A DNA stretch of 64,000 nucleotides from Umbribacter vaginalis (GCA_001552935.1 KQ959676.1:36323-100322); one strand, 5' to 3'. Counted from the first letter of the stretch, positions 1-64,000 are shown. A program made the numbers and translations. Notes: generated by a model not told the origin, from the sequence alone.

Positions 1-179
1 AAAACGCCAAACGCTAAACCTGTTCCCAGTGATGCAAGCGCGTATGACGCTATACGCATGCCATCTTCGCTTTGTGAAAGCAGCGCAAATATAAGTGTCA
101 TCATGGTAAAAATGAAACATCCAATACCAATTCCCGTGCATATATCTTGAGTCATCTGTTTTATGGTTATATTCATCAT
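1..179 (-). CDS. DUF3021-like membrane protein, 5' part only (runs off the left edge)
   Basis: Only the first 60 or so residues are inside the window. They show a short polar start, then a hydrophobic stretch (about residues 16-34, GIGIGCFIFTMMTLIF), a polar loop, and the beginning of a second membrane segment. A Shine-Dalgarno AAGGAG lies just upstream of two adjacent ATG codons (179 and 176); the second has the better spacing. It starts 29 bp after the LytTR regulator gene on the same strand. LytTR regulator followed by a DUF3021 four-helix membrane protein is a known pairing, in which the membrane partner is thought to restrain the regulator. The family call is inferred from this context plus the hydrophobicity pattern. 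Confidence 0.6.
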   Translation of the reverse strand, partial: MMNITIKQMTQDICTGIGIGCFIFTMMTLIFALLSQSEDGMRIASYALASLGTGLAFGV

Positions 180-208
180 AAACTCCTTTATTGCCATGTA
201 AATAATCT

Positions 209-778
209 TTACATTCCTAAGCGTTTCTTAAATGATGCAACGCAGCGCCTGCTTATCCACTCCACCATTGAGTTATCAAGGCGCACGCTTAACGAGCCAC
301 TGAAACCAGGCTCTATGCGCGCAATATGATTAAGGTTCACAAGCGCCGATTTCGAAATACGCACCAGTGAAGAAAACGCATTCGACTCAAAGTCCATCAA
401 GCGTTTGTACGACACGCATGTTCCCTTGGTAGTGTACAAAACCACCGATCCGTGCTCCATGCGAACAAGTACAATGTGCTCTTCGCGCAACACGATAATG
501 GCGCCATCTTTGTGGCCGTAGAAATAATCGGGCTGCAAAGGCACCTCTGAACAGGCGCTATGAGCGTTCTTCTGGCTTGAGGCTGCGGCGGGCTTGTGTT
601 CGGTGCCGCCCACGCTGCCTTGCGCTACCTGCACCGTAGCCATGCGATGGTCGTCTGCACACTGCCCGCACGATTGCAAGTCGAACGCATACGCTTTAAT
701 CGCGGGTGTAAGTTCATGCACGTAAAATTCAACTGACTCTTCCTGTGTATCAGGCACTATATTAAGAGTCACCTTCAT
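209..778 (-). CDS. LytTR-family DNA-binding transcriptional regulator
   Basis: A 189-residue protein without a receiver domain. The C-terminal ~100 residues match a LytTR DNA-binding domain: beta strands such as IIVLREEHIVLVRMEHG, the conserved SALVNLNHIARIEP region, and a terminal SRRCVASFKKRLG that resembles the usual R-R-y...k..L ending. The first ~90 residues look like a short sensory or linker part. Residues 37-66 are Ala/Ser/His-rich and probably disordered. The gene precedes a DUF3021-like membrane protein by 29 bp, so the two are likely one operon and a one-component regulatory pair. Its targets cannot be read from the window. LytTR regulators commonly autoregulate, but I saw no clear paired LytTR half-sites upstream. 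Confidence 0.82.
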   Translation of the reverse strand: MKVTLNIVPDTQEESVEFYVHELTPAIKAYAFDLQSCGQCADDHRMATVQVAQGSVGGTEHKPAAASSQKNAHSACSEVPLQPDYFYGHKDGAIIVLREEHIVLVRMEHGSVVLYTTKGTCVSYKRLMDFESNAFSSLVRISKSALVNLNHIARIEPGFSGSLSVRLDNSMVEWISRRCVASFKKRLGM

Positions 779-939
779 ATGCCGTTCCTTTCAATTCTAT
801 ACTGCGCGACACAATGGTAATTGCAATTACAGCTATACCTTATCAAAGAAGCGCGAACGTGTCTTGCGTTGAAGCGTATGCGGTTGGATTGGGCGCATAA
901 CAGGAAAAACGGAGCTCTCAGCGTACAAAAACATGCGCG

Positions 940-2094
940 CTAACCGCGAGGATGCGCCTTGTGCTGCACCGCTTTCAGATGCTCAAACGACAAGTGCGTA
1001 TAAATTTGCGTGGTAGATAATGACGCGTGACCAAGCATTTCTTGAACGCTGCGCAAGTCGGCACCACCCTCAAGTAAATCAGACGCAAAGGTATGGCGCA
1101 TATCGTGGGGCGTGGTGTGCTCTTGCACACCCGCATTGCGCACAGAACGCGCAAAAATATTGCGAATTTGGTCGGTGCTGATATGAGACCCCGAAGCAGT
1201 AACAAACACATAGGGTGCATGATGCTGCTGAAGAAGAACGGGGCGCGCGCTGTCGAGGTAGATTTCGAGCACCTTGATACAAGTGTCGTGAAGTGGCACA
1301 ATGCGCTCCTTATTGCCTTTACCCCACAAGCGCACGCAGCGCTCACGCAAATCGAGCTGCGAAAGCTTTAACAGCGACACTTCCGAAATACGCGCTCCGC
1401 AGGCGTACATGAATTCCAGCAGCGCGCGATTACGCAGCTCAAGAGCTTCTTTATAAGGGCGCCGTACAGTGGATAGTTTGGGAACAGGAACAGGTGCTGG
1501 CGCAAGCGTACCCTCTGAAGCTGCGGCATGTGCGCTCGTGAACAGATCAGATGAAGCAGCGTTGTTCATGGTGCTTGTGCCATCCAACAGCCGATCAAGC
1601 TGCTGATGTTTCAAGGTGTGCGGCAAATGGCGCGCAATTTTCGGCGCGCGCAAGCTAAGCGTTGGGTCTAGTGCGCAGCGCTTCTCATCGCACAACCACG
1701 CATAAAAACCTCGCAAGGTACTAAGAAGCCTGTTTAAACTAGCATGGCTTATGCCATCGCTCGTGCGCTGTGCCAGAAATGCGCGCACATCAAAGCGCGA
1801 GACGCGCGCAATATCCCAGCTGTTCTGATTGCAAAACCGTGCAAACAGCGACAAATCACTCGCATACGAACGCAAGCTGGCTTTGCTGTACAAGCCGCGC
1901 TTCGTTTGGTTGAGAATATACCTATCGATCAAGGCATTATTTGCTTTTGAACAGGAGTTTTGTTCCTCTGTAGAAGAACACGCGTCAGCACACGTCTCCT
2001 CTGTAGAAGAACGCTCTTCAGCACGCATGTCTGTTGCGCCAAACCGCTCAGGCGTTTTAAGTCGCGTGGCGTTATGTTCGCTATTACTTGCCAT
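940..2094 (-). CDS. xerC: Tyrosine recombinase XerC/XerD family
   Basis: Tyrosine site-specific recombinase, probably the chromosome-dimer resolution enzyme. After a ~50-residue Ser/Glu/Thr-rich N-terminal extension comes the SAM-like core-binding domain (ALIDRYILNQTK onward), then the catalytic domain: Arg I in YACGARISEVSLL, the beta-hairpin Lys in GKGNKERIVPL, the HDMRHTFASDLL His-x-x-Arg box, LGHASLSTTQIYTH with the second His, and the nucleophilic Tyr. At 384 residues it is longer than the usual ~300. The excess is the N-terminal extension and an Ala/Pro/Ser-rich insert (about residues 168-210) just before the ELRNRALLEFMYACGAR helix. The start ATG overlaps the trmFO stop by 11 bp. The trmFO-xerC order is seen in Gram-positives and supports a housekeeping Xer rather than a phage integrase. 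Confidence 0.9.
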   Translation of the reverse strand: MASNSEHNATRLKTPERFGATDMRAEERSSTEETCADACSSTEEQNSCSKANNALIDRYILNQTKRGLYSKASLRSYASDLSLFARFCNQNSWDIARVSRFDVRAFLAQRTSDGISHASLNRLLSTLRGFYAWLCDEKRCALDPTLSLRAPKIARHLPHTLKHQQLDRLLDGTSTMNNAASSDLFTSAHAAASEGTLAPAPVPVPKLSTVRRPYKEALELRNRALLEFMYACGARISEVSLLKLSQLDLRERCVRLWGKGNKERIVPLHDTCIKVLEIYLDSARPVLLQQHHAPYVFVTASGSHISTDQIRNIFARSVRNAGVQEHTTPHDMRHTFASDLLEGGADLRSVQEMLGHASLSTTQIYTHLSFEHLKAVQHKAHPRG

Positions 2095-3637
2095 ACTCTG
2101 CTTTCAACAAGCCTAAATTCTCCAGTTCAGATGCGTAATTCTCAAGTGCACGCGACGCACGCTGCGCATAGGCAGTGTAGCGCTGCGTCTTGTTTTTGCA
2201 TGGTACATCAAGCGGTTTCATGATACCGAAATTAACATGCATCGGCTGAAAATGCTGTGGCTCGGCGTGCGTCATGTAGTGTAAAAGCGAGCCAAACACC
2301 GTTTCGTCAGGGATAACAGGCGCTCGCAAACCAGAAAGCTGCGCCGCAACCGCAAGCGCAACATGCAAGCCCGAGCGAATTGCTTCGCTATACCCTTCCG
2401 ATCCTGAAAGCTGACCTGCCACATACACCGGACACGGCAGCGTTTGTGCAAGCGATGTAAGCTGCAAGTTAGCGTTCAGCAAGCGTGGTGCACATAAAAA
2501 GGTGTTGCGGTGCATAACGCCATAACGTGAAAATTCGGCTTCAGACAGCGCAGGTATCAGCTGAAATACGCGTTTTTGCTCAGGAAACGTTAAATTCGTT
2601 TGAAAGCCAACCAAATTATAGGCGGTTTTTTCAGCATTTTCGGCACGCAACTGCACCACCGCATAAGGACGTTTCCCGGTGCGCGGATCGCGCAAACCAA
2701 CTGGCTTAAGCGCGCCAAAACGGGGTGCATCAAGGCCTTTACGTGCAATTTCTTCGATAGGCTGGCACGCTTGAAACAAGTCTTTCGTTTCAAAATCGCG
2801 CAAAATGACACGTTTCGCATGCACAAGTTCGTGAATAAAGTGCTCGTATTCTTCTTGCGAAAGCGGCGCATTCAAATACGCTGCTGGTGCGGTGGCGGTG
2901 GTGGCATCAAGCGGTGCGGGTGGTATCGCATCGGGTGCGGCATCACCTGCGGGAACGCAAGCAGCATCGCTCGCAGCACCAGGCTTAGCCTTGGGGTTGG
3001 TATCGCATGCAACAGCAGATGCAACGCAAGGCAGCGCATCGCGCAAAGCGCCAGTTGTGTGAACAGGCACAGCATCTTCGTAGCGATCCTGCAAAAACAA
3101 GCGATCGAAACGCAAGCTGCTCGTCTCAACAATAGGCGCCGCAGCATCATAAAAAGCCAGCGCATCACTGCCCGTATACGCACGTAAATCGCGCACGAGG
3201 GCATCAGTTGTAAGCGGCCCAGACGCAACAATACACGCATCACTTGCTGCTGCAAGTTCAGCAATACTGCTAACAGCATTGCGCTCGAAGTGAATATTCG
3301 GATGCTCAAGCACACGTTTGTGAACCGCAGCGCTAAAGCGAGTTCTATCAACGGCAAGTGCACCACCTGCATCAACTTTGCACGCGAGCGCGCACGCATA
3401 AAGGCGTGAGTGCAAACGCGCAAGCTCTTCTTTCAGCAAGCCAGCAGCCGAGTTTAGTTTTGTTGATTTCAGCGAATTCGAACACACCAACTCAGCGCAG
3501 GTATCCGTTTTGTGAACAGAGCTTTTGCACAAAGGACGCGCCTCACACAAGCGCACGTGCGCGCCTCGATCGGCAAGCTGCAACGCCGCTTCTGAGCCAG
3601 CTAAACCAGCTCCAATAATTGTAACGTTTTTATCCAT
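2084..3637 (-). CDS. trmFO: TrmFO, FAD/folate-dependent tRNA (uracil-54-C5)-methyltransferase
   Basis: Forms ribothymidine at position 54 of tRNAs using methylene-tetrahydrofolate and FADH2. The N-terminal FAD-binding motif GAGLAGSEAALQLADRG is intact, followed by the family signatures TDTCAELVCSNSLKS, KEELARLHS and FYDAAAPIVE. The C-terminal half carries GLRDPRTGKRPYAVVQLRAE, VGFQTNLTFPEQKRVFQLIPAL and AGQLSGSEGYSEA. Length is 517 against ~435-450 for the family. The difference is an Ala/Pro/Asp-rich low-complexity insert at about residues 188-252, where other TrmFO proteins have a short loop before the N.P.....EEYE segment. It lies 9 bp after the dprA stop and overlaps xerC, so it sits in the middle of a long minus-strand operon. 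Confidence 0.95.
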   Translation of the reverse strand: MDKNVTIIGAGLAGSEAALQLADRGAHVRLCEARPLCKSSVHKTDTCAELVCSNSLKSTKLNSAAGLLKEELARLHSRLYACALACKVDAGGALAVDRTRFSAAVHKRVLEHPNIHFERNAVSSIAELAAASDACIVASGPLTTDALVRDLRAYTGSDALAFYDAAAPIVETSSLRFDRLFLQDRYEDAVPVHTTGALRDALPCVASAVACDTNPKAKPGAASDAACVPAGDAAPDAIPPAPLDATTATAPAAYLNAPLSQEEYEHFIHELVHAKRVILRDFETKDLFQACQPIEEIARKGLDAPRFGALKPVGLRDPRTGKRPYAVVQLRAENAEKTAYNLVGFQTNLTFPEQKRVFQLIPALSEAEFSRYGVMHRNTFLCAPRLLNANLQLTSLAQTLPCPVYVAGQLSGSEGYSEAIRSGLHVALAVAAQLSGLRAPVIPDETVFGSLLHYMTHAEPQHFQPMHVNFGIMKPLDVPCKNKTQRYTAYAQRASRALENYASELENLGLLKAEYGK

Positions 3638-3646
3638 GCATCCATT

Positions 3647-4573
3647 CTAACGTATTTTTGCGCTCCACCGACCATCAGGAAGCCGCTCAATCTCTCCGTT
3701 TAACTCAGCGCTTACCAAAATTTCCATCAACATCGTATAAGAAAATGTAGCGCTTACGTGGCTTTGTGCATAAGCGAGTAATTCATCATCTGTTGCGGAA
3801 CGGGCACAAATAGCTGTAATTACAGGATGCTGCGGCGGGGCATTTTCAACACTCTCCTTGCTCACAAGCGCATCCGCACAATCAATAAACGGGTATGCTG
3901 ATTGCAGCGCATCGGTAAAGCTTTGCGTATCAATAATAGGATACGCGCCTTGGTACAACAAATAATTGGTGCCTTTCGAAAACGCTGACGTAATAGCTCC
4001 CGGAACAACCATCACGCATTTCCCCATGTTAAGCGCATCGTCTGCCGTTGAAAGCGTGCCTGATGGCATCCCTGCTTCAGCAATTAAAAGCGCTTTTGAT
4101 AGTGCTGCAATAAGACGATTGCGTTTGCGAAACATATACGGCTTTGGAATTGTGTTTGGTTGATTTTCGCTGATAAGAAGCCCTTTATTGTCAATAATGT
4201 CCTGAAACAGCTGAACGTGACGCGCAGGATACACATGCTCAAAACCTCCCCCCAATACGCAGATCGTAGCACAACGAGCTTTTAAGGCGGCTTTATGCGC
4301 GCAGCTATCGCAGCCATACGCACCTCCTGATACGACGATTAAATTATACTTACACGCTTGCGCTGCAAACAATTCAGTCACCGAAAGTCCGTACGGGCTT
4401 GCCTTACGCGCACCAATAATCGCAAAACAGCGCGCACGGACATCAGCACTCAAAAGCGAAGTATCACCCATACAATACAAGCATTTTGGTGGCGATACTA
4501 CCTGATGAAACTCTAACGGATAGCGCGCATCGTTTGCATAAATGCATTCATAGGCTCCTTGTAAAGCAGTCAT
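3647..4573 (-). CDS. dprA: DprA/Smf DNA-processing protein
   Basis: Loads RecA onto single-stranded DNA taken up in transformation. The Rossmann-like DprA core is clear: FAIIGARKASPYG, LIVVSGGAYGCDSCAHKAAL (the SGxAxGiD motif), ICVLGGGFEHVYPA, ISENQPNTIPKPYMFRKRNRLIAALS, and VPGAITSAFSKGTNYLL. The C-terminal ~70 residues (ATDDELLAYAQSHVSATFSYTMLMEILVSAELNGEIERLPDGRW) form a small winged-helix-like domain that ends many DprA proteins. The 308-residue length is normal. The SGGAYG motif replaces the more common SG(L/M)A(R/L)G. It has an AAGGGGGG ribosome site overlapping the end of comM and is cotranscribed with comM and trmFO. Confidence 0.94.
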   Translation of the reverse strand: MTALQGAYECIYANDARYPLEFHQVVSPPKCLYCMGDTSLLSADVRARCFAIIGARKASPYGLSVTELFAAQACKYNLIVVSGGAYGCDSCAHKAALKARCATICVLGGGFEHVYPARHVQLFQDIIDNKGLLISENQPNTIPKPYMFRKRNRLIAALSKALLIAEAGMPSGTLSTADDALNMGKCVMVVPGAITSAFSKGTNYLLYQGAYPIIDTQSFTDALQSAYPFIDCADALVSKESVENAPPQHPVITAICARSATDDELLAYAQSHVSATFSYTMLMEILVSAELNGEIERLPDGRWSAKIR

Positions 4574-4587
4574 GATTGCCCCCCTTA

Positions 4588-6090
4588 TCAGCGCGCGGGT
4601 GTGTTGTCGGTGCGCGTTCGATAGCTAAACGCTTCAAGAATGTGCTGTTTGCTTACCTGCGCTTGCTCTTCAAGATCGGCAATCGTGCGTGCAACCGATA
4701 AAATGGACACCATTCCCCTGCCGCTTAACTGGGCTTTTTCTGACATCGCCGTAAAAAACTGCATGTCGTTTTCCGACAAGTTGCACTGCTGCAAGCACGC
4801 ACTTATGCAGCGGCGCACCAGGGGCTTGCGCTTTTGTGCGAAGGCACGCGCACGCAACACAGCAGCACGCAAATCGTGTGATGACTGCGCCCGCGCTGTT
4901 TCCATAATTTCAGTTGATGTGATGCGCGAAACCTCTATTCGCATGTCAAACCTATCAAAAAGCGGACCGCCAATTTTGTTTTGGTAGTTAACAATTTGCG
5001 TTTGAGAACATTTACACGAATAATGCGTGTCGCCGTAGTATCCGCACGGGCACGGGTTAAGCGCCGCAATCAGCGAAAAACGCGCCGGGAACGCAATCAC
5101 TCGGCCTGCGCGCGCAATGCGCACTTCCCCATTTTCAAGCGGCGTGCGCAAACTTTGCAGCACTGAGCTTTTGAACTCCGCAAGCTCATCGAGAAATAAC
5201 ACTCCATTGTGTGCAAGTGAAATCTCACCAGGAACAATGGGTGTACCTCCTCCTAAAAGTCCTGCTTGTGTTATAGAATGGTGTGGACTGCGAAACGGTC
5301 GGTACCCAGCAAAAATACTGCTACATGAAAGCCCACGGATCGAGTGAATGACCGCCGTTTGAATTTTTTCGTCTGCGGAAAGTTCGGGTAATATGGAAGG
5401 TAAGCGCGATGCGAGCATTGATTTCCCTGATCCAGGAGGACCAATCATCAGCAAACCATGCCGTCCCGCTGCCGCAATTTGCAACGCACGCTTAGCACGC
5501 GTGTTGCCAACAATATCAGCAAAATCAAGCGTAGCTGGCTTTGCTGTGGAACACGGAGCAGTCAACTTATTCACGCAATGCGTTTCAAGATGCTCAATAT
5601 CACGCAGCGTTTCTAAGCACCCAATCGACAAATTCTGCAGTTCGCCCAGCTGATCATTTAAAGGTCCACATACCAGTGCATACTTAAGACGCAATGCTGT
5701 AAGCGCACACGGCAAAATGCTTTGCGCGCAGCGAACGCGCCCATCAAGGGAAAGCTCGCCAACAAACAGGCGATTATGCGCACAGCGCGGATCAACTTGC
5801 CGCGTTGCAATGAGAATACCCAGTGATATAGCTACGTCAAATGCTGTTCCCGATTTTTTAAGCGAGCTGGGAGCCAAATTTACCACAATGCGACACATAG
5901 GCATCGTATAGCCTTGCGCTTTTATAGCGCTGCGTATACGTTCGCGTGACTCCTGAACAGCAGTATCTGCCAAACCAACAATCAAAAAACTGGGCATTCC
6001 TGCACTTACAAGAACTTCTACATCAACGCACACGGCATCAATGCCATCAAGTGCCGCACTGGTAATTCTACATTGACCCGTAAACGACAT
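4588..6090 (-). CDS. comM: ComM/YifB family Mg-chelatase-like AAA+ ATPase
   Basis: A 500-residue AAA+ protein. Proteins of this family form hexameric helicases that help branch migration during integration of transforming DNA. The N-terminal LonC-like domain (VDVEVLVSAGMPSFLIVGLADTAV...RIRSAIKAQGY; MCRIVVNLAPSSLKKSG) is followed by Walker A GPPGSGKSMLASRLP, Walker B NGVLFLDELAEF, the Mg-chelatase signature RSPHHSITQAGLLGGG, a cysteine cluster NPCPCGYYGD..YSCKCS, the FDRFDMRIEV arginine-finger region and a C-terminal helical lid. It follows yraN by 6 bp and precedes dprA by 14 bp. The yraN-comM-dprA order is common in bacteria. Confidence 0.94.
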   Translation of the reverse strand: MSFTGQCRITSAALDGIDAVCVDVEVLVSAGMPSFLIVGLADTAVQESRERIRSAIKAQGYTMPMCRIVVNLAPSSLKKSGTAFDVAISLGILIATRQVDPRCAHNRLFVGELSLDGRVRCAQSILPCALTALRLKYALVCGPLNDQLGELQNLSIGCLETLRDIEHLETHCVNKLTAPCSTAKPATLDFADIVGNTRAKRALQIAAAGRHGLLMIGPPGSGKSMLASRLPSILPELSADEKIQTAVIHSIRGLSCSSIFAGYRPFRSPHHSITQAGLLGGGTPIVPGEISLAHNGVLFLDELAEFKSSVLQSLRTPLENGEVRIARAGRVIAFPARFSLIAALNPCPCGYYGDTHYSCKCSQTQIVNYQNKIGGPLFDRFDMRIEVSRITSTEIMETARAQSSHDLRAAVLRARAFAQKRKPLVRRCISACLQQCNLSENDMQFFTAMSEKAQLSGRGMVSILSVARTIADLEEQAQVSKQHILEAFSYRTRTDNTPAR

Positions 6091-6096
6091 ACGACA

Positions 6097-6564
6097 TCAC
6101 AAGTCTTTAGTGCTTGCAAACGCATTGATATGATGACGCAACAAGGCACGATGCGTATCAGCGAACAAAATTGAAATGACATCGAAGCGTAACGGACATT
6201 CTTGCTGCTCATACGTTGAAATATAACTCAGTGCAATCTTTTCGTATCGTGCACGTTTTTTCTTATCAACAGCCTCACTAGGCAAACCACACGTAACATC
6301 ACTACGTGTTTTCACTTCAACAAATACAAGCGTGTCTTCATCGCGCGCAATAATATCTGCTTCTCCCGCAAAACAATGCCAATTGCGCTCGAGAATTTCA
6401 TACCCACATCGCTCCAGATAATGAAGTGCCGCTTGCTCACCTCGAATGCCAAGTTCATGAGCGCTTTCAGGAAGAGGATCTTGCACTTTAAGCACGCAAT
6501 CGAGCGCATCAAATGTATCAGGAGTGGAAAGCGTTTGGGGTGTGAATGTTTTGGTACAAGTCAT
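6097..6564 (-). CDS. YraN/UPF0102 family nuclease-like protein
   Basis: A 155-residue protein with the PD-(D/E)xK-type core of the UPF0102 family: LGIRGEQAALHYLERCGYEILERNWHC, then GEADIIARDEDTLVFVEVKTRS, with the Glu/Asp/Glu-x-Lys acidic residues expected at a nuclease site, and VDKKKRARYEKIALSYI. The first ~35 residues are an extra, poorly conserved extension. The start ATG has a strong AAAGGAG ribosome site at 6 nt spacing. The gene is first in a tight run with comM and dprA. The family's physiological role is not firmly established; linkage to DNA-processing genes is the only hint. Confidence 0.88.
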   Translation of the reverse strand: MTCTKTFTPQTLSTPDTFDALDCVLKVQDPLPESAHELGIRGEQAALHYLERCGYEILERNWHCFAGEADIIARDEDTLVFVEVKTRSDVTCGLPSEAVDKKKRARYEKIALSYISTYEQQECPLRFDVISILFADTHRALLRHHINAFASTKDL

Positions 6565-6879
6565 AGCAATCTCCTTTCATTACGAAAAAAGACTACATCA
6601 GCAAAACTGGTAAAAAGACGCGAAAAAGACGCCAATAACACGCGAATAATACGGCATAAAAACACGAACAATACGACAATAACACAGCTCAAAGACGGCG
6701 CAAATGAGCAGCACGGCAAGCAGCCATCAACGGCACAAACGGAGCAACACGGCAAGCAGCCATCAACGGCGCAAACGGAGCAAAACGATGTGCAAGCGCA
6801 CAATGTCGCTCACGATGCAATGCACTGAACAACCGCATAACACCGCAAACGGAGCATACGCAGCAAAACCTCTGCGTTC
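6565..6879. repeat. Intergenic minisatellite between rnhB and yraN
   Basis: The 315-bp gap holds no convincing gene. It is made largely of repeats. Two nearly identical 36-bp units lie at 6706-6741 and 6742-6777, with a partial third copy beginning at 6778 and a further fragment (gcaaacggagca) near 6848. Upstream, 6605-6690 is a looser A-rich repeat of short blocks such as cgaataatacggc/cgaacaatacgac. The units are multiples of three, so open frames run through them, but those frames lack ribosome sites and look like artefacts of the repeat. Confidence 0.8.
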
Positions 6880-7647
6880 TTACGAAAGAAAGTTTTTGCA
6901 AAAACTCACCCGATGCAGAGGGCAGATACCATGCGTTTTAATAGCATTAATGTGCTGCTGTGAACCATAGCCTTTATGAGCATCGAAACCGTATACGGGG
7001 TATAGTTTATGCTGTTCAACCATGTAATTATCACGCGCAACTTTCGCGATTATCGACGCTGCAGCAATAGACGCGCTTTTCGTATCGCCTTTTACAACGG
7101 CACGTTCGCGCTTATCAAGATGCAGCGGCACACCGTCAAGCAAAATGCACTCAACGGGCACGTGGTGCGCATCAAAATATGCAATGACGCTGCTAAATGC
7201 GCTGCGCAAACAGTACGCCATACCATAAGTATCAATATCGTGCGCATCAACCGATTCAATATGGAATGCAAGCGCTTGCTGCTGGATGCACGCTGCAATC
7301 CGTTCTCGTTTATCAGGCGCAATTTGCTTAGAATCGTTAAGCTCAGCAATGGGTGGTGCATTTAAGTTCAATACAACACCACCAACATACATGGGACCTG
7401 CCAGCGGGCCTCTTCCCACTTCATCCATACCAAGAACGCATGAGTGAGCTCCAGCGCGTATATCGAAATCGTAGAGTGCACGCAGGCGCGCTTGTTCTTC
7501 TTGTTCGCGAAGAATCTGGCGTTTTCGCACGTCAAAAGCATGCTTAACGCCTTTACGACTATCGGATGCGTAAAGGATACGCAGCGCTTCAAGCTCACTT
7601 TGTGAAGCATGAGCAATGCGTGCTTGAATGTCGGATATAGTTTCCAC
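6880..7647 (-). CDS. rnhB: Ribonuclease HII
   Basis: Removes ribonucleotides and RNA from RNA:DNA hybrids. The RNase HII active-site motif GMDEVGRGPLAGP supplies the first Asp and Glu. A later CILLDGVPL gives the third acidic residue, and KGDTKSASIAAASIIAKVARD and the C-terminal KGYGSQQHINAI segment are typical. About 70 residues precede the catalytic domain, as in Bacillus-type RnhB. I place the start at the GTG at 7647, because it has a near-perfect AAAAGGAG at 7 nt spacing. The in-frame ATG at 7665 would start inside that ribosome site and has none of its own. It lies in the same direction as rplS upstream. Confidence 0.93.
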   Translation of the reverse strand: METISDIQARIAHASQSELEALRILYASDSRKGVKHAFDVRKRQILREQEEQARLRALYDFDIRAGAHSCVLGMDEVGRGPLAGPMYVGGVVLNLNAPPIAELNDSKQIAPDKRERIAACIQQQALAFHIESVDAHDIDTYGMAYCLRSAFSSVIAYFDAHHVPVECILLDGVPLHLDKRERAVVKGDTKSASIAAASIIAKVARDNYMVEQHKLYPVYGFDAHKGYGSQQHINAIKTHGICPLHRVSFCKNFLS

Positions 7648-7862
7648 TGACGCACTCCTTTTCATCGATGAACGTTTTTCTTCATATTACATTGTACTAA
7701 TTTCAACAGACTCACTCTCATTGCGCGCTGGTAACACACGATGAGCGCACAGTTAATGCTTTTATGCACTTTTATGCACTGCTAGGGACAACGGCACCAA
7801 CAATAATGTCTCATACAGGAAGCGATTGCCTGCACACTAATCAAGGTCAGAGAAACGCGAAC

Positions 7863-7892
7863 ATAAAAAAGCCCACACAGTGTGCGGGCTTA
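7863..7892 (-). terminator. Rho-independent terminator of rplS
   Basis: On the minus strand an inverted repeat, AAGCCCGCACA with TGTGTGGGCTT, is followed directly by a T run (TTTTTT). It lies 40 bp beyond the rplS stop codon. This fits an intrinsic terminator separating rplS from the rnhB-yraN-comM operon. Confidence 0.85.
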
Positions 7893-7931
7893 ATCAAATC
7901 AATAATGCGGCAGTACTGATAAAAGCAAATC

Positions 7932-8279
7932 TTAACGGAATGCTTTTTCCTTAATTTTTGCAGCCTTACCAATTTTGTCACGCAGATAGTACAGTTTTGC
8001 ACGACGTACATCGCCCTCGCGAACGACTTCAATTTTGTCAATTTTAGGAGAATGAACGGGGAATGTACGCTCAACACCTACCGAGAAGCTCATTTTACGT
8101 ACCGTAAAGGTTTCACGGCTCGACTGACCATGACGTCGAATAACGTCACCTTGAAATACCTGAATACGTTCACGATTACCCTCAGTAATGCGATAATGAA
8201 CTTTTACGTTATCGCCCACATGGAAATCAGGAACATCGGTCTTAAATTGTTGCTGTTCAATGGCGCGAATGATATCCAT
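7932..8279 (-). CDS. rplS: Large ribosomal subunit protein bL19
   Basis: A 115-residue protein located at the 30S-50S interface. Family signatures are clear: [68 protein letters not shown] and [20 protein letters not shown]. The length matches the family. It is followed by its own intrinsic terminator. rplS upstream of rnhB is a conserved order in many Gram-positives, where lepB often lies between the two; here lepB is missing from that position. Confidence 0.97.
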
Positions 8280-8388
8280 AGTATATTTCCTTCTGTATGT
8301 CTAAAACATTTATCGTGTATACTCTCTAAAACACGCATTACGATAGTATATTGCCTTGTAAGTCACGATGCAAGTACTTTTTTAGACG

Positions 8389-8757
8389 TCAAGAATTTAT
8401 GCACAAGACGCACAAAATTTCACTTGCAGCCCATGAAAATAAGATGTATGCAAGTAATCCTACCACAGCACACAACACAATAGAACGCTTAAAATATGCT
8501 GTTATTCCTACACACAATGCAGCTAAAAGCGCAACTAAAAAAGCACAGCCATCATGAGCCTGAAAATACGGAGACGTCACATCGTTTACCACCAATGCTG
8601 CAAACGCAGCAGGAGGAATAAGCGATAACATACGTGCAGCTATACGTGGTATTTTACGACCTTTCAGCAACATAAGCGGCAGAATACGTGAAGCCGCCAT
8701 CGCCGCAACTAAACATACGAGCAAAATAAAAAACTCACTCCAGCTTATTGTATGCAT
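8389..8757 (-). CDS. azlD: AzlD-type small subunit of branched-chain amino-acid exporter
   Basis: About 122 residues with four hydrophobic segments: SWSEFFILLVCLVAAMAA, MLSLIPPAAFAALVVND, CAFLVALLAALCVGITAYF and SIVLCAVVGLLAYILF. The AASRILPLMLLKGRKIP stretch between helices 1 and 2 is the AzlD signature (..tr.lP...l..r.lp). I choose the ATG at 8757, which overlaps the azlC stop as TAATG and implies translational coupling. A longer open frame reaching into azlC is not needed. It works with AzlC as the small membrane subunit of an amino-acid efflux pair. Confidence 0.88.
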   Translation of the reverse strand: MHTISWSEFFILLVCLVAAMAASRILPLMLLKGRKIPRIAARMLSLIPPAAFAALVVNDVTSPYFQAHDGCAFLVALLAALCVGITAYFKRSIVLCAVVGLLAYILFSWAASEILCVLCINS

Positions 8758-9452
8758 TAGAGGCTCCCCCTTGCACGTGCGTACAAGCAAGCAGCCATAA
8801 GACCAATAAGCGAACCAACAATAATAGCAGGCCCGTTTAAGCCAAGAAGCTTGCATCCAATAACGCCGATGCCAGCAAAAATAGCTGCAACAATATCGTC
8901 ACGCGTTCCCAAAGCAAGTGCCAACAAGCAAATAAAAACCGACGTCATAGCAAATGAAGCTACAGGAAGCGGCAAGCTAAGCGCACCGCCAATCACGCAA
9001 CCAACTACGCCTGAAATCGTCCACGATGTTTGAGAAAATATATTCACCCACGTAGCACGCGTAATATCCCAATCTTGCGTTTTGAACTTCGTCATGTTGA
9101 TGCCAAACGACTCATCGGTTACGTTACCGGCGAATAATATGGCACGCGCTGGTGAAACATTCGCTGCATAAGGAGATAACGATGCGGAATAGAGCATTTG
9201 ACGCAAATTTACAAGCGCAATACTGGCAATAATTGACGGTAAAGGAGTGCCTGCAAGATACATATTAGGAAGCATGAATTGCCCTGTTCCCGAATAAAAT
9301 AGAACACACATAATCAGCACTTGAAGTGGGCTTAAGCCGATAGATGCACTTAAAATACCACAGGGAACACCAATTGCGACATAGCCAAACACAATAGGCA
9401 GCGCTGCTATAAACGCTTCTTTTATTGCTGTTATATGCTGTAACGCGTTCAC
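8757..9452 (-). CDS. azlC: AzlC-type large subunit of branched-chain amino-acid exporter
   Basis: A 231-residue polytopic membrane protein. The opening AFIAALPIVFGYVAIGVPCGILSASIGLSPLQVLIMCVLFYSGTGQFM contains the AzlC core motif (P...GY...G...G.....G......l.S...y.G..Qf). LVNLRQMLYSASLSPY and ILFAGNVTDESFGIN follow. Members export branched-chain or other hydrophobic amino acids in Bacillus (AzlCD) and E. coli (YgaZH). The substrate here is unknown. It ends within TAATG of azlD, so the two form a coupled pair. No dedicated regulator lies next to it. Confidence 0.92.
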   Translation of the reverse strand: MNALQHITAIKEAFIAALPIVFGYVAIGVPCGILSASIGLSPLQVLIMCVLFYSGTGQFMLPNMYLAGTPLPSIIASIALVNLRQMLYSASLSPYAANVSPARAILFAGNVTDESFGINMTKFKTQDWDITRATWVNIFSQTSWTISGVVGCVIGGALSLPLPVASFAMTSVFICLLALALGTRDDIVAAIFAGIGVIGCKLLGLNGPAIIVGSLIGLMAACLYARARGSL

Positions 9453-9853
9453 TATTGTTACGAATCCCTTTCATGCTCACGCATCGTACAAAATAAGATT
9501 CACGTGCATACTGCACATGCGGGTGCTGTGACATGCAGCAGATCTCCATCAACTGACGTGCTTTGGTGCCTATCGCACACGCGTGCTTATGACGTTAATC
9601 AGGGCGTTTAACGCGTGATGCAGAACCCGCATACCGCACACGCATGCTTGTGACATAAGCCTGCTCCACGGGTATAGTAACACCGATACGCTCCAAAAAT
9701 TTCCAACAACTATGCAACAGCTTACACGCACAAGAAAACTATAAACAGTATTTACAATTGTTTTCATGAACGTCTATCATCGCTTATAAAATAGATAGAA
9801 ATTCACAGAGTTTTACCATGTTATCAGCCTCTTTTCGTGGAGGAAATACGAAA
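9453..9853. other. Intergenic region between divergent azlC and cysK
   Basis: No protein-like frame is convincing in this stretch. It holds an imperfect direct repeat of about 25 bp (cgcacacgcrtgcttrtgac) at 9578-9602 and 9638-9662, plus G/C-alternating blocks such as gcacatgcgggtgctgtgacatgc near 9515. The azlC promoter must lie at the left end. I see no T-box or other riboswitch consensus here. Confidence 0.5.
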
Positions 9854-9925
9854 ATGCACTCCTTAGAATTGACTTTTCCTAGCAATCAAGTATGTTTAGT
9901 ACAAACAGACGCAGTATGCTTTTAA
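9854..9925 (+). CDS. Possible 23-residue cysteine-containing leader peptide upstream of cysK
   Basis: A short frame begins with ATG at 9854, preceded by GTGGAGGAAATACGAAA (GGAGG, about 10 nt spacing), and ends at TAA 9923-9925. It encodes 23 residues with Cys at positions 14 and 22, so a cysteine codon is the second-last sense codon. Its stop lies within the first arm of a hairpin (9918-9943) that ends 23 nt before the cysK start. This layout resembles amino-acid attenuation leaders. Against it, a promoter-like TTGACT-16-TATGTT lies inside the frame; if used, it would start transcription downstream of the ATG. Two cysteine codons are also a modest signal. Confidence 0.35.
   Translation: MHSLELTFPSNQVCLVQTDAVCF
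9869..9896 (+). promoter_or_regulatory. Candidate sigma-70-type promoter for cysK
   Basis: TTGACT (9869-9874) and TATGTT (9891-9896) are separated by 16 bp. Initiation near 9903 would give a ~64-nt leader that contains the 9918-9943 hairpin and a GAGAGAGG ribosome site before the cysK ATG. Confidence 0.4.
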
Positions 9926-9943
9926 CTACAACTGCTTAAAAGC
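9918..9943 (+). promoter_or_regulatory. Hairpin in the cysK leader
   Basis: A perfect 8-bp inverted repeat, GCTTTTAA (9918-9925) and TTAAAAGC (9936-9943), with a 10-nt loop. It begins at the last codons of the possible leader ORF and ends 7 nt before the cysK ribosome site. It is A/T-rich and has no T run, so it is not an intrinsic terminator by itself. Confidence 0.45.
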
Positions 9944-9966
9944 TACTCAAGAGAGAGGATATCGTT

Positions 9967-10896
9967 ATGATATACAACAATATTGCTGAAACAGTAGGCA
10001 ACACTCCCCTCGTAGCACTTTCCCGCTACGCTGCAAACCAGCACATTAACGCAACTATTCTTGGGAAAGTTGAAGCATTTAACCCCACCAGTTCGGTGAA
10101 AGACCGTATTGCCATTGCTATGATTGATGATGCCTTTGAGCAAGGTCTGATTGATAACAATACAACACTTATTGAACCAACCTCAGGAAATACTGGCATT
10201 GGACTTGCATCGTGCGCGGCGGCACGCGGCTTAAAGCTTATTATCACGATGCCTGAAACCATGTCGATAGAGCGCCGTAAGCTTATGAAAGCACTGGGTG
10301 CACAGCTGGTGCTTACCGAAGGAGCAAAAGGCATGAAAGGTGCTATTGAAAAGGCACAACAGCTACACGAGGCTACCGAAAATTCATTTATTCCCTCTCA
10401 ATTTACCAATAGTGCCAATCCGCGTATTCACTTTGCAACAACTGGCCCAGAAATCTGGAAGGACACTGACGGAAAGCTTGATATTTTTGTCGCAGGTGTT
10501 GGTACCGGTGGAACAATTTCAGGAACAGGCGCTTTTCTGAAACAGCAAAATCCTTCTATCAAAGTTGTAGCTGTTGAACCAAAAGACAGTCCTCTGTTAA
10601 GTGAAGGACATGCAGGTGCGCATAAAATTCAAGGCATAGGAGCAGGCTTTATACCCGAAACCTTAGATACATCGATATATGATGAAGTAATTGCTATCGA
10701 AAACGAAGAAGCATTTCAACACGCACGCAGTGTAGCTGCACATGAAGGATTGCTCGTAGGAATTTCTTCAGGAGCAGCACTCGCAGCAGCTCAAAAACTG
10801 GCAGCGCGCGAAGAAAACCACGGTAAAACGATTGTTGTACTGCTTCCCGATACAGGAGAGCGTTATTTAACGACCGAACTGTTTAATGTGGAGTAA
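9967..10896 (+). CDS. cysK: Cysteine synthase A (O-acetylserine sulfhydrylase)
   Basis: A PLP enzyme that makes cysteine from O-acetylserine and sulfide. Characteristic motifs in order: VGNTPLVALSRY, NPTSSVKDRIAIAMI with the Schiff-base lysine, EPTSGNTGIGLA (substrate-binding loop), KLIITMPETMSIERRKLMKALGAQLVLT, VGTGGTISGTGAFLK (phosphate-binding glycine loop) and GISSGAALAAA. At 309 residues it is normal for CysK. The ribosome site GAGAGAGG lies 8 nt from the ATG. The gene leads a sulfur-related run with a CymR-like regulator and mnmA; no serine acetyltransferase gene is nearby. Confidence 0.96.
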   Translation: MIYNNIAETVGNTPLVALSRYAANQHINATILGKVEAFNPTSSVKDRIAIAMIDDAFEQGLIDNNTTLIEPTSGNTGIGLASCAAARGLKLIITMPETMSIERRKLMKALGAQLVLTEGAKGMKGAIEKAQQLHEATENSFIPSQFTNSANPRIHFATTGPEIWKDTDGKLDIFVAGVGTGGTISGTGAFLKQQNPSIKVVAVEPKDSPLLSEGHAGAHKIQGIGAGFIPETLDTSIYDEVIAIENEEAFQHARSVAAHEGLLVGISSGAALAAAQKLAAREENHGKTIVVLLPDTGERYLTTELFNVE

Positions 10897-11011
10897 AAAT
10901 CACAAACTTTAGCTTATACTACAGGTATGAATTCGATTCGTTGTAGCAACACCTAATCATAGCTGCATGGTTGTACCCTCTGCAGCTATGAAGTACATCG
11001 AAAGGCGACTC

Positions 11012-11416
11012 ATGAAGATATCAGCTAAAGGTTTATATGCTGTAAAAGCAATGATTTATATTGCGCGACATGCTACGGATGAACCCGTTTCGCTTTCAGA
11101 AATTGCTAGTGAAGAAAACATTTCACGTAAGTATCTCGAACAAATTATGCACACTCTCAGCAGCGCACAACTTGTAGTAGCGACACGCGGTAAATTGGGA
11201 GGCTACCGATTAGCGCTTCCACCTAGTGAAATAAGCATGTTTATGATATTAAAAGCAACGGAAAACTCATTGAGTCCTGGCAGTTCTAACGAAGAGCAGC
11301 ATATTTGCTCAGTAAGTATCGATCCTGATTTATGGAAAGGTTTGGGTGACGCAATCAGGAGCTACTTAAGCGATATTACCCTTGCTACAATACTCAAAGA
11401 TACACAAGCACAATAA
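11012..11416 (+). CDS. Rrf2-family transcriptional regulator (CymR-like)
   Basis: The N-terminal winged-helix MKISAKGLYAVKAMIYIARH and the SLSEIASEENISRKYLEQIMHTL / ATRGKLGGYRLA segments are diagnostic of Rrf2 proteins. The start is the ATG at 11012, preceded by GAAAGG; upstream in-frame codons lack a site. It has only one Cys in the C-terminal half, so the three-cysteine iron-sulfur site of IscR is missing. That makes a CymR-like cysteine-metabolism repressor more likely than an iron-sulfur sensor. Position between cysK and mnmA agrees. TATACT near 10915 could be the -10 of its own promoter, and a role in controlling cysK is inferred. Confidence 0.88.
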   Translation: MKISAKGLYAVKAMIYIARHATDEPVSLSEIASEENISRKYLEQIMHTLSSAQLVVATRGKLGGYRLALPPSEISMFMILKATENSLSPGSSNEEQHICSVSIDPDLWKGLGDAIRSYLSDITLATILKDTQAQ

Positions 11417-11444
11417 TGCCAGTTTAAAGGAGCACAACCGTATC

Positions 11445-12581
11445 GTGACAGGTAAAGATTCAAGCATTGCAAGCGATTATGCCCAACCAACACCAGGCCA
11501 GCGCGTTTTAAGCGCAATGAGCGGAGGGGTAGACAGTTCAGTTGCTACTCTGTTGTTGCACTCATGGGGTTTAGAAGTACAAGGTGTCACACTCAAATTA
11601 TTTAACAATGAAACCAGTTGCTCTCTTGAAACTAAAACGTGCTGTTCACTTCAAGATGTTGAAGACGCGCGCAGTGTATGTGTCGATTTAGGCGTTTCGC
11701 ACTACGTCTTTAATTTTACAAAAACGTTTGGTACAACGGTTATTGATAAGTTTTGCGATGCGTATTTATCAGGAGAAACACCCAATCCGTGCATCGATTG
11801 CAATCGCTTTGTAAAGTTTGAGGCGCTCCAACAGCGCCGGCGTGATTTAGGTTTCGATTACGTTGCAACAGGACATTATGCGCGGCGCATCTACAACGAT
11901 GACACGCAGCGCTTCGAGTTACATACTGCTTTTGACGAACACAAAGATCAAAGCTACGTATTGTTTCACCTTGATCAAGACACCTTACGCCATATGCTTT
12001 TCCCCCTGGGAGATCTTACAAAAACGCAGGTAAGAGAACTTGCGCGTGAAGCGGGTTTTATCAACGCGCAAAAACAAGAAAGTCAGGACATTTGCTTTGT
12101 TCCCGATGGTAATTATGCAGCGTTTATACACAATAGAACAGGAAAAACATTCACGCCAGGCGCTATCGTGAACCGCGAAGGCAAGCGGCTTGGTACGCAT
12201 CAAGGGCTTATTCACTACACGATCGGCCAGCGCAAAGGCATAGGTGTTGCGGCAGCGCAACCACTGTATGTATACGAAAAGCGTCCAGAAACAAACGAAC
12301 TCGTTGTTGATACTGATATGAAAACGCAGTGTCGCGGCGTTATTGTGCGCGATGTAACGTATGGTGCTCTTGACCATATAGATGGCACGCAGCAGCTCAG
12401 TGTAAAAACACACTATCGTCAAAAAGCTCAAGATGCTGTGGTAACAAATGCCAGCAACAAGCGCCTTCGGATAGAATTTTGTGCTCCACAACGAGCGTGC
12501 GCACCTGGGCAATTTGCAGTTTGTTATCGTGGTGACACTGTTATATGTGGCGGCACGATAGAAGATATCATTCCCGAATAG
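11445..12581 (+). CDS. mnmA: tRNA-specific 2-thiouridylase MnmA
   Basis: Thiolates U34 of tRNA for Lys, Glu and Gln. The PP-loop ATP-binding motif is SAMSGGVDSSVATLL. The first catalytic cysteine is in NPCIDCNRFVKFEAL and the second in ESQDICFVPDGNYAAFI. KDQSYVLFHL, HYTIGQRKGIGVA and the C-terminal beta domain (CAPGQFAVCYRGDTVICGGTIED) complete the family pattern. I favour the GTG at 11445 with AAAGGAG upstream (spacing about 12). An ATG at 11382 would overlap the regulator gene and has no ribosome site. About 20 residues precede the PP loop. The cysteine desulfurase that supplies sulfur is not beside it. Confidence 0.95.
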   Translation: MTGKDSSIASDYAQPTPGQRVLSAMSGGVDSSVATLLLHSWGLEVQGVTLKLFNNETSCSLETKTCCSLQDVEDARSVCVDLGVSHYVFNFTKTFGTTVIDKFCDAYLSGETPNPCIDCNRFVKFEALQQRRRDLGFDYVATGHYARRIYNDDTQRFELHTAFDEHKDQSYVLFHLDQDTLRHMLFPLGDLTKTQVRELAREAGFINAQKQESQDICFVPDGNYAAFIHNRTGKTFTPGAIVNREGKRLGTHQGLIHYTIGQRKGIGVAAAQPLYVYEKRPETNELVVDTDMKTQCRGVIVRDVTYGALDHIDGTQQLSVKTHYRQKAQDAVVTNASNKRLRIEFCAPQRACAPGQFAVCYRGDTVICGGTIEDIIPE

Positions 12582-12755
12582 CGCGTAAGCAAGCAACGGC
12601 GGTTACGGGCAAGCACTTCTTGCTTACGAGCTCTCCTTAGTTACCTTAGTTACGAGCGCTCTTTGGTTGCCACACGTTACGTGCCAAAAAGCGCTCCTTG
12701 ATTACGGATATGTCTTGTTTACGAGCGCCCTTTATTTGAAAACGCCCGTTGCCTC
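12582..12755. repeat. Degenerate repeats between convergent mnmA and ppdK
   Basis: The space between the two convergent genes repeats a block resembling ttacgagcgctccttgrtt at intervals of roughly 35-50 bp (near 12623, 12651, 12690, 12720 and 12758), with substitutions and small gaps. No gene, tRNA or strong terminator hairpin is visible. Confidence 0.5.
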
Positions 12756-15479
12756 CTAGCGCTCCTTGCTTGAAAGTGCTGCCTGAGCTGCCGCTAAACG
12801 CGCAACAGGAACGCGATACGGCGAGCAGCTTACGTAGTCAACACCGATGTTATGGAACGTATGGATTGAATCAGGGTCACCGCCGTGTTCCCCGCAAACA
12901 CCCACTTTCAGCTTGGGATTTCCCTTGCGTCCTAAATCGGTTCCCATCGCAACTAATTTTGCGACAGCAGCATCAATCGTTGCAAACGGGTTATACGCAA
13001 GCAGCTTTTCAGATAAATATTGAGGGATGAACTCCCCTTCCACGTCATCGCGGCTAAAACCAAAGGTAGTTTGCGTAAGGTCGTTTGTGCCGAAGCTAAA
13101 GAAGTCTGCCTGCTTAGCAATTTCGTCGGCCGTCAGCGCTGCACGCGGCAACTCAATCATAGTTCCAACAGGAATTTCAAGTGAAACACCAAATTCATCA
13201 GCAATTTCTTGAACTGTTTGCTCACAGGTTGCACGCAACTTTTTCAGCTCGCGCACAGTACAAACCAGTGGGATCATAATTTCTGGTTTGGGATGTAAAC
13301 CTTCTTTTATCAGACGTGCTGCTGCTGTTGCAATAGCACGTACTTGCATAACCGGCAAAATGGGATACACAATGCCAAGACGGCAACCGCGCAGACCAAG
13401 CATAGGATTTGCTTCTACAAACGAATCAATTTTTGAAAGCAGCAAACGTTTTTCAGATAGTTGCTCATCAGCAACACCCTGCGCTTCTAAACGAGCGATC
13501 TCAACCGCTAAATCGCGCGGATTTTCCAAGAACTCATGCAAAGGCGGATCGAGCAAACGCACAATAACAGGCAGCTCATCCATAGCTTTAAACATACCAT
13601 AGAAGTCTTCTTGCTGAGCTGTAAACAACTTATCAGTTGCTTCTTTGCGCACGTCAGCGTTATCGTTTAAGATGAACGTTTGAATAATTTGTTTGCGCTC
13701 GCCTAAAAACATGTGCTCGGTTCTGTCAAGCCCGATACCTTCTGCACCAAACGAACGTGAAAGACGCGCATCTTCTGGGTTATCGGCGTTTGCACGTACG
13801 CCTAACTGTCTGAATTCATCAGCCCATTCCAAGATAGTGTCAAGATTTCCCGTAAGTGACGGCGATACTAAATCGACAGCACCCAAAACGACAATGCCCG
13901 TTGTTCCATCAAGGGAGATAAGGTCGCCCTCATGCAGCACAACCGATGTGCCGCTCACGCGTGCTTCTTTAGCTTGCGCGTCAATTTTAAGCGCCTCAAC
14001 ACCACAAACGCAAGGAGCGCCCATGCCACGTGCAATAACAGCAGCATGCGAAGTTTTGCCACCATGGGACGTAAGGATACCTTCAGCAGCAATCATGCCT
14101 GCAAGATCGTCAGGTGTTGTTTCCCAGCGTACCAAAATTGTTTTTTCGCCACGCTCAGCAGCTTCAACTGCTGCTTTAGCTGAAAAGACGCATTTTCCAA
14201 CTGCAGCTCCAGGAGAAGCATTCAATCCGCGCGCCAAAACATCGTAGTGAGCATTCGCGTCAAATTGCGGGTGAAGCAGCTGGTCAAGTTGCTGTGGTTC
14301 GATACGCATGACCGCTTCCTCTTTGCTAATAAGCCCCTCAGTATGCATATCAATCGCAATTTTAAGCGCCGATGCAGCTGTACGCTTGCCAACGCGCGTT
14401 TGCAGCATCCACAGTTTACCCTGTTCAATGGTAAATTCGATATCCATCATATCGCGATAATGTTGCTCAAGTATCAAAAACACACGCTCAAGCTCACTGC
14501 CTGCTTCCTGCAATCCTTCAACTGTTTTAAGCTCTGATATAGGAGAAGTGTTACGAATACCAGCAACAACGTCTTCACCTTGCGCATTTACCAAGTAGTC
14601 GCCATAAAATTCCTTGGTGCCATCAGCAGGGTTACGCGTGAATGCCACGCCTGTTGCTGAGGTATTGCCCTTGTTACCAAACACCATGCACTGAACATTA
14701 ACGGCAGTACCTAAATCGTCGGGAATCCTGTTCTTTGAGCGATACAACACCGCGCGCGGATTATTCCAGCTTCCAAACACTGCTTCAATAGCAAGCTTAA
14801 GCTGCACTAAAGGATCTTGCGGAAACGCACAGCTTGAACCCTCAACAAGCTGAGGATATTGATCTTGCGGCGTATATTGCGAAAAAATGCGTTTAAACTC
14901 CTGCACTAATTCTTCCAAATCGCTAGCCGTCAGTTGTGTATCAGATTCAACATTACGCTTGCGTTTCATGCTGATAATGGCGTTTTCAAACAAATCGCCG
15001 TCAAGCCCGATAACCACGTTCGAAAACATTTGAATAAAACGGCGATACGAATCCCATGCAAAACGCGGATTGTTCGTTTGTGCAATAAGGCCATGAATCG
15101 ATCGATCATTCAAGCCTAAGTTCAACACGGTGTCCATCATGCCTGGCATCGACAAAGGCGCACCCGAGCGCACCGACACCAGCAGCGGATCGTTATCGTC
15201 CCCAATAGTTTTACCCATGCGCTTTTCAAGATCAACGCGGTATTCATGTATCTCTTCAAGAGCGCCATCAGGCCATACGTTTGATGCGTTGGCATATTCC
15301 ATGCACGTTTGGCAGGTGATAGTAAAACCAGGAGGAACGGGCAAGTCAAGATTTGCCATTTCTGCTAAATTAGCGCCTTTGCCTCCCAAAAGAGCCTTCA
15401 TATGGGCGCTTCCTTCAGTAACGTTTACTCCCGCTGCATCTTTTCCGAATCGATAGACTCGTTTAACCTGATTGGTCAC
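12756..15479 (-). CDS. ppdK: Pyruvate, phosphate dikinase
   Basis: Interconverts pyruvate + ATP + phosphate and PEP + AMP + pyrophosphate, common in anaerobes using pyrophosphate-linked glycolysis. Domains in order: N-terminal nucleotide-binding region (LLGGKGANLAEMANLDLPVPPGF), long ATP-grasp segment (QTRVGKRTAASALKIAIDM), the phosphohistidine loop GGKTSHAAVIARGMGAPCVCG, and the C-terminal PEP/pyruvate barrel (EGIGLDRTEHMFL, RGCRLGIVYPILPVMQVRAI, FSFGTNDLTQTTFGFSRDD, VGVCGEHGGDP with the catalytic Cys). I place the start at GTG 15479, which has GAAGGAG at 6 nt spacing; that gives 907 residues, close to the family's ~880. Upstream in-frame residues lack conservation. It is monocistronic. Confidence 0.95.
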   Translation of the reverse strand: MTNQVKRVYRFGKDAAGVNVTEGSAHMKALLGGKGANLAEMANLDLPVPPGFTITCQTCMEYANASNVWPDGALEEIHEYRVDLEKRMGKTIGDDNDPLLVSVRSGAPLSMPGMMDTVLNLGLNDRSIHGLIAQTNNPRFAWDSYRRFIQMFSNVVIGLDGDLFENAIISMKRKRNVESDTQLTASDLEELVQEFKRIFSQYTPQDQYPQLVEGSSCAFPQDPLVQLKLAIEAVFGSWNNPRAVLYRSKNRIPDDLGTAVNVQCMVFGNKGNTSATGVAFTRNPADGTKEFYGDYLVNAQGEDVVAGIRNTSPISELKTVEGLQEAGSELERVFLILEQHYRDMMDIEFTIEQGKLWMLQTRVGKRTAASALKIAIDMHTEGLISKEEAVMRIEPQQLDQLLHPQFDANAHYDVLARGLNASPGAAVGKCVFSAKAAVEAAERGEKTILVRWETTPDDLAGMIAAEGILTSHGGKTSHAAVIARGMGAPCVCGVEALKIDAQAKEARVSGTSVVLHEGDLISLDGTTGIVVLGAVDLVSPSLTGNLDTILEWADEFRQLGVRANADNPEDARLSRSFGAEGIGLDRTEHMFLGERKQIIQTFILNDNADVRKEATDKLFTAQQEDFYGMFKAMDELPVIVRLLDPPLHEFLENPRDLAVEIARLEAQGVADEQLSEKRLLLSKIDSFVEANPMLGLRGCRLGIVYPILPVMQVRAIATAAARLIKEGLHPKPEIMIPLVCTVRELKKLRATCEQTVQEIADEFGVSLEIPVGTMIELPRAALTADEIAKQADFFSFGTNDLTQTTFGFSRDDVEGEFIPQYLSEKLLAYNPFATIDAAVAKLVAMGTDLGRKGNPKLKVGVCGEHGGDPDSIHTFHNIGVDYVSCSPYRVPVARLAAAQAALSSKER

Positions 15480-15894
15480 CTTAATCTCCTTCAGCGAATT
15501 GGTTTGCTTGCCTACACAATACGCGCTTGTAATACCTTCGTACACAACGAGCTTCGTGCACAACAAACACGCGAGGTACAAATTCTAGGCATACCTACCA
15601 CGTACTATTTCCACACGGGGCATGTGCACCCTGCTTACACGCTGCAAAGCACCTCTGTGCAGATACTGCAGTGTAATTATAAAACACAGTGCTTCTGCAT
15701 TACTATATATGTGCAGGCTGTAACGCATTTTTTACAAAGCAACAGGTATCATGTGAACTTATACGAAACTTTCACATAATTGCTTCGTCCTTATAGTACT
15801 CTAAGATAAGACACAATAAACGCGCTATCACGCATACGTTGCGAAATTTACCGCGTATGGTTGTTGGTGCGCGCAAGCATGAAAGGAGGCTTGT
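15480..15894. promoter_or_regulatory. Divergent promoter region of ppdK and the two-component system
   Basis: No gene is seen in these 415 bp. A promoter-like TTGCTT (15780-15785), 16 bp, TAAGAT (15802-15807) points to the response regulator, whose AAAGGAGG ribosome site is at 15881-15888. Between 15640 and 15715 there are several GTGCAG/CTGCAG-type short inverted segments, which could be operator-like but have no recognised consensus. Confidence 0.45.
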
Positions 15895-16608
15895 ATGCAT
15901 CTGTTGCTTATTGAAGATGACCGCAGCTTGTCACGTACCTTGCAAGCACTCCTGCAGGAGCACAACTACTCAGTTGACTGTGTGTTTGATGGCACAACAG
16001 GACTTACCTATGCGCGCTGTGGTGAATATGACATTATTATCTGCGATGTAATGATTCCTGAAATTGATGGTTTAAGTGTATGTAAAAAATTGCGACGAGA
16101 AGGCATATCAACACCTGTTTTAATGCTTACTGCACGCGGAAGTGTTGCTGATAAAATTGAAGGCTACGACAGCGGTGCCGACGACTACATGACAAAACCG
16201 TTCTCGACTGCAGAACTGCTGGCTCACTTGCGCGCACTGGCGCGCCGTCAAGGATCTGTTCTGTTTGAAAAAATTGACGTAGGCGACTTAAGCCTTAATC
16301 TTGAAGCACACGAACTGCAATGTAACGACAAAAAAATTAACCTCTCGCAAAAAGAATTCATCATTGCGCAACTGTTTATGTCAGCGCCCACCCATACCCT
16401 CACAAAAGACATGATTATTGCAAAAGCGTGGGATAGCGAAAGCTTTGTTATGGATAATAACGTTGAAGCGTATATCTCATTTTTGCGCAAAAAAATCCGT
16501 TTTGTGGGCTCAAGCGTACGTATTGAAACAATGCGAAAAATTGGATATAAACTGGTAATCGATGAAAAATCAGCCGATACACAATCGACAAGGTCGCTCG
16601 ATGATTAA
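15895..16608 (+). CDS. OmpR-family response regulator
   Basis: A 237-residue two-domain regulator. The receiver has the acidic pair IEDD, phospho-acceptor Asp51 in YDIIICDVMIPEIDG, Thr in MLTARG and Lys in DDYMTKPF. The C-terminal winged helix follows (LQCNDKKINLSQKEFIIAQLF...DNNVEAYISFLRKKI...IETMRKIGYKLV). AAAGGAGG lies 6 nt before the ATG. The stop overlaps the start of the histidine kinase gene, so the two are translationally coupled and should be partners. The stimulus and targets are not evident; the two membrane-protein genes at 18078-18801 are the nearest candidates. Confidence 0.94.
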   Translation: MHLLLIEDDRSLSRTLQALLQEHNYSVDCVFDGTTGLTYARCGEYDIIICDVMIPEIDGLSVCKKLRREGISTPVLMLTARGSVADKIEGYDSGADDYMTKPFSTAELLAHLRALARRQGSVLFEKIDVGDLSLNLEAHELQCNDKKINLSQKEFIIAQLFMSAPTHTLTKDMIIAKAWDSESFVMDNNVEAYISFLRKKIRFVGSSVRIETMRKIGYKLVIDEKSADTQSTRSLDD

Positions 16609-17935
16609 GCGCTCAACGAATAGCATAATAAAAACACTTCGCTTGAAATTTATTGCCGTAGTCATTATTGTGAGCTTCGTTTTGCTTACCAGTATCTCAG
16701 CACTTCTGTGTATCTTAAGTTTTAACCGCTCGGTGGATGAACTTTCCTTTTCACTTAATCAAGCCTTACAGCGAAGCACATCAGCCTATATTTTCCCACG
16801 TCAACCTGAGAATTACTATATGCTCCACCAAGATGAAGCGCTTGCACCTTTCGAGCTCAACGCATCTCATTATGGCACTAACGCTCTTCCTATTCCTGTT
16901 GCCGTTTATCGAATAAGTGCTGGTGGCGTTATAGACCTTGTAGCTCAAGCGTCTCAAGCAGTTCTTTCGCCACAAACGCTTGGAACAAGCATTGAAGAAG
17001 CGCTGAACAATACGCATGACACAGGCTCACTACCGCACGCAAATTTACACTTTGCAAAAACATACGCGTACGGTTCAACTTATATTGCCTTCGCAGAAAC
17101 AAGCTCTTTGCGAGAATGGAAACGCGTTGCTGTTATGCTTGTATTTGGCGAGCTTGTAACATTGATTTTTATCAGCGTTATCGTAACGTTAATTGCCAAC
17201 TGGCTGCTGTTGCCAACTCAGCGCGCCTGGGAAGAACAGCGACGCTTTATTGCTGATGCATCTCACGAACTTAAAACACCTCTTACTATAATTCTTGCAA
17301 ATATCTCGCTTATAACACATCACAAAGACCATACGATTCAGCAAGAAATTCAGTGGATTAACGCCATTGCGCACGAAGTAAAGCGCATGGAGCATCTTAC
17401 AGGTGAAATGCTACGACTTGCTCATGTGGAAGAATCAGACAAGCTGGTAGTAACAACCCTATCGCTCAACGAGCTTATCGAAAAAGAACTGTTGCAATTT
17501 GAAGCGCTTGCCTATGAACATCATTTTACCCTTGAGTGCAGCAGTAGTGAGCCTATTAACATACAAGCTGATGAAGATAAAATTCAGCAATGCTTTGCAA
17601 CCTTGCTTGACAATGCGTGCAAATACGTTAATGAACAGGGATTTGTTCGCGTAGAACTGAAACGAGATGCAAGGCGTGCGCAGGTCTACATCACCAATAG
17701 CGGTGGCGATATTAGTGAAAAAGATGCGCTTCATTTATTTGAGCGCTTTTATCGATCGGATAAATCGCGTGGAAGTAGCATTGAGGGCTTTGGCTTAGGT
17801 TTATCAATTGCGCGTGAAATTGTTCGTAAACACCGTGGCACATTGCAATTATATGCCTATGGCAAAGGAGAAACCTGTTTTCGCGTGACTCTTCCTCTTA
17901 AACAGCCGGTCAAAAAGCTCTTTGATGACAAATAA
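16601..17935 (+). CDS. Membrane-bound sensor histidine kinase
   Basis: About 444 residues. The first transmembrane helix is near residues 14-40 (LKFIAVVIIVSFVLLTSISAL), a ~130-residue extracytoplasmic domain follows, and a second helix (AVMLVFGELVTLIFISVIVT) precedes the kinase. The H-box is RRFIADASHELKTPLTIILA; N-box DNACKYVNEQG; G-boxes LFERFYRSDKSRG and GFGLGLSIAREIVRKHRG. I take the ATG at 16601, whose ATGATTAA overlaps the regulator stop, in preference to an in-frame ATG at 16562 without ribosome site. Partner of the upstream OmpR-type regulator. The extracytoplasmic domain is not one I recognise. Confidence 0.93.
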   Translation: MIKRSTNSIIKTLRLKFIAVVIIVSFVLLTSISALLCILSFNRSVDELSFSLNQALQRSTSAYIFPRQPENYYMLHQDEALAPFELNASHYGTNALPIPVAVYRISAGGVIDLVAQASQAVLSPQTLGTSIEEALNNTHDTGSLPHANLHFAKTYAYGSTYIAFAETSSLREWKRVAVMLVFGELVTLIFISVIVTLIANWLLLPTQRAWEEQRRFIADASHELKTPLTIILANISLITHHKDHTIQQEIQWINAIAHEVKRMEHLTGEMLRLAHVEESDKLVVTTLSLNELIEKELLQFEALAYEHHFTLECSSSEPINIQADEDKIQQCFATLLDNACKYVNEQGFVRVELKRDARRAQVYITNSGGDISEKDALHLFERFYRSDKSRGSSIEGFGLGLSIAREIVRKHRGTLQLYAYGKGETCFRVTLPLKQPVKKLFDDK

Positions 17936-18077
17936 CCTTATCTTCAAATTACAATAAACGAGCAGTTCAGACCCATAAGCGTTCGCTCATTGTTGCAAGA
18001 ATGTTACGATATTGAAATTTTTGTTACAAGGAGTAAAATTATTAACGTAATGCAAAGCCAAAGAAAAAGGAGAAACT

Positions 18078-18485
18078 ATGGCTTGCTTTCTTGTTAGTAC
18101 CGGCGAAGCAATTGTGGTGAGCATTGTTCGCGCAGCGGTGAAGAAAAAGGAAATGGAAAAAGGCATTGTAGATGCTGAAGGAAACCAACTCACCGATCCA
18201 TCGGTTTCTGGCATTTGCTGGACACGCAAACTCAGCTGGCTTATGAATATGCTGTGGGGCGGCGCGATTTTGCTGTGTTTAGAGCACATGTGGCATGGCG
18301 AAGTGGTTCCGTTTCCGCCGTTCCTTACTGCCATGAACGATCCGTCCGATATTGGGGATATGCTTCATGAAATGGCAACCGTAGGTGTTGGTATGGCCGT
18401 ATTGGTTACTATCGTGTGGATCGTAACGTTCCTTGTTGCCGATGCGCTCGTAAAACGCCCTGTTAAAAGTGCTAAGGAGGCATAA
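18078..18485 (+). CDS. Conserved-looking membrane protein of unknown function (first of a pair)
   Basis: A 135-residue protein with AAGGAG 9 nt before the ATG. It begins with MACFLVSTGEAIVVSIVRAA, continues with a basic segment (KKKEMEKG), then a transmembrane helix around residues 52-68 (WLMNMLWGGAILLCLEH), a loop containing HGEVVPFPPFLTAM, and a second helix around 96-120 followed by a basic tail. Coding quality and ribosome site are strong. I have only an unverified impression that relatives occur in other anaerobes. It lies 142 bp after the histidine kinase and 1 bp before the next membrane protein gene, so the pair may be the output of that two-component system. Confidence 0.75.
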   Translation: MACFLVSTGEAIVVSIVRAAVKKKEMEKGIVDAEGNQLTDPSVSGICWTRKLSWLMNMLWGGAILLCLEHMWHGEVVPFPPFLTAMNDPSDIGDMLHEMATVGVGMAVLVTIVWIVTFLVADALVKRPVKSAKEA

Positions 18486-18486
18486 C

Positions 18487-18801
18487 ATGACGCTCGTCCT
18501 TACTTTCCTTGCTGCTGCAATCGCTTCCATCGTTTGGTATGCAGCTGGCCCTCAAAACCACATGAAAATTGGCGCACTTGCCCTTATGTACTGGGGAGCA
18601 GCAATTATGTGGTGTGTAGATGGTATTAACAACCTTATCGAAGGTGAAGGCTTCATTGAGATTGTAGAAGCAGAAACTATGATTGATGACGCAATTTTAG
18701 GACTAACCGTTATTGTCCTTGGCTTAGTTGCATGGAGCATTTACCTGTTCATCAAAGATCCAAAAGGAACGATACGTCAATCGTTGCGTAGAACAAAATA
18801 A
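18487..18801 (+). CDS. Small three-helix membrane protein of unknown function (second of a pair)
   Basis: A 104-residue protein beginning at ATG 18487, with AGGAGG 7 nt upstream inside the end of the preceding gene. Three hydrophobic segments are visible: LVLTFLAAAIASIVWYAA, IGALALMYWGAAIMWCVDGI and AILGLTVIVLGLVAWSIYLFI. A conserved-looking acidic loop (EGEGFIEIVEAETMIDD) lies between helices 2 and 3, and the C-terminus is basic. It almost certainly forms a unit with 18078-18485. No enzymatic motif is recognisable. Confidence 0.75.
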   Translation: MTLVLTFLAAAIASIVWYAAGPQNHMKIGALALMYWGAAIMWCVDGINNLIEGEGFIEIVEAETMIDDAILGLTVIVLGLVAWSIYLFIKDPKGTIRQSLRRTK

Positions 18802-19131
18802 CGCACACTGCCTGCATATAGCGCAAAACGTGCTGTAGAGCACGGCGTGCGCGGCACAAAGGTGATGCGTTAAGAAGAAGTACTTCTAGTAGAAGCCGCC
18901 TCCAAACCATGGATGCGGCTTCTACTTACTCTGCTTATAATTCCAGCTTCTATTTATAACCGATAAAAACTCACGTACGTCCTATCGCCGCGCGATATAC
19001 TCATGCATTCCTTATCGACGCGTTCCCTATTAACGCAAGGCATATCAGCAAGAATGCCAAAGGTTGCGCGTGTGCTGGTACTTCCGATTAAGACCAGTTA
19101 TTACGATCAGCAATGCTCCCCATGCCAGTGG
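18802..19131. other. Intergenic region with a 12-bp stem hairpin
   Basis: The only clear element in these 330 bp is an inverted repeat, AGTAGAAGCCGC (18888-18899) and GCGGCTTCTACT (18915-18926), with a 15-nt loop. It lies 86 bp after the membrane-protein pair and probably ends that transcript, though it is not followed by a T run. The rest, up to the amidase gene that reads the other way, shows no gene or repeat I can support. Confidence 0.55.
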
Positions 19132-19734
19132 TTATGCATGTGCGTGCACTTCAGTAGTATATGTGCACGAACGACAGCACACAACCTGATTATCTTGCAG
19201 TTGTTCAAGTGCCGTTTGACCTAATTCACGCGTAACAGGCTCTGAAAGATCGGTGTATACCACAGTCTCAAAGCCCAAGCGCTGTGCATCAAGCGCGCTT
19301 TCTTTTACACAATGCGAAAGCGCAAGACCACAAACATCAACCTCATCAATTGCATGATCACGCAAAATACTCTCAAGCGAGTTACCCGCTTCATCAACAC
19401 CTTCAAACGCTGAATAAGCACTTGCATACATCCCTTTTTTCACCGACACGTCAATCGGCAAGCCCGAAATGCTTGCTTGTAATTGTGCGTTTGGAGTATC
19501 AGCAACGCCATGAACAGGCCACGTATCGATAAAATCGGGGTGATCAGAAAAATGCGCACCAGGATCGATATGCCAATCTTGCGATGTAACAATAAGCGTA
19601 TAGTCACGTGCGTGTTTCTTCACGTGATTTGCTATTCTAACAGCGCATAAATTACCACCTTGAACAGGCAATTCACCGCCTTCACAAAACGTGGGCTGCA
19701 CATCTACAATAAGAAGTGCACGTCGCTTATTCAT
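19132..19734 (-). CDS. pncA: Isochorismatase-family amidase, probably nicotinamidase
   Basis: A 200-residue cysteine hydrolase. The catalytic Asp is in LLIVDVQPTFCEGGELPV, the Lys in DVSVKKGMYASAYSAFEG, and the Cys in VDVCGLALSHCVKESALDA. The metal-binding DWH motif is in VTSQDWHIDPGAHF. This combination and the WPVHGV segment fit nicotinamidase/pyrazinamidase, which converts nicotinamide to nicotinate for NAD salvage. A different isochorismatase-like amidase cannot be excluded from sequence alone. It sits 57 bp after polA on the same strand and may be read from polA transcription. Confidence 0.82.
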   Translation of the reverse strand: MNKRRALLIVDVQPTFCEGGELPVQGGNLCAVRIANHVKKHARDYTLIVTSQDWHIDPGAHFSDHPDFIDTWPVHGVADTPNAQLQASISGLPIDVSVKKGMYASAYSAFEGVDEAGNSLESILRDHAIDEVDVCGLALSHCVKESALDAQRLGFETVVYTDLSEPVTRELGQTALEQLQDNQVVCCRSCTYTTEVHAHA

Positions 19735-19791
19735 ATCTGCCCCCTATTCATGGTATGTATACGTGCGAAAAAGCAAATGCAAAACAGATAC

Positions 19792-22458
19792 TTAATGCGC
19801 TTGCGCCCAGTTAGGAGCAATGCGCGCGTCAACACGCAGCGGCACTGATAACTCAACCACGTGCTCCATACAATCTAGCACACGTTCACGAAAATCATCC
19901 ACTTGATTCTGCTTAACGGAGAAATCAAGTTCGTCGTGTACTTGCAATAATAAATGAGCATCAAAATGTTCTTCGTCAATAATGCGTGCAACGTTAATCA
20001 TTGCAAGTTTAATAAGGTCGGCTGCTGAACCTTGCATAGGGTGATTCATGGCCATACGTGCACCAAAAGCACTTATGTTTTTATTCGTTGAGCGAAGCTG
20101 AGGAATATGACGTTTACGCCCAAACATCGTTTGTGCAAACCCATGCGTGCGTGCGAGCTGCACCGTTTCATCTAAATAGTGTCGTACCTGCGGATATACT
20201 GCAAAATATGAATCGATCATGTCTTTGGCTTCAGCGCGGCTAATGCCAAGCGATGTTGCTAAACCATAGGCTTGCTGACCATACACAATGCCGAAGTTGA
20301 CCGCTTTTGCATGAGAGCGTTGCGAAGCACTAACCTGTTCAACAGGAATGCCAAACACGTGTGCTGCCGTTAACGTATGAAAGTCCACGCCCGAATTAAA
20401 CGCTTCAATAAGCTTAGTATCACCTGATAAATGCGCAAGGAGCCGCAGTTCTATTTGAGAATAGTCGGCAGACAGAAATACTTCATCGTGCGCACGCGGC
20501 ACAAAACATGAACGAATACTGCGTCCCAGTTCACTGCGAACAGGAATATTTTGTAAATTCGGATCGGATGACGACAAGCGCCCGGTGGTTGTGATTGTTT
20601 GGTTAAACGTGGTGTGAATAAAACCATCAGCACTATGATCTGCTAAATCAAGCAAGGTTGTAAGATACGTAGAGCGCAACTTTGCCAATTCTCGATACTC
20701 AAGAATCGCCTTTGGCAATGGATGCAACACTGATAAACGCTCAAGTTCAGCAGAATTCGTAGAATAGCCACGCTGTGTTTTCTTTCCTGGTGGTAAACCC
20801 AGCACGTCAAACAAAATATGAGCTAGTTGCATTGGAGAATCAATATTAAAGCTTTCACCAGCTAATTCTGTGATTTTTTGTTCATAACGTTGCAGCTTTT
20901 CGGTAGTTTCCTGCAAAATGTCACTCATATGCTGCGAATCAATAGCAGCGCCCGTGCGTTCCATGCACGCCAACACACCAACAAGCGGCGCATCGATTGT
21001 CGTAAATACATTCCACGATGAATCGTTTTGCAATAATTGACACAATTCAGGTACAAGCTGCGAAACAACATCAGCTTCAAGGCACACGCACGCAGTATTG
21101 TCGCTTTCATCATGATCTGGCAGCACTTGATGCAAATAGCTTTCTGCAAGAAAGTCGAGCGTTTGGTTTTGCTCAGATGAACGCAATAAATAGCTTGCCA
21201 AACGAACATCAAAAGCATCCATCGTGATAACATCATGATTCGATAAAGGCGATGGCAGCGCGCTATCAGCAGGAAATACCTGTTGAATAAGAGATTTTAC
21301 ATCGTATGCAGCAAAACTTCCTTGCTTGATAATGCGTGCAAGAAGCTGCGGCGCATCATCAGAACTTACAAGCGCAAGACCTGCATCGCTGGCACAAGCA
21401 AGCACATGCGCCGACTGAAATAAATGAGGTGTATCGACGCTTCGATACGAAAGCGCAAGACGAGTATGTGCATGGAGAGCGTTTTCAACAAATGCAAGCG
21501 CCTCATCTGATTGCAGTGCAACACGTACTTCAAAGCGATCATGCATACTGCCATCGGTTACATCAGCTGCACTTTCATCTTCGTGCAATAGCTCACGTAT
21601 GCGTGTTACGAGCGCTTTAAGGTTATATTTGTTCAATACTGTTTGCACATACGCAAAATCACATTGGGGAAATACCAAGGTTTCAAGATCAAGATCAAGC
21701 GCAACATCATTGCGAATAGTTGCAATGTCGCGGCTTAAAAACGCCTTATCTTTGTCTTCGCACAAGTGCTCTTTATCTTTACCGCGCAGCTCATCGATAT
21801 GCTCATAAATACCTTCAAGCGAATCGAATTTTTGAAGCAACGTTGATGCTTTTTTTGGACCAATACCACTTACACCTGGTATATTATCAGCGCTATCGCC
21901 CATAAGCCCCAAATAGTCAATAAATTGCCGCGGCCAAACACCATAGCGATCAAACACCGCTTGCTTATCATAAATACCAAGCGATGATGTTCCACGAACG
22001 GTTGTAAAAACGCTTACGGTATCGTTGATAAGCTGATAGGCGTCTTTATCACCCGTCAGCAGGTGCGATGCCATATTCAGCTTGCTTGCTTGATGAGCAA
22101 CACTCCCTAAAATATCGTCACCCTCGATACCTGATATTTTTACTACTGGGACATTCAACGCTTTCAAAATTTCTTCTGCAACAGCAAATTGAGGACGCAA
22201 ATTTTCATCCATCGGAGGGCGATTTGCTTTATATTGTGGCAATTTATCAATACGAAACTGAGGCTTACCTGAATCAAAAGCACACACAACAGCATCAGGT
22301 TTTTGCTCTTGTATAAACCGAATAAGCATTACCATAAACCCATATACCGCGTTAGTAGGCGTGCCATCAGGAGCTGTGAGTGGTGCGCTGATTGCATGAA
22401 ACGCACGATGCATAAGAGAATTCCCATCAATAACAGCTACTACTTTTTGCAAAGACAT
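19792..22458 (-). CDS. polA: DNA polymerase I
   Basis: An 888-residue repair and Okazaki-fragment polymerase. The N-terminal ~300 residues form the 5'-3' exonuclease (AVIDGNSLMHRAFHA, GDKDAYQLIND, LGLMGDSADNIPGVSGIGPKKA). The middle domain keeps the fold but has lost the DxE metal ligands: the segment equivalent to the first exonuclease motif reads LALSYRS, so proofreading is likely absent. The polymerase domain is complete: motif A LSADYSQIELRLLAHLSGD, motif B RSHAKAVNFGIVYGQQAYGL, motif C LLLQVHDELDF. Length and layout match Gram-positive and actinobacterial PolA. Confidence 0.97.
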   Translation of the reverse strand: MSLQKVVAVIDGNSLMHRAFHAISAPLTAPDGTPTNAVYGFMVMLIRFIQEQKPDAVVCAFDSGKPQFRIDKLPQYKANRPPMDENLRPQFAVAEEILKALNVPVVKISGIEGDDILGSVAHQASKLNMASHLLTGDKDAYQLINDTVSVFTTVRGTSSLGIYDKQAVFDRYGVWPRQFIDYLGLMGDSADNIPGVSGIGPKKASTLLQKFDSLEGIYEHIDELRGKDKEHLCEDKDKAFLSRDIATIRNDVALDLDLETLVFPQCDFAYVQTVLNKYNLKALVTRIRELLHEDESAADVTDGSMHDRFEVRVALQSDEALAFVENALHAHTRLALSYRSVDTPHLFQSAHVLACASDAGLALVSSDDAPQLLARIIKQGSFAAYDVKSLIQQVFPADSALPSPLSNHDVITMDAFDVRLASYLLRSSEQNQTLDFLAESYLHQVLPDHDESDNTACVCLEADVVSQLVPELCQLLQNDSSWNVFTTIDAPLVGVLACMERTGAAIDSQHMSDILQETTEKLQRYEQKITELAGESFNIDSPMQLAHILFDVLGLPPGKKTQRGYSTNSAELERLSVLHPLPKAILEYRELAKLRSTYLTTLLDLADHSADGFIHTTFNQTITTTGRLSSSDPNLQNIPVRSELGRSIRSCFVPRAHDEVFLSADYSQIELRLLAHLSGDTKLIEAFNSGVDFHTLTAAHVFGIPVEQVSASQRSHAKAVNFGIVYGQQAYGLATSLGISRAEAKDMIDSYFAVYPQVRHYLDETVQLARTHGFAQTMFGRKRHIPQLRSTNKNISAFGARMAMNHPMQGSAADLIKLAMINVARIIDEEHFDAHLLLQVHDELDFSVKQNQVDDFRERVLDCMEHVVELSVPLRVDARIAPNWAQAH

Positions 22459-22541
22459 GCATAACTCCTTACCACAGGTACGGCTTCATTTCGTATTCTA
22501 CGCGTGTACTGCGCGTGTTCTGCGCTTGCGTTACGTGCGCT

Positions 22542-23231
22542 CTACGCTTGTGCGTTGGGTATCTCAGCGTGCCATAAGTAACCTACACCACGCACCGTTT
22601 CAAGACGCTGCGCTAAATCGGGACCAATTTTTGCACGAATACGGCGCACATGCACATCAACCGTACGCGATCCGCCATAATAATCAAAACCCCATACACG
22701 CTGTAACAACGCATCACGCGAAAAAGTCTGATTCGGGTGTTTTGCAAAAAATGCCAATAGCGCATACTCAAGATAGGTAAGATCAATGGGCATACCATTA
22801 ACGCATACTTGATACGTTGCCAAATTGATAAGCATGCTATCGATACGCAATTCATCGCCCTCATGTTGAGGAACGTGATACGCTAACAACCTTGAAATGC
22901 GCATCATACACTCTTCAAGACTTGCATTGCTCGAAACATAATCGCAACGCTCCATAAAAGGCCTGTTGATACTTTGAAAATCACCAGGTGTCAGAATTTC
23001 AAGCAAAGGTGTTTCTGACTCTTGCGCTTGATGCTCAACAACGCCAAGCGCAGAGCGCGCGGCACCAGTAGCTTCGTACACGACCACATCAAAACGTGAA
23101 GACGATGTCCATAAGCGAGACAGCTGATTCGTAGAACCTGCGCAAACATCAACACCAAGACGCATAAATACCTGGTGAAAGTGGTGTGCGTGATCTAAAC
23201 TATCAGCAATAAAAAGCGCTTTATGTGACAT
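22542..23231 (-). CDS. GlnR-like OmpR-type regulator with atypical receiver domain
   Basis: A 229-residue protein. The C-terminal winged helix is clear (IDLTYLEYALLAFFAKHPNQTFSRDALLQRVWGFDYYGGSRTVDVHVRRIRAKIG, then LETVRGVGYLW). The receiver-like N-terminus lacks the standard phosphorylation set: where the acceptor Asp should be (FDVVVYEATG) there is Glu53, and the DD pair and PF-Lys motif are missing. It lies 53 bp downstream of glnA on the same strand. Actinobacterial GlnR, the nitrogen regulator, also has an OmpR fold and works without phosphorylation. GlnR is therefore my preferred guess, but orthology is unproved, and the helix-domain sequence is close to the general OmpR average. Confidence 0.75.
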   Translation of the reverse strand: MSHKALFIADSLDHAHHFHQVFMRLGVDVCAGSTNQLSRLWTSSSRFDVVVYEATGAARSALGVVEHQAQESETPLLEILTPGDFQSINRPFMERCDYVSSNASLEECMMRISRLLAYHVPQHEGDELRIDSMLINLATYQVCVNGMPIDLTYLEYALLAFFAKHPNQTFSRDALLQRVWGFDYYGGSRTVDVHVRRIRAKIGPDLAQRLETVRGVGYLWHAEIPNAQA

Positions 23232-23283
23232 ACAACATTCTCCTTAATGCACGTAACTCAAACGCAACGGGTGCATCTTCTTG

Positions 23284-24603
23284 CTATAACGTAGGTAAAT
23301 ACCGATCAATTTCCCACTGTGATACCATCTTTTGATATTCGCTCCATTCTTCTTTTTTGGCACGCAACAAATAAGAAAACACATGGTCACCAAGAACCTT
23401 GTGGGCAAATTCTGAATGCTCAAAGGCTGTTATTGCTTCTCCTAAATTAGTAGGAAGCGGAGTAAGCGTACTGGTTTTGGGATCGGTCGACTTGAAATTC
23501 GTTGCAGGCGGCAGCGCAAGCTTCTTCTCGATACCTTCAAGACCTGCAGCTATCATAAGCGCAAACACCAAGTACGGGTTAGACGCAGGGTCGGGGTTTC
23601 TAAACTCGATACGGCATGCTTCTTCACTTGACGGTCGATACCCTGGAATACGTACTAACGCAGCACGGTTTTTATAACTCCACGTAACCATTTTTGGAGC
23701 TTGATCGCAAGAATTTAAGCGCTTGTAAGAATTCACATACTGATTGGTGATAAGCGCAAATTCAGGAGCATAATGAAGCAAGCCTGCTATATAGTGTTTG
23801 GCAACATCAGAGAGGTTATACCCCAGCGGATCAGCAGGATCGTAAAATGCATTATTGCCTTCATCATCAAACAAGCTTTGATGCACGTGCATGCCGTTAC
23901 CAGGATGATGCGCAAACGGCATTGGCATAAATGATGCATGAACGCCATGTTCAATGGCAATTTCTTTTACCACAAGCTTGTAGGTCATAACCGCATCAGC
24001 CATCGAGAGCGCGTCAGTAAAACGCAGGTCAATTTCATTTTGCGACGGCCCGCGCTCGTGGTGAGAATATTCAACCGGAATGCCCATGTTTTCAAGCATA
24101 AGAACAGTTTCACGACGTAAATCGGTAGCTGAATCAAGCGTCGTAAGATCGAAGTAACCACCACAATCAAGCACTTCAGGGCGCTGTCCGTTCTTGAAAT
24201 AGTAAAATTCCAGCTCGGATCCAGCATTTACAACATAGCCTTTTTCAGCAGCGGCGTTTACCATGCGCTCAAGAATGCGGCGCGGATCGCCCTCAAAAGC
24301 TGCGCCATCAGGATGACGAATGGAGCAAAACATGCGTGCTACTGCATTTGACATGGGACGCCACGGCAACACTTGAAACGTTGATGCATCGGGAAAAGCA
24401 AGCATATCCGATTCTTCTGAAGAGGCAAAGCCTGCAATGCAGCTACCGTCAAAACCCATGCCATTCGCGAATGCATGCTGAACTTCACTCGGACTTACCG
24501 CAAACGACTTCATATTCCCCAGCACGTCAGTAAACCAAAAGCGTACAAAATGAATATCGCGACTGTTAATGGTTTTCATAACAAAATCTTCTTGAGGCGT
24601 CAT
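23284..24603 (-). CDS. glnA: Glutamine synthetase type I (alpha-like)
   Basis: Assimilates ammonia by ATP-dependent amidation of glutamate. Type I motifs: FDGSCIAGFASSEESDM, NAGSELEFYYF, HHERGPSQNEIDLRF, HHPGNGMHVHQSLFDDEGNN, the KRLNS...APKMVTWSYKNRAALVRIPG region and RIEFRNPDPASNPYLVFALMIAAGL. At 439 residues it lacks the insertion and adenylylation tyrosine loop of GSI-beta enzymes, so it fits the Bacillus-type alpha class. In Bacillus enzymes the loop reads GFVRIEES, with Arg needed for glutamine feedback inhibition; here it is GFASSEES. A GlnR-like regulator gene follows on the same strand. Confidence 0.95.
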   Translation of the reverse strand: MTPQEDFVMKTINSRDIHFVRFWFTDVLGNMKSFAVSPSEVQHAFANGMGFDGSCIAGFASSEESDMLAFPDASTFQVLPWRPMSNAVARMFCSIRHPDGAAFEGDPRRILERMVNAAAEKGYVVNAGSELEFYYFKNGQRPEVLDCGGYFDLTTLDSATDLRRETVLMLENMGIPVEYSHHERGPSQNEIDLRFTDALSMADAVMTYKLVVKEIAIEHGVHASFMPMPFAHHPGNGMHVHQSLFDDEGNNAFYDPADPLGYNLSDVAKHYIAGLLHYAPEFALITNQYVNSYKRLNSCDQAPKMVTWSYKNRAALVRIPGYRPSSEEACRIEFRNPDPASNPYLVFALMIAAGLEGIEKKLALPPATNFKSTDPKTSTLTPLPTNLGEAITAFEHSEFAHKVLGDHVFSYLLRAKKEEWSEYQKMVSQWEIDRYLPTL

Positions 24604-24618
24604 TTTTACATCCCATCG

Positions 24619-24634
24619 CTTTGATTTTTGTAAC
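24619..24634 (-). promoter_or_regulatory. Weak candidate GlnR-type site upstream of glnA
   Basis: On the glnA strand the sequence reads GTTAC-AAAAAT-CAAAG, 16-31 bp before the ATG. The actinobacterial GlnR half-site pattern is roughly gTnAC-n6-GaAAc. The first half matches and the second only partly. It is offered because a GlnR-like gene sits next door. Confidence 0.22.
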
Positions 24635-24739
24635 TACTCTATCATAGTTCTTTTAGAACGCTTACTATAACTAGATTCGATACAAGCAAGTGAACTGCAC
24701 GAATAAAGCAAAATTGACTATTCTCGACAAAAGAACTCA

Positions 24740-24761
24740 TACTTGCATAGAAGTGCAAGTA
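24740..24761 (+). promoter_or_regulatory. Dyad upstream of metN
   Basis: An 8-bp perfect inverted repeat, TACTTGCA (24740-24747) and TGCAAGTA (24754-24761), with a 6-nt spacer, lies 69 bp before the metN start. Its size fits a dimeric-repressor operator or a small leader hairpin. I recognise no SAM riboswitch or T-box consensus in the 226-bp space. Confidence 0.4.
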
Positions 24762-24829
24762 CCTTGATAATCACACCATTGCCTGTTTTACAGGTACAAC
24801 AAGCACACGAACAGAACGGAACAACCACT

Positions 24830-25612
24830 ATGATCACTATTGATCACGTATCGAAAACATACGCAAGCAAGCAAGGTGAACATCATGCACTCAAAGATAT
24901 ATCGCTGACTATCGAAAGCGGCGATATTTTCGGAATTTTAGGCTCGTCGGGCGCTGGTAAATCGACACTCGTACGCTGCATCAACTTACTTGAACGACCA
25001 AGTTCGGGGCGTATTCTGATTGATGGCAATGATATAACCAACTATCGCGGGGCACAATTAAAAGAGCTGCGCCAATCAATTGGTATGATCTTTCAGAATT
25101 TCTCGCTGTTTCAACAGCGCACAGTACTCGAGAATATCACGTTTCCTCTTGAGCTTACTGGCTGCCCTAAAGCAAAGCGTGAAACACGTGCAAAAGAACT
25201 GCTCGATGTAGTAGGTCTTGCCGATTTGAGTGCACGCTATCCAGCGCAGCTATCAGGTGGCCAGCAGCAGCGTGTTGCTATTGCACGAGCACTTGCCAAC
25301 CGTGCAAAAATCATGCTCTGTGATGAAGCAACCAGCGCACTTGACACCAAAACAACCGTTGCCATTCTCGACTTATTAAAAACAATCAATCGCGAATTTG
25401 GTGTCACGCAAGTGCTTATTACCCATGCACTCACCGTAGCAGAGTCAGCATGCAACAAAATTGCCGTTATTGATGATGGACGTATCGTTGAGCAAGGAGC
25501 TACGCACAGCGTATTTGCCCATCCTCAAAGCAATGCACTTCATGAACTGATAGAAAATTCGCGCAGCGTTATAAGCGCTCAGGGCGTTTCGATTGTTGAA
25601 CAGGGAGCATAA
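24830..25612 (+). CDS. metN: MetN-like ABC transporter ATP-binding protein
   Basis: A 260-residue ATPase of the methionine-uptake type: ITIDHVSKTYAS, Walker A GSSGAGKSTLVRCINLLERPSSG, Q-loop MIFQNFSLFQQRTVLENI, signature LSGGQQQRVAIARALA, Walker B IMLCDEATSALDT, and ITHALTVAESACNKIAVIDDGRIVEQG. The start is ATG 24830 (weak GGA upstream); a longer frame to 24743 has no site and no similarity. Typical MetN is ~340 residues with a C-terminal NIL/ACT-like domain that senses methionine. This one stops soon after the nucleotide-binding domain, so that brake is absent. The metI gene follows 2 bp later; no metQ substrate-binding gene is adjacent. Confidence 0.85.
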   Translation: MITIDHVSKTYASKQGEHHALKDISLTIESGDIFGILGSSGAGKSTLVRCINLLERPSSGRILIDGNDITNYRGAQLKELRQSIGMIFQNFSLFQQRTVLENITFPLELTGCPKAKRETRAKELLDVVGLADLSARYPAQLSGGQQQRVAIARALANRAKIMLCDEATSALDTKTTVAILDLLKTINREFGVTQVLITHALTVAESACNKIAVIDDGRIVEQGATHSVFAHPQSNALHELIENSRSVISAQGVSIVEQGA

Positions 25613-25614
25613 CC

Positions 25615-26292
25615 ATGAACGAAATTCAACTCTTTTGCAATAAATATGGAGCGCTCCTTGCGCAAGGAACTATTGACTCTATTGTCATGACAGGAATTGC
25701 AACACTTATCGCTGGCATTATCGGACTGGTCTTAGGCGTTATTCTGGTAATTTGTGCACCTGGTGGGCTAAAAAGCAACCGCGTCGTGTATACCATTGTT
25801 GGCTGGATAGTCAACCTTGTGCGCTCGGTGCCGTTTATTATTTTACTGGTTGCTATTATTCCTTTTACACGCCTTATTGCAGGTACATCACTTGGCGTAC
25901 CTGGTGCACTTGTTCCCTTAACCATAACAGCAGCGCCGTTTGTAGCGCGCGTTGTAGAACAATCGTTAACAGAAGTTGATGCACGTCTTGTTGAAGCAGC
26001 TCAAAGCTTTGGTGCGAGCAGCTTACAAATTATTACGAAAGTGTATATACACGAATCACTTCCAAGTTTAGTGCGAGGTCTTTCTCTTACCTTTATAACA
26101 CTTTTTGGTTTCTCGGCAATTGCTGGTGCTGTTGGAGCAGGCGGACTAGGAGATATTGCCATTCGCTATGGATACCAGCGCTATCAAACGGACGTTATGC
26201 TGGTAGCTGTTGTATTATGTGTCATTATAGTTGAGATTTTTCAAGCGCTGGGTGATATTATTGCACGAGGCATTGATCATCGTAATAAGTAG
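25615..26292 (+). CDS. metI: MetI-like ABC transporter permease
   Basis: A 225-residue permease with five or so membrane helices. The start VMTGIATLIAGIIGLVLGVILV, the NLVRSVPFIILLVAIIPFTRLIAGTSLG segment, the EAA-type coupling loop (LVEAAQSFGASSLQIITKVYIHESLPSLVRGLSLT) and the GAVGAGGLGDIAIRYGYQRYQTDVM ending are all typical of the methionine importer permease MetI. It begins 2 bp after metN. Substrate assignment is by family resemblance; no binding protein is encoded next to it, so the partner must be elsewhere or missing. Confidence 0.92.
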   Translation: MNEIQLFCNKYGALLAQGTIDSIVMTGIATLIAGIIGLVLGVILVICAPGGLKSNRVVYTIVGWIVNLVRSVPFIILLVAIIPFTRLIAGTSLGVPGALVPLTITAAPFVARVVEQSLTEVDARLVEAAQSFGASSLQIITKVYIHESLPSLVRGLSLTFITLFGFSAIAGAVGAGGLGDIAIRYGYQRYQTDVMLVAVVLCVIIVEIFQALGDIIARGIDHRNK

Positions 26293-26432
26293 TTCCGTCG
26301 CTTTGCGCGCAACGTTTAAGGAAACACAAAACTCAGTGATAGCACTTCCTGCAAACTCGACGTCTGCAAACTTATAGAGCATTATACATGCGTAACGTGA
26401 AGCACTGAGTGTATAGTATATGGTAGGTGATG

Positions 26433-26465
26433 AAAGCCTCGAGAGTGTTAACTCTTGAGGCTTTT
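26433..26465 (+). terminator. Intrinsic terminator after metNI
   Basis: AAAGCCTCGAGAGT, a 4-nt loop (GTTA), then ACTCTTGAGGCTTTT. The 13-bp stem has one G:T pair and ends in a short T run. It separates the importer operon from the glycan operon that begins at 26540. Confidence 0.85.
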
Positions 26466-26539
26466 CAGGTAGAACTCAGCGTGCGAATGCGGCTCGTTCT
26501 CGATTGATAAGCGCTTATCCAACCTAATAAGGAAGGCAT

Positions 26540-27961
26540 ATGACACAAACTACACGTAAACGTATAGCAGTCGTAAGCATGGGTGTAAAGCTCGGAGATG
26601 AAACACGCGGCTATACGCGCTTTAAAGTTATAGCAGAAATGCTTGTACGTGCCGGATTTGACGTTGATCTTATCACAACAAGTTTTCAGCATTGGAACAA
26701 AGCACAACGCTCAATTCACGACGCATGCTACCAGCAGGAAGCGTTTCGTACGGTATTTATTCCTGAACCAGGTTATAAAAAAAATCTCGATATACGACGC
26801 ATTATAAGTCATCGCATATGCGCACAAAACCTTAAGCGCTACTTGTTAGGCGGGGCGCACGCGGCTGTCTGCGGCGAGATACAAAGTAAAACGCCAGTTT
26901 GCGCACAGGGCAACGCGCATAGCAAGGCGCAAAGCGAAACACGCGGCGTTAGATATGCCGAAACACAACGTGAAGCGCAAAGCGAAACACGCGATGTAGA
27001 ACACGTTGAAACACAACGCAAAGCTTACACAACGCATACATCCTACGACCTCATTTATGCAGAAATTCCACCGAATGACGTTGCCCGCGTATGTGCTGAA
27101 GTTGCAGAAATGCAGCATATACCTTTTATCGTTGACGTAAACGACTTATGGCCTGAAGCAATGCGCCTTGCGTTTTCGGTGCCTGTGCTTTCTCATCTGT
27201 TGTTTTATCCGTTTTCACGCGATGCACGCTACGTGTATCGCCATATTGATGCCTGCATTGGTACCTCTGATGAATATGCACAACGACCAGCACGCGACAG
27301 AACACAGCCCTACGAGCACTACACCGTGTATGTAGGAAACCAACGAGAGAAATTCGATGCTGCTGCACGTAAAAATGCATCGCTTATCAGCAAAAATGAA
27401 CAAGAATTTTGGGTCACGTATGCGGGAACACTCGGTGCGAGCTACGATATAGAAACGCTTATCGATGCAGCCGCAAAGCTACAAGCACTCACTCCCCAAC
27501 TTCGTGTAAAAATACTGGGTGATGGGCCTGAACGCACAACCCTTGAAGCGCGAGCTCAAAGTACGCACGCTCCCGTTGATTTTCTGGGATACCTTGACTA
27601 TCAGCAGATGGCAGCCTATTTATGCGCAAGCGATGTAGTGGTAAATTCCCTTAAAGCACATGCAGCACAAAGCATTGTAACGAAAATTGGCGATTATTTA
27701 GCATCAACAAGCGCACTTATCAATACTGGCTCAAGTAAGGAGTTTCGAGAAAAAGTTATAAGCGATGGCTTCGGCATGAACGTCGATGCAGAAAACGTTG
27801 AAAGCTTAGCAAGCGCAATGCAATATTTGTACGAACATCCCAAAGAACGAGACGAAATGGCACGTAAAGGGCGCCTTATTGCCGAAGAGCAATTCGATCA
27901 AGCGCGTTCGTACCTCACAATTGTGAATTTAATCAAGAAATTGACACACTCTGAAACATAA
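26540..27961 (+). CDS. Family 4 (GT-B) glycosyltransferase
   Basis: A 473-residue cytoplasmic or membrane-associated glycosyltransferase, first gene of a surface-glycan operon. The C-terminal donor domain is typical: FWVTYAGTLGASYDIETLIDAAAKL, VKILGDGPERTTLEARAQ, VDFLGYLDYQQMAAYLCASDVVVNSLK, TKIGDYLASTSALINTGSSKEF. The N-terminal acceptor domain includes YDLIYAEIPPNDVARVCAEV and IPFIVDVNDLWPEAMRL. Residues ~130-161 are a 2 x 16-residue tandem repeat rich in Gln/Arg/Glu/Thr with no counterpart expected in the family; the encoding DNA is a 48-bp duplication. The ribosome site AAGGAAGG precedes the ATG. Sugar specificity cannot be read. Confidence 0.9.
   Translation: MTQTTRKRIAVVSMGVKLGDETRGYTRFKVIAEMLVRAGFDVDLITTSFQHWNKAQRSIHDACYQQEAFRTVFIPEPGYKKNLDIRRIISHRICAQNLKRYLLGGAHAAVCGEIQSKTPVCAQGNAHSKAQSETRGVRYAETQREAQSETRDVEHVETQRKAYTTHTSYDLIYAEIPPNDVARVCAEVAEMQHIPFIVDVNDLWPEAMRLAFSVPVLSHLLFYPFSRDARYVYRHIDACIGTSDEYAQRPARDRTQPYEHYTVYVGNQREKFDAAARKNASLISKNEQEFWVTYAGTLGASYDIETLIDAAAKLQALTPQLRVKILGDGPERTTLEARAQSTHAPVDFLGYLDYQQMAAYLCASDVVVNSLKAHAAQSIVTKIGDYLASTSALINTGSSKEFREKVISDGFGMNVDAENVESLASAMQYLYEHPKERDEMARKGRLIAEEQFDQARSYLTIVNLIKKLTHSET
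26927..27022 (+). repeat. 48-bp in-frame tandem duplication inside the GT4 gene
   Basis: Units 26927-26974 and 26975-27022 both begin gcgcaaagcgaaacacgcg and contain gaaacacaacg near the end. They differ mainly in the middle. The unit is 16 codons and in frame, giving AQSETRGVRYAETQRE and AQSETRDVEHVETQRK. Confidence 0.85.
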
Positions 27962-28006
27962 ATCTCGTATACTGAAAGCTTGCAGAATGTATGTTAGGAG
28001 GCTTCG

Positions 28007-29395
28007 ATGCATACTCATCGATCCATAAGTTTTTCTCCACCCGACATTTCTCAAGCGGAACTTGACGCTGTTGTTGATGCACTCAAAAGCGGCTGGATTA
28101 CCACCGGACCGCGCACAAAGCAGTTTGAAAACGAACTAGCAGCGTTTTTTACAACGCCGAAAGTTGCGGCGTTGAACTCGTGTACAGCAGCGCTTGAATG
28201 CGCATTGCGTGTTCTGGGCATTGGAGCTGGTGATGAAGTTATAACGTCAGCTTACACCTACACAGCAACAGCAGCTGCCATCTGCCATGTTGGTGCAACG
28301 CCTATACTGTGCGATGTTGCTGCTAACTCATACGAAATGAACTACGATGCGTTGCCTGCACTTATTACACCGCGCACAAAAGCGGTTATACCTGTTGATA
28401 TAGCTGGTGTGATGATAGATTACGACCGTTTATTTGACTGCCTAGCTGCTGAGTCAACTCAATGGACACCTGCAAACGACATGCAAGCGCATATCGGGCG
28501 TATTGCGGTTATTGCTGATGGCGCACACAGTTGCGGCGCAGCGCGTGCCGGGCGCATGTCAGGATCAGTAGCTGATTTAACGGCGCTATCGTTTCATGCT
28601 GTTAAAAATCTTACCACTGGAGAAGGCGGCGCACTCACGTGGCGCGCGGGACTGTTCGATGATGAAGCCCTGTACAACGAAATCATGCTGCTGTCGCTTC
28701 ACGGGCAAACCAAAGATGCATTGCACAAAAATCAAGCAGGCGCATGGGAATATGACATCATGTTCCCTGGTTGGAAGTGCAATATGCCGGAAATGGCAGC
28801 GGCGCTTGGACGCGCGCAGCTGAAGCGCTACCCTACTTTGCTGGCACGTAGACGCAGCTTAGTTGCTCGTTACGAGACAAATTTTGCGCACGCGGGTTTT
28901 GATGCGTCTGAGTTGCACCTTGTTCGCCACTATGCACTTGGAACACCTACGCCTGATGCAAGCAAAGCCGCCACGGCGCGTAACGCTACAACAGCACCTG
29001 ACGCAAGCGACACGCCCAATACCGTGCGGTATTTGAGCGCCGAAGAAGCTTTCGATCTGCGCGAACGTGAGGCCCACGCCGCAGATGGTTTTGCATCAAG
29101 CGGACACTTAATGCTGTGCCGCTTTATGGGGATGTCGCGCGAATTTTGCAATGAGCTTATCATGCGTTGCGCGCAAGCAGGTATGGCGTGCAATGTCCAC
29201 TACAAGCCACTTCCCTTGCTTACTGCGTACAAAAATCTTGGGTTTACCTGTGATAACTATCCTCACGCCTATGCGCAATATGAAAACGAGATTACACTTC
29301 CGCTTCATACCTTACTGAGCGATGACGACGTTGATTATATCTGCGATGTCGTAAGCAACTCGTATCGCACCATGAAACGCGAAGGGCTCCGCTAA
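28007..29395 (+). CDS. DegT/DnrJ/EryC1/StrS-family sugar aminotransferase
   Basis: A PLP aminotransferase acting on keto-nucleotide sugars. Motifs: SGWITTGPRTKQFENELAAFF at the start, SCTAALECALRVLGIGAGDEVI, SAYTYTATAAAICHVGATPILCDV, IADGAHSCGAARAGRMSG, and LSFHAVKNLTTGEGGAL with the Schiff-base lysine. It resembles enzymes making 4-amino sugars in capsule and glycan pathways. At 462 residues it is long. The excess is an Ala/Thr/Asp-Pro-rich segment plus a charged helix (about residues 312-362) inserted before RFMGMSREFCNELIMRC. AGGAGG lies 6 nt before the ATG. It overlaps nothing and is followed 2 bp later by the sugar transferase gene. Confidence 0.92.
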   Translation: MHTHRSISFSPPDISQAELDAVVDALKSGWITTGPRTKQFENELAAFFTTPKVAALNSCTAALECALRVLGIGAGDEVITSAYTYTATAAAICHVGATPILCDVAANSYEMNYDALPALITPRTKAVIPVDIAGVMIDYDRLFDCLAAESTQWTPANDMQAHIGRIAVIADGAHSCGAARAGRMSGSVADLTALSFHAVKNLTTGEGGALTWRAGLFDDEALYNEIMLLSLHGQTKDALHKNQAGAWEYDIMFPGWKCNMPEMAAALGRAQLKRYPTLLARRRSLVARYETNFAHAGFDASELHLVRHYALGTPTPDASKAATARNATTAPDASDTPNTVRYLSAEEAFDLREREAHAADGFASSGHLMLCRFMGMSREFCNELIMRCAQAGMACNVHYKPLPLLTAYKNLGFTCDNYPHAYAQYENEITLPLHTLLSDDDVDYICDVVSNSYRTMKREGLR

Positions 29396-29397
29396 CG

Positions 29398-30060
29398 ATG
29401 TATCAACACGTTATAAAGCGCGCGCTTGATATTATATTCAGCCTATGTATGATGCCTTTGGTGGCGTTAGTGGTGCTGGTGTGTGGCGTGTTTATCAAGC
29501 TTGAGGACGGCGGCAGCATCTTTTACAATGCACCACGTGTTGGCAAAAACGGGCACCCGTTCACCATGTATAAATTGCGGTCGATGAAAATTAACGCACC
29601 CGACTTGGTTATGGAAGACGGATCAACATATAATAGCAGTTCAGATCCGCGCATGACACGCATCGGTGCCTTTATGCGCAAAACGTCGCTTGATGAATTT
29701 CCCCAATTTATAAATGTGTTACAAGGAACAATGAGTGTTATTGGGCCGCGCCCCGATCTTGAACGCGAAGTGCAATTGTATCGCGGCAACGAAGCGCAAA
29801 AATTAAACGTACTACCAGGTATTACCGGCTATGCAGCAGTGTATGGTCGCAATGCGCTCGCGTGGCGTGAGCGTCTGAAACTTGACGTTTATTATGTAGA
29901 ACATCAATCGTTTTCACTTGACGTGCGAATCTTTCTAAAAACATTCACCGCAATTGCAGCGCAGGATGGCATCTATGCACAAAGCGATCAACAACCTGTA
30001 TCATTGCAAAGCGATACCCTTAACGCTGACAAGCCGCATAAACCGCACAAGAAGCGTTAA
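29398..30060 (+). CDS. Initiating polyprenyl-phosphate sugar-1-phosphate transferase
   Basis: A 220-residue monotopic membrane enzyme of the bacterial sugar transferase family (PglC/WcaJ/EpsL type), which loads the first sugar phosphate onto undecaprenyl phosphate. The N-terminal hydrophobic hairpin is ALDIIFSLCMMPLVALVVLVCGVFIKLEDGG. The catalytic part has APRVGKNGHPFTMYKLRSM, TRIGAFMRKTSLDEFPQFINVL, GTMSVIGPRPDLEREV and LPGITGYAAVYGRNALAWRERL. No extra N-terminal membrane domain is present, as in PglC. The last ~25 residues are polar and may be disordered. Directly downstream of the DegT aminotransferase, suggesting an amino sugar as the first residue. Confidence 0.93.
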   Translation: MYQHVIKRALDIIFSLCMMPLVALVVLVCGVFIKLEDGGSIFYNAPRVGKNGHPFTMYKLRSMKINAPDLVMEDGSTYNSSSDPRMTRIGAFMRKTSLDEFPQFINVLQGTMSVIGPRPDLEREVQLYRGNEAQKLNVLPGITGYAAVYGRNALAWRERLKLDVYYVEHQSFSLDVRIFLKTFTAIAAQDGIYAQSDQQPVSLQSDTLNADKPHKPHKKR

Positions 30061-30133
30061 CAGATTGCACGTTTTCACGCGCCGCTAAGTAAGCTACAAT
30101 AGCGTTAATTGTTTTAAGGAAGAAAGATACAGC

Positions 30134-30976
30134 ATGACACATACCTCAGCTACCAGCTTTGCTACTGAAACAAGCAGTGCTGAACGCAAGGCGCGCAAAG
30201 GAACAACGCCTAGTTCATGGCAACATAATTGGTTTGTGCTTACATCGCTTGTTAGCAAAGACTTTAAGCTTAAATATCGCCGCTCACTGCTGGGTGTTTT
30301 ATGGAGCGTTTTAAATCCCCTCCTAATGATGGTTGTGCTAGCAGCCGTTTTTTCGTACATGTTTCGCTTTAGCATCGACCACTATCCGCTCTACTTAATT
30401 TTGGGAACGGTCTGGTTTGACTTTATGAGCCGCGCTACGTCATCAGCTATGAGTTCAATTATTGAATCGCAATCACTTATCAAAAAAATACGCATCGAAA
30501 AAATGCTCTTCCCTATCGAAAAAGTATTCTTTGAACTAGTCAATACTGCTATCTCGCTGGTTGCTGTTATTGCTGTTATGGTATATTATCACGTCTTTCC
30601 AACACCATGGGCGCTTCTGTGCTTGCCATTTATCTTGCTGTGCACGTTTATTTTTTCAGTTGGCATCGGGCTTATTTTGTCGGCACTGTCGGTATTTTTC
30701 CGCGACGTTATGCATCTGTGGGGCGTCGTTATTACCGCATGGACGTACTTAACGCCGATCTTTTATCCTGTTGACATGCTTGATAGCTGGATGAAAAATA
30801 TTATGCAATTTAATCCTATGTATCACTTCATTAACTACCTGCGTAGTATTATGATGTGGAACACAAATCCAGGTATCCTAGAAAGTGCAGTATGTTTAGG
30901 AATGGCATTGGTGGTGTTTGCGCTTGGAATGTTTATTTTTAGACGTACTGAAAAGAAATTTATCTTGTACATTTAG
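30134..30976 (+). CDS. ABC-2 type polysaccharide exporter permease
   Basis: A 280-residue membrane protein similar to Wzm/TagG/RfbA permeases. After a ~35-residue polar leader come LTSLVSKDFKLKYRRSLLGVLWSVLNPLLMMVVLAAVFSY, the family's entry motif, then helices LILGTVWFDFMSRATSSAM, ISLVAVIAVMVYYHVFP, LLCLPFILLCTFIFSVGIGLILSALSVFFRDV and the GVVITAWTYLTPIFYPVDML segment, with a final FALGMFIFRRTEKKFILYI. It pairs with the ATPase encoded downstream to flip a lipid-linked glycan across the membrane. AAGGAAG is upstream of the ATG. Confidence 0.93.
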   Translation: MTHTSATSFATETSSAERKARKGTTPSSWQHNWFVLTSLVSKDFKLKYRRSLLGVLWSVLNPLLMMVVLAAVFSYMFRFSIDHYPLYLILGTVWFDFMSRATSSAMSSIIESQSLIKKIRIEKMLFPIEKVFFELVNTAISLVAVIAVMVYYHVFPTPWALLCLPFILLCTFIFSVGIGLILSALSVFFRDVMHLWGVVITAWTYLTPIFYPVDMLDSWMKNIMQFNPMYHFINYLRSIMMWNTNPGILESAVCLGMALVVFALGMFIFRRTEKKFILYI

Positions 30977-31045
30977 TACAAATGCACAGGTGATCAGACG
31001 CGCTTATGCCACATAAGCACGCACGATGTGAGGGTATATACGATT

Positions 31046-31954
31046 ATGACACTACATCCTACTCAGAGTAATGAACATAACGGCGCAGCACAAGCGAGTG
31101 AACAGTCTGGCCAGGACGATGCTACATACATGGGCGAACAGAGCGCTCCACACGCTGCCACGCACACCGACCAGGTAGCCACATCAACGCCCGCACCTAG
31201 CACGCAGCAGCCTATCATCGAAATAAATGATGTGTCGATGATCTTCAATATTGCGAGCGAACAGTTAAATAGCCTTAAAGAATACTTCATCAAAATTGCG
31301 AAACGTGAGTTATTTTTTAAGGAGTTTAAAGCACTTGAACACATTAGCTTGAACATTATGCCTGGTGATGTATATGGCATTGTAGGAACAAACGGATCTG
31401 GAAAATCGACGCTGTTGAAAATTATCGCGGGCGTACTTGAACCAAGCAAAGGCAGTGTACACATTCGTGGTACGATTGCTCCGCTTATTGAGCTGGGTGC
31501 GGGATTTGATATGGAACTTACCGCGCGTGAAAATATTTTTCTTAACGGATCGCTCCTTGGATATAGCAAGCAATTTATAGAAGATCGCTTTAATGATATT
31601 GTCGATTTTGCAGAAGTGCACGATTTTCTTGATATGCCTATGAAAAACTACTCATCGGGTATGGTTGCGCGCGTTGCGTTCTCGGTTGCAACGGCTACTA
31701 TTCCCGATATTTTAGTCGTAGACGAAGCGCTTTCTGTTGGTGACTTCCTGTTTCAAGAAAAATGCGAACGCCGCATCAACGATCTTGTTGAACACCACAA
31801 CACCACCCTCCTATTTGTGTCACACTCAATTGAGCAAGTTGAACGCGTGTGTAAGAAAGCCGTGTGGATAGAAAAAGGTCATATGCGCATGGATGGCGCG
31901 GTAGACGACGTGTGTAAAGCATATCGTGCACTTGATGGAGCCGAGCATGAATAA
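31046..31954 (+). CDS. ABC polysaccharide exporter ATP-binding protein
   Basis: Wzt/TagH-like ATPase of ~302 residues. The first ~50 are an Ala/Ser/Gln/His-rich extension; the nucleotide-binding domain starts at IIEINDVSMIFNIASEQLNSLKEYFI. Walker A is GTNGSGKSTLLKIIAGVL, then APLIELGAGFDMELTARENIFLNG, signature-like YSSGMVARVAFSVAT, Walker B ILVVDEALSVGD, and LLFVSHSIEQVERVCKKAVWIEKG. There is no C-terminal carbohydrate-recognition domain, so it is closer to TagH/RfbE-type exporters that do not cap-select their cargo. I prefer ATG 31046; a GTG at 31028 is possible. Its last codons overlap the next gene as ATGAATAA. Confidence 0.92.
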   Translation: MTLHPTQSNEHNGAAQASEQSGQDDATYMGEQSAPHAATHTDQVATSTPAPSTQQPIIEINDVSMIFNIASEQLNSLKEYFIKIAKRELFFKEFKALEHISLNIMPGDVYGIVGTNGSGKSTLLKIIAGVLEPSKGSVHIRGTIAPLIELGAGFDMELTARENIFLNGSLLGYSKQFIEDRFNDIVDFAEVHDFLDMPMKNYSSGMVARVAFSVATATIPDILVVDEALSVGDFLFQEKCERRINDLVEHHNTTLLFVSHSIEQVERVCKKAVWIEKGHMRMDGAVDDVCKAYRALDGAEHE

Positions 31955-33062
31955 GGATGCACTGGTAAGCATTATCGTGCCCATTTACAACGCAGAAACA
32001 ACGCTTGAACAGGCCTTATCAAGCATCGAACAGCAAATCTACCCCCATTTTGAAGCGCTGTGTGTAAACGATGGATCGACAGATAACTCGCAAGGCATTA
32101 TTGACGCATTTTGCGCGCGCGATTCCCGATTTCAATCAATTACCAAGGAAAATGGTGGCTACGGCAGTGCTTGCAATTGCGGTTTGCAACGCGCGCAAGG
32201 CACATGGATAGGCATTCTTGAACCAGACGATTGGTACGATTCTCATTTTTTAGAACGTTTGCTTGATTTGCAAGATACTCACCAGACACAACAAACAGCA
32301 CCGTGCGATGATATCTTAAAAGCAGCATACTGGCGCGTAACGCATCCCGATACCAGTGAGCAGGAAATTCTTGCATGCTCGTATCGCAAGCGCGTTCGTA
32401 TAAAACACCAGCCGTTTACGATATATGACAGTGGCGCAACTGAGTTGCTTAATCATCACCCCAGCATTTGGTCAGCACTCTATCGACGTACTTTCCTGCA
32501 AGAAAACGCTATCACATTTCGAGAAATACCTGGTGCTGGCTGGGCAGATAATCCCTTTTTGTTTGAAACGTTTCTCGCAGCAAAGCGCATTCGGTATTGT
32601 GATGTGCCTCTGTATTATTATCGGGAAGAAACTGAAGCCAAAACGCGTTCGTTTGCGCAGAACAGTCCCTTTATTCCCCTCGATAGACTGCGTGACATTT
32701 TTGAAATTCTAAGCAAGCGCAATGAAAAAAATTATGCGGTATTGTGTTCGGTATACCATCGTGTGTTTTTCTATATTGCTGGCTTATGTACGTATAACAA
32801 TCTCTCCGAAAACAAGCGCTTGAAGTGCGCCATTACCGATATTTTCAAGAAACTGCACCCGGCGATTGTGTTTTCGATCGACTCCATTGAGCCGCGCTAT
32901 TTGAAGCTGTATTGCGAACTGACTGGCGAGGACGCCGCGCGCATTCACTACGGGCGCTATCTAGTGTATTTACTGCGCGAAAGCGTGTATAGTGCGCGCA
33001 ACATTGGCATTAAAGTAACAATGAAGCGCGCGTTTGCGTTTCTGCATAAGCGTTCGAAATAG
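31947..33062 (+). CDS. Family 2 (GT-A) glycosyltransferase
   Basis: Starts MNKDALVSIIVPIYNAETTLEQALSSI with the GT-A nucleotide-sugar fold; the first acidic motif is CVNDGSTDNSQGIIDAF and the DxD-like motif is GILEPDDWYD. Later GAGWADNPFLFETFLAAKRIRYCDVPLYYYREE resembles the acceptor-side region of capsule GT2 enzymes. The C-terminal ~120 residues are helical and basic. The ATG at 31947 overlaps the exporter ATPase stop by 8 bp with GGAG 7 nt upstream, so I take this over an in-frame ATG at 31926. It is the last gene of the glycan operon. Confidence 0.92.
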   Translation: MNKDALVSIIVPIYNAETTLEQALSSIEQQIYPHFEALCVNDGSTDNSQGIIDAFCARDSRFQSITKENGGYGSACNCGLQRAQGTWIGILEPDDWYDSHFLERLLDLQDTHQTQQTAPCDDILKAAYWRVTHPDTSEQEILACSYRKRVRIKHQPFTIYDSGATELLNHHPSIWSALYRRTFLQENAITFREIPGAGWADNPFLFETFLAAKRIRYCDVPLYYYREETEAKTRSFAQNSPFIPLDRLRDIFEILSKRNEKNYAVLCSVYHRVFFYIAGLCTYNNLSENKRLKCAITDIFKKLHPAIVFSIDSIEPRYLKLYCELTGEDAARIHYGRYLVYLLRESVYSARNIGIKVTMKRAFAFLHKRSK

Positions 33063-33074
33063 GAGCATAGGTAA

Positions 33075-33123
33075 GGTGCACACGAACGTCATGCACCACC
33101 TGCACAACGTGCACACGAACGTC
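33075..33123. repeat. Direct repeat and small hairpin between convergent operons
   Basis: A 15-bp exact direct repeat, gtgcacacgaacgtc, lies at 33076-33090 and 33109-33123. GGTGCA (33075-33080) can also pair with TGCACC (33092-33097). The element sits between the ends of the glycan operon and the convergent ABC transporter operon. It may serve as a transcript end, but has no T run. Confidence 0.5.
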
Positions 33124-33148
33124 TCGCGCGCTGCCTACGCCACGATTC

Positions 33149-34525
33149 TTAGTTAGTGTCAATAAGCAGTGCACGAGGACTTTTACGCATAAACGTTACA
33201 CAAGCTAGCAGCAAAGCAACAACAAGCACTACGCTCATAAACAGCACCACGCCAGCTACCATATGTGCGTCTAATGAAATGCTCAAGCTATCAAGTGTTT
33301 TATTAAAACCATCAGCCTCAGCTCCTGCTCCAAGACCGCTTGCCTGCCCTGCTTTTTGTAAACTGTTACTAATAGATGCGCTCATACGTGCTACTAACGC
33401 ATTTCCAATAACCTGAGCGCTCGCACTCGCACAGAAAAATGCCACAATAAATGCAGGTATGCTTACCATAAGCAGTTCGCATAAAAATTGCCCCCACACA
33501 TATACTTTCGATTTTCCTACCGAAAGCAACACAGCAACCTCGTGGCGGCGCGCATTTATCCATAAGAACAGCAACAACGCTACTACAATTCCAGTAAATG
33601 CAAGTGAACCATACCATACGCCTGCTGTAAGTTTAAACAGCGACTGTATAGATTGCTGAAGCGCAGGATAATTATCTGAGCTTTTTACTAAATGATACAT
33701 ATTCCAATTGATATTTAAGCGCTTTAATTCTTTCAATACTTCATCAAGGTTTTTCTGAGCAGCAACGCTAAAGGTAGCGTCCTGATAAAGCGCGGTATCT
33801 TCGGTATAGCCATAAACACGTGCAGCGGTCGATAAATCGGTGACAAAGGTATTTTCATATAACTCTTGAGCAGCGCTTACCGCCTGCACGTTATGACCAT
33901 CAAACAGCCCTTTTATGCGAACGGTAAAGCGCTCATGAGCACCTTTTGCATTATCGGCATCATATATATTTGATGCAAGTGTGATAGTGTCACCAACATG
34001 CAAATTATTTTTTTCCGCAAAATCTTTATGCATAAGAATTTGATACGTGTCTGAATTGCTTAAGTGCTCCCCTTCTACCAGACGAAATGCTCCCGTTGCA
34101 AATTTTGTTTCCTTTGATGAATCGTTCACACCCGTAAGCATGACAGCTCGACCAAAACGCTCAGCACGGGTTTTGTCAAGGCGAGCTTTCGTTTGTGGTG
34201 TTTCAACAATATGTAAATCAACAACATCGGCAACGCTATTAATACGCTTTGTTACCTGTTGTGCAAGCTGTGATCGATTTATCTTAGCAATATCTTGACC
34301 GCGCACATTGCCACCACCACGTGCAGTTCCTTGATTAACGCGACGATTTATCTCCATCGTAAAACTGTTCGTCAGCGCACCATAGGTTTCCGTCTGTGCT
34401 TTCAGTGTTGCTTGTTGTACAGCGACACTCATGAGGGCAAGCGTCGTCATCACCAACACAACGAGCGCAATAATAGCTGACTTCAGCGGTTTTCGTGTAA
34501 TATAGGCAAATGCATTACGGAGCAT
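33149..34525 (-). CDS. FtsX-like (MacB-type) ABC transporter permease
   Basis: 458 residues. The N-terminal helix (LKSAIIALVVLVMTTLALMSVAV) is followed by a ~260-residue extracytoplasmic domain with MacB-periplasmic-core features (AVMLTGVNDSSKETKFATGAFRLVEGEHLSN...ILMHKDFAEKNNLHVGDTITLA) and then three C-terminal helices with the FtsX signature WINARRHEVAVLLSVGKSKVYVWGQFLCELLMVSIPAF. The C-terminal MRKSPRALL motif also ends the sister permease (MRKKPRELL). It lies 30 bp after the ATPase gene. Systems of this plan often export peptides or confer antimicrobial-peptide resistance; the cargo is unknown. Confidence 0.9.
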   Translation of the reverse strand: MLRNAFAYITRKPLKSAIIALVVLVMTTLALMSVAVQQATLKAQTETYGALTNSFTMEINRRVNQGTARGGGNVRGQDIAKINRSQLAQQVTKRINSVADVVDLHIVETPQTKARLDKTRAERFGRAVMLTGVNDSSKETKFATGAFRLVEGEHLSNSDTYQILMHKDFAEKNNLHVGDTITLASNIYDADNAKGAHERFTVRIKGLFDGHNVQAVSAAQELYENTFVTDLSTAARVYGYTEDTALYQDATFSVAAQKNLDEVLKELKRLNINWNMYHLVKSSDNYPALQQSIQSLFKLTAGVWYGSLAFTGIVVALLLFLWINARRHEVAVLLSVGKSKVYVWGQFLCELLMVSIPAFIVAFFCASASAQVIGNALVARMSASISNSLQKAGQASGLGAGAEADGFNKTLDSLSISLDAHMVAGVVLFMSVVLVVALLLACVTFMRKSPRALLIDTN

Positions 34526-34555
34526 ACTGAATCCTTTCTGGCACTAACTTACCTG

Positions 34556-35191
34556 CTATGAACGCTCACACAACTGTTTGTTGCGTAATTCAAGAACAAC
34601 ATCAGCCGATTGAGCAAGCGTCATACTATGCGTCACCACAATGACGCATTTATTGCTTGTAGCTGCACGTTCTTTTAAGATGCTTATAATATCGTGTGCT
34701 GTTTGCTCATCTAAATTCCCTGTTGGCTCATCGGCAAGAATGACAGGAGCTTTACTTGCCAAAGCACGTGCAATAGCAACGCGCTGCTGCTGACCACCCG
34801 AAAGCTTTAATACGCTGCGTGAACTATGCTGCTGCTCAAGACCTAAATCGAGCAATATATCAGCGCTAGCATGCTTGTTTACCAAACGAATATTTTCAAG
34901 TGGAGTAAGATAATCAATGAGATTGTAATTTTGAAACACAAGCGCAATATGATTGCGGCGATGCGTATGCAAACCATGTGCTTTCAACGGCTCATCTTCA
35001 AAAAGAATCTCACCTGAACTAGGTGTATCTAAGCCAGCCAGCAACGAAAGCAAAGTCGATTTACCAGCACCCGATTTTCCAAGCAATGCATAAAACTTCC
35101 CTCGCTCAAAGGCATAACTAACATGAGAGAGTGTTTCGCGTTGTGCATTTCGATATAGGTATGACACATCACGTAAAGCTAAAACTGACAT
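34556..35191 (-). CDS. LolD/MacB-type ABC transporter ATP-binding protein
   Basis: 211 residues. LALRDVSYLYRNAQRETLSHVSY, Walker A GKSGAGKSTLLSLLAGLDTPSSGEI, Q-loop LVFQNYNLIDYLTPLENI, signature LSGGQQQRVAIARAL, Walker [20 protein letters not shown], and VIVVTHSMTLAQSADVVLEL are all present. The ATG at 35191 has a perfect AAAGGAG; an upstream in-frame ATG at 35278 would add 29 residues without similarity. It lies between two FtsX-like permease genes on the same strand and probably powers both as a heterodimeric exporter. Confidence 0.94.
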   Translation of the reverse strand: MSVLALRDVSYLYRNAQRETLSHVSYAFERGKFYALLGKSGAGKSTLLSLLAGLDTPSSGEILFEDEPLKAHGLHTHRRNHIALVFQNYNLIDYLTPLENIRLVNKHASADILLDLGLEQQHSSRSVLKLSGGQQQRVAIARALASKAPVILADEPTGNLDEQTAHDIISILKERAATSNKCVIVVTHSMTLAQSADVVLELRNKQLCERS

Positions 35192-35278
35192 AAAAACTCC
35201 TTTACCAAACGTGGGATACAACAAACGCGCTTTCTCCCAAGGACACACAGCGTACATTCGCGTATTCCATACACACAC

Positions 35279-36778
35279 TTACGACATCTGAACAAGCAGT
35301 TCACGGGGTTTTTTCCGCATGAAGATAACGCTGGATACACCAACTGCAGCTGCAATTACTACCAGTGCTAACACATAAGCGCTCAGCGCAACAATAAAAG
35401 AACTGATTGCGCTCGATTGTTGCATAAACAAACTTTCCAGCGGATTGTATGCTGCAACACTGTTTCCGACAACAGCGCTTCCAACATCAAAGGTTGATGG
35501 AGCATGTTCATCAAACGATTGAGCAAAGCCAAGAACGTGCGCTACGATACTCTGCGAAAAGAAGTGCACGCAAACAAATGCAATAAGCGCACTTGGGAGC
35601 GAGAGCAAAATCATCTCCAAGAGTACTTGTGCGCAGATGGTACGCTTAGAATTACCGATAGAAAGCAATATGCCAATTTCTGCAATACGTTCGCGCAGCC
35701 ATAACACTAATACCAGCAATAACACTACAAAACTACCAAGCAACACCGCAGCTAATACAATGCGTACTAATAAACTTACGGCATCGACAGAACTATGAAT
35801 GCTCTCAAATGCAGCGCCACTATCGCGTAGCGTAAACCTACTAAAATCAAGCGGCAAATCCATAAGCTGAGCTTTCAGCTGTTCGAGTGTTTGATAAGGT
35901 GCAGGTGCAATATCAAGTGAAGTCATACGTGCACCACCTGCGGCAACGGTAGATGTATGTTCTGGAGATGTTTGATGGAGCGACGCAGAATCTTCGCCTT
36001 GAGCTACGTTGCTTCCGCTGATCGATGCAGCGCTGCTTCCGCTGATCGGTGTCGTGTTGGCGGCATCGATCGGTGTGGTGTCGCTTCCAGCGCTGGATGT
36101 GTTTTCTGCGCGAACATGCTGCGCATCCTCAAACGATGTAAACATGGTGTTTTCACTTAAATCAGAGGGTGCTCCCGTAAAGCGCTCTTGCCGCTTTCCT
36201 GAAAAGATACCAACGATCGTAAAGCTGTATGGCTGTGCATTTTCACTGCTTTTCATACGAAGTGTCATGCCGCATGAAAGCTTGTTATGGCGTGCAAAGT
36301 CTTCATGCACCATAAGCACATGGCGCTCTTGTGGCATAGGAAAACGACCATCCATAAGCGTAAATGCACTTGAACGAAATAAGGTATGGCGCTCTATATC
36401 ATTGCTGCCATATAACGCTATCTGTGGGAGTGAAGCTACATCAATATCGGTGCGCTCAATTAATTGGCGCTCCAACACAGGTGTTGCTGAAATCAGGGTA
36501 GCCGTAGTACGAAGCTGGGCCGTCAAACGCTCAGGCTCAACCGTATTCAAAACAGCTTGAACATCACGCTCGGTAAACGTGTCTTCTTCATTGTGAAGAC
36601 CAAGGCTTAACGATGCATGCGATGCACGTGCAACATGCGAGCTTATGTGCTCGGTGGCACTCAGCATTCCTATGCACACGTTAAGACATATAAGTACTAC
36701 TACCACAAACGCGCCCAATACCATACTGCGCACTCGTTTGCGGATCAGTGCATACCATGCTCGCTGAAGTACAGACAT
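35279..36778 (-). CDS. FtsX-like (MacB-type) ABC transporter permease with repeat insert
   Basis: 499 residues with the same plan as the 33149-34525 protein: N-terminal helix (SMVLGAFVVVVLICLNVCIGML), extracytoplasmic core (FTLMDGRFPMPQERHVLMVHEDFARHNKLSCGMTLRMK), and C-terminal helices with WLRERIAEIGILLSIGNSKRTICAQVLLEMILLSLPSAL and a closing MRKKPRELLVQ. Residues ~225-257 contain a Ser/Thr/Ile-rich repeat (TTPIDAANTTPISGSSAASISGSN) encoded by 24-bp units, likely an exposed loop. First gene of the three-gene transporter operon, upstream of the ATPase by 87 bp. Confidence 0.9.
   Translation of the reverse strand: MSVLQRAWYALIRKRVRSMVLGAFVVVVLICLNVCIGMLSATEHISSHVARASHASLSLGLHNEEDTFTERDVQAVLNTVEPERLTAQLRTTATLISATPVLERQLIERTDIDVASLPQIALYGSNDIERHTLFRSSAFTLMDGRFPMPQERHVLMVHEDFARHNKLSCGMTLRMKSSENAQPYSFTIVGIFSGKRQERFTGAPSDLSENTMFTSFEDAQHVRAENTSSAGSDTTPIDAANTTPISGSSAASISGSNVAQGEDSASLHQTSPEHTSTVAAGGARMTSLDIAPAPYQTLEQLKAQLMDLPLDFSRFTLRDSGAAFESIHSSVDAVSLLVRIVLAAVLLGSFVVLLLVLVLWLRERIAEIGILLSIGNSKRTICAQVLLEMILLSLPSALIAFVCVHFFSQSIVAHVLGFAQSFDEHAPSTFDVGSAVVGNSVAAYNPLESLFMQQSSAISSFIVALSAYVLALVVIAAAVGVSSVIFMRKKPRELLVQMS
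36011..36106 (-). repeat. Four degenerate 24-bp in-frame repeat units in the permease gene
   Basis: Units at 36011-36034, 36035-36058, 36059-36082 and 36083-36106 share a gcttccgctgatcgatg-like core. The first two are the closest. The unit is eight codons and in frame, so the copy number could vary without breaking the gene. Confidence 0.75.
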
Positions 36779-37048
36779 ATATCATCTTTCTTGTCGTAGA
36801 GGCGCTCTAAGTGACTGCTATCTATAAGCAGTACAGAGCACACGTGCCACCTGCATAAATACTTATTTTCTGCAAGAGCAATAGTAAAAAAAGAAAATTA
36901 AAATTACATGAAAGAAAAAATGAGTTTTTTATACTTCTTTAAGCTACGACAAAACGCTACCACGCGTGCTCCAACATATACGGTATGTTACACATGGTAT
37001 GGTGCGTATGACATTTTGCAAGCAGAAAACCAGCTCGCAGCTATAATA
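36779..37048. other. Intergenic region between L,D-transpeptidase end and permease operon
   Basis: 270 bp with an A/T-rich block (aaaaaaagaaaattaaaattacatg near 36887-36911). The promoter of the permease operon should lie at its left end. No gene, terminator or repeat is clear. Confidence 0.4.
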
Positions 37049-38629
37049 CTAATAATGAACGATAACAGGATCACCTTTACGCACCACATCAAACAATGCA
37101 CTTGCACTTGAAAGTGACAAATTGATACACCCATGACTACCATGCGATTTATACCACGTTCCACCGAAACGCGGTTGCCATGTAGCGTCATGAAAGCCAA
37201 TGGAATTATGTACAAACGACATCCAATAACGCACCGTTACTGACCACTGTTTTTCGCCATCTTTCCAGCTTTCAAGTAGCTGTGGAGATGTGCGATAGTT
37301 AATTTTCCAAGCACCCGGTGGCGTTGCATGCTCACCAGGCTTTCCTGACACAATAGGACTTTCCCACACAAGAGTGCCGTTGTCATAAAAACGCGCATAC
37401 TGTTCAGACAAATCTACATCGATATAGCGATCGCCCCAATCGGGCTTATCAGCACTGAGGGCACACGCAGCTGTTGACGCAAATGGAATTTCAAGCGGCT
37501 CGCCTGTAGCATCCTTAATGCGAGCAATCACATCTTCTATTACCTTATCAATATCAACGCGCCATCCATACGTGCCACCACGAACGCTAATATGCTTACC
37601 ATCAGGACGTGTATAACTGCGTGTAGCACCAACGGTATTAAACGAACTTAATACGCCACGCAATGCCGTGCGCGCCTTCTCATCACTAAACTGTATACCA
37701 TCAGCATCAAAGGTTATCATTTCTCCTTGTAACTTACGCGAGACCGTATAAAACGGCTTACCGTTTGCCGTAAGGACAATGTCGTGCGCAATCATCGCAT
37801 TCGCTTGTTCACACGTACGCTGCAGCGTTTCATTGTTGGCTGTTATAGCAGGGGCGATGGTATCTGATGCATCTAAGGTAACGCTCTGCTCAAGCTTATC
37901 GAGCGCTTGAAGAATTTTTTGCACCACACGGCTTGTATCTAATGCCGTTCCTGGCTGCTCTTTTTCTATGTGAAAATGCTGTTGATCATCGTTAAAAACG
38001 ATATATGCATCGCGCGGCAGGCGTTGCGTTTTGTTATAGCGTTCGATCTTTGAAGCTACTACTTGCGTTAATGCGTCTTGATCGGCTTTTGCTTGCAAGA
38101 GTGATGAATAATCGTAGTGTCCTGCTATAAGTGCGTACGGCCACATCCACGCAGCTTGTCTGTGATGCATTTCTTTTACAATATGTTGTGCATCGATGCG
38201 TAAATTCATATCGCGCGTTGTAATTGTTTCGTGAAACCCATCGGCGCTAAGAGCAATCTCATACGCGTTAAACGCATCATTAAGCGCTTGTTCGAGTTGA
38301 GTGTCTGACTTAAGCGATGCATCGATAAACGCTATTCGTGTGCGCGGAAAAAACAAAGAAGAAAACAAAATAATGCCTGCTACATATAACACAAGCAGAA
38401 CAATACCGATGCTTATCCAAGCAATAGCAGCTTTCTTGTGGCGCGCACGAGGTGTAACAGAGCTCTGTGCGCGCGTAGTAGACGCCTCATGTGCAGTGAC
38501 CGATGATGATTGCGCATTGTGCTTATGCGCACTTTTGACATCAGAAGACACGTGAGTGCTTGCTGCATGCTTACTGCCTGCAGATTTATGTTTTCCTTCA
38601 CGAGAATTTCGTTTGCCGAACAGCCCCAT
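37049..38629 (-). CDS. Membrane-anchored L,D-transpeptidase (YkuD domain)
   Basis: 526 residues from ATG 38629 (GAGG 8 nt upstream). A long polar cytoplasmic N-terminus rich in Lys/His/Ser is followed by one transmembrane helix (KAAIAWISIGIVLLVLYVAGIILF), then a ~260-residue region resembling the putative peptidoglycan-binding/YoaR-like domain found before YkuD domains (VDIDKVIEDVIARI; FDADGIQFSDEKARTAL). The catalytic YkuD domain is C-terminal (IDVDLSEQYARFYDNGTLVWESPIVSGKPGEHATPPG; YWMSFVHNSIGFHD; SHGSHGCINLS with the active Cys). It forms 3-3 cross-links in peptidoglycan. Monocistronic. The upstream 38630-38879 space shows no further gene. Confidence 0.93.
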   Translation of the reverse strand: MGLFGKRNSREGKHKSAGSKHAASTHVSSDVKSAHKHNAQSSSVTAHEASTTRAQSSVTPRARHKKAAIAWISIGIVLLVLYVAGIILFSSLFFPRTRIAFIDASLKSDTQLEQALNDAFNAYEIALSADGFHETITTRDMNLRIDAQHIVKEMHHRQAAWMWPYALIAGHYDYSSLLQAKADQDALTQVVASKIERYNKTQRLPRDAYIVFNDDQQHFHIEKEQPGTALDTSRVVQKILQALDKLEQSVTLDASDTIAPAITANNETLQRTCEQANAMIAHDIVLTANGKPFYTVSRKLQGEMITFDADGIQFSDEKARTALRGVLSSFNTVGATRSYTRPDGKHISVRGGTYGWRVDIDKVIEDVIARIKDATGEPLEIPFASTAACALSADKPDWGDRYIDVDLSEQYARFYDNGTLVWESPIVSGKPGEHATPPGAWKINYRTSPQLLESWKDGEKQWSVTVRYWMSFVHNSIGFHDATWQPRFGGTWYKSHGSHGCINLSLSSASALFDVVRKGDPVIVHY

Positions 38630-38879
38630 ATATGCATGACCTCTACTTACATAGCTTCGTGCTCTACCGTACAAAAGTATTATATACCACAGCACATGCT
38701 TGTAAGTACTTCAACATAAACCATCGTGTTACAAACGTATAGGTATAGCCTCGTTATTCATTCCAAAGAATCGGTTTTTACTGCTAGGGTATCAACCAAT
38801 TTACAAAGCTGTTTACACCCTTGTATAGGCGCGCTCTCTTGTTCAAGATTGGACGGTACTGCAGCCCTTACATCATGTG

Positions 38880-41045
38880 CTACCTTAGCACAGCGTCAGT
38901 AGCACGCCCATGCGTCACTTTGGATACAGATGCAGTCGTAGCCTCATGCGCCACTTTGGATACAGCTTCGCGTACGGCTGTAGCTTCATGTTCAACTGGT
39001 GACTCATTTGGTGGTGCAATCTCAGGCGCAGGTGAAGCCTTATGTTCTGCTTGGCTTATTGGCTCAGCGTTGTTATTTGTTTCAGCTGTGCGCTTATTTT
39101 CTCGTTTGAAATGGTCTAACTTTTCTTTCATGTTATATGATTTTCCATGTACTTCAATAGTACCATCATTATTAAAGCACATGCCTTGCAATGAACAAGG
39201 AGGGAGCTCCAACTTAAGAGTATCAAACTGATCAGACGTAATGCCATATTGTTTACATACTTCGTCTTTTATAGCATCAGAGGACTTTTCTGACACTGCA
39301 GCAACCTGAACAGGCTTAACGTGCGTATCTTGAGGAAGCGTTGTGAGTACAGCAGGTGCTCCTGTATCATAGTACGCAACATAAAAACCTTGTAAGTCAC
39401 CGATTTCTTTAAAGATGTGCGTAATGTGTCTTTGTGTAGCCTGATTGTTTACCAACGCATGGTATTCATACTCGTAATCGGCAGGAAGCGTCCACGTATC
39501 AGCATGTTCGACGCGATACTTCAACGTTGCAACAACATCACGTGCACTAAATCCGTGAAAGTCGGATGGATACGACTTAGCAAACTGGATAATATCACGA
39601 ATTGCATGACTGTGCGCATGTCGCTCTCCTGCAAGATGATAGACGTAAAATGTTTGTTGGTCTTTGTCAAAAAAGCGCATATATTTACAATCTTCCCAGG
39701 GCATTTTATCGAGAGGAACAATATTTTTTGCTTCTACTGAATCGTAGGTAAATACTTCATCATTATTAAGAGGTTTCAGTGGTTGTGTATGCGTGCCTAA
39801 GTATTCGCCAATTTTTATATGAGGATATAATGCGCTGGGGTCAGTAAATGTTACACGCTCTTCGCCGTTTTTATAATAAATATGCCAGTGATCTTCATGC
39901 CTTAAAATTTTAACGACTTCGTTTTCATCAGCGGCTGCATGAGGAAATGTTCCTTGACTATCTCCAGTTGACGAACCATTTTCCTGCGGAGTGTTCGGTG
40001 TATCAGATGAGCTGTTGGTCGTGCCAGGAACGCTTTGTGGAGTAGAATGTTCATCACCAAGAGGCGAATGTGTTCCCGTTCCCGCTGATGAATGGTGCGA
40101 ACCAACATACGTACCGATACGTATCCCTGGAAATATCGCCTGAGGATTATCATACGTAATCACTTCCTCACCTGCGGCTGTATAACAATGATAGTGATCA
40201 GCATGCTGTAATATTTTTGTAATGGGCATCTGCGCTAATTCAGAAAGCTTTACCACACGCACAAACGATAAACCCAAAGGGTTGTTAGCATTACTTGCGT
40301 CATTTGAGTGTGCTCCTTGTTGTGCTGCAGACGATGCGTCTTTGAGATCTGCTTGCGCAGATGGCATGCCATCGGGGGAATTCAGCTCGCTTTCGCTCGG
40401 TGTATCAGCAGCAAAACCCTGATCAGCTGTATTGTAGTCAGCTTGCACGCTGCCATGGCTTCCAGTATACGTTCCAATGGGAATATGTGGATATAAAGCC
40501 GATGGATTGGCGTAGGTGATAAATTCTTTTCCTGTATTCGTAAATATATGATAGTGGTCGCCGTGTTTAAGAATTTTCACTACATGAACTGCCATATTTT
40601 GCAATGTAGCACGTGATACTACCGAAGCAGTATTCGACAAATCACTTGCTTGTGTTGCCTTTGTTGGGTCGGAATACGTAATAATTTCACGTCCGTCTTT
40701 GGTAAATACATGCCAGTGATCTCCGTGTTTTATTATTTTTACAATTTCACTTGATGCCACTTTTTCAGCATCAAGCAATACCGTCGTGCTCGTATCAGCA
40801 GCATAAGCACTTGTTTTATCCTGAAATGCCTCAGTATTATAAGAAAGCGCGCCCTTTGATGCATAGACATTTGACAGCTCCGCTGCAGACAAATTACCTG
40901 CAACGTTAGACATGTCTGCTTGATGAGGTAGTATGCTACACGCAGGAAGCGTTATAAGAACGCAAGCGCACAGCGCGCCAGCAGCAAATGACGTCATTTT
41001 CGTCGTACGTTTCATATTCATATGGTTCATATTCGTGTGTTTCAT
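38880..41045 (-). CDS. Large histidine-triad (Pht-like) zinc-binding lipoprotein
   Basis: 721 residues from ATG 41045. The N-terminus has a signal peptide with lipobox-like LPAC (Cys36). Four HxxHxH triads follow: HGDHWH (107-112), HGDHYH (161-166), HADHYH (281-286), HEDHWH (383-388). Each sits in a repeat of the form VVKILxHxDHYHxxxxxGxExITYxDPxAL, the last three with a trailing PxIxIGxYxGxH. A fifth His-rich site (HAHSH, 476-480) lies in a C-terminal domain, and the last ~80 residues are low-complexity. This is the architecture of streptococcal histidine-triad proteins, which bind zinc at the surface and pass it to the uptake system. The start codon overlaps the znuB stop (ATGA), and the AAGGAAA site lies in znuB. 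Confidence 0.88.
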   Translation of the reverse strand: MKHTNMNHMNMKRTTKMTSFAAGALCACVLITLPACSILPHQADMSNVAGNLSAAELSNVYASKGALSYNTEAFQDKTSAYAADTSTTVLLDAEKVASSEIVKIIKHGDHWHVFTKDGREIITYSDPTKATQASDLSNTASVVSRATLQNMAVHVVKILKHGDHYHIFTNTGKEFITYANPSALYPHIPIGTYTGSHGSVQADYNTADQGFAADTPSESELNSPDGMPSAQADLKDASSAAQQGAHSNDASNANNPLGLSFVRVVKLSELAQMPITKILQHADHYHCYTAAGEEVITYDNPQAIFPGIRIGTYVGSHHSSAGTGTHSPLGDEHSTPQSVPGTTNSSSDTPNTPQENGSSTGDSQGTFPHAAADENEVVKILRHEDHWHIYYKNGEERVTFTDPSALYPHIKIGEYLGTHTQPLKPLNNDEVFTYDSVEAKNIVPLDKMPWEDCKYMRFFDKDQQTFYVYHLAGERHAHSHAIRDIIQFAKSYPSDFHGFSARDVVATLKYRVEHADTWTLPADYEYEYHALVNNQATQRHITHIFKEIGDLQGFYVAYYDTGAPAVLTTLPQDTHVKPVQVAAVSEKSSDAIKDEVCKQYGITSDQFDTLKLELPPCSLQGMCFNNDGTIEVHGKSYNMKEKLDHFKRENKRTAETNNNAEPISQAEHKASPAPEIAPPNESPVEHEATAVREAVSKVAHEATTASVSKVTHGRATDAVLR

Positions 41046-41833
41046 GATAATTTCCTTTTCAAAACAAGCGTAATAACTAATACAACAACAGCGAGCAATA
41101 CAATTACCGAGCCAGGCTTTAAATTTCCATAATATGAAATGCATAAACCGCAGTACACAAAGGCAAGCGAAAATGCTATTCCACCGAGCAAAACACTTCG
41201 ATACGTGCGAAACAATTGCATAGCGCACAGTGTTGGAATAACAAGCAACGAGGACACAATAAGCGATCCGATAGTTTTTGCTGCAAGCGAAATAGACGCC
41301 GCAACAAGCAGTGAAAATACAAACGCTAATACGCGCTCATTAATACCAAGAAATTGAGCTGCAACGCTATCAAATGTTGCTAAATACAAACGAGTAGCGA
41401 TAATGCGATATGCGATGCAAACGAGTGCTGATATAACAATCACGAGGTAAAACTCGGTATCGGAAATAGTGACAATCGAACCAAACAGAAATGATGTTAC
41501 CTGCGCGCCGTTTCCTGCAAATCCTGTAAAAATACCAGCACAGCCAATTGCAAACGCTAACACAACAACCGTAGAAATCTCCTGGTAGGCTGGTAATTTA
41601 TCGCTTATTGCCTGCACGCTTAAAACACCAATAATACAAGCGATTACCGAGCCCAGCAACGGATGAAACCCAAAGCATAATCCCGCAGCAACACCTGCAA
41701 GTGATGCGTGAGCAAGCGTATCACCCATTTGAGAAAGGCGCTTGAGTGTTACGGGAAGTCCCACCAGAGGCAACAAAATAGCTAGGATACTTCCAACAAT
41801 AAAAGCGCGTTGCATAAACTCAAACTCAAACAT
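41042..41833 (-). CDS. znuB: Zinc/manganese ABC transporter permease (ZnuB-like)
   Basis: A 263-residue ABC-3 family permease with about eight helices: MQRAFIVGSILAILLPLVGLPVTLKRLSQMGDTLAHASLAGVAAG (family opening), the VTSFLFGSIVTISDTEF segment, and INERVLAFVFSLLVAASISLAAKTIGSLIVSSLLVIPTLCAMQL near the end. It overlaps the ATPase gene by 8 bp at its start and the histidine-triad gene by 4 bp at its end. This tight coupling, and the histidine-rich partner, favour zinc over manganese or iron as substrate. Confidence 0.92.
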   Translation of the reverse strand: MFEFEFMQRAFIVGSILAILLPLVGLPVTLKRLSQMGDTLAHASLAGVAAGLCFGFHPLLGSVIACIIGVLSVQAISDKLPAYQEISTVVVLAFAIGCAGIFTGFAGNGAQVTSFLFGSIVTISDTEFYLVIVISALVCIAYRIIATRLYLATFDSVAAQFLGINERVLAFVFSLLVAASISLAAKTIGSLIVSSLLVIPTLCAMQLFRTYRSVLLGGIAFSLAFVYCGLCISYYGNLKPGSVIVLLAVVVLVITLVLKRKLS

Positions 41834-42890
41834 GGCGCGCCACCCGCTTTTTACAATCTACCTGTTTGTCCTGTTTAATCTGCTCTGCTGGCGAAATCTG
41901 ATCAGCTGGCGAAATCTTTTCTGCTGGTGAAATCTTTTCTGCTAACCGATCCTGTTCAATATCGCCATCTTTTTGAAGCAAGGCATCTTTTTGAAGCAAG
42001 GTATCCTGTTCGGGCAGATTATTCTGAGTAAGCTGCTTAATGTGCATATTTTCAATACGATACAGCTGAGTTGCATACGCGCGCACCTCATCTACATGGT
42101 GCGTTACGATAAGCACAGCCATACCGTCTGAACAACAACGAGACAAATGTTTCATAATCACAGCACTTGACTGAGCGTCGATACCTGACGTTGGCTCGTC
42201 AAGTACCAAAAATTGCGGATTTTTCAACAAAGCAAGCAATAATGCTAAACGCTGTAATTGTCCACCCGACAACTCTCGCAGCGTCGATTTCACCACAGCA
42301 TTCAACTGAAATTCATCAAGCAGCGAACTTGCTCGCTGAAATACCTGTTCACCAAAACCAAACAAGCGCGTTTTCTTCAAATACGAACAATGCTTATGAA
42401 TAACCTCCTCTACTGTCGTAGGAAATATGCGATACGCTTGAAAATTGCTTTGCGATACATAGGAAATGCGGCTGCGCTGCTGGATCGACGCTCCCGTTTC
42501 ACCAAAAAGCCTGATTGTGCCTTGCTGCGGTGTTAACAATCCAAGCACTAATGCAAGCAGCGTTGTTTTGCCGGCTCCGTTTGCACCCATCAGCGCTACG
42601 AAATTCCCACGATGAATGCAAAGATGTGCACCCTGCAAAATAGCGCGCGTGTCGCCACCCGATTGCGCCGCATAGGAAAAGGACACATCGTCCATCGCAA
42701 GCACTTCATCACGCGATGCATGAAGCGTATACGTATCGGCCTTTGAACAGCACGACTGCTTGCTTGTGCGTGCATCCACTGTTCCACTGAAATAAGCGCA
42801 CTTAGCTTGCAGAAAATCTGCTTGCAGTGCACTTTTCAATAGATTGCTGGGTAATAAAGAAGCTTTAATCATTGCGCTTCCTTTACACAA
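41826..42890 (-). CDS. znuC: Zinc ABC transporter ATP-binding protein with repetitive C-terminal tail (ZnuC-like)
   Basis: A 354-residue ATPase, long for this family (~250). The nucleotide-binding domain includes MDDVSFSYAAQS, Walker A GANGAGKTTLLALVLGLLTPQQG, ISYVSQSNFQAYRIFPTTVEEVI, signature LRELSGGQLQRLALLLAL, Walker B FLVLDEPTSGID and VLIVTHHVDEVRAYATQLYRI. About 55 residues precede it with no known domain. After the domain comes a ~70-residue tail of 6-residue repeats (LLQKDA and AEKISP types) encoded by 18-bp tandem units. It overlaps znuA by 8 bp and znuB by 8 bp. Confidence 0.92.
   Translation of the reverse strand: MCKGSAMIKASLLPSNLLKSALQADFLQAKCAYFSGTVDARTSKQSCCSKADTYTLHASRDEVLAMDDVSFSYAAQSGGDTRAILQGAHLCIHRGNFVALMGANGAGKTTLLALVLGLLTPQQGTIRLFGETGASIQQRSRISYVSQSNFQAYRIFPTTVEEVIHKHCSYLKKTRLFGFGEQVFQRASSLLDEFQLNAVVKSTLRELSGGQLQRLALLLALLKNPQFLVLDEPTSGIDAQSSAVIMKHLSRCCSDGMAVLIVTHHVDEVRAYATQLYRIENMHIKQLTQNNLPEQDTLLQKDALLQKDGDIEQDRLAEKISPAEKISPADQISPAEQIKQDKQVDCKKRVARHV
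41887..42002 (-). repeat. Two sets of 18-bp in-frame tandem repeats in the znuC tail
   Basis: Set one: 41887-41904, 41905-41922, 41923-41940 and a decayed 41941-41958, with gctggygaaatc as the common start. Set two: 41967-41984 and 41985-42002, identical except the last base. All units are six codons and remain in frame. Confidence 0.85.
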
Positions 42891-43875
42891 ACGATTCCAT
42901 TAAAGCATGCAAGTTTCGCTTCATCAGTTCTAAATAACCAGCGTTCACATCGTCTTCGCTTAAATGCTCCATTGTGAAGAGCGTTGATGTGTGGGCACCC
43001 GTTGTTCGCGCGAGCGTTTGTGCTACTTTTGGCGTTGCGCTTCCTTCAAAGAAGATCGTAGTGATGTTGTGCGCCTTTACGAATTCGGCAATTTTAGCAA
43101 GCTGAGCTGCGCTTGGCTCGTTATCAGGAGAAATACCAGTCACTGCCACTTGAGTAAGCCCGTAATCGCGTGCAAGATAATTAAATGCAGCGTGCGACGC
43201 TACAAAATATCGCTTTTCAGCTGGCACGGTGCGCAACTGATCTGCAAACTGCTTGTCAAGTTCCTCAAATTCAGCGCGTGCTTGCTGGTAATTTTCCTGA
43301 TAAAACGCGGCATGAGCACTATCGAGCGCACAAAACTTTTTGCACAGCGTATCAAGCTGTTCAAGTGCGTTTTTAATGCTCAGCCACGTATGAGGATTAA
43401 CGCTTGAATGGTCTCCTGGTTTTGCATCTTTGTTTTGAAGAAGCGTTAAACCCTGCGAAAGATCTAAAAATCGCTCGTCGTGGTGCATGCTCTCTTTAAG
43501 CTGCGGAATAAACGTTTCCATGCCAGCGCCGTTATAGATAATTAAATCGGCTTTGGTAAGGCGCGCCATATCTGCTGTTTTTAGTTCAAAATCGTGAGGC
43601 TCTTGGTTGCCTTGGATAATAGTGCGTACATCCCAGCTATCCTTTACAATCCGCTTAGTAAGATCGTATACAGGAAAAAAACTGGTATATACTACAGGCT
43701 TTGAAGTGTGTACAGCATCAGCGCCTGTTGGTGATGTCTGCTTTTGATTACTTTGATCAGATGGGGTGCTGCATGATACAAGTGCGCACGCACAGGCGAT
43801 GATGCAAGCAAGAAAAACTACCCGACAAGCTGCTGCTATCGATCGCGCTCTTTTACTGCCTAATAAACTGTTCAT
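42883..43875 (-). CDS. znuA: Zinc ABC transporter substrate-binding lipoprotein (ZnuA-like)
   Basis: A 330-residue cluster A-I binding protein. The signal peptide has a lipobox (ALVSCS). VYTSFFPVYDLTKRIVKDSWDVRTIIQGNQEPHDFELKTADMARL gives the first metal-ligand His (EPHDFE), VNPHTWLS the second, FVASHAAFNYLARDYGL the third, and TIFFEGSATPKVAQTLARTTGAHTSTL the acidic region. There is no long His-rich loop inside ZnuA itself; the histidine-triad lipoprotein downstream may supply that function. First gene of the operon, with a promoter and inverted repeat upstream. Confidence 0.93.
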   Translation of the reverse strand: MNSLLGSKRARSIAAACRVVFLACIIACACALVSCSTPSDQSNQKQTSPTGADAVHTSKPVVYTSFFPVYDLTKRIVKDSWDVRTIIQGNQEPHDFELKTADMARLTKADLIIYNGAGMETFIPQLKESMHHDERFLDLSQGLTLLQNKDAKPGDHSSVNPHTWLSIKNALEQLDTLCKKFCALDSAHAAFYQENYQQARAEFEELDKQFADQLRTVPAEKRYFVASHAAFNYLARDYGLTQVAVTGISPDNEPSAAQLAKIAEFVKAHNITTIFFEGSATPKVAQTLARTTGAHTSTLFTMEHLSEDDVNAGYLELMKRNLHALMESFV

Positions 43876-44305
43876 TATGTATTCCCTTCCTCAACACAAA
43901 TCCTAAGCACTGGATGCTTCGGTGTTGAAGGTAAGTATACATAAATTGATAAGTGAATTGAATTTGAATTTCATTTTAATATTCAATTACATGAATTATT
44001 CAAGAAACACAATGTAACATAACTATGAGCAAGCGATTATGCACGGGTCACATTCCTTGCTCAGCTTAATGTACCAATTATCTGGCTGTAAAAGAGTAGG
44101 CGTAATATGCTGCAGCACATAATATTCGCAGCTGATCAATATACTTTTCATAAAGCTTGCATAACTGCCATGTTGCTTATCAATGGAACAAATTCACTGC
44201 ACGAATGGCACAAATCCACTGCAAAGCGTGACAGCTACGCATAACACTCGTCATATAACACGAGCGTGAACTCACTTTACTTGTTGTATTGTTTTGGGTT
44301 TCGGA
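43876..44305. promoter_or_regulatory. znu promoter region with inverted repeat over the -35
   Basis: On the minus strand, -10 TATACT corresponds to 43934-43939 and -35 TTCAAT to 43957-43962 (17 bp apart). An inverted repeat AATTGAAT (43956-43963) and ATTCAATT (43981-43988), with 17-bp spacing and further TTGAAT/TTTCA repetitions inside, covers the -35. This looks like the site of a metal-dependent repressor such as Zur, AdcR or a DtxR-type protein; I cannot tell which. The rest of the 430-bp space contains no gene. Confidence 0.5.
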
Positions 44306-44500
44306 TTATTCGTCTGGATTATTGTTCATATGCTCTTCCATGTCTTTACGAATAAGTTCACGAATGTATTTTGCTTTGCTTTCCTGTTGACAAAGCCACT
44401 CATGAAGCTCTTTATCCTTTGGATAAAATGCTATCGTATAAGACTTAACGTTAAGCTTCTGATAGCGTGCGCTAGCGCGCCTTTGTGCTTCACTTGCCAT
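44306..44500 (-). CDS. Small ribbon-helix-helix-like protein of the mobile-element type
   Basis: 64 residues. It opens with basic residues (MASEAQRRASARYQKLN), then VKSYTIAFYPKDKELHEWLCQQESKAKYIRELIRKDMEEH. The strand followed by two helices, and the terminal KYIRELIRKDM, resemble Arc/CopG-like accessory proteins carried by integrative elements in Firmicutes and Actinobacteria. The ATG overlaps the stop of the tiny upstream membrane-peptide gene as TAATG, so the two are translated together. Function is unproved; DNA binding and autoregulation of the pair is the natural guess. Confidence 0.65.
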   Translation of the reverse strand: MASEAQRRASARYQKLNVKSYTIAFYPKDKELHEWLCQQESKAKYIRELIRKDMEEHMNNNPDE

Positions 44501-44598
44501 TATTTCTTCTTTCTCATGTTATCGATTGCTTGAACGATATAATGCGCTATAAGATAGCCAATAGCACTTGTGATAATCATACTTACTACTTGAACCAT
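44500..44598 (-). CDS. 32-residue membrane peptide coupled to the RHH-like gene
   Basis: ATG at 44598 with a strong AGGAGG 7 nt upstream. The peptide is a single hydrophobic helix (VVSMIITSAIGYLIAHYIV) followed by QAIDNMRKKK, a charged, lysine-rich C-terminus. Size, one membrane span and basic tail resemble type I toxin peptides, small holin-like peptides or regulatory membrane microproteins. Translation is coupled to the next gene by TAATG. Two more frames of the same style (44812-44928, 45025-45132) and one longer hybrid (44519-44803) lie just upstream, so it belongs to a local family. Confidence 0.6.
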   Translation of the reverse strand: MVQVVSMIITSAIGYLIAHYIVQAIDNMRKKK

Positions 44599-44803
44599 AA
44601 TGATACCTCCTATATACTTGGGGTAGATGCTGAGGAGCGAATTCCCTAACACCTTTGTTACTTTCGCGCTGCTTTGCTTTCTTGCCCTTAAGCTTAGGAG
44701 CTCCTTTTATGCCTAGATTTATCAGTTCAATAATTATTCCTGCTAAAACCGAACATAAAAGATTTTGGAGCAAGTCTATAAAAAGGAGCGAACTCCCCAG
44801 CAT
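44519..44803 (-). pseudogene. Run-on copy of a small lysine-tailed membrane peptide
   Basis: The first ~45 residues (hydrophobic LLCSVLAGIIIELINLGIK, then GAPKLKGKKAK) match the peptide of 44812-44928 almost residue for residue. In this copy the stop has gone out of frame, so the frame reads through into unrelated sequence overlapping the 32-residue peptide gene. I see no good ribosome site at its ATG. It is best read as one arm of a tandem duplication in decay. Confidence 0.5.
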
Positions 44804-44884
44804 CTTTGTTCTTACTGCTCCTTTGCTTTCTTGCGCTTAAGCTTAGGAGCTCCTTTTATGCCTCGCTTTATCAGTTCAATAATC
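44634..44884. repeat. ~100-bp tandem duplication
   Basis: Copy A 44634-44735 and copy B 44785-44884 share long near-identical blocks, for example gcttaggagctccttttatgcc and tttatcagttcaataat, with small indels between. Period is about 150 bp. Each copy encodes, on the minus strand, the C-terminal half of a small lysine-tailed membrane peptide. Confidence 0.85.
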
Positions 44885-44928
44885 AAGTATACGGTAATGA
44901 TTAATGAAGCATTGTTTGCTTGTGACAG
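44812..44928 (-). pseudogene. Start-less copy of a small lysine-tailed membrane peptide
   Basis: An open frame of 38 codons with a hydrophobic stretch (LIITVYLIIELIK) followed by RGIKGAPKLKRKKAKEQ and a stop. There is no ATG/GTG/TTG start with a ribosome site, and a stop codon sits directly before the frame. The sequence is paralogous to the start of the 44519-44803 frame. Confidence 0.5.
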
Positions 44929-45024
44929 TTAGGTAAAAGCACACCATCAAGAAAAACGTAGTGGCAGCCTTTCTTTTTTGGTATACTGGTGGCAAGGAGC
45001 TTAATAGCCCCTTGCCTTGCTCGC

Positions 45025-45132
45025 TTATTTTTTCTTCCTGCGAGCTAGGAACTTGTCAATCGCGGCTATTGCGTAATGGGTGCCGACCCCTGCGATAACC
45101 GCGATTACTATTTGCAGTTACGCTTCGTTCAT
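45025..45132 (-). pseudogene. Third paralogous membrane peptide, interrupted by TAA at codon 5
   Basis: From ATG 45132 the frame reads four codons, a TAA (45118-45120), then 30 codons encoding LQIVIAVIAGVGTHYAIAAI followed by DKFLARRKKK and a stop. Length, single helix and the D-x-[FM]-x...RKKK tail match the 32-residue peptide at 44500-44598. No clear ribosome site precedes the ATG, so both initiation and the early stop suggest decay. Confidence 0.5.
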
Positions 45133-45523
45133 GTAAGCTTTTTCGATACGGCAACTACATTGCAATACGCCAGTTAAAATCACGCGATAATGGTACACCG
45201 TTCGGCTGATATAAAACAACTAACCTATGTAATAACATGCATTATTGCAGGTCAAAAGCGCTGTAAACTGTGCAAAAATAGTACTAATTTCACGCCTGAT
45301 ATATTTCTGACATCAAACTTTGAACGATTAAAAAAACGGTGCTTGTGATCATGCGTTTTGTGCAAGCTTTCTGACAAAACCTGACATACCGCGATCAGGC
45401 ATTCTGACATATCAACAAATAACGCCTGATAAACGAATAGTAACGATTAGCGCATTTTTTAATATAAAGATAACAAAGGAAGAATAAAACACCTGTTCAG
45501 AAAGGCAATTAAAAAGGTGAAAA
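45133..45523. repeat. CTGACA/CCTGAT repeat array downstream of ssrA
   Basis: Between 45293 and 45430 short words recur: cgcctgat (45293, 45423), ttctgacat/ttctgacaa (45305, 45369, 45402), cctgacat (45380), and the inverted gatcaggc (45393). ATCAGGC (45394-45400) and GCCTGAT (45424-45430) form an inverted pair. No gene is seen in 45133-45523. The array lies about 95 bp beyond the 3' end of tmRNA, a usual integration point, and may be the remains of recombinase or plasmid-type binding sites. Confidence 0.55.
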
Positions 45524-45886
45524 TGGTGGAGGCGCGGAGAATCGAACTCCGGTCCATGCTAGGACATTGGTCAGGCTCTACAAGCTTAGTTAGTGCTTGA
45601 ATTTCAGAAGAGCTTTGTGCACTAACAAACAGATCTCTTCCTAAACGCTCAGTCTTTTGTTACAGCGCAGCGTTCACACTCTAACAGCATTCCCCTAACA
45701 TGACATCGCACGCAGCGCAGGGACAACACCACGATTGACGGCTGCTAATAAATTAAGCAGCAAGGGCATATTGCCCAGAGTAATTAGTTTTGCCAATTAA
45801 ATTTGACGGTACTCGGGTTTAACGTGGACGAGAGACCACGACCTGCTCCTCACCGCAAACCTACCATGTCGAAACCAGTCGCCCCC
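45524..45886 (-). ncRNA. ssrA: tmRNA (ssrA), one-piece
   Basis: A 363-nt transfer-messenger RNA that rescues stalled ribosomes. The 5' end GGGGGCGACTGGTTTCGACA is the classic tmRNA start. The 3' end pairs with it: GGGGGCG with CGCCTCC (one G:U), followed by an encoded ACCA. The T-arm GGAGTTCGATTCTCC is intact. The tag reading frame (45753-45794) encodes GKTNYSGQYALAA and stops at TAA. The gene is separated from smpB by only one small acidic-protein gene on the same strand, as expected for functional partners. A good promoter sits immediately upstream. Confidence 0.97.
45753..45794 (-). other. tmRNA proteolysis-tag reading frame
   Basis: 13 codons plus TAA, starting from the resume codon GGC at 45794-45792. 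The product is GKTNYSGQYALAA. The GKTN opening and ALAA end are the usual Gram-positive pattern, recognised by ClpXP. Confidence 0.9.
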
Positions 45887-45890
45887 ATAG

Positions 45891-45919
45891 GTTATAGGTT
45901 TTACCTTTTCAAAGTACAA
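45891..45919 (-). promoter_or_regulatory. ssrA promoter
   Basis: On the minus strand TTGTAC (45919-45914), 17 bp, TATAAC (45896-45891), with the mature 5' end of tmRNA 5 bp downstream of the -10 box. This fits a transcript that needs little or no 5' trimming. Confidence 0.7.
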
Positions 45920-45937
45920 ATAGTGTATTGAAGTACT

Positions 45938-46354
45938 CTACTTCAGCAAATTCTTAAAGTCAAGTAAGCCTTTTAAGTCGTCATATGCTTCTTTCAGCTC
46001 ACTGACGGTTTCTTTCCCGTCTTTAAGAACGCCGCGCAAATCTTGAGCGGTATCCTTTAGCTCTGCACGGGAAATAGTGCTATCGTTTGTGTCGCCAGTC
46101 GATTGACCTGCAGATTCGCTATGTGCGGCATCTCCGCTTGCAGCGTGTTGATCAATAACAGCTTCATGTGCCGCAGTTGTGGGAGCACTGCCTTCTTCAT
46201 AGAAATACTCAACTGTGTTACCATCAGCATCATATACAGCAACGCCAATTTCATTATCGTGTTCGTCAACTAAATAATAGGCAACGTCCTCAGGCGAAAA
46301 TTCAAGCTCAAAGAGCTCATCTTCTGCGGGGCTCGTTTGATCATCAAGCGTCAT
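45938..46354 (-). CDS. Acidic protein of unknown function between smpB and ssrA
   Basis: 138 residues. The N-terminal ~60 are very acidic and beta-rich (LFELEFSPEDVAYYLVDEHDNEIGVAVYDADGNTVEYFYEE). A Ser/Ala/His-rich linker follows, then an amphipathic C-terminal helix (AELKDTAQDLRGVLKDGKETVSELKEAYDDLKGLLDFKNLLK). No membrane segment or catalytic motif. It could be a small soluble scaffold. It shares the strand of smpB and ssrA, but the ssrA promoter is internal to the spacing. I do not recognise a family. Confidence 0.65.
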   Translation of the reverse strand: MTLDDQTSPAEDELFELEFSPEDVAYYLVDEHDNEIGVAVYDADGNTVEYFYEEGSAPTTAAHEAVIDQHAASGDAAHSESAGQSTGDTNDSTISRAELKDTAQDLRGVLKDGKETVSELKEAYDDLKGLLDFKNLLK

Positions 46355-46364
46355 AGTTACCTCG

Positions 46365-46398
46365 TTTCACCACGTGCATTATTTCACCACGTGCATTA
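46365..46398. repeat. Perfect 17-bp tandem duplication at the smpB stop
   Basis: tttcaccacgtgcatta occurs at 46365-46381 and again at 46382-46398. The second copy contains the smpB stop codon (minus-strand TAA at 46398-46396), so the duplication extends just past the end of the gene. Confidence 0.9.
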
Positions 46399-46863
46399 CC
46401 TGCTGCGTGCTTTCAGTGCACGCTCAATTTCGCGCTGAGCATCACGTGCTGCCATAGCTGCACGCTTATCATAAAGCTTTTTCCCTCGACAAACAGCAAG
46501 TTCAAGCTTCACTAATGCATTATGCTTAAAATACAACTTTACTGGAACAAGCGCCATACCTTTCTCGCGCGTTTTTTCTTCGAGAATACGAATTTCACGC
46601 TTATGCAGCAACAAACGGCGACGCCTATCGGGATCAACGTTATTCAAATTGCCATTTTTATACGGCGGAATATGAACGTTGTTCAACCACACTTGCCCGC
46701 CACGCACCAATGCAAAGCAGTCAGTAAGCTGACAATTATTGTCACGAAGCGAGCGTACTTCTGTACCCGTAAGCTCAACGCCAGCTTCGTAGGTTTCAAG
46801 AATTTCGTAATCGTGAAATGCACGTCTATTGCGTGCAATAAGTTTTTCCGTTGTCTGCTTCAT
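46396..46863 (-). CDS. smpB: SsrA-binding protein SmpB
   Basis: About 155 residues. Binds tmRNA and mimics the tRNA anticodon arm during ribosome rescue. RNRRAFHDYEILETYEAGVELTGTEVRSLRDNNCQLTDCFALVRGGQVWLNNVHIPPY, KREIRILEEKTREKGMALVPVKLYFKHNALVKLELAVCRGKKLYDKR and a basic C-terminal helix ending RALKARSR match the family throughout. I use ATG 46863; a TTG nine bases earlier is possible. It begins 2 bp after the stop of the small upstream gene and is followed by the acidic-protein gene and ssrA. Confidence 0.97.
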   Translation of the reverse strand: MKQTTEKLIARNRRAFHDYEILETYEAGVELTGTEVRSLRDNNCQLTDCFALVRGGQVWLNNVHIPPYKNGNLNNVDPDRRRRLLLHKREIRILEEKTREKGMALVPVKLYFKHNALVKLELAVCRGKKLYDKRAAMAARDAQREIERALKARSR

Positions 46864-46865
46864 GC

Positions 46866-47141
46866 TTACCAATACTCTTTTCTTGCTTTGCGCTTTTTCT
46901 TCTTTTTAGGGCGAAAATCAAGCTCTAACTGCCCAGCTAAACATTCATTTTTAGGCGCAATACGAGAAATCGAATCGATGTTCCACGCAACAGCGCGCTT
47001 TCCAAACAGCTCAAGCATTGCCATACGCGCATCAGCCTTATTGTCACGCGAAGACAAGCGTGCCTCACTATCAAACTCAAACGTCCCAATTTCACGTTCA
47101 TCGGAACTCACAGGCGCAGTATAATGCGCTAAAAATCGCAT
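46866..47141 (-). CDS. Small conserved-looking protein between ctpA and smpB
   Basis: 91 residues with no membrane segment. The middle is helical (ARMAMLELFGKRAVAWNIDSI) and the C-terminus is strongly basic (RPKKKKKRKARKEYW), which suggests contact with RNA or another nucleic acid. It ends 2 bp before smpB, so co-translation with SmpB is likely. I do not recognise a family. It could be a lineage-specific partner of the ribosome-rescue genes, but that is only location. Confidence 0.6.
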   Translation of the reverse strand: MRFLAHYTAPVSSDEREIGTFEFDSEARLSSRDNKADARMAMLELFGKRAVAWNIDSISRIAPKNECLAGQLELDFRPKKKKKRKARKEYW

Positions 47142-47346
47142 AGTATCACCTTAGGGTACATCTTAGTCCGCTACGTTCTGGTTTGCCACATCTCGGTACG
47201 CACGGTAGCATTTCCCTACACAACGCTCTTGCACGTGCGGGGCAATGCCGCACAACTACCTTCACGCTCCTGTGTAACACGGATGTTTCCACACATGATG
47301 TTGATTGATATGCTCGCATAGTGGCTGAATACGTTCTTTGCAACAC

Positions 47347-48633
47347 TTACTTGCTTTGCGTACGATAATGAGCTGTTTCAAGTGCATAATTTTTTTGAAA
47401 GTCTTCGCTACCATTGTTGTCAACCGCTACATCAGGAGAAACACCACGGCCATCTATTTCACGACCCTTAGGCGTTAAATACACTGCTACCGTATAACGC
47501 AGCGCACCACCAAAAGATAACTCACGTGTTATCTGTACAGATCCTTTCCCCATACTTGTTTGACCAACAATAATGCAACGTTTGCTTTCCTGCAAGGACG
47601 ACGCAATAACTTCTGCGGCGCTCGCTGTGTTTTTGTTCACAATAATAGTAAGTGGTGCATCGCTTAACGCAGCTCCTGTTGCCGATTTCGCATTCGTAGA
47701 AAAGCGTGTTTTTATCTGCAACGCAGCAGCATCTTTAGAAAATGCACCAATAATATCAAGTGCTTGCGACAAATATCCCCCAGGATTGTTGCGTAAATCA
47801 AGCACAAAAGCGCTAGCGCCTTGTTCTTTTAATTCGCTTATAGCACTGCGCACAAGTGATGATGATGTAGCGGTAAGTTGTGTTAATGCTATATAGCCCG
47901 TGTCGTTATGTAATTCAGTACGCACATTAGGACTTTGCTGCTTTTTGCAAACAAGCGTAGTGGTAAATTCATGACCTTCGTTTTTACCTTGAGCATCAGG
48001 ACGCAGCCACGTTATTACGATCGATGTTCCTTCATCGCGATTAAGTGCCGCAATAACTTCAGCGCGCGACCATTTTTGGGAACGATCACCATCAAGCGCA
48101 ACAACCACATCGCCAACGCGCACATCATTCAGCTGAGCAGGAGAATTCTCAAAAACATCAACGGCATACGCTTTGCCATTTTTTTCAGCAAACAACACAC
48201 CGATGCCTGAAAATGCTTGGGTTTCTGAATTAAGCAGCGCCCGATAGCGCTCGGCCGTATAGTAGCGTAAATTAGGGTCTTTAGCAGCACTCGCAAAGCC
48301 GTCGAGCAGCTTTGTTGTTGCATCATCAATATCGTACGAATCGAGACTTTCGTTAGCAAGTACTGTTTCAACTTCAGAAAGTCTACTTGCCACTAACGAA
48401 CGCTTGTCGCTTTGTAGTTGTGAATTTGCAGCTTTTGAGGCGCTCACACCCGTAACGCTTGCTGGAAAGCCCAAATGCTGCAACAAATCAACATTGCCGC
48501 GCAAGGTAAACCCCAGCACGAACAAACCAATTGCAACAAGAAACATTACAGCGATGCCCACCACGCGCAAATTCCAATAATGTTGGCGGCGCGTACTTAC
48601 CATCTTTCGTATGATCTGCTTATTATGCTGCAC
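47347..48633 (-). CDS. ctpA: C-terminal processing peptidase (S41, CtpA-like)
   Basis: 428 residues. One N-terminal membrane helix (VVGIAVMFLVAIGLFVLGFTL), then a helical domain with LDGFASAAKDPNLRYYTAERY, a PDZ domain (FSGIGVLFAEKNGKAYAVDVFENSPAQLNDVRVGDVVVALDG), and the S41 protease domain: VLDLRNNPGGYLSQALDI, NKNTASAAEVIASSLQ with the catalytic Ser, TSMGKGSVQ with the catalytic Lys. Extracytoplasmic processing protease. It lies 14 bp after ftsX; ftsEX-ctpA is a common order and links it to cell-wall remodelling. Confidence 0.94.
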   Translation of the reverse strand: MQHNKQIIRKMVSTRRQHYWNLRVVGIAVMFLVAIGLFVLGFTLRGNVDLLQHLGFPASVTGVSASKAANSQLQSDKRSLVASRLSEVETVLANESLDSYDIDDATTKLLDGFASAAKDPNLRYYTAERYRALLNSETQAFSGIGVLFAEKNGKAYAVDVFENSPAQLNDVRVGDVVVALDGDRSQKWSRAEVIAALNRDEGTSIVITWLRPDAQGKNEGHEFTTTLVCKKQQSPNVRTELHNDTGYIALTQLTATSSSLVRSAISELKEQGASAFVLDLRNNPGGYLSQALDIIGAFSKDAAALQIKTRFSTNAKSATGAALSDAPLTIIVNKNTASAAEVIASSLQESKRCIIVGQTSMGKGSVQITRELSFGGALRYTVAVYLTPKGREIDGRGVSPDVAVDNNGSEDFQKNYALETAHYRTQSK

Positions 48634-48647
48634 GAACTACCCTATCA

Positions 48648-49559
48648 CTATACCTTCAAATAGCGGCGCATAGCAAAGCTCGAGCCAATAAGACCGATAA
48701 TTAAGCCTGCAAGCACGAGCACGACGTACACCATGGCATACACACTCATGGAAACATCTAATGCTAAAAATGCAAGCGCCGATTGAATACCTGGCATAAC
48801 CGTGCGGCGCATAATTTCAAGGATTACCACCGCAAGCAGCGAGCCAATAAGCGCATGCAAGGCACCTTCCATCAAAAACGGCCCTCGAATAAAACCATTC
48901 GAAGCACCCACCAAGCGCATGATGGAAATTTCCTTACGGCGCGCCAAAATAGCCAAACGGATAGTGTTATTTATGAAGATAAGCGCAATAAAGATAAGCA
49001 GCGCTACCAACGCTACGCCAATATAGCGAATGTATGACGTAACAGAAAATAAGCGCTCTACTGTTTTTTGACCATAATTAATAGATGCAGACGGATTAGC
49101 TGGTTCATCACAAATGTTCTTAAAGGTATCGTCAGCAGCTAAACGTTGTGCAATCGTTTCAACAAGTTTTGGATCGGACAAAGAAATAGTAATTGATGCG
49201 GGAAGCGGGTTTGAATCGCCCAGCTGATTAGCAATATCAGAATTGGCATTCATCTCACGAAACTTCTCAAGTGCGCCTTCTTTAGAAATGTAATCAACGT
49301 GCGCTACACCGCTTTGAGACGCAAGAGAGCTTTTGAGCTTTTGAATATCGTGCTGTGAAGCATTATCGCCCAAATACGCAGTTATCGAAACTTCACTTTC
49401 GACTGACCGTACTACCCGGTCAATCATCGCACCACCTACCAAAAACACGCCAATTATCAGCAATGATAAGAAGATAGTAACGATAGAGCCAAGTGCTGTT
49501 GACAAATTACGCGAAAAACCTCGCAGTGATTCTTTGAAAAAATAAAAGAAACTAGACAT
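48648..49559 (-). CDS. ftsX: Cell-division ABC-type protein FtsX
   Basis: 303 residues, four membrane helices: after [42 protein letters not shown] comes the extracellular loop domain ([19 protein letters not shown]...), then helices with the FtsX signature [44 protein letters not shown]. It transmits FtsE ATPase activity to cell-wall hydrolases outside the membrane. The ATG at 49559 overlaps the ftsE stop (ATGTCTAG); an earlier ATG at 49568 closer to the GGAG is possible. Confidence 0.95.
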
Positions 49560-50388
49560 TAAAACCATACACTCCTCTGTCTTGATCGCGCGTGAGGTGA
49601 CCACGATCGAGTGCGATTACGCGGCGGCGCATATTGTCGACCATTTCGCGGTCGTGCGTTGCTACTAACACTGTTGTACCTGTTCTATTGATGCGTTCAA
49701 GCAAATCCATAATGCCACGAGATGTTTGTGGATCTAAATTACCAGTTGGCTCATCGCAAATAAGCAAGGGAGGACGGTTAACAATGGCACGAGCAATCGA
49801 CACGCGCTGCTGTTCTCCACCTGAAAGCTGATCGGGCATTTTGCGAAGTTTTTCCTGCAAACCAACCAAGCGCAGCACTTCAGGTACCTGTGTTTTGATA
49901 ACATGTTTACTTTTGCCAATTACTTCAAGTGCAAATGCGACATTTTCAAACACTGTTTTATTTGGCAGAAGCTTAAAATCTTGAAATACGCAGCCAATGT
50001 TACGGCGCAAATAAGGCACACGCCAATTACGCATCGTTCCAAGATCTTCATCGGCAATAATAATGGAACCTTTGGTAGGTTTAATTTCTCGAATAAGCGA
50101 GCGAATCATGGTTGTTTTACCCGACCCTGAATGCCCTACTAAAAATACAAATTCCCCAGCATATATCTGAAGCGACACATCGTCAAGCGCTGGCTTATTG
50201 GGTTGAGCGGCATAAATTTTTGTAACATGATTAAATGTTATGACGGGTGTTCCTGTTTGTTCGGGAATATCTTCAACGCCCAAAACGGGCAACGACTGCG
50301 ATAAATGAGCCGTTTTTTGGCGTGCAGCACTACCCGCATGGCGAGCGCTCGCATGCCTTGTATGTTCCTGATTTGAAATGCCTGCCAA
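49552..50388 (-). CDS. ftsE: Cell-division ATP-binding protein FtsE with N-terminal extension
   Basis: [25 protein letters not shown], Walker [48 protein letters not shown], signature [15 protein letters not shown], Walker [20 protein letters not shown], and [26 protein letters not shown] are complete. The ATPase core is preceded by ~45 Ser/His/Ala-rich residues not usual in FtsE. Start uncertain: I favour TTG 50388 with CGGAG at 6 nt; the frame extends to an ATG at 50454 with no ribosome site. First gene of ftsE-ftsX-ctpA. Confidence 0.93.
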
Positions 50389-50592
50389 GAGAATACTCCG
50401 TTCTTCTTGATACTTTACGTGCCACCTTTGTAGCACCAATTGCGAAATCCGCAACTACAACGCTGCTGCAAGGCATTACAGCTCGTTTAATTATACCTTA
50501 TATTGAAAAAAACAGCACTGCAAGTAGCTATGCAGTGCGTCTAACATGCATTCATCGTGCGCTCAAAGCAACAACACCCACGATGTGCGTTT

Positions 50593-51570
50593 TTATGATT
50601 TGGTAGCAAGTCCATCCTGTACAGCAGCAACAATAGCGGCTGCATCAAGCTTGAAATAAGAAAGCAACTCGCTAAACTCGCCCGATTTTCCAAAATGGTC
50701 ATGCATACCAACACCGCGCATAAGCGTAGGACAACGCGCTGATAGGCACTCAGAAACCGCACTATATAAGCCTCCTATCAGGCTGTGTTCTTCTGCACAT
50801 ACCACAAAACGCGTTTTGCGCGCCGAAGCTTCAATGGTATCGCCATCAAGTGGCTTTATGGAAAAAGCATCGATTACTTCTGCGGAAATACCGTCGCGCT
50901 CCAGCATATCAGCCGCTTTCAGCGCTTCGTTTACTTCTACTCCACACGCAACAATCGTCACGTCGCTGCCTTCCCGAACCACATACGCCTTACCAAGTTC
51001 AAATGCCATATGCTCATCATAGACAGCATTAACACTTGCACGTCCCATACGAACATACATCGGCCCTGGTGTAGCAGCGGCAATACGCAATGCTTGAACC
51101 GCAGCATTATAATCAGCAGGAACTAACACTTTCATGTTGGGCAAACCACGCATCAACGAAATATCTTCAAGCATCTGATGACTTCCGCCATCAGGCCCAA
51201 CTGAAATACCTGCGTGCGTTGGACACACTTTAACATTAAGGTTGCTATAACAAACCGTATTGCGAATTTGATCGTAAGCGCGCCCGGTGCCAAACACAGC
51301 AAACGAACCTGTGTAAGCAATTTTGCCAGTAAGTGAAAGACCTGCGGCAACGTCAATCATGTTTTGTTCTGCAATGCCCGTATTAAACAAACGACGCGCA
51401 TACTCATCGCAGCGCGCTGCAAACTTTGCTGTGGTTGTTGAGCCGCTCAAATCGGCATCAACGGCAACAACATCTACGCCTTCATCGGCAAGAGCCGCTA
51501 ACGTTACACCAAATGCCGCACGTGTTGCTTTTTTTTCTTCACATTGAGCCTTGTTGGCACGTAGTATCAT
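50593..51570 (-). CDS. Transketolase, C-terminal subunit
   Basis: 325 residues forming the pyrimidine-binding and C-terminal transketolase domains: VVAVDADLSGSTTTAKFA, RLFNTGIAEQNMIDVAAGLSLTGKIAYTGSFAVFG, VCPTHAGISVGPDGGSHQMLEDISLMRGLPNMKVLVPADYNAAVQAL. The catalytic Glu is in IAEQNM. The last ~120 residues (GSDVTIVACGVEVNEALKAADMLERDGISAEVIDAFSIKPLDGDTI) are the transketolase C domain. It begins 9 bp after the N-terminal subunit gene. Two-piece transketolases are typical of many anaerobes and archaea. Confidence 0.94.
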   Translation of the reverse strand: MILRANKAQCEEKKATRAAFGVTLAALADEGVDVVAVDADLSGSTTTAKFAARCDEYARRLFNTGIAEQNMIDVAAGLSLTGKIAYTGSFAVFGTGRAYDQIRNTVCYSNLNVKVCPTHAGISVGPDGGSHQMLEDISLMRGLPNMKVLVPADYNAAVQALRIAAATPGPMYVRMGRASVNAVYDEHMAFELGKAYVVREGSDVTIVACGVEVNEALKAADMLERDGISAEVIDAFSIKPLDGDTIEASARKTRFVVCAEEHSLIGGLYSAVSECLSARCPTLMRGVGMHDHFGKSGEFSELLSYFKLDAAAIVAAVQDGLATKS

Positions 51571-51579
51571 AATGTCTCC

Positions 51580-52404
51580 TTAGGCTTGCTGTTCAAGTTC
51601 TACCAATGCATCGTGAAGCTGCTGCTCATTAGGCGCTTTACCATGCCATCCTACTTGATTTTCCATAAACGAAACACCTTTTCCTTTAATGGTATGAGCA
51701 ATAATAGCCTGAGGAACACCTTGTTTTTGCTCGCGCGCCTGCGTCAAAATATCAACCAGCGCCGATATATCGTGACCGTCAACGTCATACGTTTTCCAAC
51801 CAAAGGCTTCAAACTTACGTGCAACATCGCCTGGATCGCATACTTTTTCCGTTGGACCATCAATTTGCAAGCCATTTCTATCAATGATAGCAACAAGATT
51901 GTCAAGATGGCGATGGGCTGCAAACATAGCGGCTTCCCACACCTGGCCTTCTTGGCATTCGCCATCGCCGAGCAGGGTAAACACCATTTGAGATGTACCG
52001 TCAAGCTTGAAACCAGCAGCCATACCACATGAAATAGACAAGCCCTGACCAAGCGATCCCGTTGACACTTCTACACCAGGAACAAGCCTGCAATCGGGAT
52101 GACCCTGCAAGCGTGAGCCTAGTTTACGCAAGGTAACAAGCTCATCAACGGGAATATATCCAACTTGCGCCAGCGTTGCATACAGCGCAGGAGCAGCATG
52201 ACCTTTTGAAAGTACAAAGCGATCACGCGTGGGCATATGCGGATTCTTAGCATCGTAGCGCATCACATTGCCAAAATAGAGTGCGCATAAAATGTCGATG
52301 CACGACAACGAGCCACCAGGATGACCGCTGCCTGCAGCAGCAATACTTTTTAGAATGTTGATACGCATTTCCCGAGATATAGTTGAGAGCGCGTCAGAAG
52401 ACAT
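51580..52404 (-). CDS. Transketolase, N-terminal (thiamine-diphosphate-binding) subunit
   Basis: 274 residues from ATG 52404. INILKSIAAAGSGHPGGSLSCIDILCALYF and RDRFVLSKGHAAPALYATLAQ are family openings. The TPP motif GDGECQEGQVWEAAMFA...NLVAIIDRNGLQIDG is complete, as are GSLGQGLSISCGMAAG and HTIKGKGVSFMENQVGWHGKAPN. The upstream in-frame stretch to 52536 has no similarity or ribosome site. Works with the adjoining C-terminal subunit in the non-oxidative pentose phosphate pathway. Confidence 0.95.
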   Translation of the reverse strand: MSSDALSTISREMRINILKSIAAAGSGHPGGSLSCIDILCALYFGNVMRYDAKNPHMPTRDRFVLSKGHAAPALYATLAQVGYIPVDELVTLRKLGSRLQGHPDCRLVPGVEVSTGSLGQGLSISCGMAAGFKLDGTSQMVFTLLGDGECQEGQVWEAAMFAAHRHLDNLVAIIDRNGLQIDGPTEKVCDPGDVARKFEAFGWKTYDVDGHDISALVDILTQAREQKQGVPQAIIAHTIKGKGVSFMENQVGWHGKAPNEQQLHDALVELEQQA

Positions 52405-52742
52405 AAGCACAACGCCTTTCTTTGAAATATGCCTGTGCGGCATACAGCCGCTGCCATAGCTATCTTGCAAGCTTTCACAAGACAAACAATGGCATTTTAC
52501 CATTTTCACTGAGAAACTACGCCGCGCGACACGCACATTCGCGCAAATTTCTTATTTAGACTTGGTGTGCACAGGCAAAAGAGTACAATGAGCATAGTAT
52601 TTGCACTGTGTTTGACGCTCAAAACAGAGCGGCGTGTTTTATGCGATACGGAGCGTTCGATGTCGTACCGAGCACTCGGTGCTGTACTACTCTGCAGCAA
52701 AGCTACTATGCAGCTAAAACATTCAAGGATAAGGAGGAACCA
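52405..52742. promoter_or_regulatory. Divergent promoter region of transketolase and methyltransferase genes
   Basis: 338 bp without a gene. TTGGTG (52562-52567), 16 bp, TACAAT (52584-52589) is a reasonable plus-strand promoter for the methyltransferase, giving a ~150-nt leader. In that leader I see no defined riboswitch; it contains a GTACC/CGAGCACTCGGTGC-type short dyad near 52663-52685. The minus-strand transketolase promoter is not obvious. Confidence 0.4.
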
Positions 52743-53363
52743 ATGCCAACACAACCTGAAAGCAATCCTGCATTTCCCGAAGGTGAAGGCGGAGCACAGA
52801 TGCTCACGCGCATGAACAGCGGCGCGCATGAACAGCTGGCACAATGGGGTCTATCGTTTATTGATCTTCGTTACAAAATGTTTGGTCTTGATGTGGGCTG
52901 CGGTGGCGGTGCAAACATAGAACGCCTGCTCAATGGCATGCCGCGTGGTACCGTTGATGGCATCGATCATTCTAATTTGGCAGTGCGCATGTCATGTGAG
53001 CATAATGCACAAGCTATCGACTTGGGCAGATGTCGTGTGCAATACGCAGAAGTAGAACATTTGCCTTTTGCAAAGGAATCGTTTGATATTGTAACGGGCT
53101 TTGAAACAATTTATTTTTGGCGTGATGCGCTTAGCGGGTTAAAAGAGATTCACCGTGTTCTAAAACCAGCAGGAGAATTGCTTATTTGTAACGAAACCAA
53201 CGGTGAAAACCCTGAAATTATTGAATTTGCAAAAACAATTCCAGGTATGCAAGTATACAATGCAACTGGTTTCAAAAGTATGTTTAAAAATGCAGGATTT
53301 AGCAAAATAGATATTCACGAAAATCCTGAAACAGGAGCGCTTGCTGTTATTGGAACAAAATAA
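52743..53363 (+). CDS. Class I SAM-dependent methyltransferase
   Basis: 206 residues with a clear ribosome site (AAGGAGG, 6 nt). Motif I is GLDVGCGGGANIERLLNGMP, then GTVDGIDHSNLAVRMS (motif post-I acidic residue), QYAEVEHLPFAKESFDIVTGFETIYFW (motif II region) and LKEIHRVLKPAGELLICNETNG (motif III). This is the UbiE/Coq5-like methyltransferase_11 group. Substrate is not evident; small-molecule methylation is typical. It is a lone gene, followed by a strong stem-loop. Confidence 0.9.
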   Translation: MPTQPESNPAFPEGEGGAQMLTRMNSGAHEQLAQWGLSFIDLRYKMFGLDVGCGGGANIERLLNGMPRGTVDGIDHSNLAVRMSCEHNAQAIDLGRCRVQYAEVEHLPFAKESFDIVTGFETIYFWRDALSGLKEIHRVLKPAGELLICNETNGENPEIIEFAKTIPGMQVYNATGFKSMFKNAGFSKIDIHENPETGALAVIGTK

Positions 53364-53389
53364 GCGCATCCTATCTGGTAGGCGTACAC

Positions 53390-53424
53390 GGTGTGGTGTG
53401 CAAGCAAACACTGCATGCCACACC
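53390..53424 (+). terminator. Strong stem-loop after the methyltransferase gene
   Basis: GGTGTGGTGTGCA (53390-53402) pairs with TGCATGCCACACC (53412-53424): 13 bp with two G:U pairs and a 9-nt loop. No U run follows, so termination would need a factor, or the element is a 3' RNA-stabilising hairpin. Confidence 0.5.
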
Positions 53425-53656
53425 TTACACCACTGCCGAGTTAACACCACATTTTAGCACAGGTATCTAAACGTGCATTGAATAATGCTATTATGCGTTT
53501 CACAAGCACTAATGTAGAATTATTTCTCAACTACGCAACAAGCTTGTCAATTTGGTTTCTAAAAAGCAACAAAAATAAAAAACATTCTCTAACGTCACGT
53601 GTCCTTTTTTAGTATTCCCTATACTAAAACGCATAAGGGAACAAAAGGATGAGTGA

Positions 53657-54040
53657 ATGACACAATCGGACGACATCATCGATGTAGAGCCCGTTACATC
53701 GTCAAGAACACGACTATCAGAAATTGACCGAAAAAAACCAAACTCAACACGTTTAGGTAGTAACAAAACACGTCTTGGGTTCATCGAACGTATGAAGCGC
53801 ATTTCTGAACGTCATGAACAGCGGAAACGCAAACGTGAAGCCGACTTGCTACGCGGCGACATTCTTGCTGTACTGTTTACGAAAGTGCGCGCACTTATCC
53901 AAATATTTTTAGGCTTGATAGTTATTCTTGTTGGACTGCCCTTGCTTGTTTACCCACATCCAGGCTTATTGCTTATCATTGTAGGATGTGCGCTTGTTCT
54001 CAGCGGAGTTTTTATTTTGTATCAAAGTCACACCCAATAA
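53657..54040 (+). CDS. Small two-helix membrane protein of unknown function
   Basis: 127 residues. The first ~85 are polar and rich in Arg/Lys/Ser/Thr (ERMKRISERHEQRKRKREADLLRGD), followed by two membrane helices in a hairpin (IQIFLGLIVILVGLPLLVYP and GLLLIIVGCALVLSGVFILYQ). The layout is like PGPGW-type or transmembrane-tail proteins of actinobacteria, with a basic cytoplasmic domain. Ribosome site AAGGA 8 nt upstream of ATG. Monocistronic. Function unknown. Confidence 0.65.
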   Translation: MTQSDDIIDVEPVTSSRTRLSEIDRKKPNSTRLGSNKTRLGFIERMKRISERHEQRKRKREADLLRGDILAVLFTKVRALIQIFLGLIVILVGLPLLVYPHPGLLLIIVGCALVLSGVFILYQSHTQ

Positions 54041-54233
54041 GAACGCGTTGCATCACACGTGTCACGCCACAATCGCGAACGCGTTTCAGCACGTCACGAA
54101 CGTGCGGCGTCATGTCACGAACGTGCAGCGTCACGTCATGAACGCAATACCAGATCTTCGCAATATTCCCCTGCTGAACGCTTCGTGCCGCGAGCGCCAC
54201 ATCACACATACCAACTCCCCGTGCACGCCTTCA
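54041..54233. repeat. 21-bp tandem repeat between convergent genes
   Basis: gtcacgaacgtgcrgcgtcay occurs at 54093-54113 and 54114-54134, with a partial third copy at 54135-54145. The same acgaac core occurs singly in other gaps of this window (33085, 33117). The surrounding 193 bp hold no gene. Confidence 0.75.
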
Positions 54234-55304
54234 CTATGATTCGTACAAGATAACGCCCAACGCATCAACATTGCCCTCGTCAAGCGCGCGCATGTCGTTT
54301 TTAAACGCTGCATCACTCATCAGTGATCGCAACAAACGAATAAGAGGGCGCGTATATTCGGTTTTTACAACTACCATATCAATCCATTCATCTTGCAACG
54401 GTGTAAAACGCAAACACGATGCGCTGGTATGCAACGCTTCGCGCGCAACAGCAACATCACTTGCGCCAACTTCAATAAGATGAGAAACGCTTTGCTCGCC
54501 AAAATGCTCTTGTGCATAGCCCTCAATCGTTGAACTCCGTGCATCAAGCAAGCGAAGTCGCTGGTCAAGCAAGATACGTTCACCGCAACCACGCTCTCGA
54601 TTTGCTAAACGCACATTTTCTTTCAACAAACTGCCCCATGATAAAAACGCGCCAGATGAGCGCTGATGATACAAAAAACCAACTTTGCGTTTATACAGGC
54701 GAAATATGATAAGTGAAATGCCTGGAACAAGACGCAATGCATATGCAACATTATAAGAATTAGTTTTCAAGTCGAATAAATTAGTAACTGCCATATGAGC
54801 GCTGCCTGCATAGAGGGCAGAAAGAGCGGCATATGAGCTGCACCGATAGCGCTGCGTGAGCAAGCCCTCACCACTGCACCGCGCCGCAATCACATCTGCA
54901 GCGCGCAAATCACTTGCTACAATATAGCTTGAATGTACCAAAGGATGATTACTAATAGATGCAATCTCAGGATTTAAGCACAAAGAGTTTGTATCGCCGT
55001 GTGAAAAAGATACGCCAGGCCAGGGAGTATTCTGAACAAACGCGCTTGATGCACAAGCTGCATGCCCCTGTTGAGCTGCAGCAGCATCGTCTACGCCAGC
55101 AATAGCACCACGGCCAGCACGAACAGCATCCCCACGCCGTGTTGAATTAAGATAATCGTGTACGTCAGACAAAGTAAAGCGCAACTTGCGTCCAATGCGA
55201 TATGAAGAGATGACACCTTCTTTTGCCATTTGATAAACAGAGTTCTTCGCAATTTGCAAATACTGCGCAACTTCTTCAGCGCTTAAGGAATCATCTGCAC
55301 GCAT
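54234..55304 (-). CDS. One-component regulator: excisionase-type HTH plus PBP-like ligand domain
   Basis: 356 residues. The N-terminus is an excisionase/MerR-like helix-turn-helix: DSLSAEEVAQYLQIAKNSVYQMAKEGVISSYRIGRKLRFTLSDVHDYL. After an Ala/Gly-rich linker, residues ~120-350 look like a periplasmic-binding-protein-like domain used inside the cell (HPLVHSSYIVASDLRAADVIAARCSGEG; GSAHMAVTNLFDLKTNSYNVAY; SLLKENVRLANRERGCGERILLDQRLR; VDMVVVKTEY-type ending). This is the PBP_like_2 plan seen in molybdate- and other anion-sensing regulators. Divergent from an NSS transporter 89 bp away, its probable target. Confidence 0.85.
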   Translation of the reverse strand: MRADDSLSAEEVAQYLQIAKNSVYQMAKEGVISSYRIGRKLRFTLSDVHDYLNSTRRGDAVRAGRGAIAGVDDAAAAQQGHAACASSAFVQNTPWPGVSFSHGDTNSLCLNPEIASISNHPLVHSSYIVASDLRAADVIAARCSGEGLLTQRYRCSSYAALSALYAGSAHMAVTNLFDLKTNSYNVAYALRLVPGISLIIFRLYKRKVGFLYHQRSSGAFLSWGSLLKENVRLANRERGCGERILLDQRLRLLDARSSTIEGYAQEHFGEQSVSHLIEVGASDVAVAREALHTSASCLRFTPLQDEWIDMVVVKTEYTRPLIRLLRSLMSDAAFKNDMRALDEGNVDALGVILYES

Positions 55305-55393
55305 AGTAACATTTCTCTTTCATCATGGTATGATTACCGTTATCATTTTATAGGAATACGGCGTTCTTGGTAAGTCAAACGTAAGGAAGTCTT

Positions 55394-56713
55394 GTGGCAA
55401 ACCGTGAAACTTTTAGCAGCAAACGCGGGTTTATTCTCGCGTGCATTGGCTCGGCAGTTGGCATGGGGAACATCTGGCTATTCCCAACGCGCATCTCGGC
55501 GTATGGCGGAGCAACGTTTTTGATACCCTACCTGCTGTTTGTTCTCCTTATTGCATCAACAGGTGTGATTGGCGAAATGAGCTTTGGTCGCTTTACTAAA
55601 TCGGGGCCTATTGGAGCATTTGCGCGTGCCACAAAAATGCGTTTTGGTTCGGAGACACCAGGTAAAATTATAGGAATCGTGCCTGTTCTTTCATCGCTGT
55701 GCATGGCAATTGGCTACTCGATTGTTGTAGGGTGGATTCTTACGTATGCTGTCGCATCATTTATTCCTGCTGCACCGCTCGCGCCCAGTGTCGAAAGCTT
55801 TGCGGCAACGTTTGGCCAGGTAGCAGGCGATAATATGCCGTTTCAAATAGTTGCTATGGTAGGCGTAATTGCCATTATGGCACTTGGTGTTACGCGCGGC
55901 ATTGAACGCATCCACTTCATTATGATGCCGCTGTTTTTCGTGATGTTTATTGGCCTTGCGCTGTATGCAGCTACGCTCCCAGGCGCGCTCAATGGTTACC
56001 GCTACGTTTTTATGCTTGATCCACGCGGGTTGCTTGACCCGCTTGTGTGGGTATACGCGCTTGGCCAGGCATTTTTCAGCTTGTCAATTGCCGGAAACGG
56101 CACGCTTATTTACGGCTCGTATTTAGACGACAAAGAGAACATCCCGCAATCGGCAAAATACGTTGCTATTTTTGACACCTTAGCTGCGGTTATTGCATCG
56201 CTTGTAATTATTCCGGCAATGGCATCGGCAGGTCAAACGCTCTCAAGCGGCGGACCTGGACTTATGTTTATCTACCTTCCTCATCTGTTTGCAGGAATGC
56301 CAGGTGGTGCACTGTTCCAAATTATTTTCTTTGTTGCTGTGCTGTTTGGTGGATTTACGTCGCTTATCAACTTATACGAAGCGCCCATCGCAACACTGCA
56401 AGAAATACTGCACGTAAAACGCACAACAGCCGTATGCTGTATCGGCGTTATCGGCATTATTGTTGGCTTGGCAATTCGTCCGATTGTTGCGCAATGGATG
56501 GACGTGCTTTCCATTTACTTCTGCCCTATCGGTGCACTCCTGGCGGCAATTATGTTTTTCTGGTTTATAAAAAAACCAATTGTTCTCGAACAAGTTTCAA
56601 AAGGAAGAAATCGTCCGCTTTCGCTTGTATTTTTCTACTTAGCGCGTTACGCTTTTTGCCCCATAGTGCTTATTATACTTATTGTTGGATGCGTTATGGG
56701 AGGAATCGGATAA
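55394..56713 (+). CDS. Sodium-dependent transporter of the NSS (SLC6/SNF) family
   Basis: 439 residues with about 11 helices, start GTG with AAGGAAG 6 nt upstream. The opening KRGFILACIGSAVGMGNIWLFPTRISAYGGATFLIPYLLF is the hallmark of NSS transporters, followed by GEMSFGRFTKSGPIGAFARA, GYSIVVGWILTYAV, VLDP-like MLDPRGLLDPLVWVYALGQAFFSLSIAGNGTLIYGSYL and FTSLINLYEAPIATLQE. These symporters move amino acids or amines with sodium. Substrate unknown. A divergent HTH/PBP-like regulator is next to it and an MFS gene follows. Confidence 0.94.
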   Translation: MANRETFSSKRGFILACIGSAVGMGNIWLFPTRISAYGGATFLIPYLLFVLLIASTGVIGEMSFGRFTKSGPIGAFARATKMRFGSETPGKIIGIVPVLSSLCMAIGYSIVVGWILTYAVASFIPAAPLAPSVESFAATFGQVAGDNMPFQIVAMVGVIAIMALGVTRGIERIHFIMMPLFFVMFIGLALYAATLPGALNGYRYVFMLDPRGLLDPLVWVYALGQAFFSLSIAGNGTLIYGSYLDDKENIPQSAKYVAIFDTLAAVIASLVIIPAMASAGQTLSSGGPGLMFIYLPHLFAGMPGGALFQIIFFVAVLFGGFTSLINLYEAPIATLQEILHVKRTTAVCCIGVIGIIVGLAIRPIVAQWMDVLSIYFCPIGALLAAIMFFWFIKKPIVLEQVSKGRNRPLSLVFFYLARYAFCPIVLIILIVGCVMGGIG

Positions 56714-56744
56714 GCTTCGCACACGCATAAAGGAATGCATTTAC

Positions 56745-58040
56745 ATGACAAGCAAACTGTACACACGTGATGCGCTCTGTTTGATGGGCGCATCGTTTTT
56801 TTTCATGTTCTCGACAATGCTGGTAACACCGCTGATAAACGGCTATTCTTCGGCGCTTGGCGCGCATGAAGTTTTCGCGGGCGTCGTTACGGGTTCGATG
56901 AGCATAATTGCCCTAATTTTACGCCCGTTAGCTGGGAATTTGTCTGACCACATCTCAAAATATCGCCTGTCGGTAATTGGCAGCGTGCTTATTTTTATCG
57001 GCGTTGTGGGCTATTGCATAAGCCCCACAAGCCAGCTGTTGCTTCTTTTTCGCCTGGTGAACGGTGTAGGATTTGTTCTTGCTACCGTTTGCATGACAAC
57101 ATGGCTAAGCTTTGTAGTGCCGCGTGAACATGTTGGCGAAGCGATGGGTATGTATGGCCTGATGAATGCGCTTGCAATGGCTGTTGCGCCCGCAATCGGC
57201 ATTGCGCTGTATAACGTGATTGGCTATCGCGAAACCTTTGTGCTGAGCGCTGTTGCAGCGTTGCTGGTGTTTTTTCTGGTGCAATGCGTTCAGAATAAAG
57301 GAGAAGCGCCACTGGTTGCAAAACGAACAGCGCAGCATGAAGATGCTGATGGCAAGAGCGTAGATACGTCCACGCGTAAAGGCACAAGTGCTGGGGCTGA
57401 CGGCGCGGGTATTGTTGCAAAACGAAACAAGCGCGCTTCATGGACACAAGCATTCAAAAACGTGCGCGTGTTCCAAAAAAACGCCTTCCCCATTACTTTG
57501 CTGATGCTGTGCTTTTCGATGCCCTATTTTGCAACGCAAGCCGACCTTGTAGAGTATCTCCAACATATCGAAAGTCCTGTTTCAGCAGGCTTGTTCTTCA
57601 TTTTTTATGCAATTATTTTACTGGTTATACGCTTATTCTTTAAGAAATACTTTGACCGTGTTCGTTATGGTGTATGGTTCTGGGTGTGCCTTTTTGCAAC
57701 AATTGCCTTTTTGGTCAGTATGATGTTTGTGCATACCCTTGGATTAATGATACTGTCAGCTGGCCTTTTATCAGTTGGTTATGGCATTATCTACTCGGTG
57801 AATCAAGCAACCGCCATGATGCTTGCACCTATGAAAGAACAAGGTCTTGCCAGTTCCACCTTTTATTTTGGAATTGACCTTGCCATGGTAATTGCACCTA
57901 TTCTTGGAGGGTGCTTATTCGCATTCGTGCCTATTCAGGCATTTTATCCGAGCTTGTTGGCGTTTTTGCCCGTGGCTCTTATCGTGTATTGCGTCTACAG
58001 AAAACAACTGAACCAAGCAGTTTCACATCGCACGTGGTAA
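56745..58040 (+). CDS. Major facilitator superfamily transporter
   Basis: 431 residues, 12 helices. Family features: FFMFSTMLVTPLINGYSSALGAHEVFAGVVTGSMSIIALILRPLAGNLSDHISKYRLSVIGS (MFS motif A in the 2-3 loop), LVNGVGFVLATVCMTTWLSFVVPREHVGEAMGMYGLMNALAMAVAPAIG. The loop between helices 6 and 7 carries a Lys/Ala/Gly-rich insert with two VAKRxxxx repeats (residues ~198-236). In the second half VNQATAMMLAPMKEQGLASSTFYFGIDLAMVIAPILGG. An efflux pump is likeliest. Starts 31 bp after the NSS gene with AAAGGAA upstream. Confidence 0.9.
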   Translation: MTSKLYTRDALCLMGASFFFMFSTMLVTPLINGYSSALGAHEVFAGVVTGSMSIIALILRPLAGNLSDHISKYRLSVIGSVLIFIGVVGYCISPTSQLLLLFRLVNGVGFVLATVCMTTWLSFVVPREHVGEAMGMYGLMNALAMAVAPAIGIALYNVIGYRETFVLSAVAALLVFFLVQCVQNKGEAPLVAKRTAQHEDADGKSVDTSTRKGTSAGADGAGIVAKRNKRASWTQAFKNVRVFQKNAFPITLLMLCFSMPYFATQADLVEYLQHIESPVSAGLFFIFYAIILLVIRLFFKKYFDRVRYGVWFWVCLFATIAFLVSMMFVHTLGLMILSAGLLSVGYGIIYSVNQATAMMLAPMKEQGLASSTFYFGIDLAMVIAPILGGCLFAFVPIQAFYPSLLAFLPVALIVYCVYRKQLNQAVSHRTW

Positions 58041-58219
58041 GGTGCAGGTTGCCGAAAGCGCGGATCAATAAAGGATTGTGACAATAACGGGAATATGCAA
58101 CGCCCTGCAAGCGAGGAACTGCATGCACTCAAAAGCTGGCACGCGAACGACTGACACCCATACCAACAGGGGCATTATAACCAAGCCGCGCAGCAGGCGC
58201 TATTCTTCCTGATTATCTA

Positions 58220-59302
58220 CTAGTTCTTCCAGAAGTTGCCCGTTTTATAGTCGATAGTAAAACCAGGCGCCACATTAAACACTTCAAGCTTGCGACTTAA
58301 ATGACCATCAGCCGACTGCATATTTACAATAACACTGCGCGGCACTAACTCATCGCCCACATAGAGCGGCGTTACGAGGTAATACAGCGCTCCATCAGGG
58401 TTTTTCTTAAAATATGAGCGAGCCATACTTTCTGGACCCGCCATACCACCATACCCACGATTATCGCCTACGTTTTGTACACGCGTACCCGTAACCATAT
58501 TGTACGCTTTGTCGTCTCCACCCAAAAAATGAGCTATAAGGTGTGAGCGATTATAGAAATACCCATGATAAACGGTATTATTTTTATCATTAAAACTAAT
58601 TTCAACACGCTGATTATTATGCCAACCCGATGGGTGAATAGATGATATATTCTCTCGAGGACGTGTGCCAACATCTAAATTTTCATGCGTAAGAAGCGCG
58701 TAAGCGCTGCCTGTGCGCCCGAGCGAATCGAGTGCAGAATAGCGAATTTCACCAGGTGCAAGGTTGAGCGCTGCCGAAATATCAGCGTGTCCAAGATAGC
58801 GAAAGAAGTTACGGTCGCGCTGGGGGTTAAACTCGGAGGGAACCTGCCCTGCCGACACGTGCGCATCTTCTGCCGCTCCGCTGGAATTTGCCTTGCTCTG
58901 CGCTCCTGCATTGTCCTTTGCGGCAGAGCTACCCGTTCCCTTACCTGAGGCGCTGCTGTTCACGTGTTGAGCATCGTAGAGCGCGCTGCGTTGTTGCTGC
59001 GCTGTTGAAGAAGCGTACGTATCGAAATCTTTTGCCGATAACGAAGGAATGTCCGAGGAAGATGTGCGGTGTGCCGCGCTTTGCACCGCTTTTTCGTGAT
59101 CCTGCATCAAGCCTGGTAAAAACAGGAAAAGACATATTGCAATGGTGCAGATAGTTGCAACAACAGAGCGCTTATGGCTTGACGCATCAAGCGCATTGTT
59201 GTGCGGTGCCTGCTTTGACGACGCACCAGTATCGTTTTCCTTCTTGAGGCTATTGAGGATTTTTAGGCTATTGTTTTTCACGGTTCTCCTGCGTTTCTGC
59301 AT
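58220..59302 (-). CDS. Membrane-anchored DNA/RNA non-specific endonuclease (EndA-like)
   Basis: 360 residues. A short cytoplasmic N-terminus, one membrane helix (SVVATICTIAICLFLFLPGLM), then ~100 Ser/Ala/Gly-rich residues and a C-terminal nuclease domain. The core YNRSHLIAHFLGGDDKAYNMVTGTRVQNVGDNRGYGGMAGPE matches the streptococcal EndA/DNA-entry nuclease group, with DRGHL replaced by NRSHL (catalytic His retained) and the Asn ligand later. Outside-facing nuclease, plausible in DNA uptake or nutrient scavenging. DprA and ComM are encoded elsewhere in the window, but no uptake pilus genes are here. Single gene downstream of pepC. Confidence 0.87.
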   Translation of the reverse strand: MQKRRRTVKNNSLKILNSLKKENDTGASSKQAPHNNALDASSHKRSVVATICTIAICLFLFLPGLMQDHEKAVQSAAHRTSSSDIPSLSAKDFDTYASSTAQQQRSALYDAQHVNSSASGKGTGSSAAKDNAGAQSKANSSGAAEDAHVSAGQVPSEFNPQRDRNFFRYLGHADISAALNLAPGEIRYSALDSLGRTGSAYALLTHENLDVGTRPRENISSIHPSGWHNNQRVEISFNDKNNTVYHGYFYNRSHLIAHFLGGDDKAYNMVTGTRVQNVGDNRGYGGMAGPESMARSYFKKNPDGALYYLVTPLYVGDELVPRSVIVNMQSADGHLSRKLEVFNVAPGFTIDYKTGNFWKN

Positions 59303-59510
59303 AAAACCTTGCAGTACTTACACGCGCGCAGCAGCACATGTGTTTACGGGAACGGAAACGTGGGTACACGCGCGTGCACCCACACGTTGCTGCTTTCATT
59401 TGCACACGTCAGCGCCCATGTGCGCAAGCGCGCACGAGGGGCATGTTCCAATACGTCAGCGCTCATTTGCGCGCCGGTGCACGAAAGCGCGTTCCCGCAC
59501 GTTAGCTGCT
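59303..59510. repeat. Palindrome and degenerate repeats between pepC and the nuclease gene
   Basis: 59360-59383 is a 24-bp palindrome, gtgggtacacgcgcgtgc plus acccac, with a single mismatched pair. Downstream, a ~30-bp imperfect direct repeat starts cgtcagcgcycatktgcgc (59409 and 59454). No gene is supported. The palindrome could act as terminator for pepC or as a protein-binding site. Confidence 0.5.
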
Positions 59511-60860
59511 TTATGCAAGCGAGCCCATAGGATCCCATGGATCAAGCACAATCGGCGTATCGCTTTCAAAAAGTGCACGCTTATCAGCGGGAAGATATTT
59601 CTTATCAACAACCACTTGATACACGTACTCATCAAACCATGAATCAGCAAGCGTATCAAAACCGTCCTTGCCGTGATCATCGCCCCAGCTATTCTCAACT
59701 TTCCACAAGCTTGGCTTACCATCAGCGTCAAAATTTACACCCTCAAGCACCATAGCGTGCGTCATCAGCGACTCACCATAATCAAGCCGCGCCGCCTTAT
59801 CGAAACCAGCCATAATGTCAAAGCCGAACAGCGTGTCAATATCAAGCGCATCCAAATCCATAATGCCCTCTTCGCGCAAAAACGACTGCATCACATCGCA
59901 ACCAAACCACACAGGCAAATTGTCTTTCAGCTGGGCAATGGCTGCATCTTTCAGCTCTTGAGGCGTAAGGTTGATATAGCGAACACCACCCGCTTCAACA
60001 ACATTTCCTAAACGTGAAACGGTATAAACCCTGTTAAATGGCTTGTCTGCGGTGGGCGCAGAAATAAGCGAAATGTAGTCGTCAAGATTAAGCGCGACAG
60101 CTTCCTTGAAAAATTCAAGCGGCGTGAACGTACCACTGAGCGCAAGCTTATCGTCTTTATCGCGCAAACGAACATCGAACTTCGCAGGTGGTTGACCTAA
60201 ACAGGTTACCAGCAACGAATAAACATTTTGCATATACGTTTTCTTCATGCTGCGAAGGTGCTCAACCGTTGAACCCTGCGCATGCGCATCGCGCAGCTGT
60301 TTTGCGCACAAACGCAGATAACGTGTAAGGTAGGTATCAAGGTCAGATGTATTGCTTGAACAGGCTGTTTCTGGCATTGCTTCCTTAGGACACACGCCAT
60401 ATTTAGATACAAGCGCCTTAAACATATCCCACTGACCACCATCAGAAATAGGGTCAGTTAACAAGAACGACACTTCACGACTGTTTACTGGCTGTTCACA
60501 CGTGTCGATAATGTTCTCGAAGAACCAGTTGCTTTTTTCAAGCTTATCCCAGAACAACGGGTATGCTTGTGAAAGTTCAAACGTTGAAAGCTTGTATTTT
60601 TTCATAACGCGCATGCGCATGGTATTTAAGGATGCGAACATCCAGCAGCGCCCCGAGCGTTTCTGATTTGTGCGCTTACCTTGCTTTACTTCAACATCAA
60701 ACACGGTGGTGTTTTTAGCTACCTGTTCAGGCACGCGTGCAACATCGCGCACGCCTTTTCCACAAACAGCATTCTTGGCTATAATGTGCGATTTGTCGGC
60801 AAAAAAAGCAGCTTGAGCTGTATCTATATCGCTGGGTGTAATGCATACTGTTTTATCCAT
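59511..60860 (-). CDS. pepC: Aminopeptidase C / bleomycin hydrolase (C1B)
   Basis: 449 residues, cytoplasmic cysteine aminopeptidase. The active-site Cys is in NQKRSGRCWMFASLNTMRMRVMKKY, the His in ESLMTHAMVLEGVNFD and the Asn in LWKVENSWGDDHGKDGF. FWDKLEKSNWFFENIIDTCEQPVNSREVSFLLTDPISDGGQWDMF and VWFGCDVMQSFLREEGIMD are typical family regions. The length matches PepC. It suggests peptide-based nutrition, together with the NSS and azlCD amino-acid transporters nearby. Confidence 0.96.
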   Translation of the reverse strand: MDKTVCITPSDIDTAQAAFFADKSHIIAKNAVCGKGVRDVARVPEQVAKNTTVFDVEVKQGKRTNQKRSGRCWMFASLNTMRMRVMKKYKLSTFELSQAYPLFWDKLEKSNWFFENIIDTCEQPVNSREVSFLLTDPISDGGQWDMFKALVSKYGVCPKEAMPETACSSNTSDLDTYLTRYLRLCAKQLRDAHAQGSTVEHLRSMKKTYMQNVYSLLVTCLGQPPAKFDVRLRDKDDKLALSGTFTPLEFFKEAVALNLDDYISLISAPTADKPFNRVYTVSRLGNVVEAGGVRYINLTPQELKDAAIAQLKDNLPVWFGCDVMQSFLREEGIMDLDALDIDTLFGFDIMAGFDKAARLDYGESLMTHAMVLEGVNFDADGKPSLWKVENSWGDDHGKDGFDTLADSWFDEYVYQVVVDKKYLPADKRALFESDTPIVLDPWDPMGSLA

Positions 60861-61077
60861 TACTCTATCCTTTCATCTGTTCTACCACTTCCATTATACC
60901 TATAGTAGTAAGCATTACGTGCTACACGACATCCTGCACAAAATTACTAAGCTGCGGGCACATTTTTCGAAAAACAAGAAAGCGACAATTTGTATTTTTG
61001 TTCACGCTCGGCAAAACTTGACGTACAATAAAATTGCGATGCACAAAGCCATCGCACTACTATGAGAAGGGGACACT

Positions 61078-62070
61078 ATGAGTGAACAAGGGTGTGGCTC
61101 AGGAGGCTGCTCAAGTTGCGGAGTCGCAGGCTGCGGATCTCGCACTGCACCTATAGAAATGCCGAAAAATGCACGTAAAAATGTATCGCATATTGTTGGT
61201 GTTGTATCAGGAAAAGGTGGCGTAGGCAAATCGCTTGTTACGTCGCTGCTTGCAAGTGAAATGCGCAAACGCGGGTTTAAGGTTGGTATTCTTGATGCTG
61301 ATATTACCGGACCTTCTATTCCAAAAACCTTTGGAGTAAGCAACCGTGTATCCGCTGATGCTGATGGTATTAACCCAGCGCTTAGCAACAGCGGCATCAA
61401 AATTATGTCTATTAACTTAATGCTCCCACAAGACGACATTCCGGTGGCGTGGCGTGGCCCTGTTATTACGGGTATTCTTAAGCAATTTTGGGAAGAAACA
61501 AACTGGGAAGACCTCGACTATTTGTTTGTCGATATGCCGCCGGGAACATCAGATGTATTTCTAACGGTTATGCAAACCTTCCCTATTGACGGTATTGTAA
61601 CTGTTTCTGCACCTCAAGAGCTTGTTGCCATGATTGTAGGTAAAGCAGTGAACTTAGCACACGATATGGACGTTTCGGTGCTGGGGCTGGTTGAGAACAT
61701 GGCGTACTTTAAGTGCGACGAATGCAGCAAAGAGCACTATATTTTTGGAGAACCGCAGGGTCGCTTCGTTGCAAAGCGCTATCAAATTCCTGCGTATGCA
61801 ACGCTGCCGCTTGATCCGGCTTTTGCGCATCTGTGCGATATGGGCAAAGTTGAAGAGTATGACGTTGATCATAAGCTGGATACGATTATCGAACAAATCG
61901 AACTGGCAGCAAAACAAGCAGACGAGAAAAAAGCCGCTGAAAAAGCAGCCAGTGCGAATGCTGACGCTGCTGGTGCGGCTGACGAAAAAGCAGCTGATAC
62001 GGCGAACGCTGCTGCTAGCACGAACGCTGGTGCTGACGCTGCGCAAGGAAGTGCTCCCGAACAGCACTAA
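61078..62070 (+). CDS. Mrp/NBP35-type iron-sulfur carrier P-loop ATPase with Ala-rich tail
   Basis: 330 residues. The N-terminus is Cys-rich (GCGSGGCSSCGVAGCGS), as in NBP35-like proteins, followed by the deviant Walker A VVSGKGGVGKSLVTSLLA, DADITGPSIPKTFGV, MSINLMLPQDDIPVAWRGPVITGILKQFW, DYLFVDMPPGTSDVFLTV and SAPQELVAMIVGKAVNLAHDM. The CxxC cluster ligand is in YFKCDECSKEHYIFGE. From about residue 283 the protein is an Ala/Asp/Lys/Asn-rich tail of ~48 residues with repeat character (AADEKAAD, ANAAAS). Assembles or carries Fe-S clusters. Ribosome site GAAGGGG upstream. Confidence 0.93.
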   Translation: MSEQGCGSGGCSSCGVAGCGSRTAPIEMPKNARKNVSHIVGVVSGKGGVGKSLVTSLLASEMRKRGFKVGILDADITGPSIPKTFGVSNRVSADADGINPALSNSGIKIMSINLMLPQDDIPVAWRGPVITGILKQFWEETNWEDLDYLFVDMPPGTSDVFLTVMQTFPIDGIVTVSAPQELVAMIVGKAVNLAHDMDVSVLGLVENMAYFKCDECSKEHYIFGEPQGRFVAKRYQIPAYATLPLDPAFAHLCDMGKVEEYDVDHKLDTIIEQIELAAKQADEKKAAEKAASANADAAGAADEKAADTANAAASTNAGADAAQGSAPEQH

Positions 62071-62284
62071 ATTCGCGCGGGCACTTAGCATAAGGTCTCA
62101 GGCATCGAAAAAGCCCCTCGTAGTGAGGGGCTTCAATAAGAGATTAAAGAAAACCAGCTGAAAGCATTTAAGCGGGGATATAAGAAATGACGACCATACA
62201 AGAGTAGAAATAATTTGTGTGGTCGTTTTCTTATGCTCGGGTACCGATACTTTTATTTTGCTAATTGGCGTTCAAATGCCTTAC
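62071..62284. terminator. Two stem-loops at the boundary between Mrp and foreign DNA
   Basis: First, AAGCCCCTC (62111-62119) with GAGGGGCTT (62124-62132), 4-nt loop; a T5 run exists on the minus strand, so it best terminates minus-strand transcription, with a weaker plus-strand sense. Second, ACGACCATACAA (62190-62201) with TTGTGTGGTCGT (62215-62226), 12 bp with one G:U pair and TTTTC following on the plus strand. No gene is visible in these 214 bp. Confidence 0.65.
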
Positions 62285-62695
62285 TTAATTTTTCTTGCTA
62301 TATGAAGCACCATCCTCTTCAACTAACATAGATTGCGACATGGGAGCAGAATTAGCAAACAAATCAAACTTACTTCCTAGGGTTGTTTCAGCATGCTCCT
62401 CAAAATTTTCTACCTGCTCCATAACCTTTATAAAGACTTCAGGACAATACCTTGGCGGATACCCGTTCTTAACCAAACAAATCTTGACATCAAGCTTTAA
62501 CTGATTCCGTACATTCTGATTGTTGAGCCAGTCTGCAAATGAAGACTTAGTATCGATGATTTCTTTAACCTTTCTAGCAAGCTCCTTACACTTATCATTT
62601 ATAACAACACCATTGACTTCTTTGTCAATGCCATATTCAAAATTATGCTGGTCACGAAGAGCAATCAAAAATATCATAGAATGCCTTTTCTTCAA
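62285..62695 (-). pseudogene. C-terminal fragment of a type I restriction enzyme R subunit (HsdR)
   Basis: 136 codons. The stretch FLIALRDQHNFEYGIDKEVNGVVINDKCKELARKVKEIIDT, SSFADWLNNQNVRNQLKLDVKICLVKNGYPPRYCPEVFIKVMEQVENFEEHAE matches the helical C-terminal domain of HsdR proteins. Full HsdR is ~1000 residues with nuclease and helicase domains, all absent. The short MKKRHSM start seems to be joined by chance, and I see no hsdS or hsdM. Its head meets the recombinase fragment that reads the other way, so both are broken at the same junction, near 62700-62736. Confidence 0.8.
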
Positions 62696-62735
62696 AGGTC
62701 AATCCTATTTTACGGAAACTCTCTCGATTTTCGTC

Positions 62736-63550
62736 GCACTCTTGCAAAAGTCATTCACCACAAACTTTCTCACCAAAGAGCACAAGGTAAATGAAGGTGA
62801 AATCCCGCAGTACTATGTGACGGGAAACCATGAAGCCATCATTGAACCGGAGGCCTGGGAACTCGTACAACGCGAGATGGAGAGGCGCAAAAGTGAAAAA
62901 GGAAGGCACAGCGGTGTGAGACTATTCTCCGGCAAGGTCTACTGCAGAGAATGCGGAACAAGGCTCGGTTCAAAAGTCTGGCATTCCACAGACAAATACA
63001 AGCAAGTCATTTGGCAATGCAATAAGCACTGCAAGAAAAACTCTCCCTGCAAAAACGGAATGCATCTTACCGATGAGGAGCTAAAAACTGCCGTCCTTTC
63101 TGCGACTAACAAGCTCATAGAAAATAAAGATGAGATTCTTAATGGCTTACAAGAGATTGTCGGAGGCGTTTGTGATACTCATACCTTGGAAGGCGAAAAA
63201 ACAAAGCTGGAAAGTGAGATGGATGTCTGTGCCAAGATGATCGAAGATCTTATCCGCCAAAATGCTGCCATCCCGCAAGACCAGAGCGAGTACCAAGCAA
63301 AGTACGAAGACCTGGAACGCTTCTACAATGATAAAAAGCGGCCTTAGCGAAGATCGAAGGAAAGCTCAAAAAGATGCAGGCGACCAAAGCCGATATCAAG
63401 TTCTGCCTGAAGCAGCTACAAAAACAAGACAGGCTTCTGCAAACATTCGACGAACAGAGCTTCTGTGCTCTTGTAGATCATATCACGGTATTCAGCAAAG
63501 AAGACATCCGCATAACCTTCAGAAATGACTCAGAAATCAAGGTTCTATAA
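62736..63550 (+). pseudogene. Large serine recombinase, truncated and frameshifted
   Basis: The frame from 62736 starts inside the recombinase domain (ALLQKSFTTNFLTKEHKVNEGEIPQYYVTGNHEAIIEPEAW), continues with the zinc-ribbon (YCRECGTRLG...WQCNKHCKKNSPC) and a coiled-coil region, and breaks near 63344. There, the expected KKAALAKIEGKL reads KKRP-stop; loss of one base (probably a G in the AAAAGGCGGCC-like run) explains it. The other frame resumes as KIEGKLKKMQATKADIKFCLKQLQ and ends DSEIKVL at 63550. The catalytic resolvase domain (first ~300 residues) is missing. Resembles Tn4451/TnpX-type transposon integrases. Confidence 0.85.
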
Positions 63551-63625
63551 AATGTCCGAATGGAGCTTTTTATTTTAATCGGGGTTGAATGAAATCCCCT
63601 TAACGAGGTTTAATCAAATGGGCTA

Positions 63626-63643
63626 AGTTAGCATTTTCTAACT
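63626..63643 (+). promoter_or_regulatory. Small dyad before the last gene
   Basis: AGTTAG (63626-63631) and CTAACT (63638-63643), 6-bp arms with a 6-nt loop, lie just before the GGAGG ribosome site. It may be a repressor half-site pair or an RNA hairpin. Confidence 0.35.
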
Positions 63644-63660
63644 CAATGGAGGTTAATCGT

Positions 63661-64000
63661 ATGAAAAAATCATCTGGAATTAAAGCAAAAGATTTGATCA
63701 CAACAGGGATTTTTACTGCCATTATGTTTGTTCTTTGCATGGCAGTAGCAATGCTGGGTTACATGCCAATATTTATTCCGCTTTTAGGCATCATCCTGCC
63801 GCTTATTGACGGTATTCCGTATGTGTTGTTTGTGAGCAAAACGAAGAAGTTTGGACTTATAACCATTATGGGATTTTTGCTTGGGCTGCTAATCGGGGTC
63901 ATGGGAATGGGCGTATATGCACCTTTCACCGGACTTATCGCAGGCCTTTTAGCGGATTTGTTATTAAAATCCTCGGATTATTCCAGTACAAAAAAAGTAA
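63661..64000 (+). CDS. Trep_Strep/MptD-type transporter S-component, 5' part only
   Basis: The first 113 residues are inside the window. ATG follows GGAGG at 8 nt. The N-terminus KSSGIKAKDLITTGIFTAIMFVLCMAVAMLGYMPIFIPLLGIILPLIDGIPYVLFVSK and KKFGLITIMGFLLGLLIGVMGMGVYAPFTGLIAGLLADLLLKS resemble the substrate-binding membrane subunit of energy-coupling-factor-like transporters of the Trep_Strep/MptD family. It runs off the right edge. With the preceding recombinase fragment it probably belongs to imported DNA; codon usage looks A/T-richer than the rest. Confidence 0.7.
   Translation, partial: MKKSSGIKAKDLITTGIFTAIMFVLCMAVAMLGYMPIFIPLLGIILPLIDGIPYVLFVSKTKKFGLITIMGFLLGLLIGVMGMGVYAPFTGLIAGLLADLLLKSSDYSSTKKV

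Follow-up and report, generated by a model that had tools for sequence, protein, structure and literature searches.

How does a zinc importer operon in an actinobacterium come to end in a gene for an exported protein with four histidine triads, and what might such a protein do there? The operon lies at positions 38880 to 43875 of the window, a stretch of 64,000 nucleotides from Umbribacter vaginalis (GCA_001552935.1 KQ959676.1:36323-100322) analysed as a single strand. An earlier sequence-only reading of this DNA had assigned it to a probable actinobacterium, correctly, and had described the protein as a Pht-type lipoprotein, after the histidine-triad proteins of streptococci. Our analysis upholds the connection with zinc import but alters the account of how the genes are expressed and of how the protein is related to Pht.

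Organization of the operon

ORF calls and Pfam searches delimit a tight cluster of four genes on the minus strand, in which znuA is followed by znuC, znuB, and a gene for a triad protein of 721 residues:

42883..43875, minus strand: znuA, zinc-type solute-binding lipoprotein, 330 aa (PF01297, E = 2.8e-81)
41826..42890, minus strand: znuC, ATPase, 354 aa with a TTG start, alternative ATG at 42872 (ABC_tran, E = 8e-29)
41042..41833, minus strand: znuB, permease, 263 aa (ABC-3, E = 2e-48)
38880..41045, minus strand: Pht-like histidine-triad protein, exported, possible lipoprotein (LPAC), 721-aa ORF with orthologues at the same place in the operon in three congeners

Among proteins of solved structure, ZnuA is nearest to the zinc proteins YcdH, AdcA, and the AdcAII/Lmb group, and its ligand residues (H, H, H, and E) line up with those of YcdH and AdcA. 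We take these aligned histidines and the glutamate to be the expected zinc ligands. A PF01297 binding protein with zinc-type ligands, an ABC-3 permease, and an ATPase are combined in one operon, the composition by which a ZnuABC importer of cluster A-I is recognized.

At the junctions, znuC and znuB overlap by 8 bp, and znuB and the triad gene overlap by 4 bp (ATGA); the likeliest start of the triad gene is the ATG at 41045, which is preceded by AAGGAAA and produces the 4-bp overlap with the znuB stop. These two overlaps had been reported before, along with one of 8 bp between znuA and znuC, but the latter depends on the choice of start codon: it requires the TTG start of znuC, whereas the ATG at 42872, with AAGGAAG just upstream, leaves a 10-bp gap to znuA and no overlap. 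The znuA/znuC overlap is 8 bp in three congeners. It had further been proposed that coupled translation keeps the triad protein and ZnuB at a fixed ratio, a proposal that the comparison does not bear out. No other locus in the comparison has the 4-bp overlap, indicating that coupling is not conserved. Elsewhere, znuB and the triad gene are mostly separated by gaps of 5 to 43 bp, and by up to 265 bp in one congener, a spacing that rules out coupled translation as a conserved mechanism.

Upstream of the operon there is a candidate control site:

43956..43976, no strand assigned: palindromic operator candidate AAATGAAATTCAAATTCAATT, Fur/Zur-type, a 21-bp dyad located 81-101 bp upstream of znuA

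A motif search of 11 actinobacterial znuA upstream regions yielded the dyad AWWTGAAAA-N5-TTCAAAT (142 versus 75 to 83 in shuffles), and Bacillota znuA upstream regions contain a different dyad, TGCRAATNATTTGCA (129 versus 71 to 77 in shuffles), the scores in both groups partly reflecting the relatedness of the loci. The genome contains one Fur-family gene, and the operon is probably under zinc-dependent control, presumably by a Fur/Zur-type repressor.

A second ZnuA-like binding protein is encoded in this genome, next to genes for an ATPase and for a lipoprotein of the ZinT type (PF09223, E = 9e-13). In the pneumococcus, AdcA carries a ZinT domain. The two zinc systems of this genome, one ZinT linked and the other triad linked, recall the pneumococcal pair of AdcA and AdcAII-Pht, in which AdcAII works with Pht (PMC3842936).

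Triads, export signal, and predicted structure

The four HxxHxH triads counted previously are all exact, with starts at residues 107, 161, 281, and 383:

40710..40727, minus strand: triad 1, HGDHWH, residues 107-112, the most conserved repeat of the family
40548..40565, minus strand: triad 2, HGDHYH, residues 161-166
40188..40205, minus strand: triad 3, HADHYH, residues 281-286
39882..39899, minus strand: triad 4, HEDHWH, residues 383-388

Because these repeats are kept in about 30 homologues from two phyla, they are not a product of chance. The number of triads per protein varies between loci from 3 to 8, and the triads form the most conserved part, with variable linkers. The first triad block is almost invariant across the two phyla, which fits the critical first triad of PhtD named in the title of Eijkelkamp 2016. 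No acidic fourth ligand equivalent to E63 of PhtD was identified for repeats 2 to 4.

A signal sequence is visible in the translation, and with four triads the protein belongs among exported proteins that have at least two HxxHxH triads. The lipobox-like LPAC of the sequence-only reading is present, but it places a proline at position -2, which the strict lipobox (PROSITE lipoprotein rule) disallows, and three congeners have no lipobox of any kind.

AlphaFold modeled the full-length protein with a pLDDT of 64 overall, rising to near 90 in repeats 2 and 3, and a two-repeat construct with a pLDDT of 76. Each repeat is predicted to form a three-stranded unit with the triad at a hairpin, as has been described for PhtD and PhtA (PMC3842936), and the units are joined by low-confidence linkers. 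Searches of PDB folds with the full-length and two-repeat models returned no significant match, and neither PhtA nor PhtD occurred among the matches listed. The top matches among these were FtsH periplasmic domains at a Z of about 6, a weak value that may represent a common arrangement.

A decayed C-terminal Pht module

The earlier reading overlooked a fifth, canonical Pht triad module, which is present in homologues and whose triad has decayed to YHLAGERHAHSHAI in the 721-residue protein:

39507..39758, minus strand: C-terminal Pht module, residues 430-513, colinear with PhtD 606-721 via congeners (alignment)
39606..39638, minus strand: decayed fifth triad, HLAGERHAHSH, versus HHDHYH in congeners (alignment)

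The congener protein L013 matches PhtD (9p1v) with an E value of 1.1e-12, the match falling within the C-terminal module, where the canonical triad IPHHDHYHY is followed by VATLKYLVLHPESRPKGENGWGS and is colinear with the same PhtD segment. In the 721-residue protein this module is still recognizable though its triad is gone; a PDB sequence search with that protein alone gave no match. L034, its nearest neighbor in the triad-protein tree, is also without the canonical unit, although both sit on long branches. As the alignments read, the four repeats are the divergent part of the protein, and the part of the family that is clearly Pht-like has decayed in it.

Relationship to Pht

A search with the Strep_his_triad profile (PF04270), suggested along with the original assignment to Pht, leaves the 721-residue protein at the border. 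The full-length protein has no match at an E value of 1 or below, and residues 1-420 alone score 20.1 bits, short of the curated cut-off of 27 bits; some 14 residues, those at the triad, are all that the profile covers. The Pht PROSITE motif, which was derived from the structures of PhtD and PhtA and requires at least two hits (Bersch et al. 2013, PMC3842936), matches none of its four triads and is likewise absent from all homologues; TIGR01363 does not match the protein. PF04270 is nevertheless matched by 23 of 31 homologues (best E = 3.8e-12), and TIGR01363 is matched by 2 of the 31 (E ≤ 0.01). All three full-length homologues that were tested exceed the PF04270 cut-off (L044 at 46.4 bits, L030 at 31.1 bits, and L026 at 30.4 bits). 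Measured by these profiles, the 721-residue protein is not formally a member of Pht. Its family, taken together, does have ties to Pht, through the homologues and their C-terminal module; the kinship first proposed holds for the family and may extend to the four repeats. Among 395 sampled genomes of the class of Bulleidia, a single PF04270 genome contributed a further Pht-type protein (L055); whole-genome PF04270 negatives were left out, as they are null even for genomes whose proteins match by hmmscan.

The failure of the repeats to match the motif or to reach the cut-off, together with the short span of the profile at the triad, could also mean that they are not homologous to Pht units, and that an independent hairpin module gained HxxHxH and joined a true Pht module whose triad was later lost in this species. 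The predicted repeat fold, which is nearer to the FtsH periplasmic domain than to any Pht entry, points weakly in the same direction, but a Z under 8 may reflect no more than a common arrangement. Moreover, the repeats of L041 and L026, taken by themselves, exceed the PF04270 cut-off, at 29.1 and 27.7 bits, and some proteins, L044 among them, contain both types of unit. We consider an independent origin the less likely reading. It concerns origin only and is compatible with a function in trapping zinc.

Distribution and history

A profile scan of a public genome collection (GTDB genomes) recovered 38 triad-gene loci, which occur in Coriobacteriia (Slackia exigua, Atopobium, Olegusella, Olsenella), in Actinomycetes (Varibaculum), and in Bacillota (Anaerococcus, Parvimonas, Helcococcus, Eggerthia, Bulleidia, and other Erysipelotrichaceae). 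The record names indicate that many of the carriers are anaerobes of the mouth, the vagina, or other host sites. In 28 of the 38 loci the triad gene has all three importer genes beside it in the same orientation, and in five more it adjoins znuA alone (33 of 38 with znuA), an arrangement like that of adcAII-phtD. Linkage at this frequency exceeds chance by a wide margin and connects the protein with zinc import, in agreement with the association originally drawn from the neighboring importer genes. The gene order znuA-znuC-znuB-triad gene is also found in three congeners.

The three remaining genomes of the genus each have an orthologue of the triad gene, and another 96 genomes, drawn from the family and order, have none. 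With the gene in all four genus genomes searched, a recent acquisition by this genome alone is ruled out. Relatives of ZnuA outside the genus occur in 11 or 12 of 56 genomes of the family and order, at no more than 41% identity.

Both the ZnuA tree and the triad-protein tree, which were built without streptococcal sequences, join Varibaculum to two congeners inside Coriobacteriia (support, 95/90 and 97/95). The agreement between the trees points to the operon having travelled as one block. Its movement was probably horizontal, and the nesting of Varibaculum among Coriobacteriia supports the transfer that had been raised as a possibility. A fuller history, in which N-terminal repeats of separate origin from streptococcal Pht were fused to a true Pht module, spread with the whole operon between mucosal Actinomycetota and Bacillota, and are the sole triad units left in this species, strikes us as unlikely.

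Proposed role of the triad protein

The operon, presumably zinc repressed, would supply a full ABC importer (the binding protein ZnuA, the ATPase ZnuC, and the permease ZnuB) together with an exported protein whose HxxHxH hairpin units would be carried on flexible linkers. The triads would capture zinc at the cell surface, outside the membrane, and the protein would pass it to ZnuA, much as PhtD is thought to serve AdcAII; ZnuA would then feed ZnuBC, increasing uptake when host tissue withholds zinc. There is a published precedent in the transfer of zinc from a PhtD domain to AdcAII (PMC3842936). On the combined evidence, the triad protein is quite probably a surface zinc trap that would bind zinc and hand it to ZnuA. 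Counted against this role are the failures at the PF04270 cut-off and the Pht motif, the lack of a triad in the sole canonical Pht module, the absence of PhtA and PhtD from the listed fold matches, and the lack of an identified counterpart to PhtD E63 in repeats 2 to 4.

Several sites on long, low-confidence, and probably disordered linkers, as well as a triad count that ranges so widely between loci, would also suit a protein that mainly stores or buffers surface zinc against swings, with no direct hand-over to ZnuA. That the gene is so strictly linked to znuA, and in some species to no other importer gene, instead suggests a partnership with the binding protein, and the documented transfer from PhtD to AdcAII likewise argues against storage, which we regard as possible but not the expected function. 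A main role in host interaction at the surface (as an adhesin or complement-interacting protein), with expression linked to zinc status, has been argued for pneumococcal Pht but is improbable here. Although many carriers are host associated and an action of Pht on complement has been reported (in work cited in PMC6689063), the operon context is solely one of zinc import, and it is the triads that are most conserved while the linkers vary.

Comparison with other zinc systems

As a proposed surface zinc trap, the triad protein has its nearest counterpart in the streptococcal Pht/HTP proteins (adcAII(lmb)-phtD), which also have multiple HxxHxH triads, are exported, and are genetically linked to a binding protein of the zinc type; PhtD and the homologues of the triad protein have a C-terminal module in common. 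The repeats here are divergent, of the form VVKILxHGDHYHxYTxxGxEYITYxDP; the operon encodes a complete ABC importer, as opposed to a binding protein and Pht only; and the canonical triad is lost from the 721-residue protein. Pht is indeed best known from streptococci, as the sequence-only reading held, but an actinobacterial case was already on record: in a 2013 survey, Slackia exigua ATCC 700122 was found to carry an htp gene downstream of adcA, and the authors judged htp genes to be older than Streptococcus (PMC3603884). That gene corresponds to our homologue L047, which, like the gene described here, is actinobacterial and adjoins znuA. It differs in that znuC and znuB are not adjacent and in that the fifth triad is kept (FVIPHQNHFHY).

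Other zinc systems resemble the operon in plan. AztABCD of Paracoccus is also a zinc ABC operon with a gene for a dedicated zinc-delivering chaperone, and the top NCBIfam matches of ZnuA, ZnuB, and ZnuC are AztC, AztB, and AztA; all fall well below their cut-offs (AztA, 125 of 220 bits; AztB, 109 of 280 bits; AztC, 198 of 350 bits), placing the operon outside AztABCD, in which the accessory protein is AztD rather than a triad protein. ZnuAECB with ZnuF and ZnuG in Corynebacterium diphtheriae is an actinobacterial zinc ABC operon with cell wall zinc-binding partners, which its authors liken to Pht, although ZnuF and ZnuG are distinct from Pht in sequence, have HxD/HxH motifs, and are located in the wall (PMC12445094). 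ZinT/ZnuA and AdcA, to which ZinT is fused, likewise pair a zinc binding protein with an accessory recruiter of the metal, but ZinT is a lipocalin-like domain without triads. A literature text search, mostly of papers available without subscription, turned up no publication dealing with genes of this kind in Anaerococcus, Parvimonas, Atopobium, or Coriobacteriia and, within the same scope, no description of a complete four-gene operon in two phyla, of the divergent repeat type, or of decay of the canonical unit.

Many mucosal anaerobes from two phyla share this operon, which is a variant of the streptococcal zinc-scavenging system. The use of histidine triads to scavenge zinc at the surface is thus probably no streptococcal specialty; anaerobes of the mouth, the vagina, and other host sites, where the host withholds zinc, seem to encode it in a transferable operon together with a complete importer. 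The natural variation among these loci, in the number of triads, in the loss or retention of the canonical unit, and in whether the protein is a lipoprotein, makes zinc delivery by triads testable outside streptococci.

ZnuC (window 41826-42890) carries about 55 extra residues at its N-terminus and a C-terminal tail containing short repeats (AEKISPAEKISPADQISPAEQI) absent from the congeners. Upstream of znuA (window 44633-44883), a 67-bp segment is present twice, the copies being 94% identical and about 150 bp apart, and a 27-bp segment is duplicated at a similar distance of about 150 bp; these duplications sit amid small open reading frames of unknown nature.

The same genome (G000) contains a second zinc uptake locus (L058), on contig C39.

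Genes of the second zinc uptake locus (contig C39, about 263-267 kb)
ZinT-type lipoprotein, 219 aa
Zinc binding protein, 446 aa, containing a long insertion
ATPase

Towards the C-terminus of the triad protein, residues 587-637 (window about 39130-39290; YGITSDQF...CFNNDGTIEVHGKSYNMK) resemble a triad unit lacking its triad, the comparison sequence being SIIIEDGYMKIPHGDHMHSY in the Pht-type protein L055. The predicted fold of the repeat 2 region (residues 140-195) resembles the periplasmic domain of FtsH (Z about 6) in the AlphaFold models mdd74225c4f66 and ma33191193493, and two homologues, L026 and L044, match PF06480 (FtsH_ext) weakly (E about 0.5). A further homologue, L020, recorded as Tissierella sp. 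Marseille-P2918, falls within Varibaculum in the trees of both ZnuA and the triad protein, and the label on this record may be wrong.
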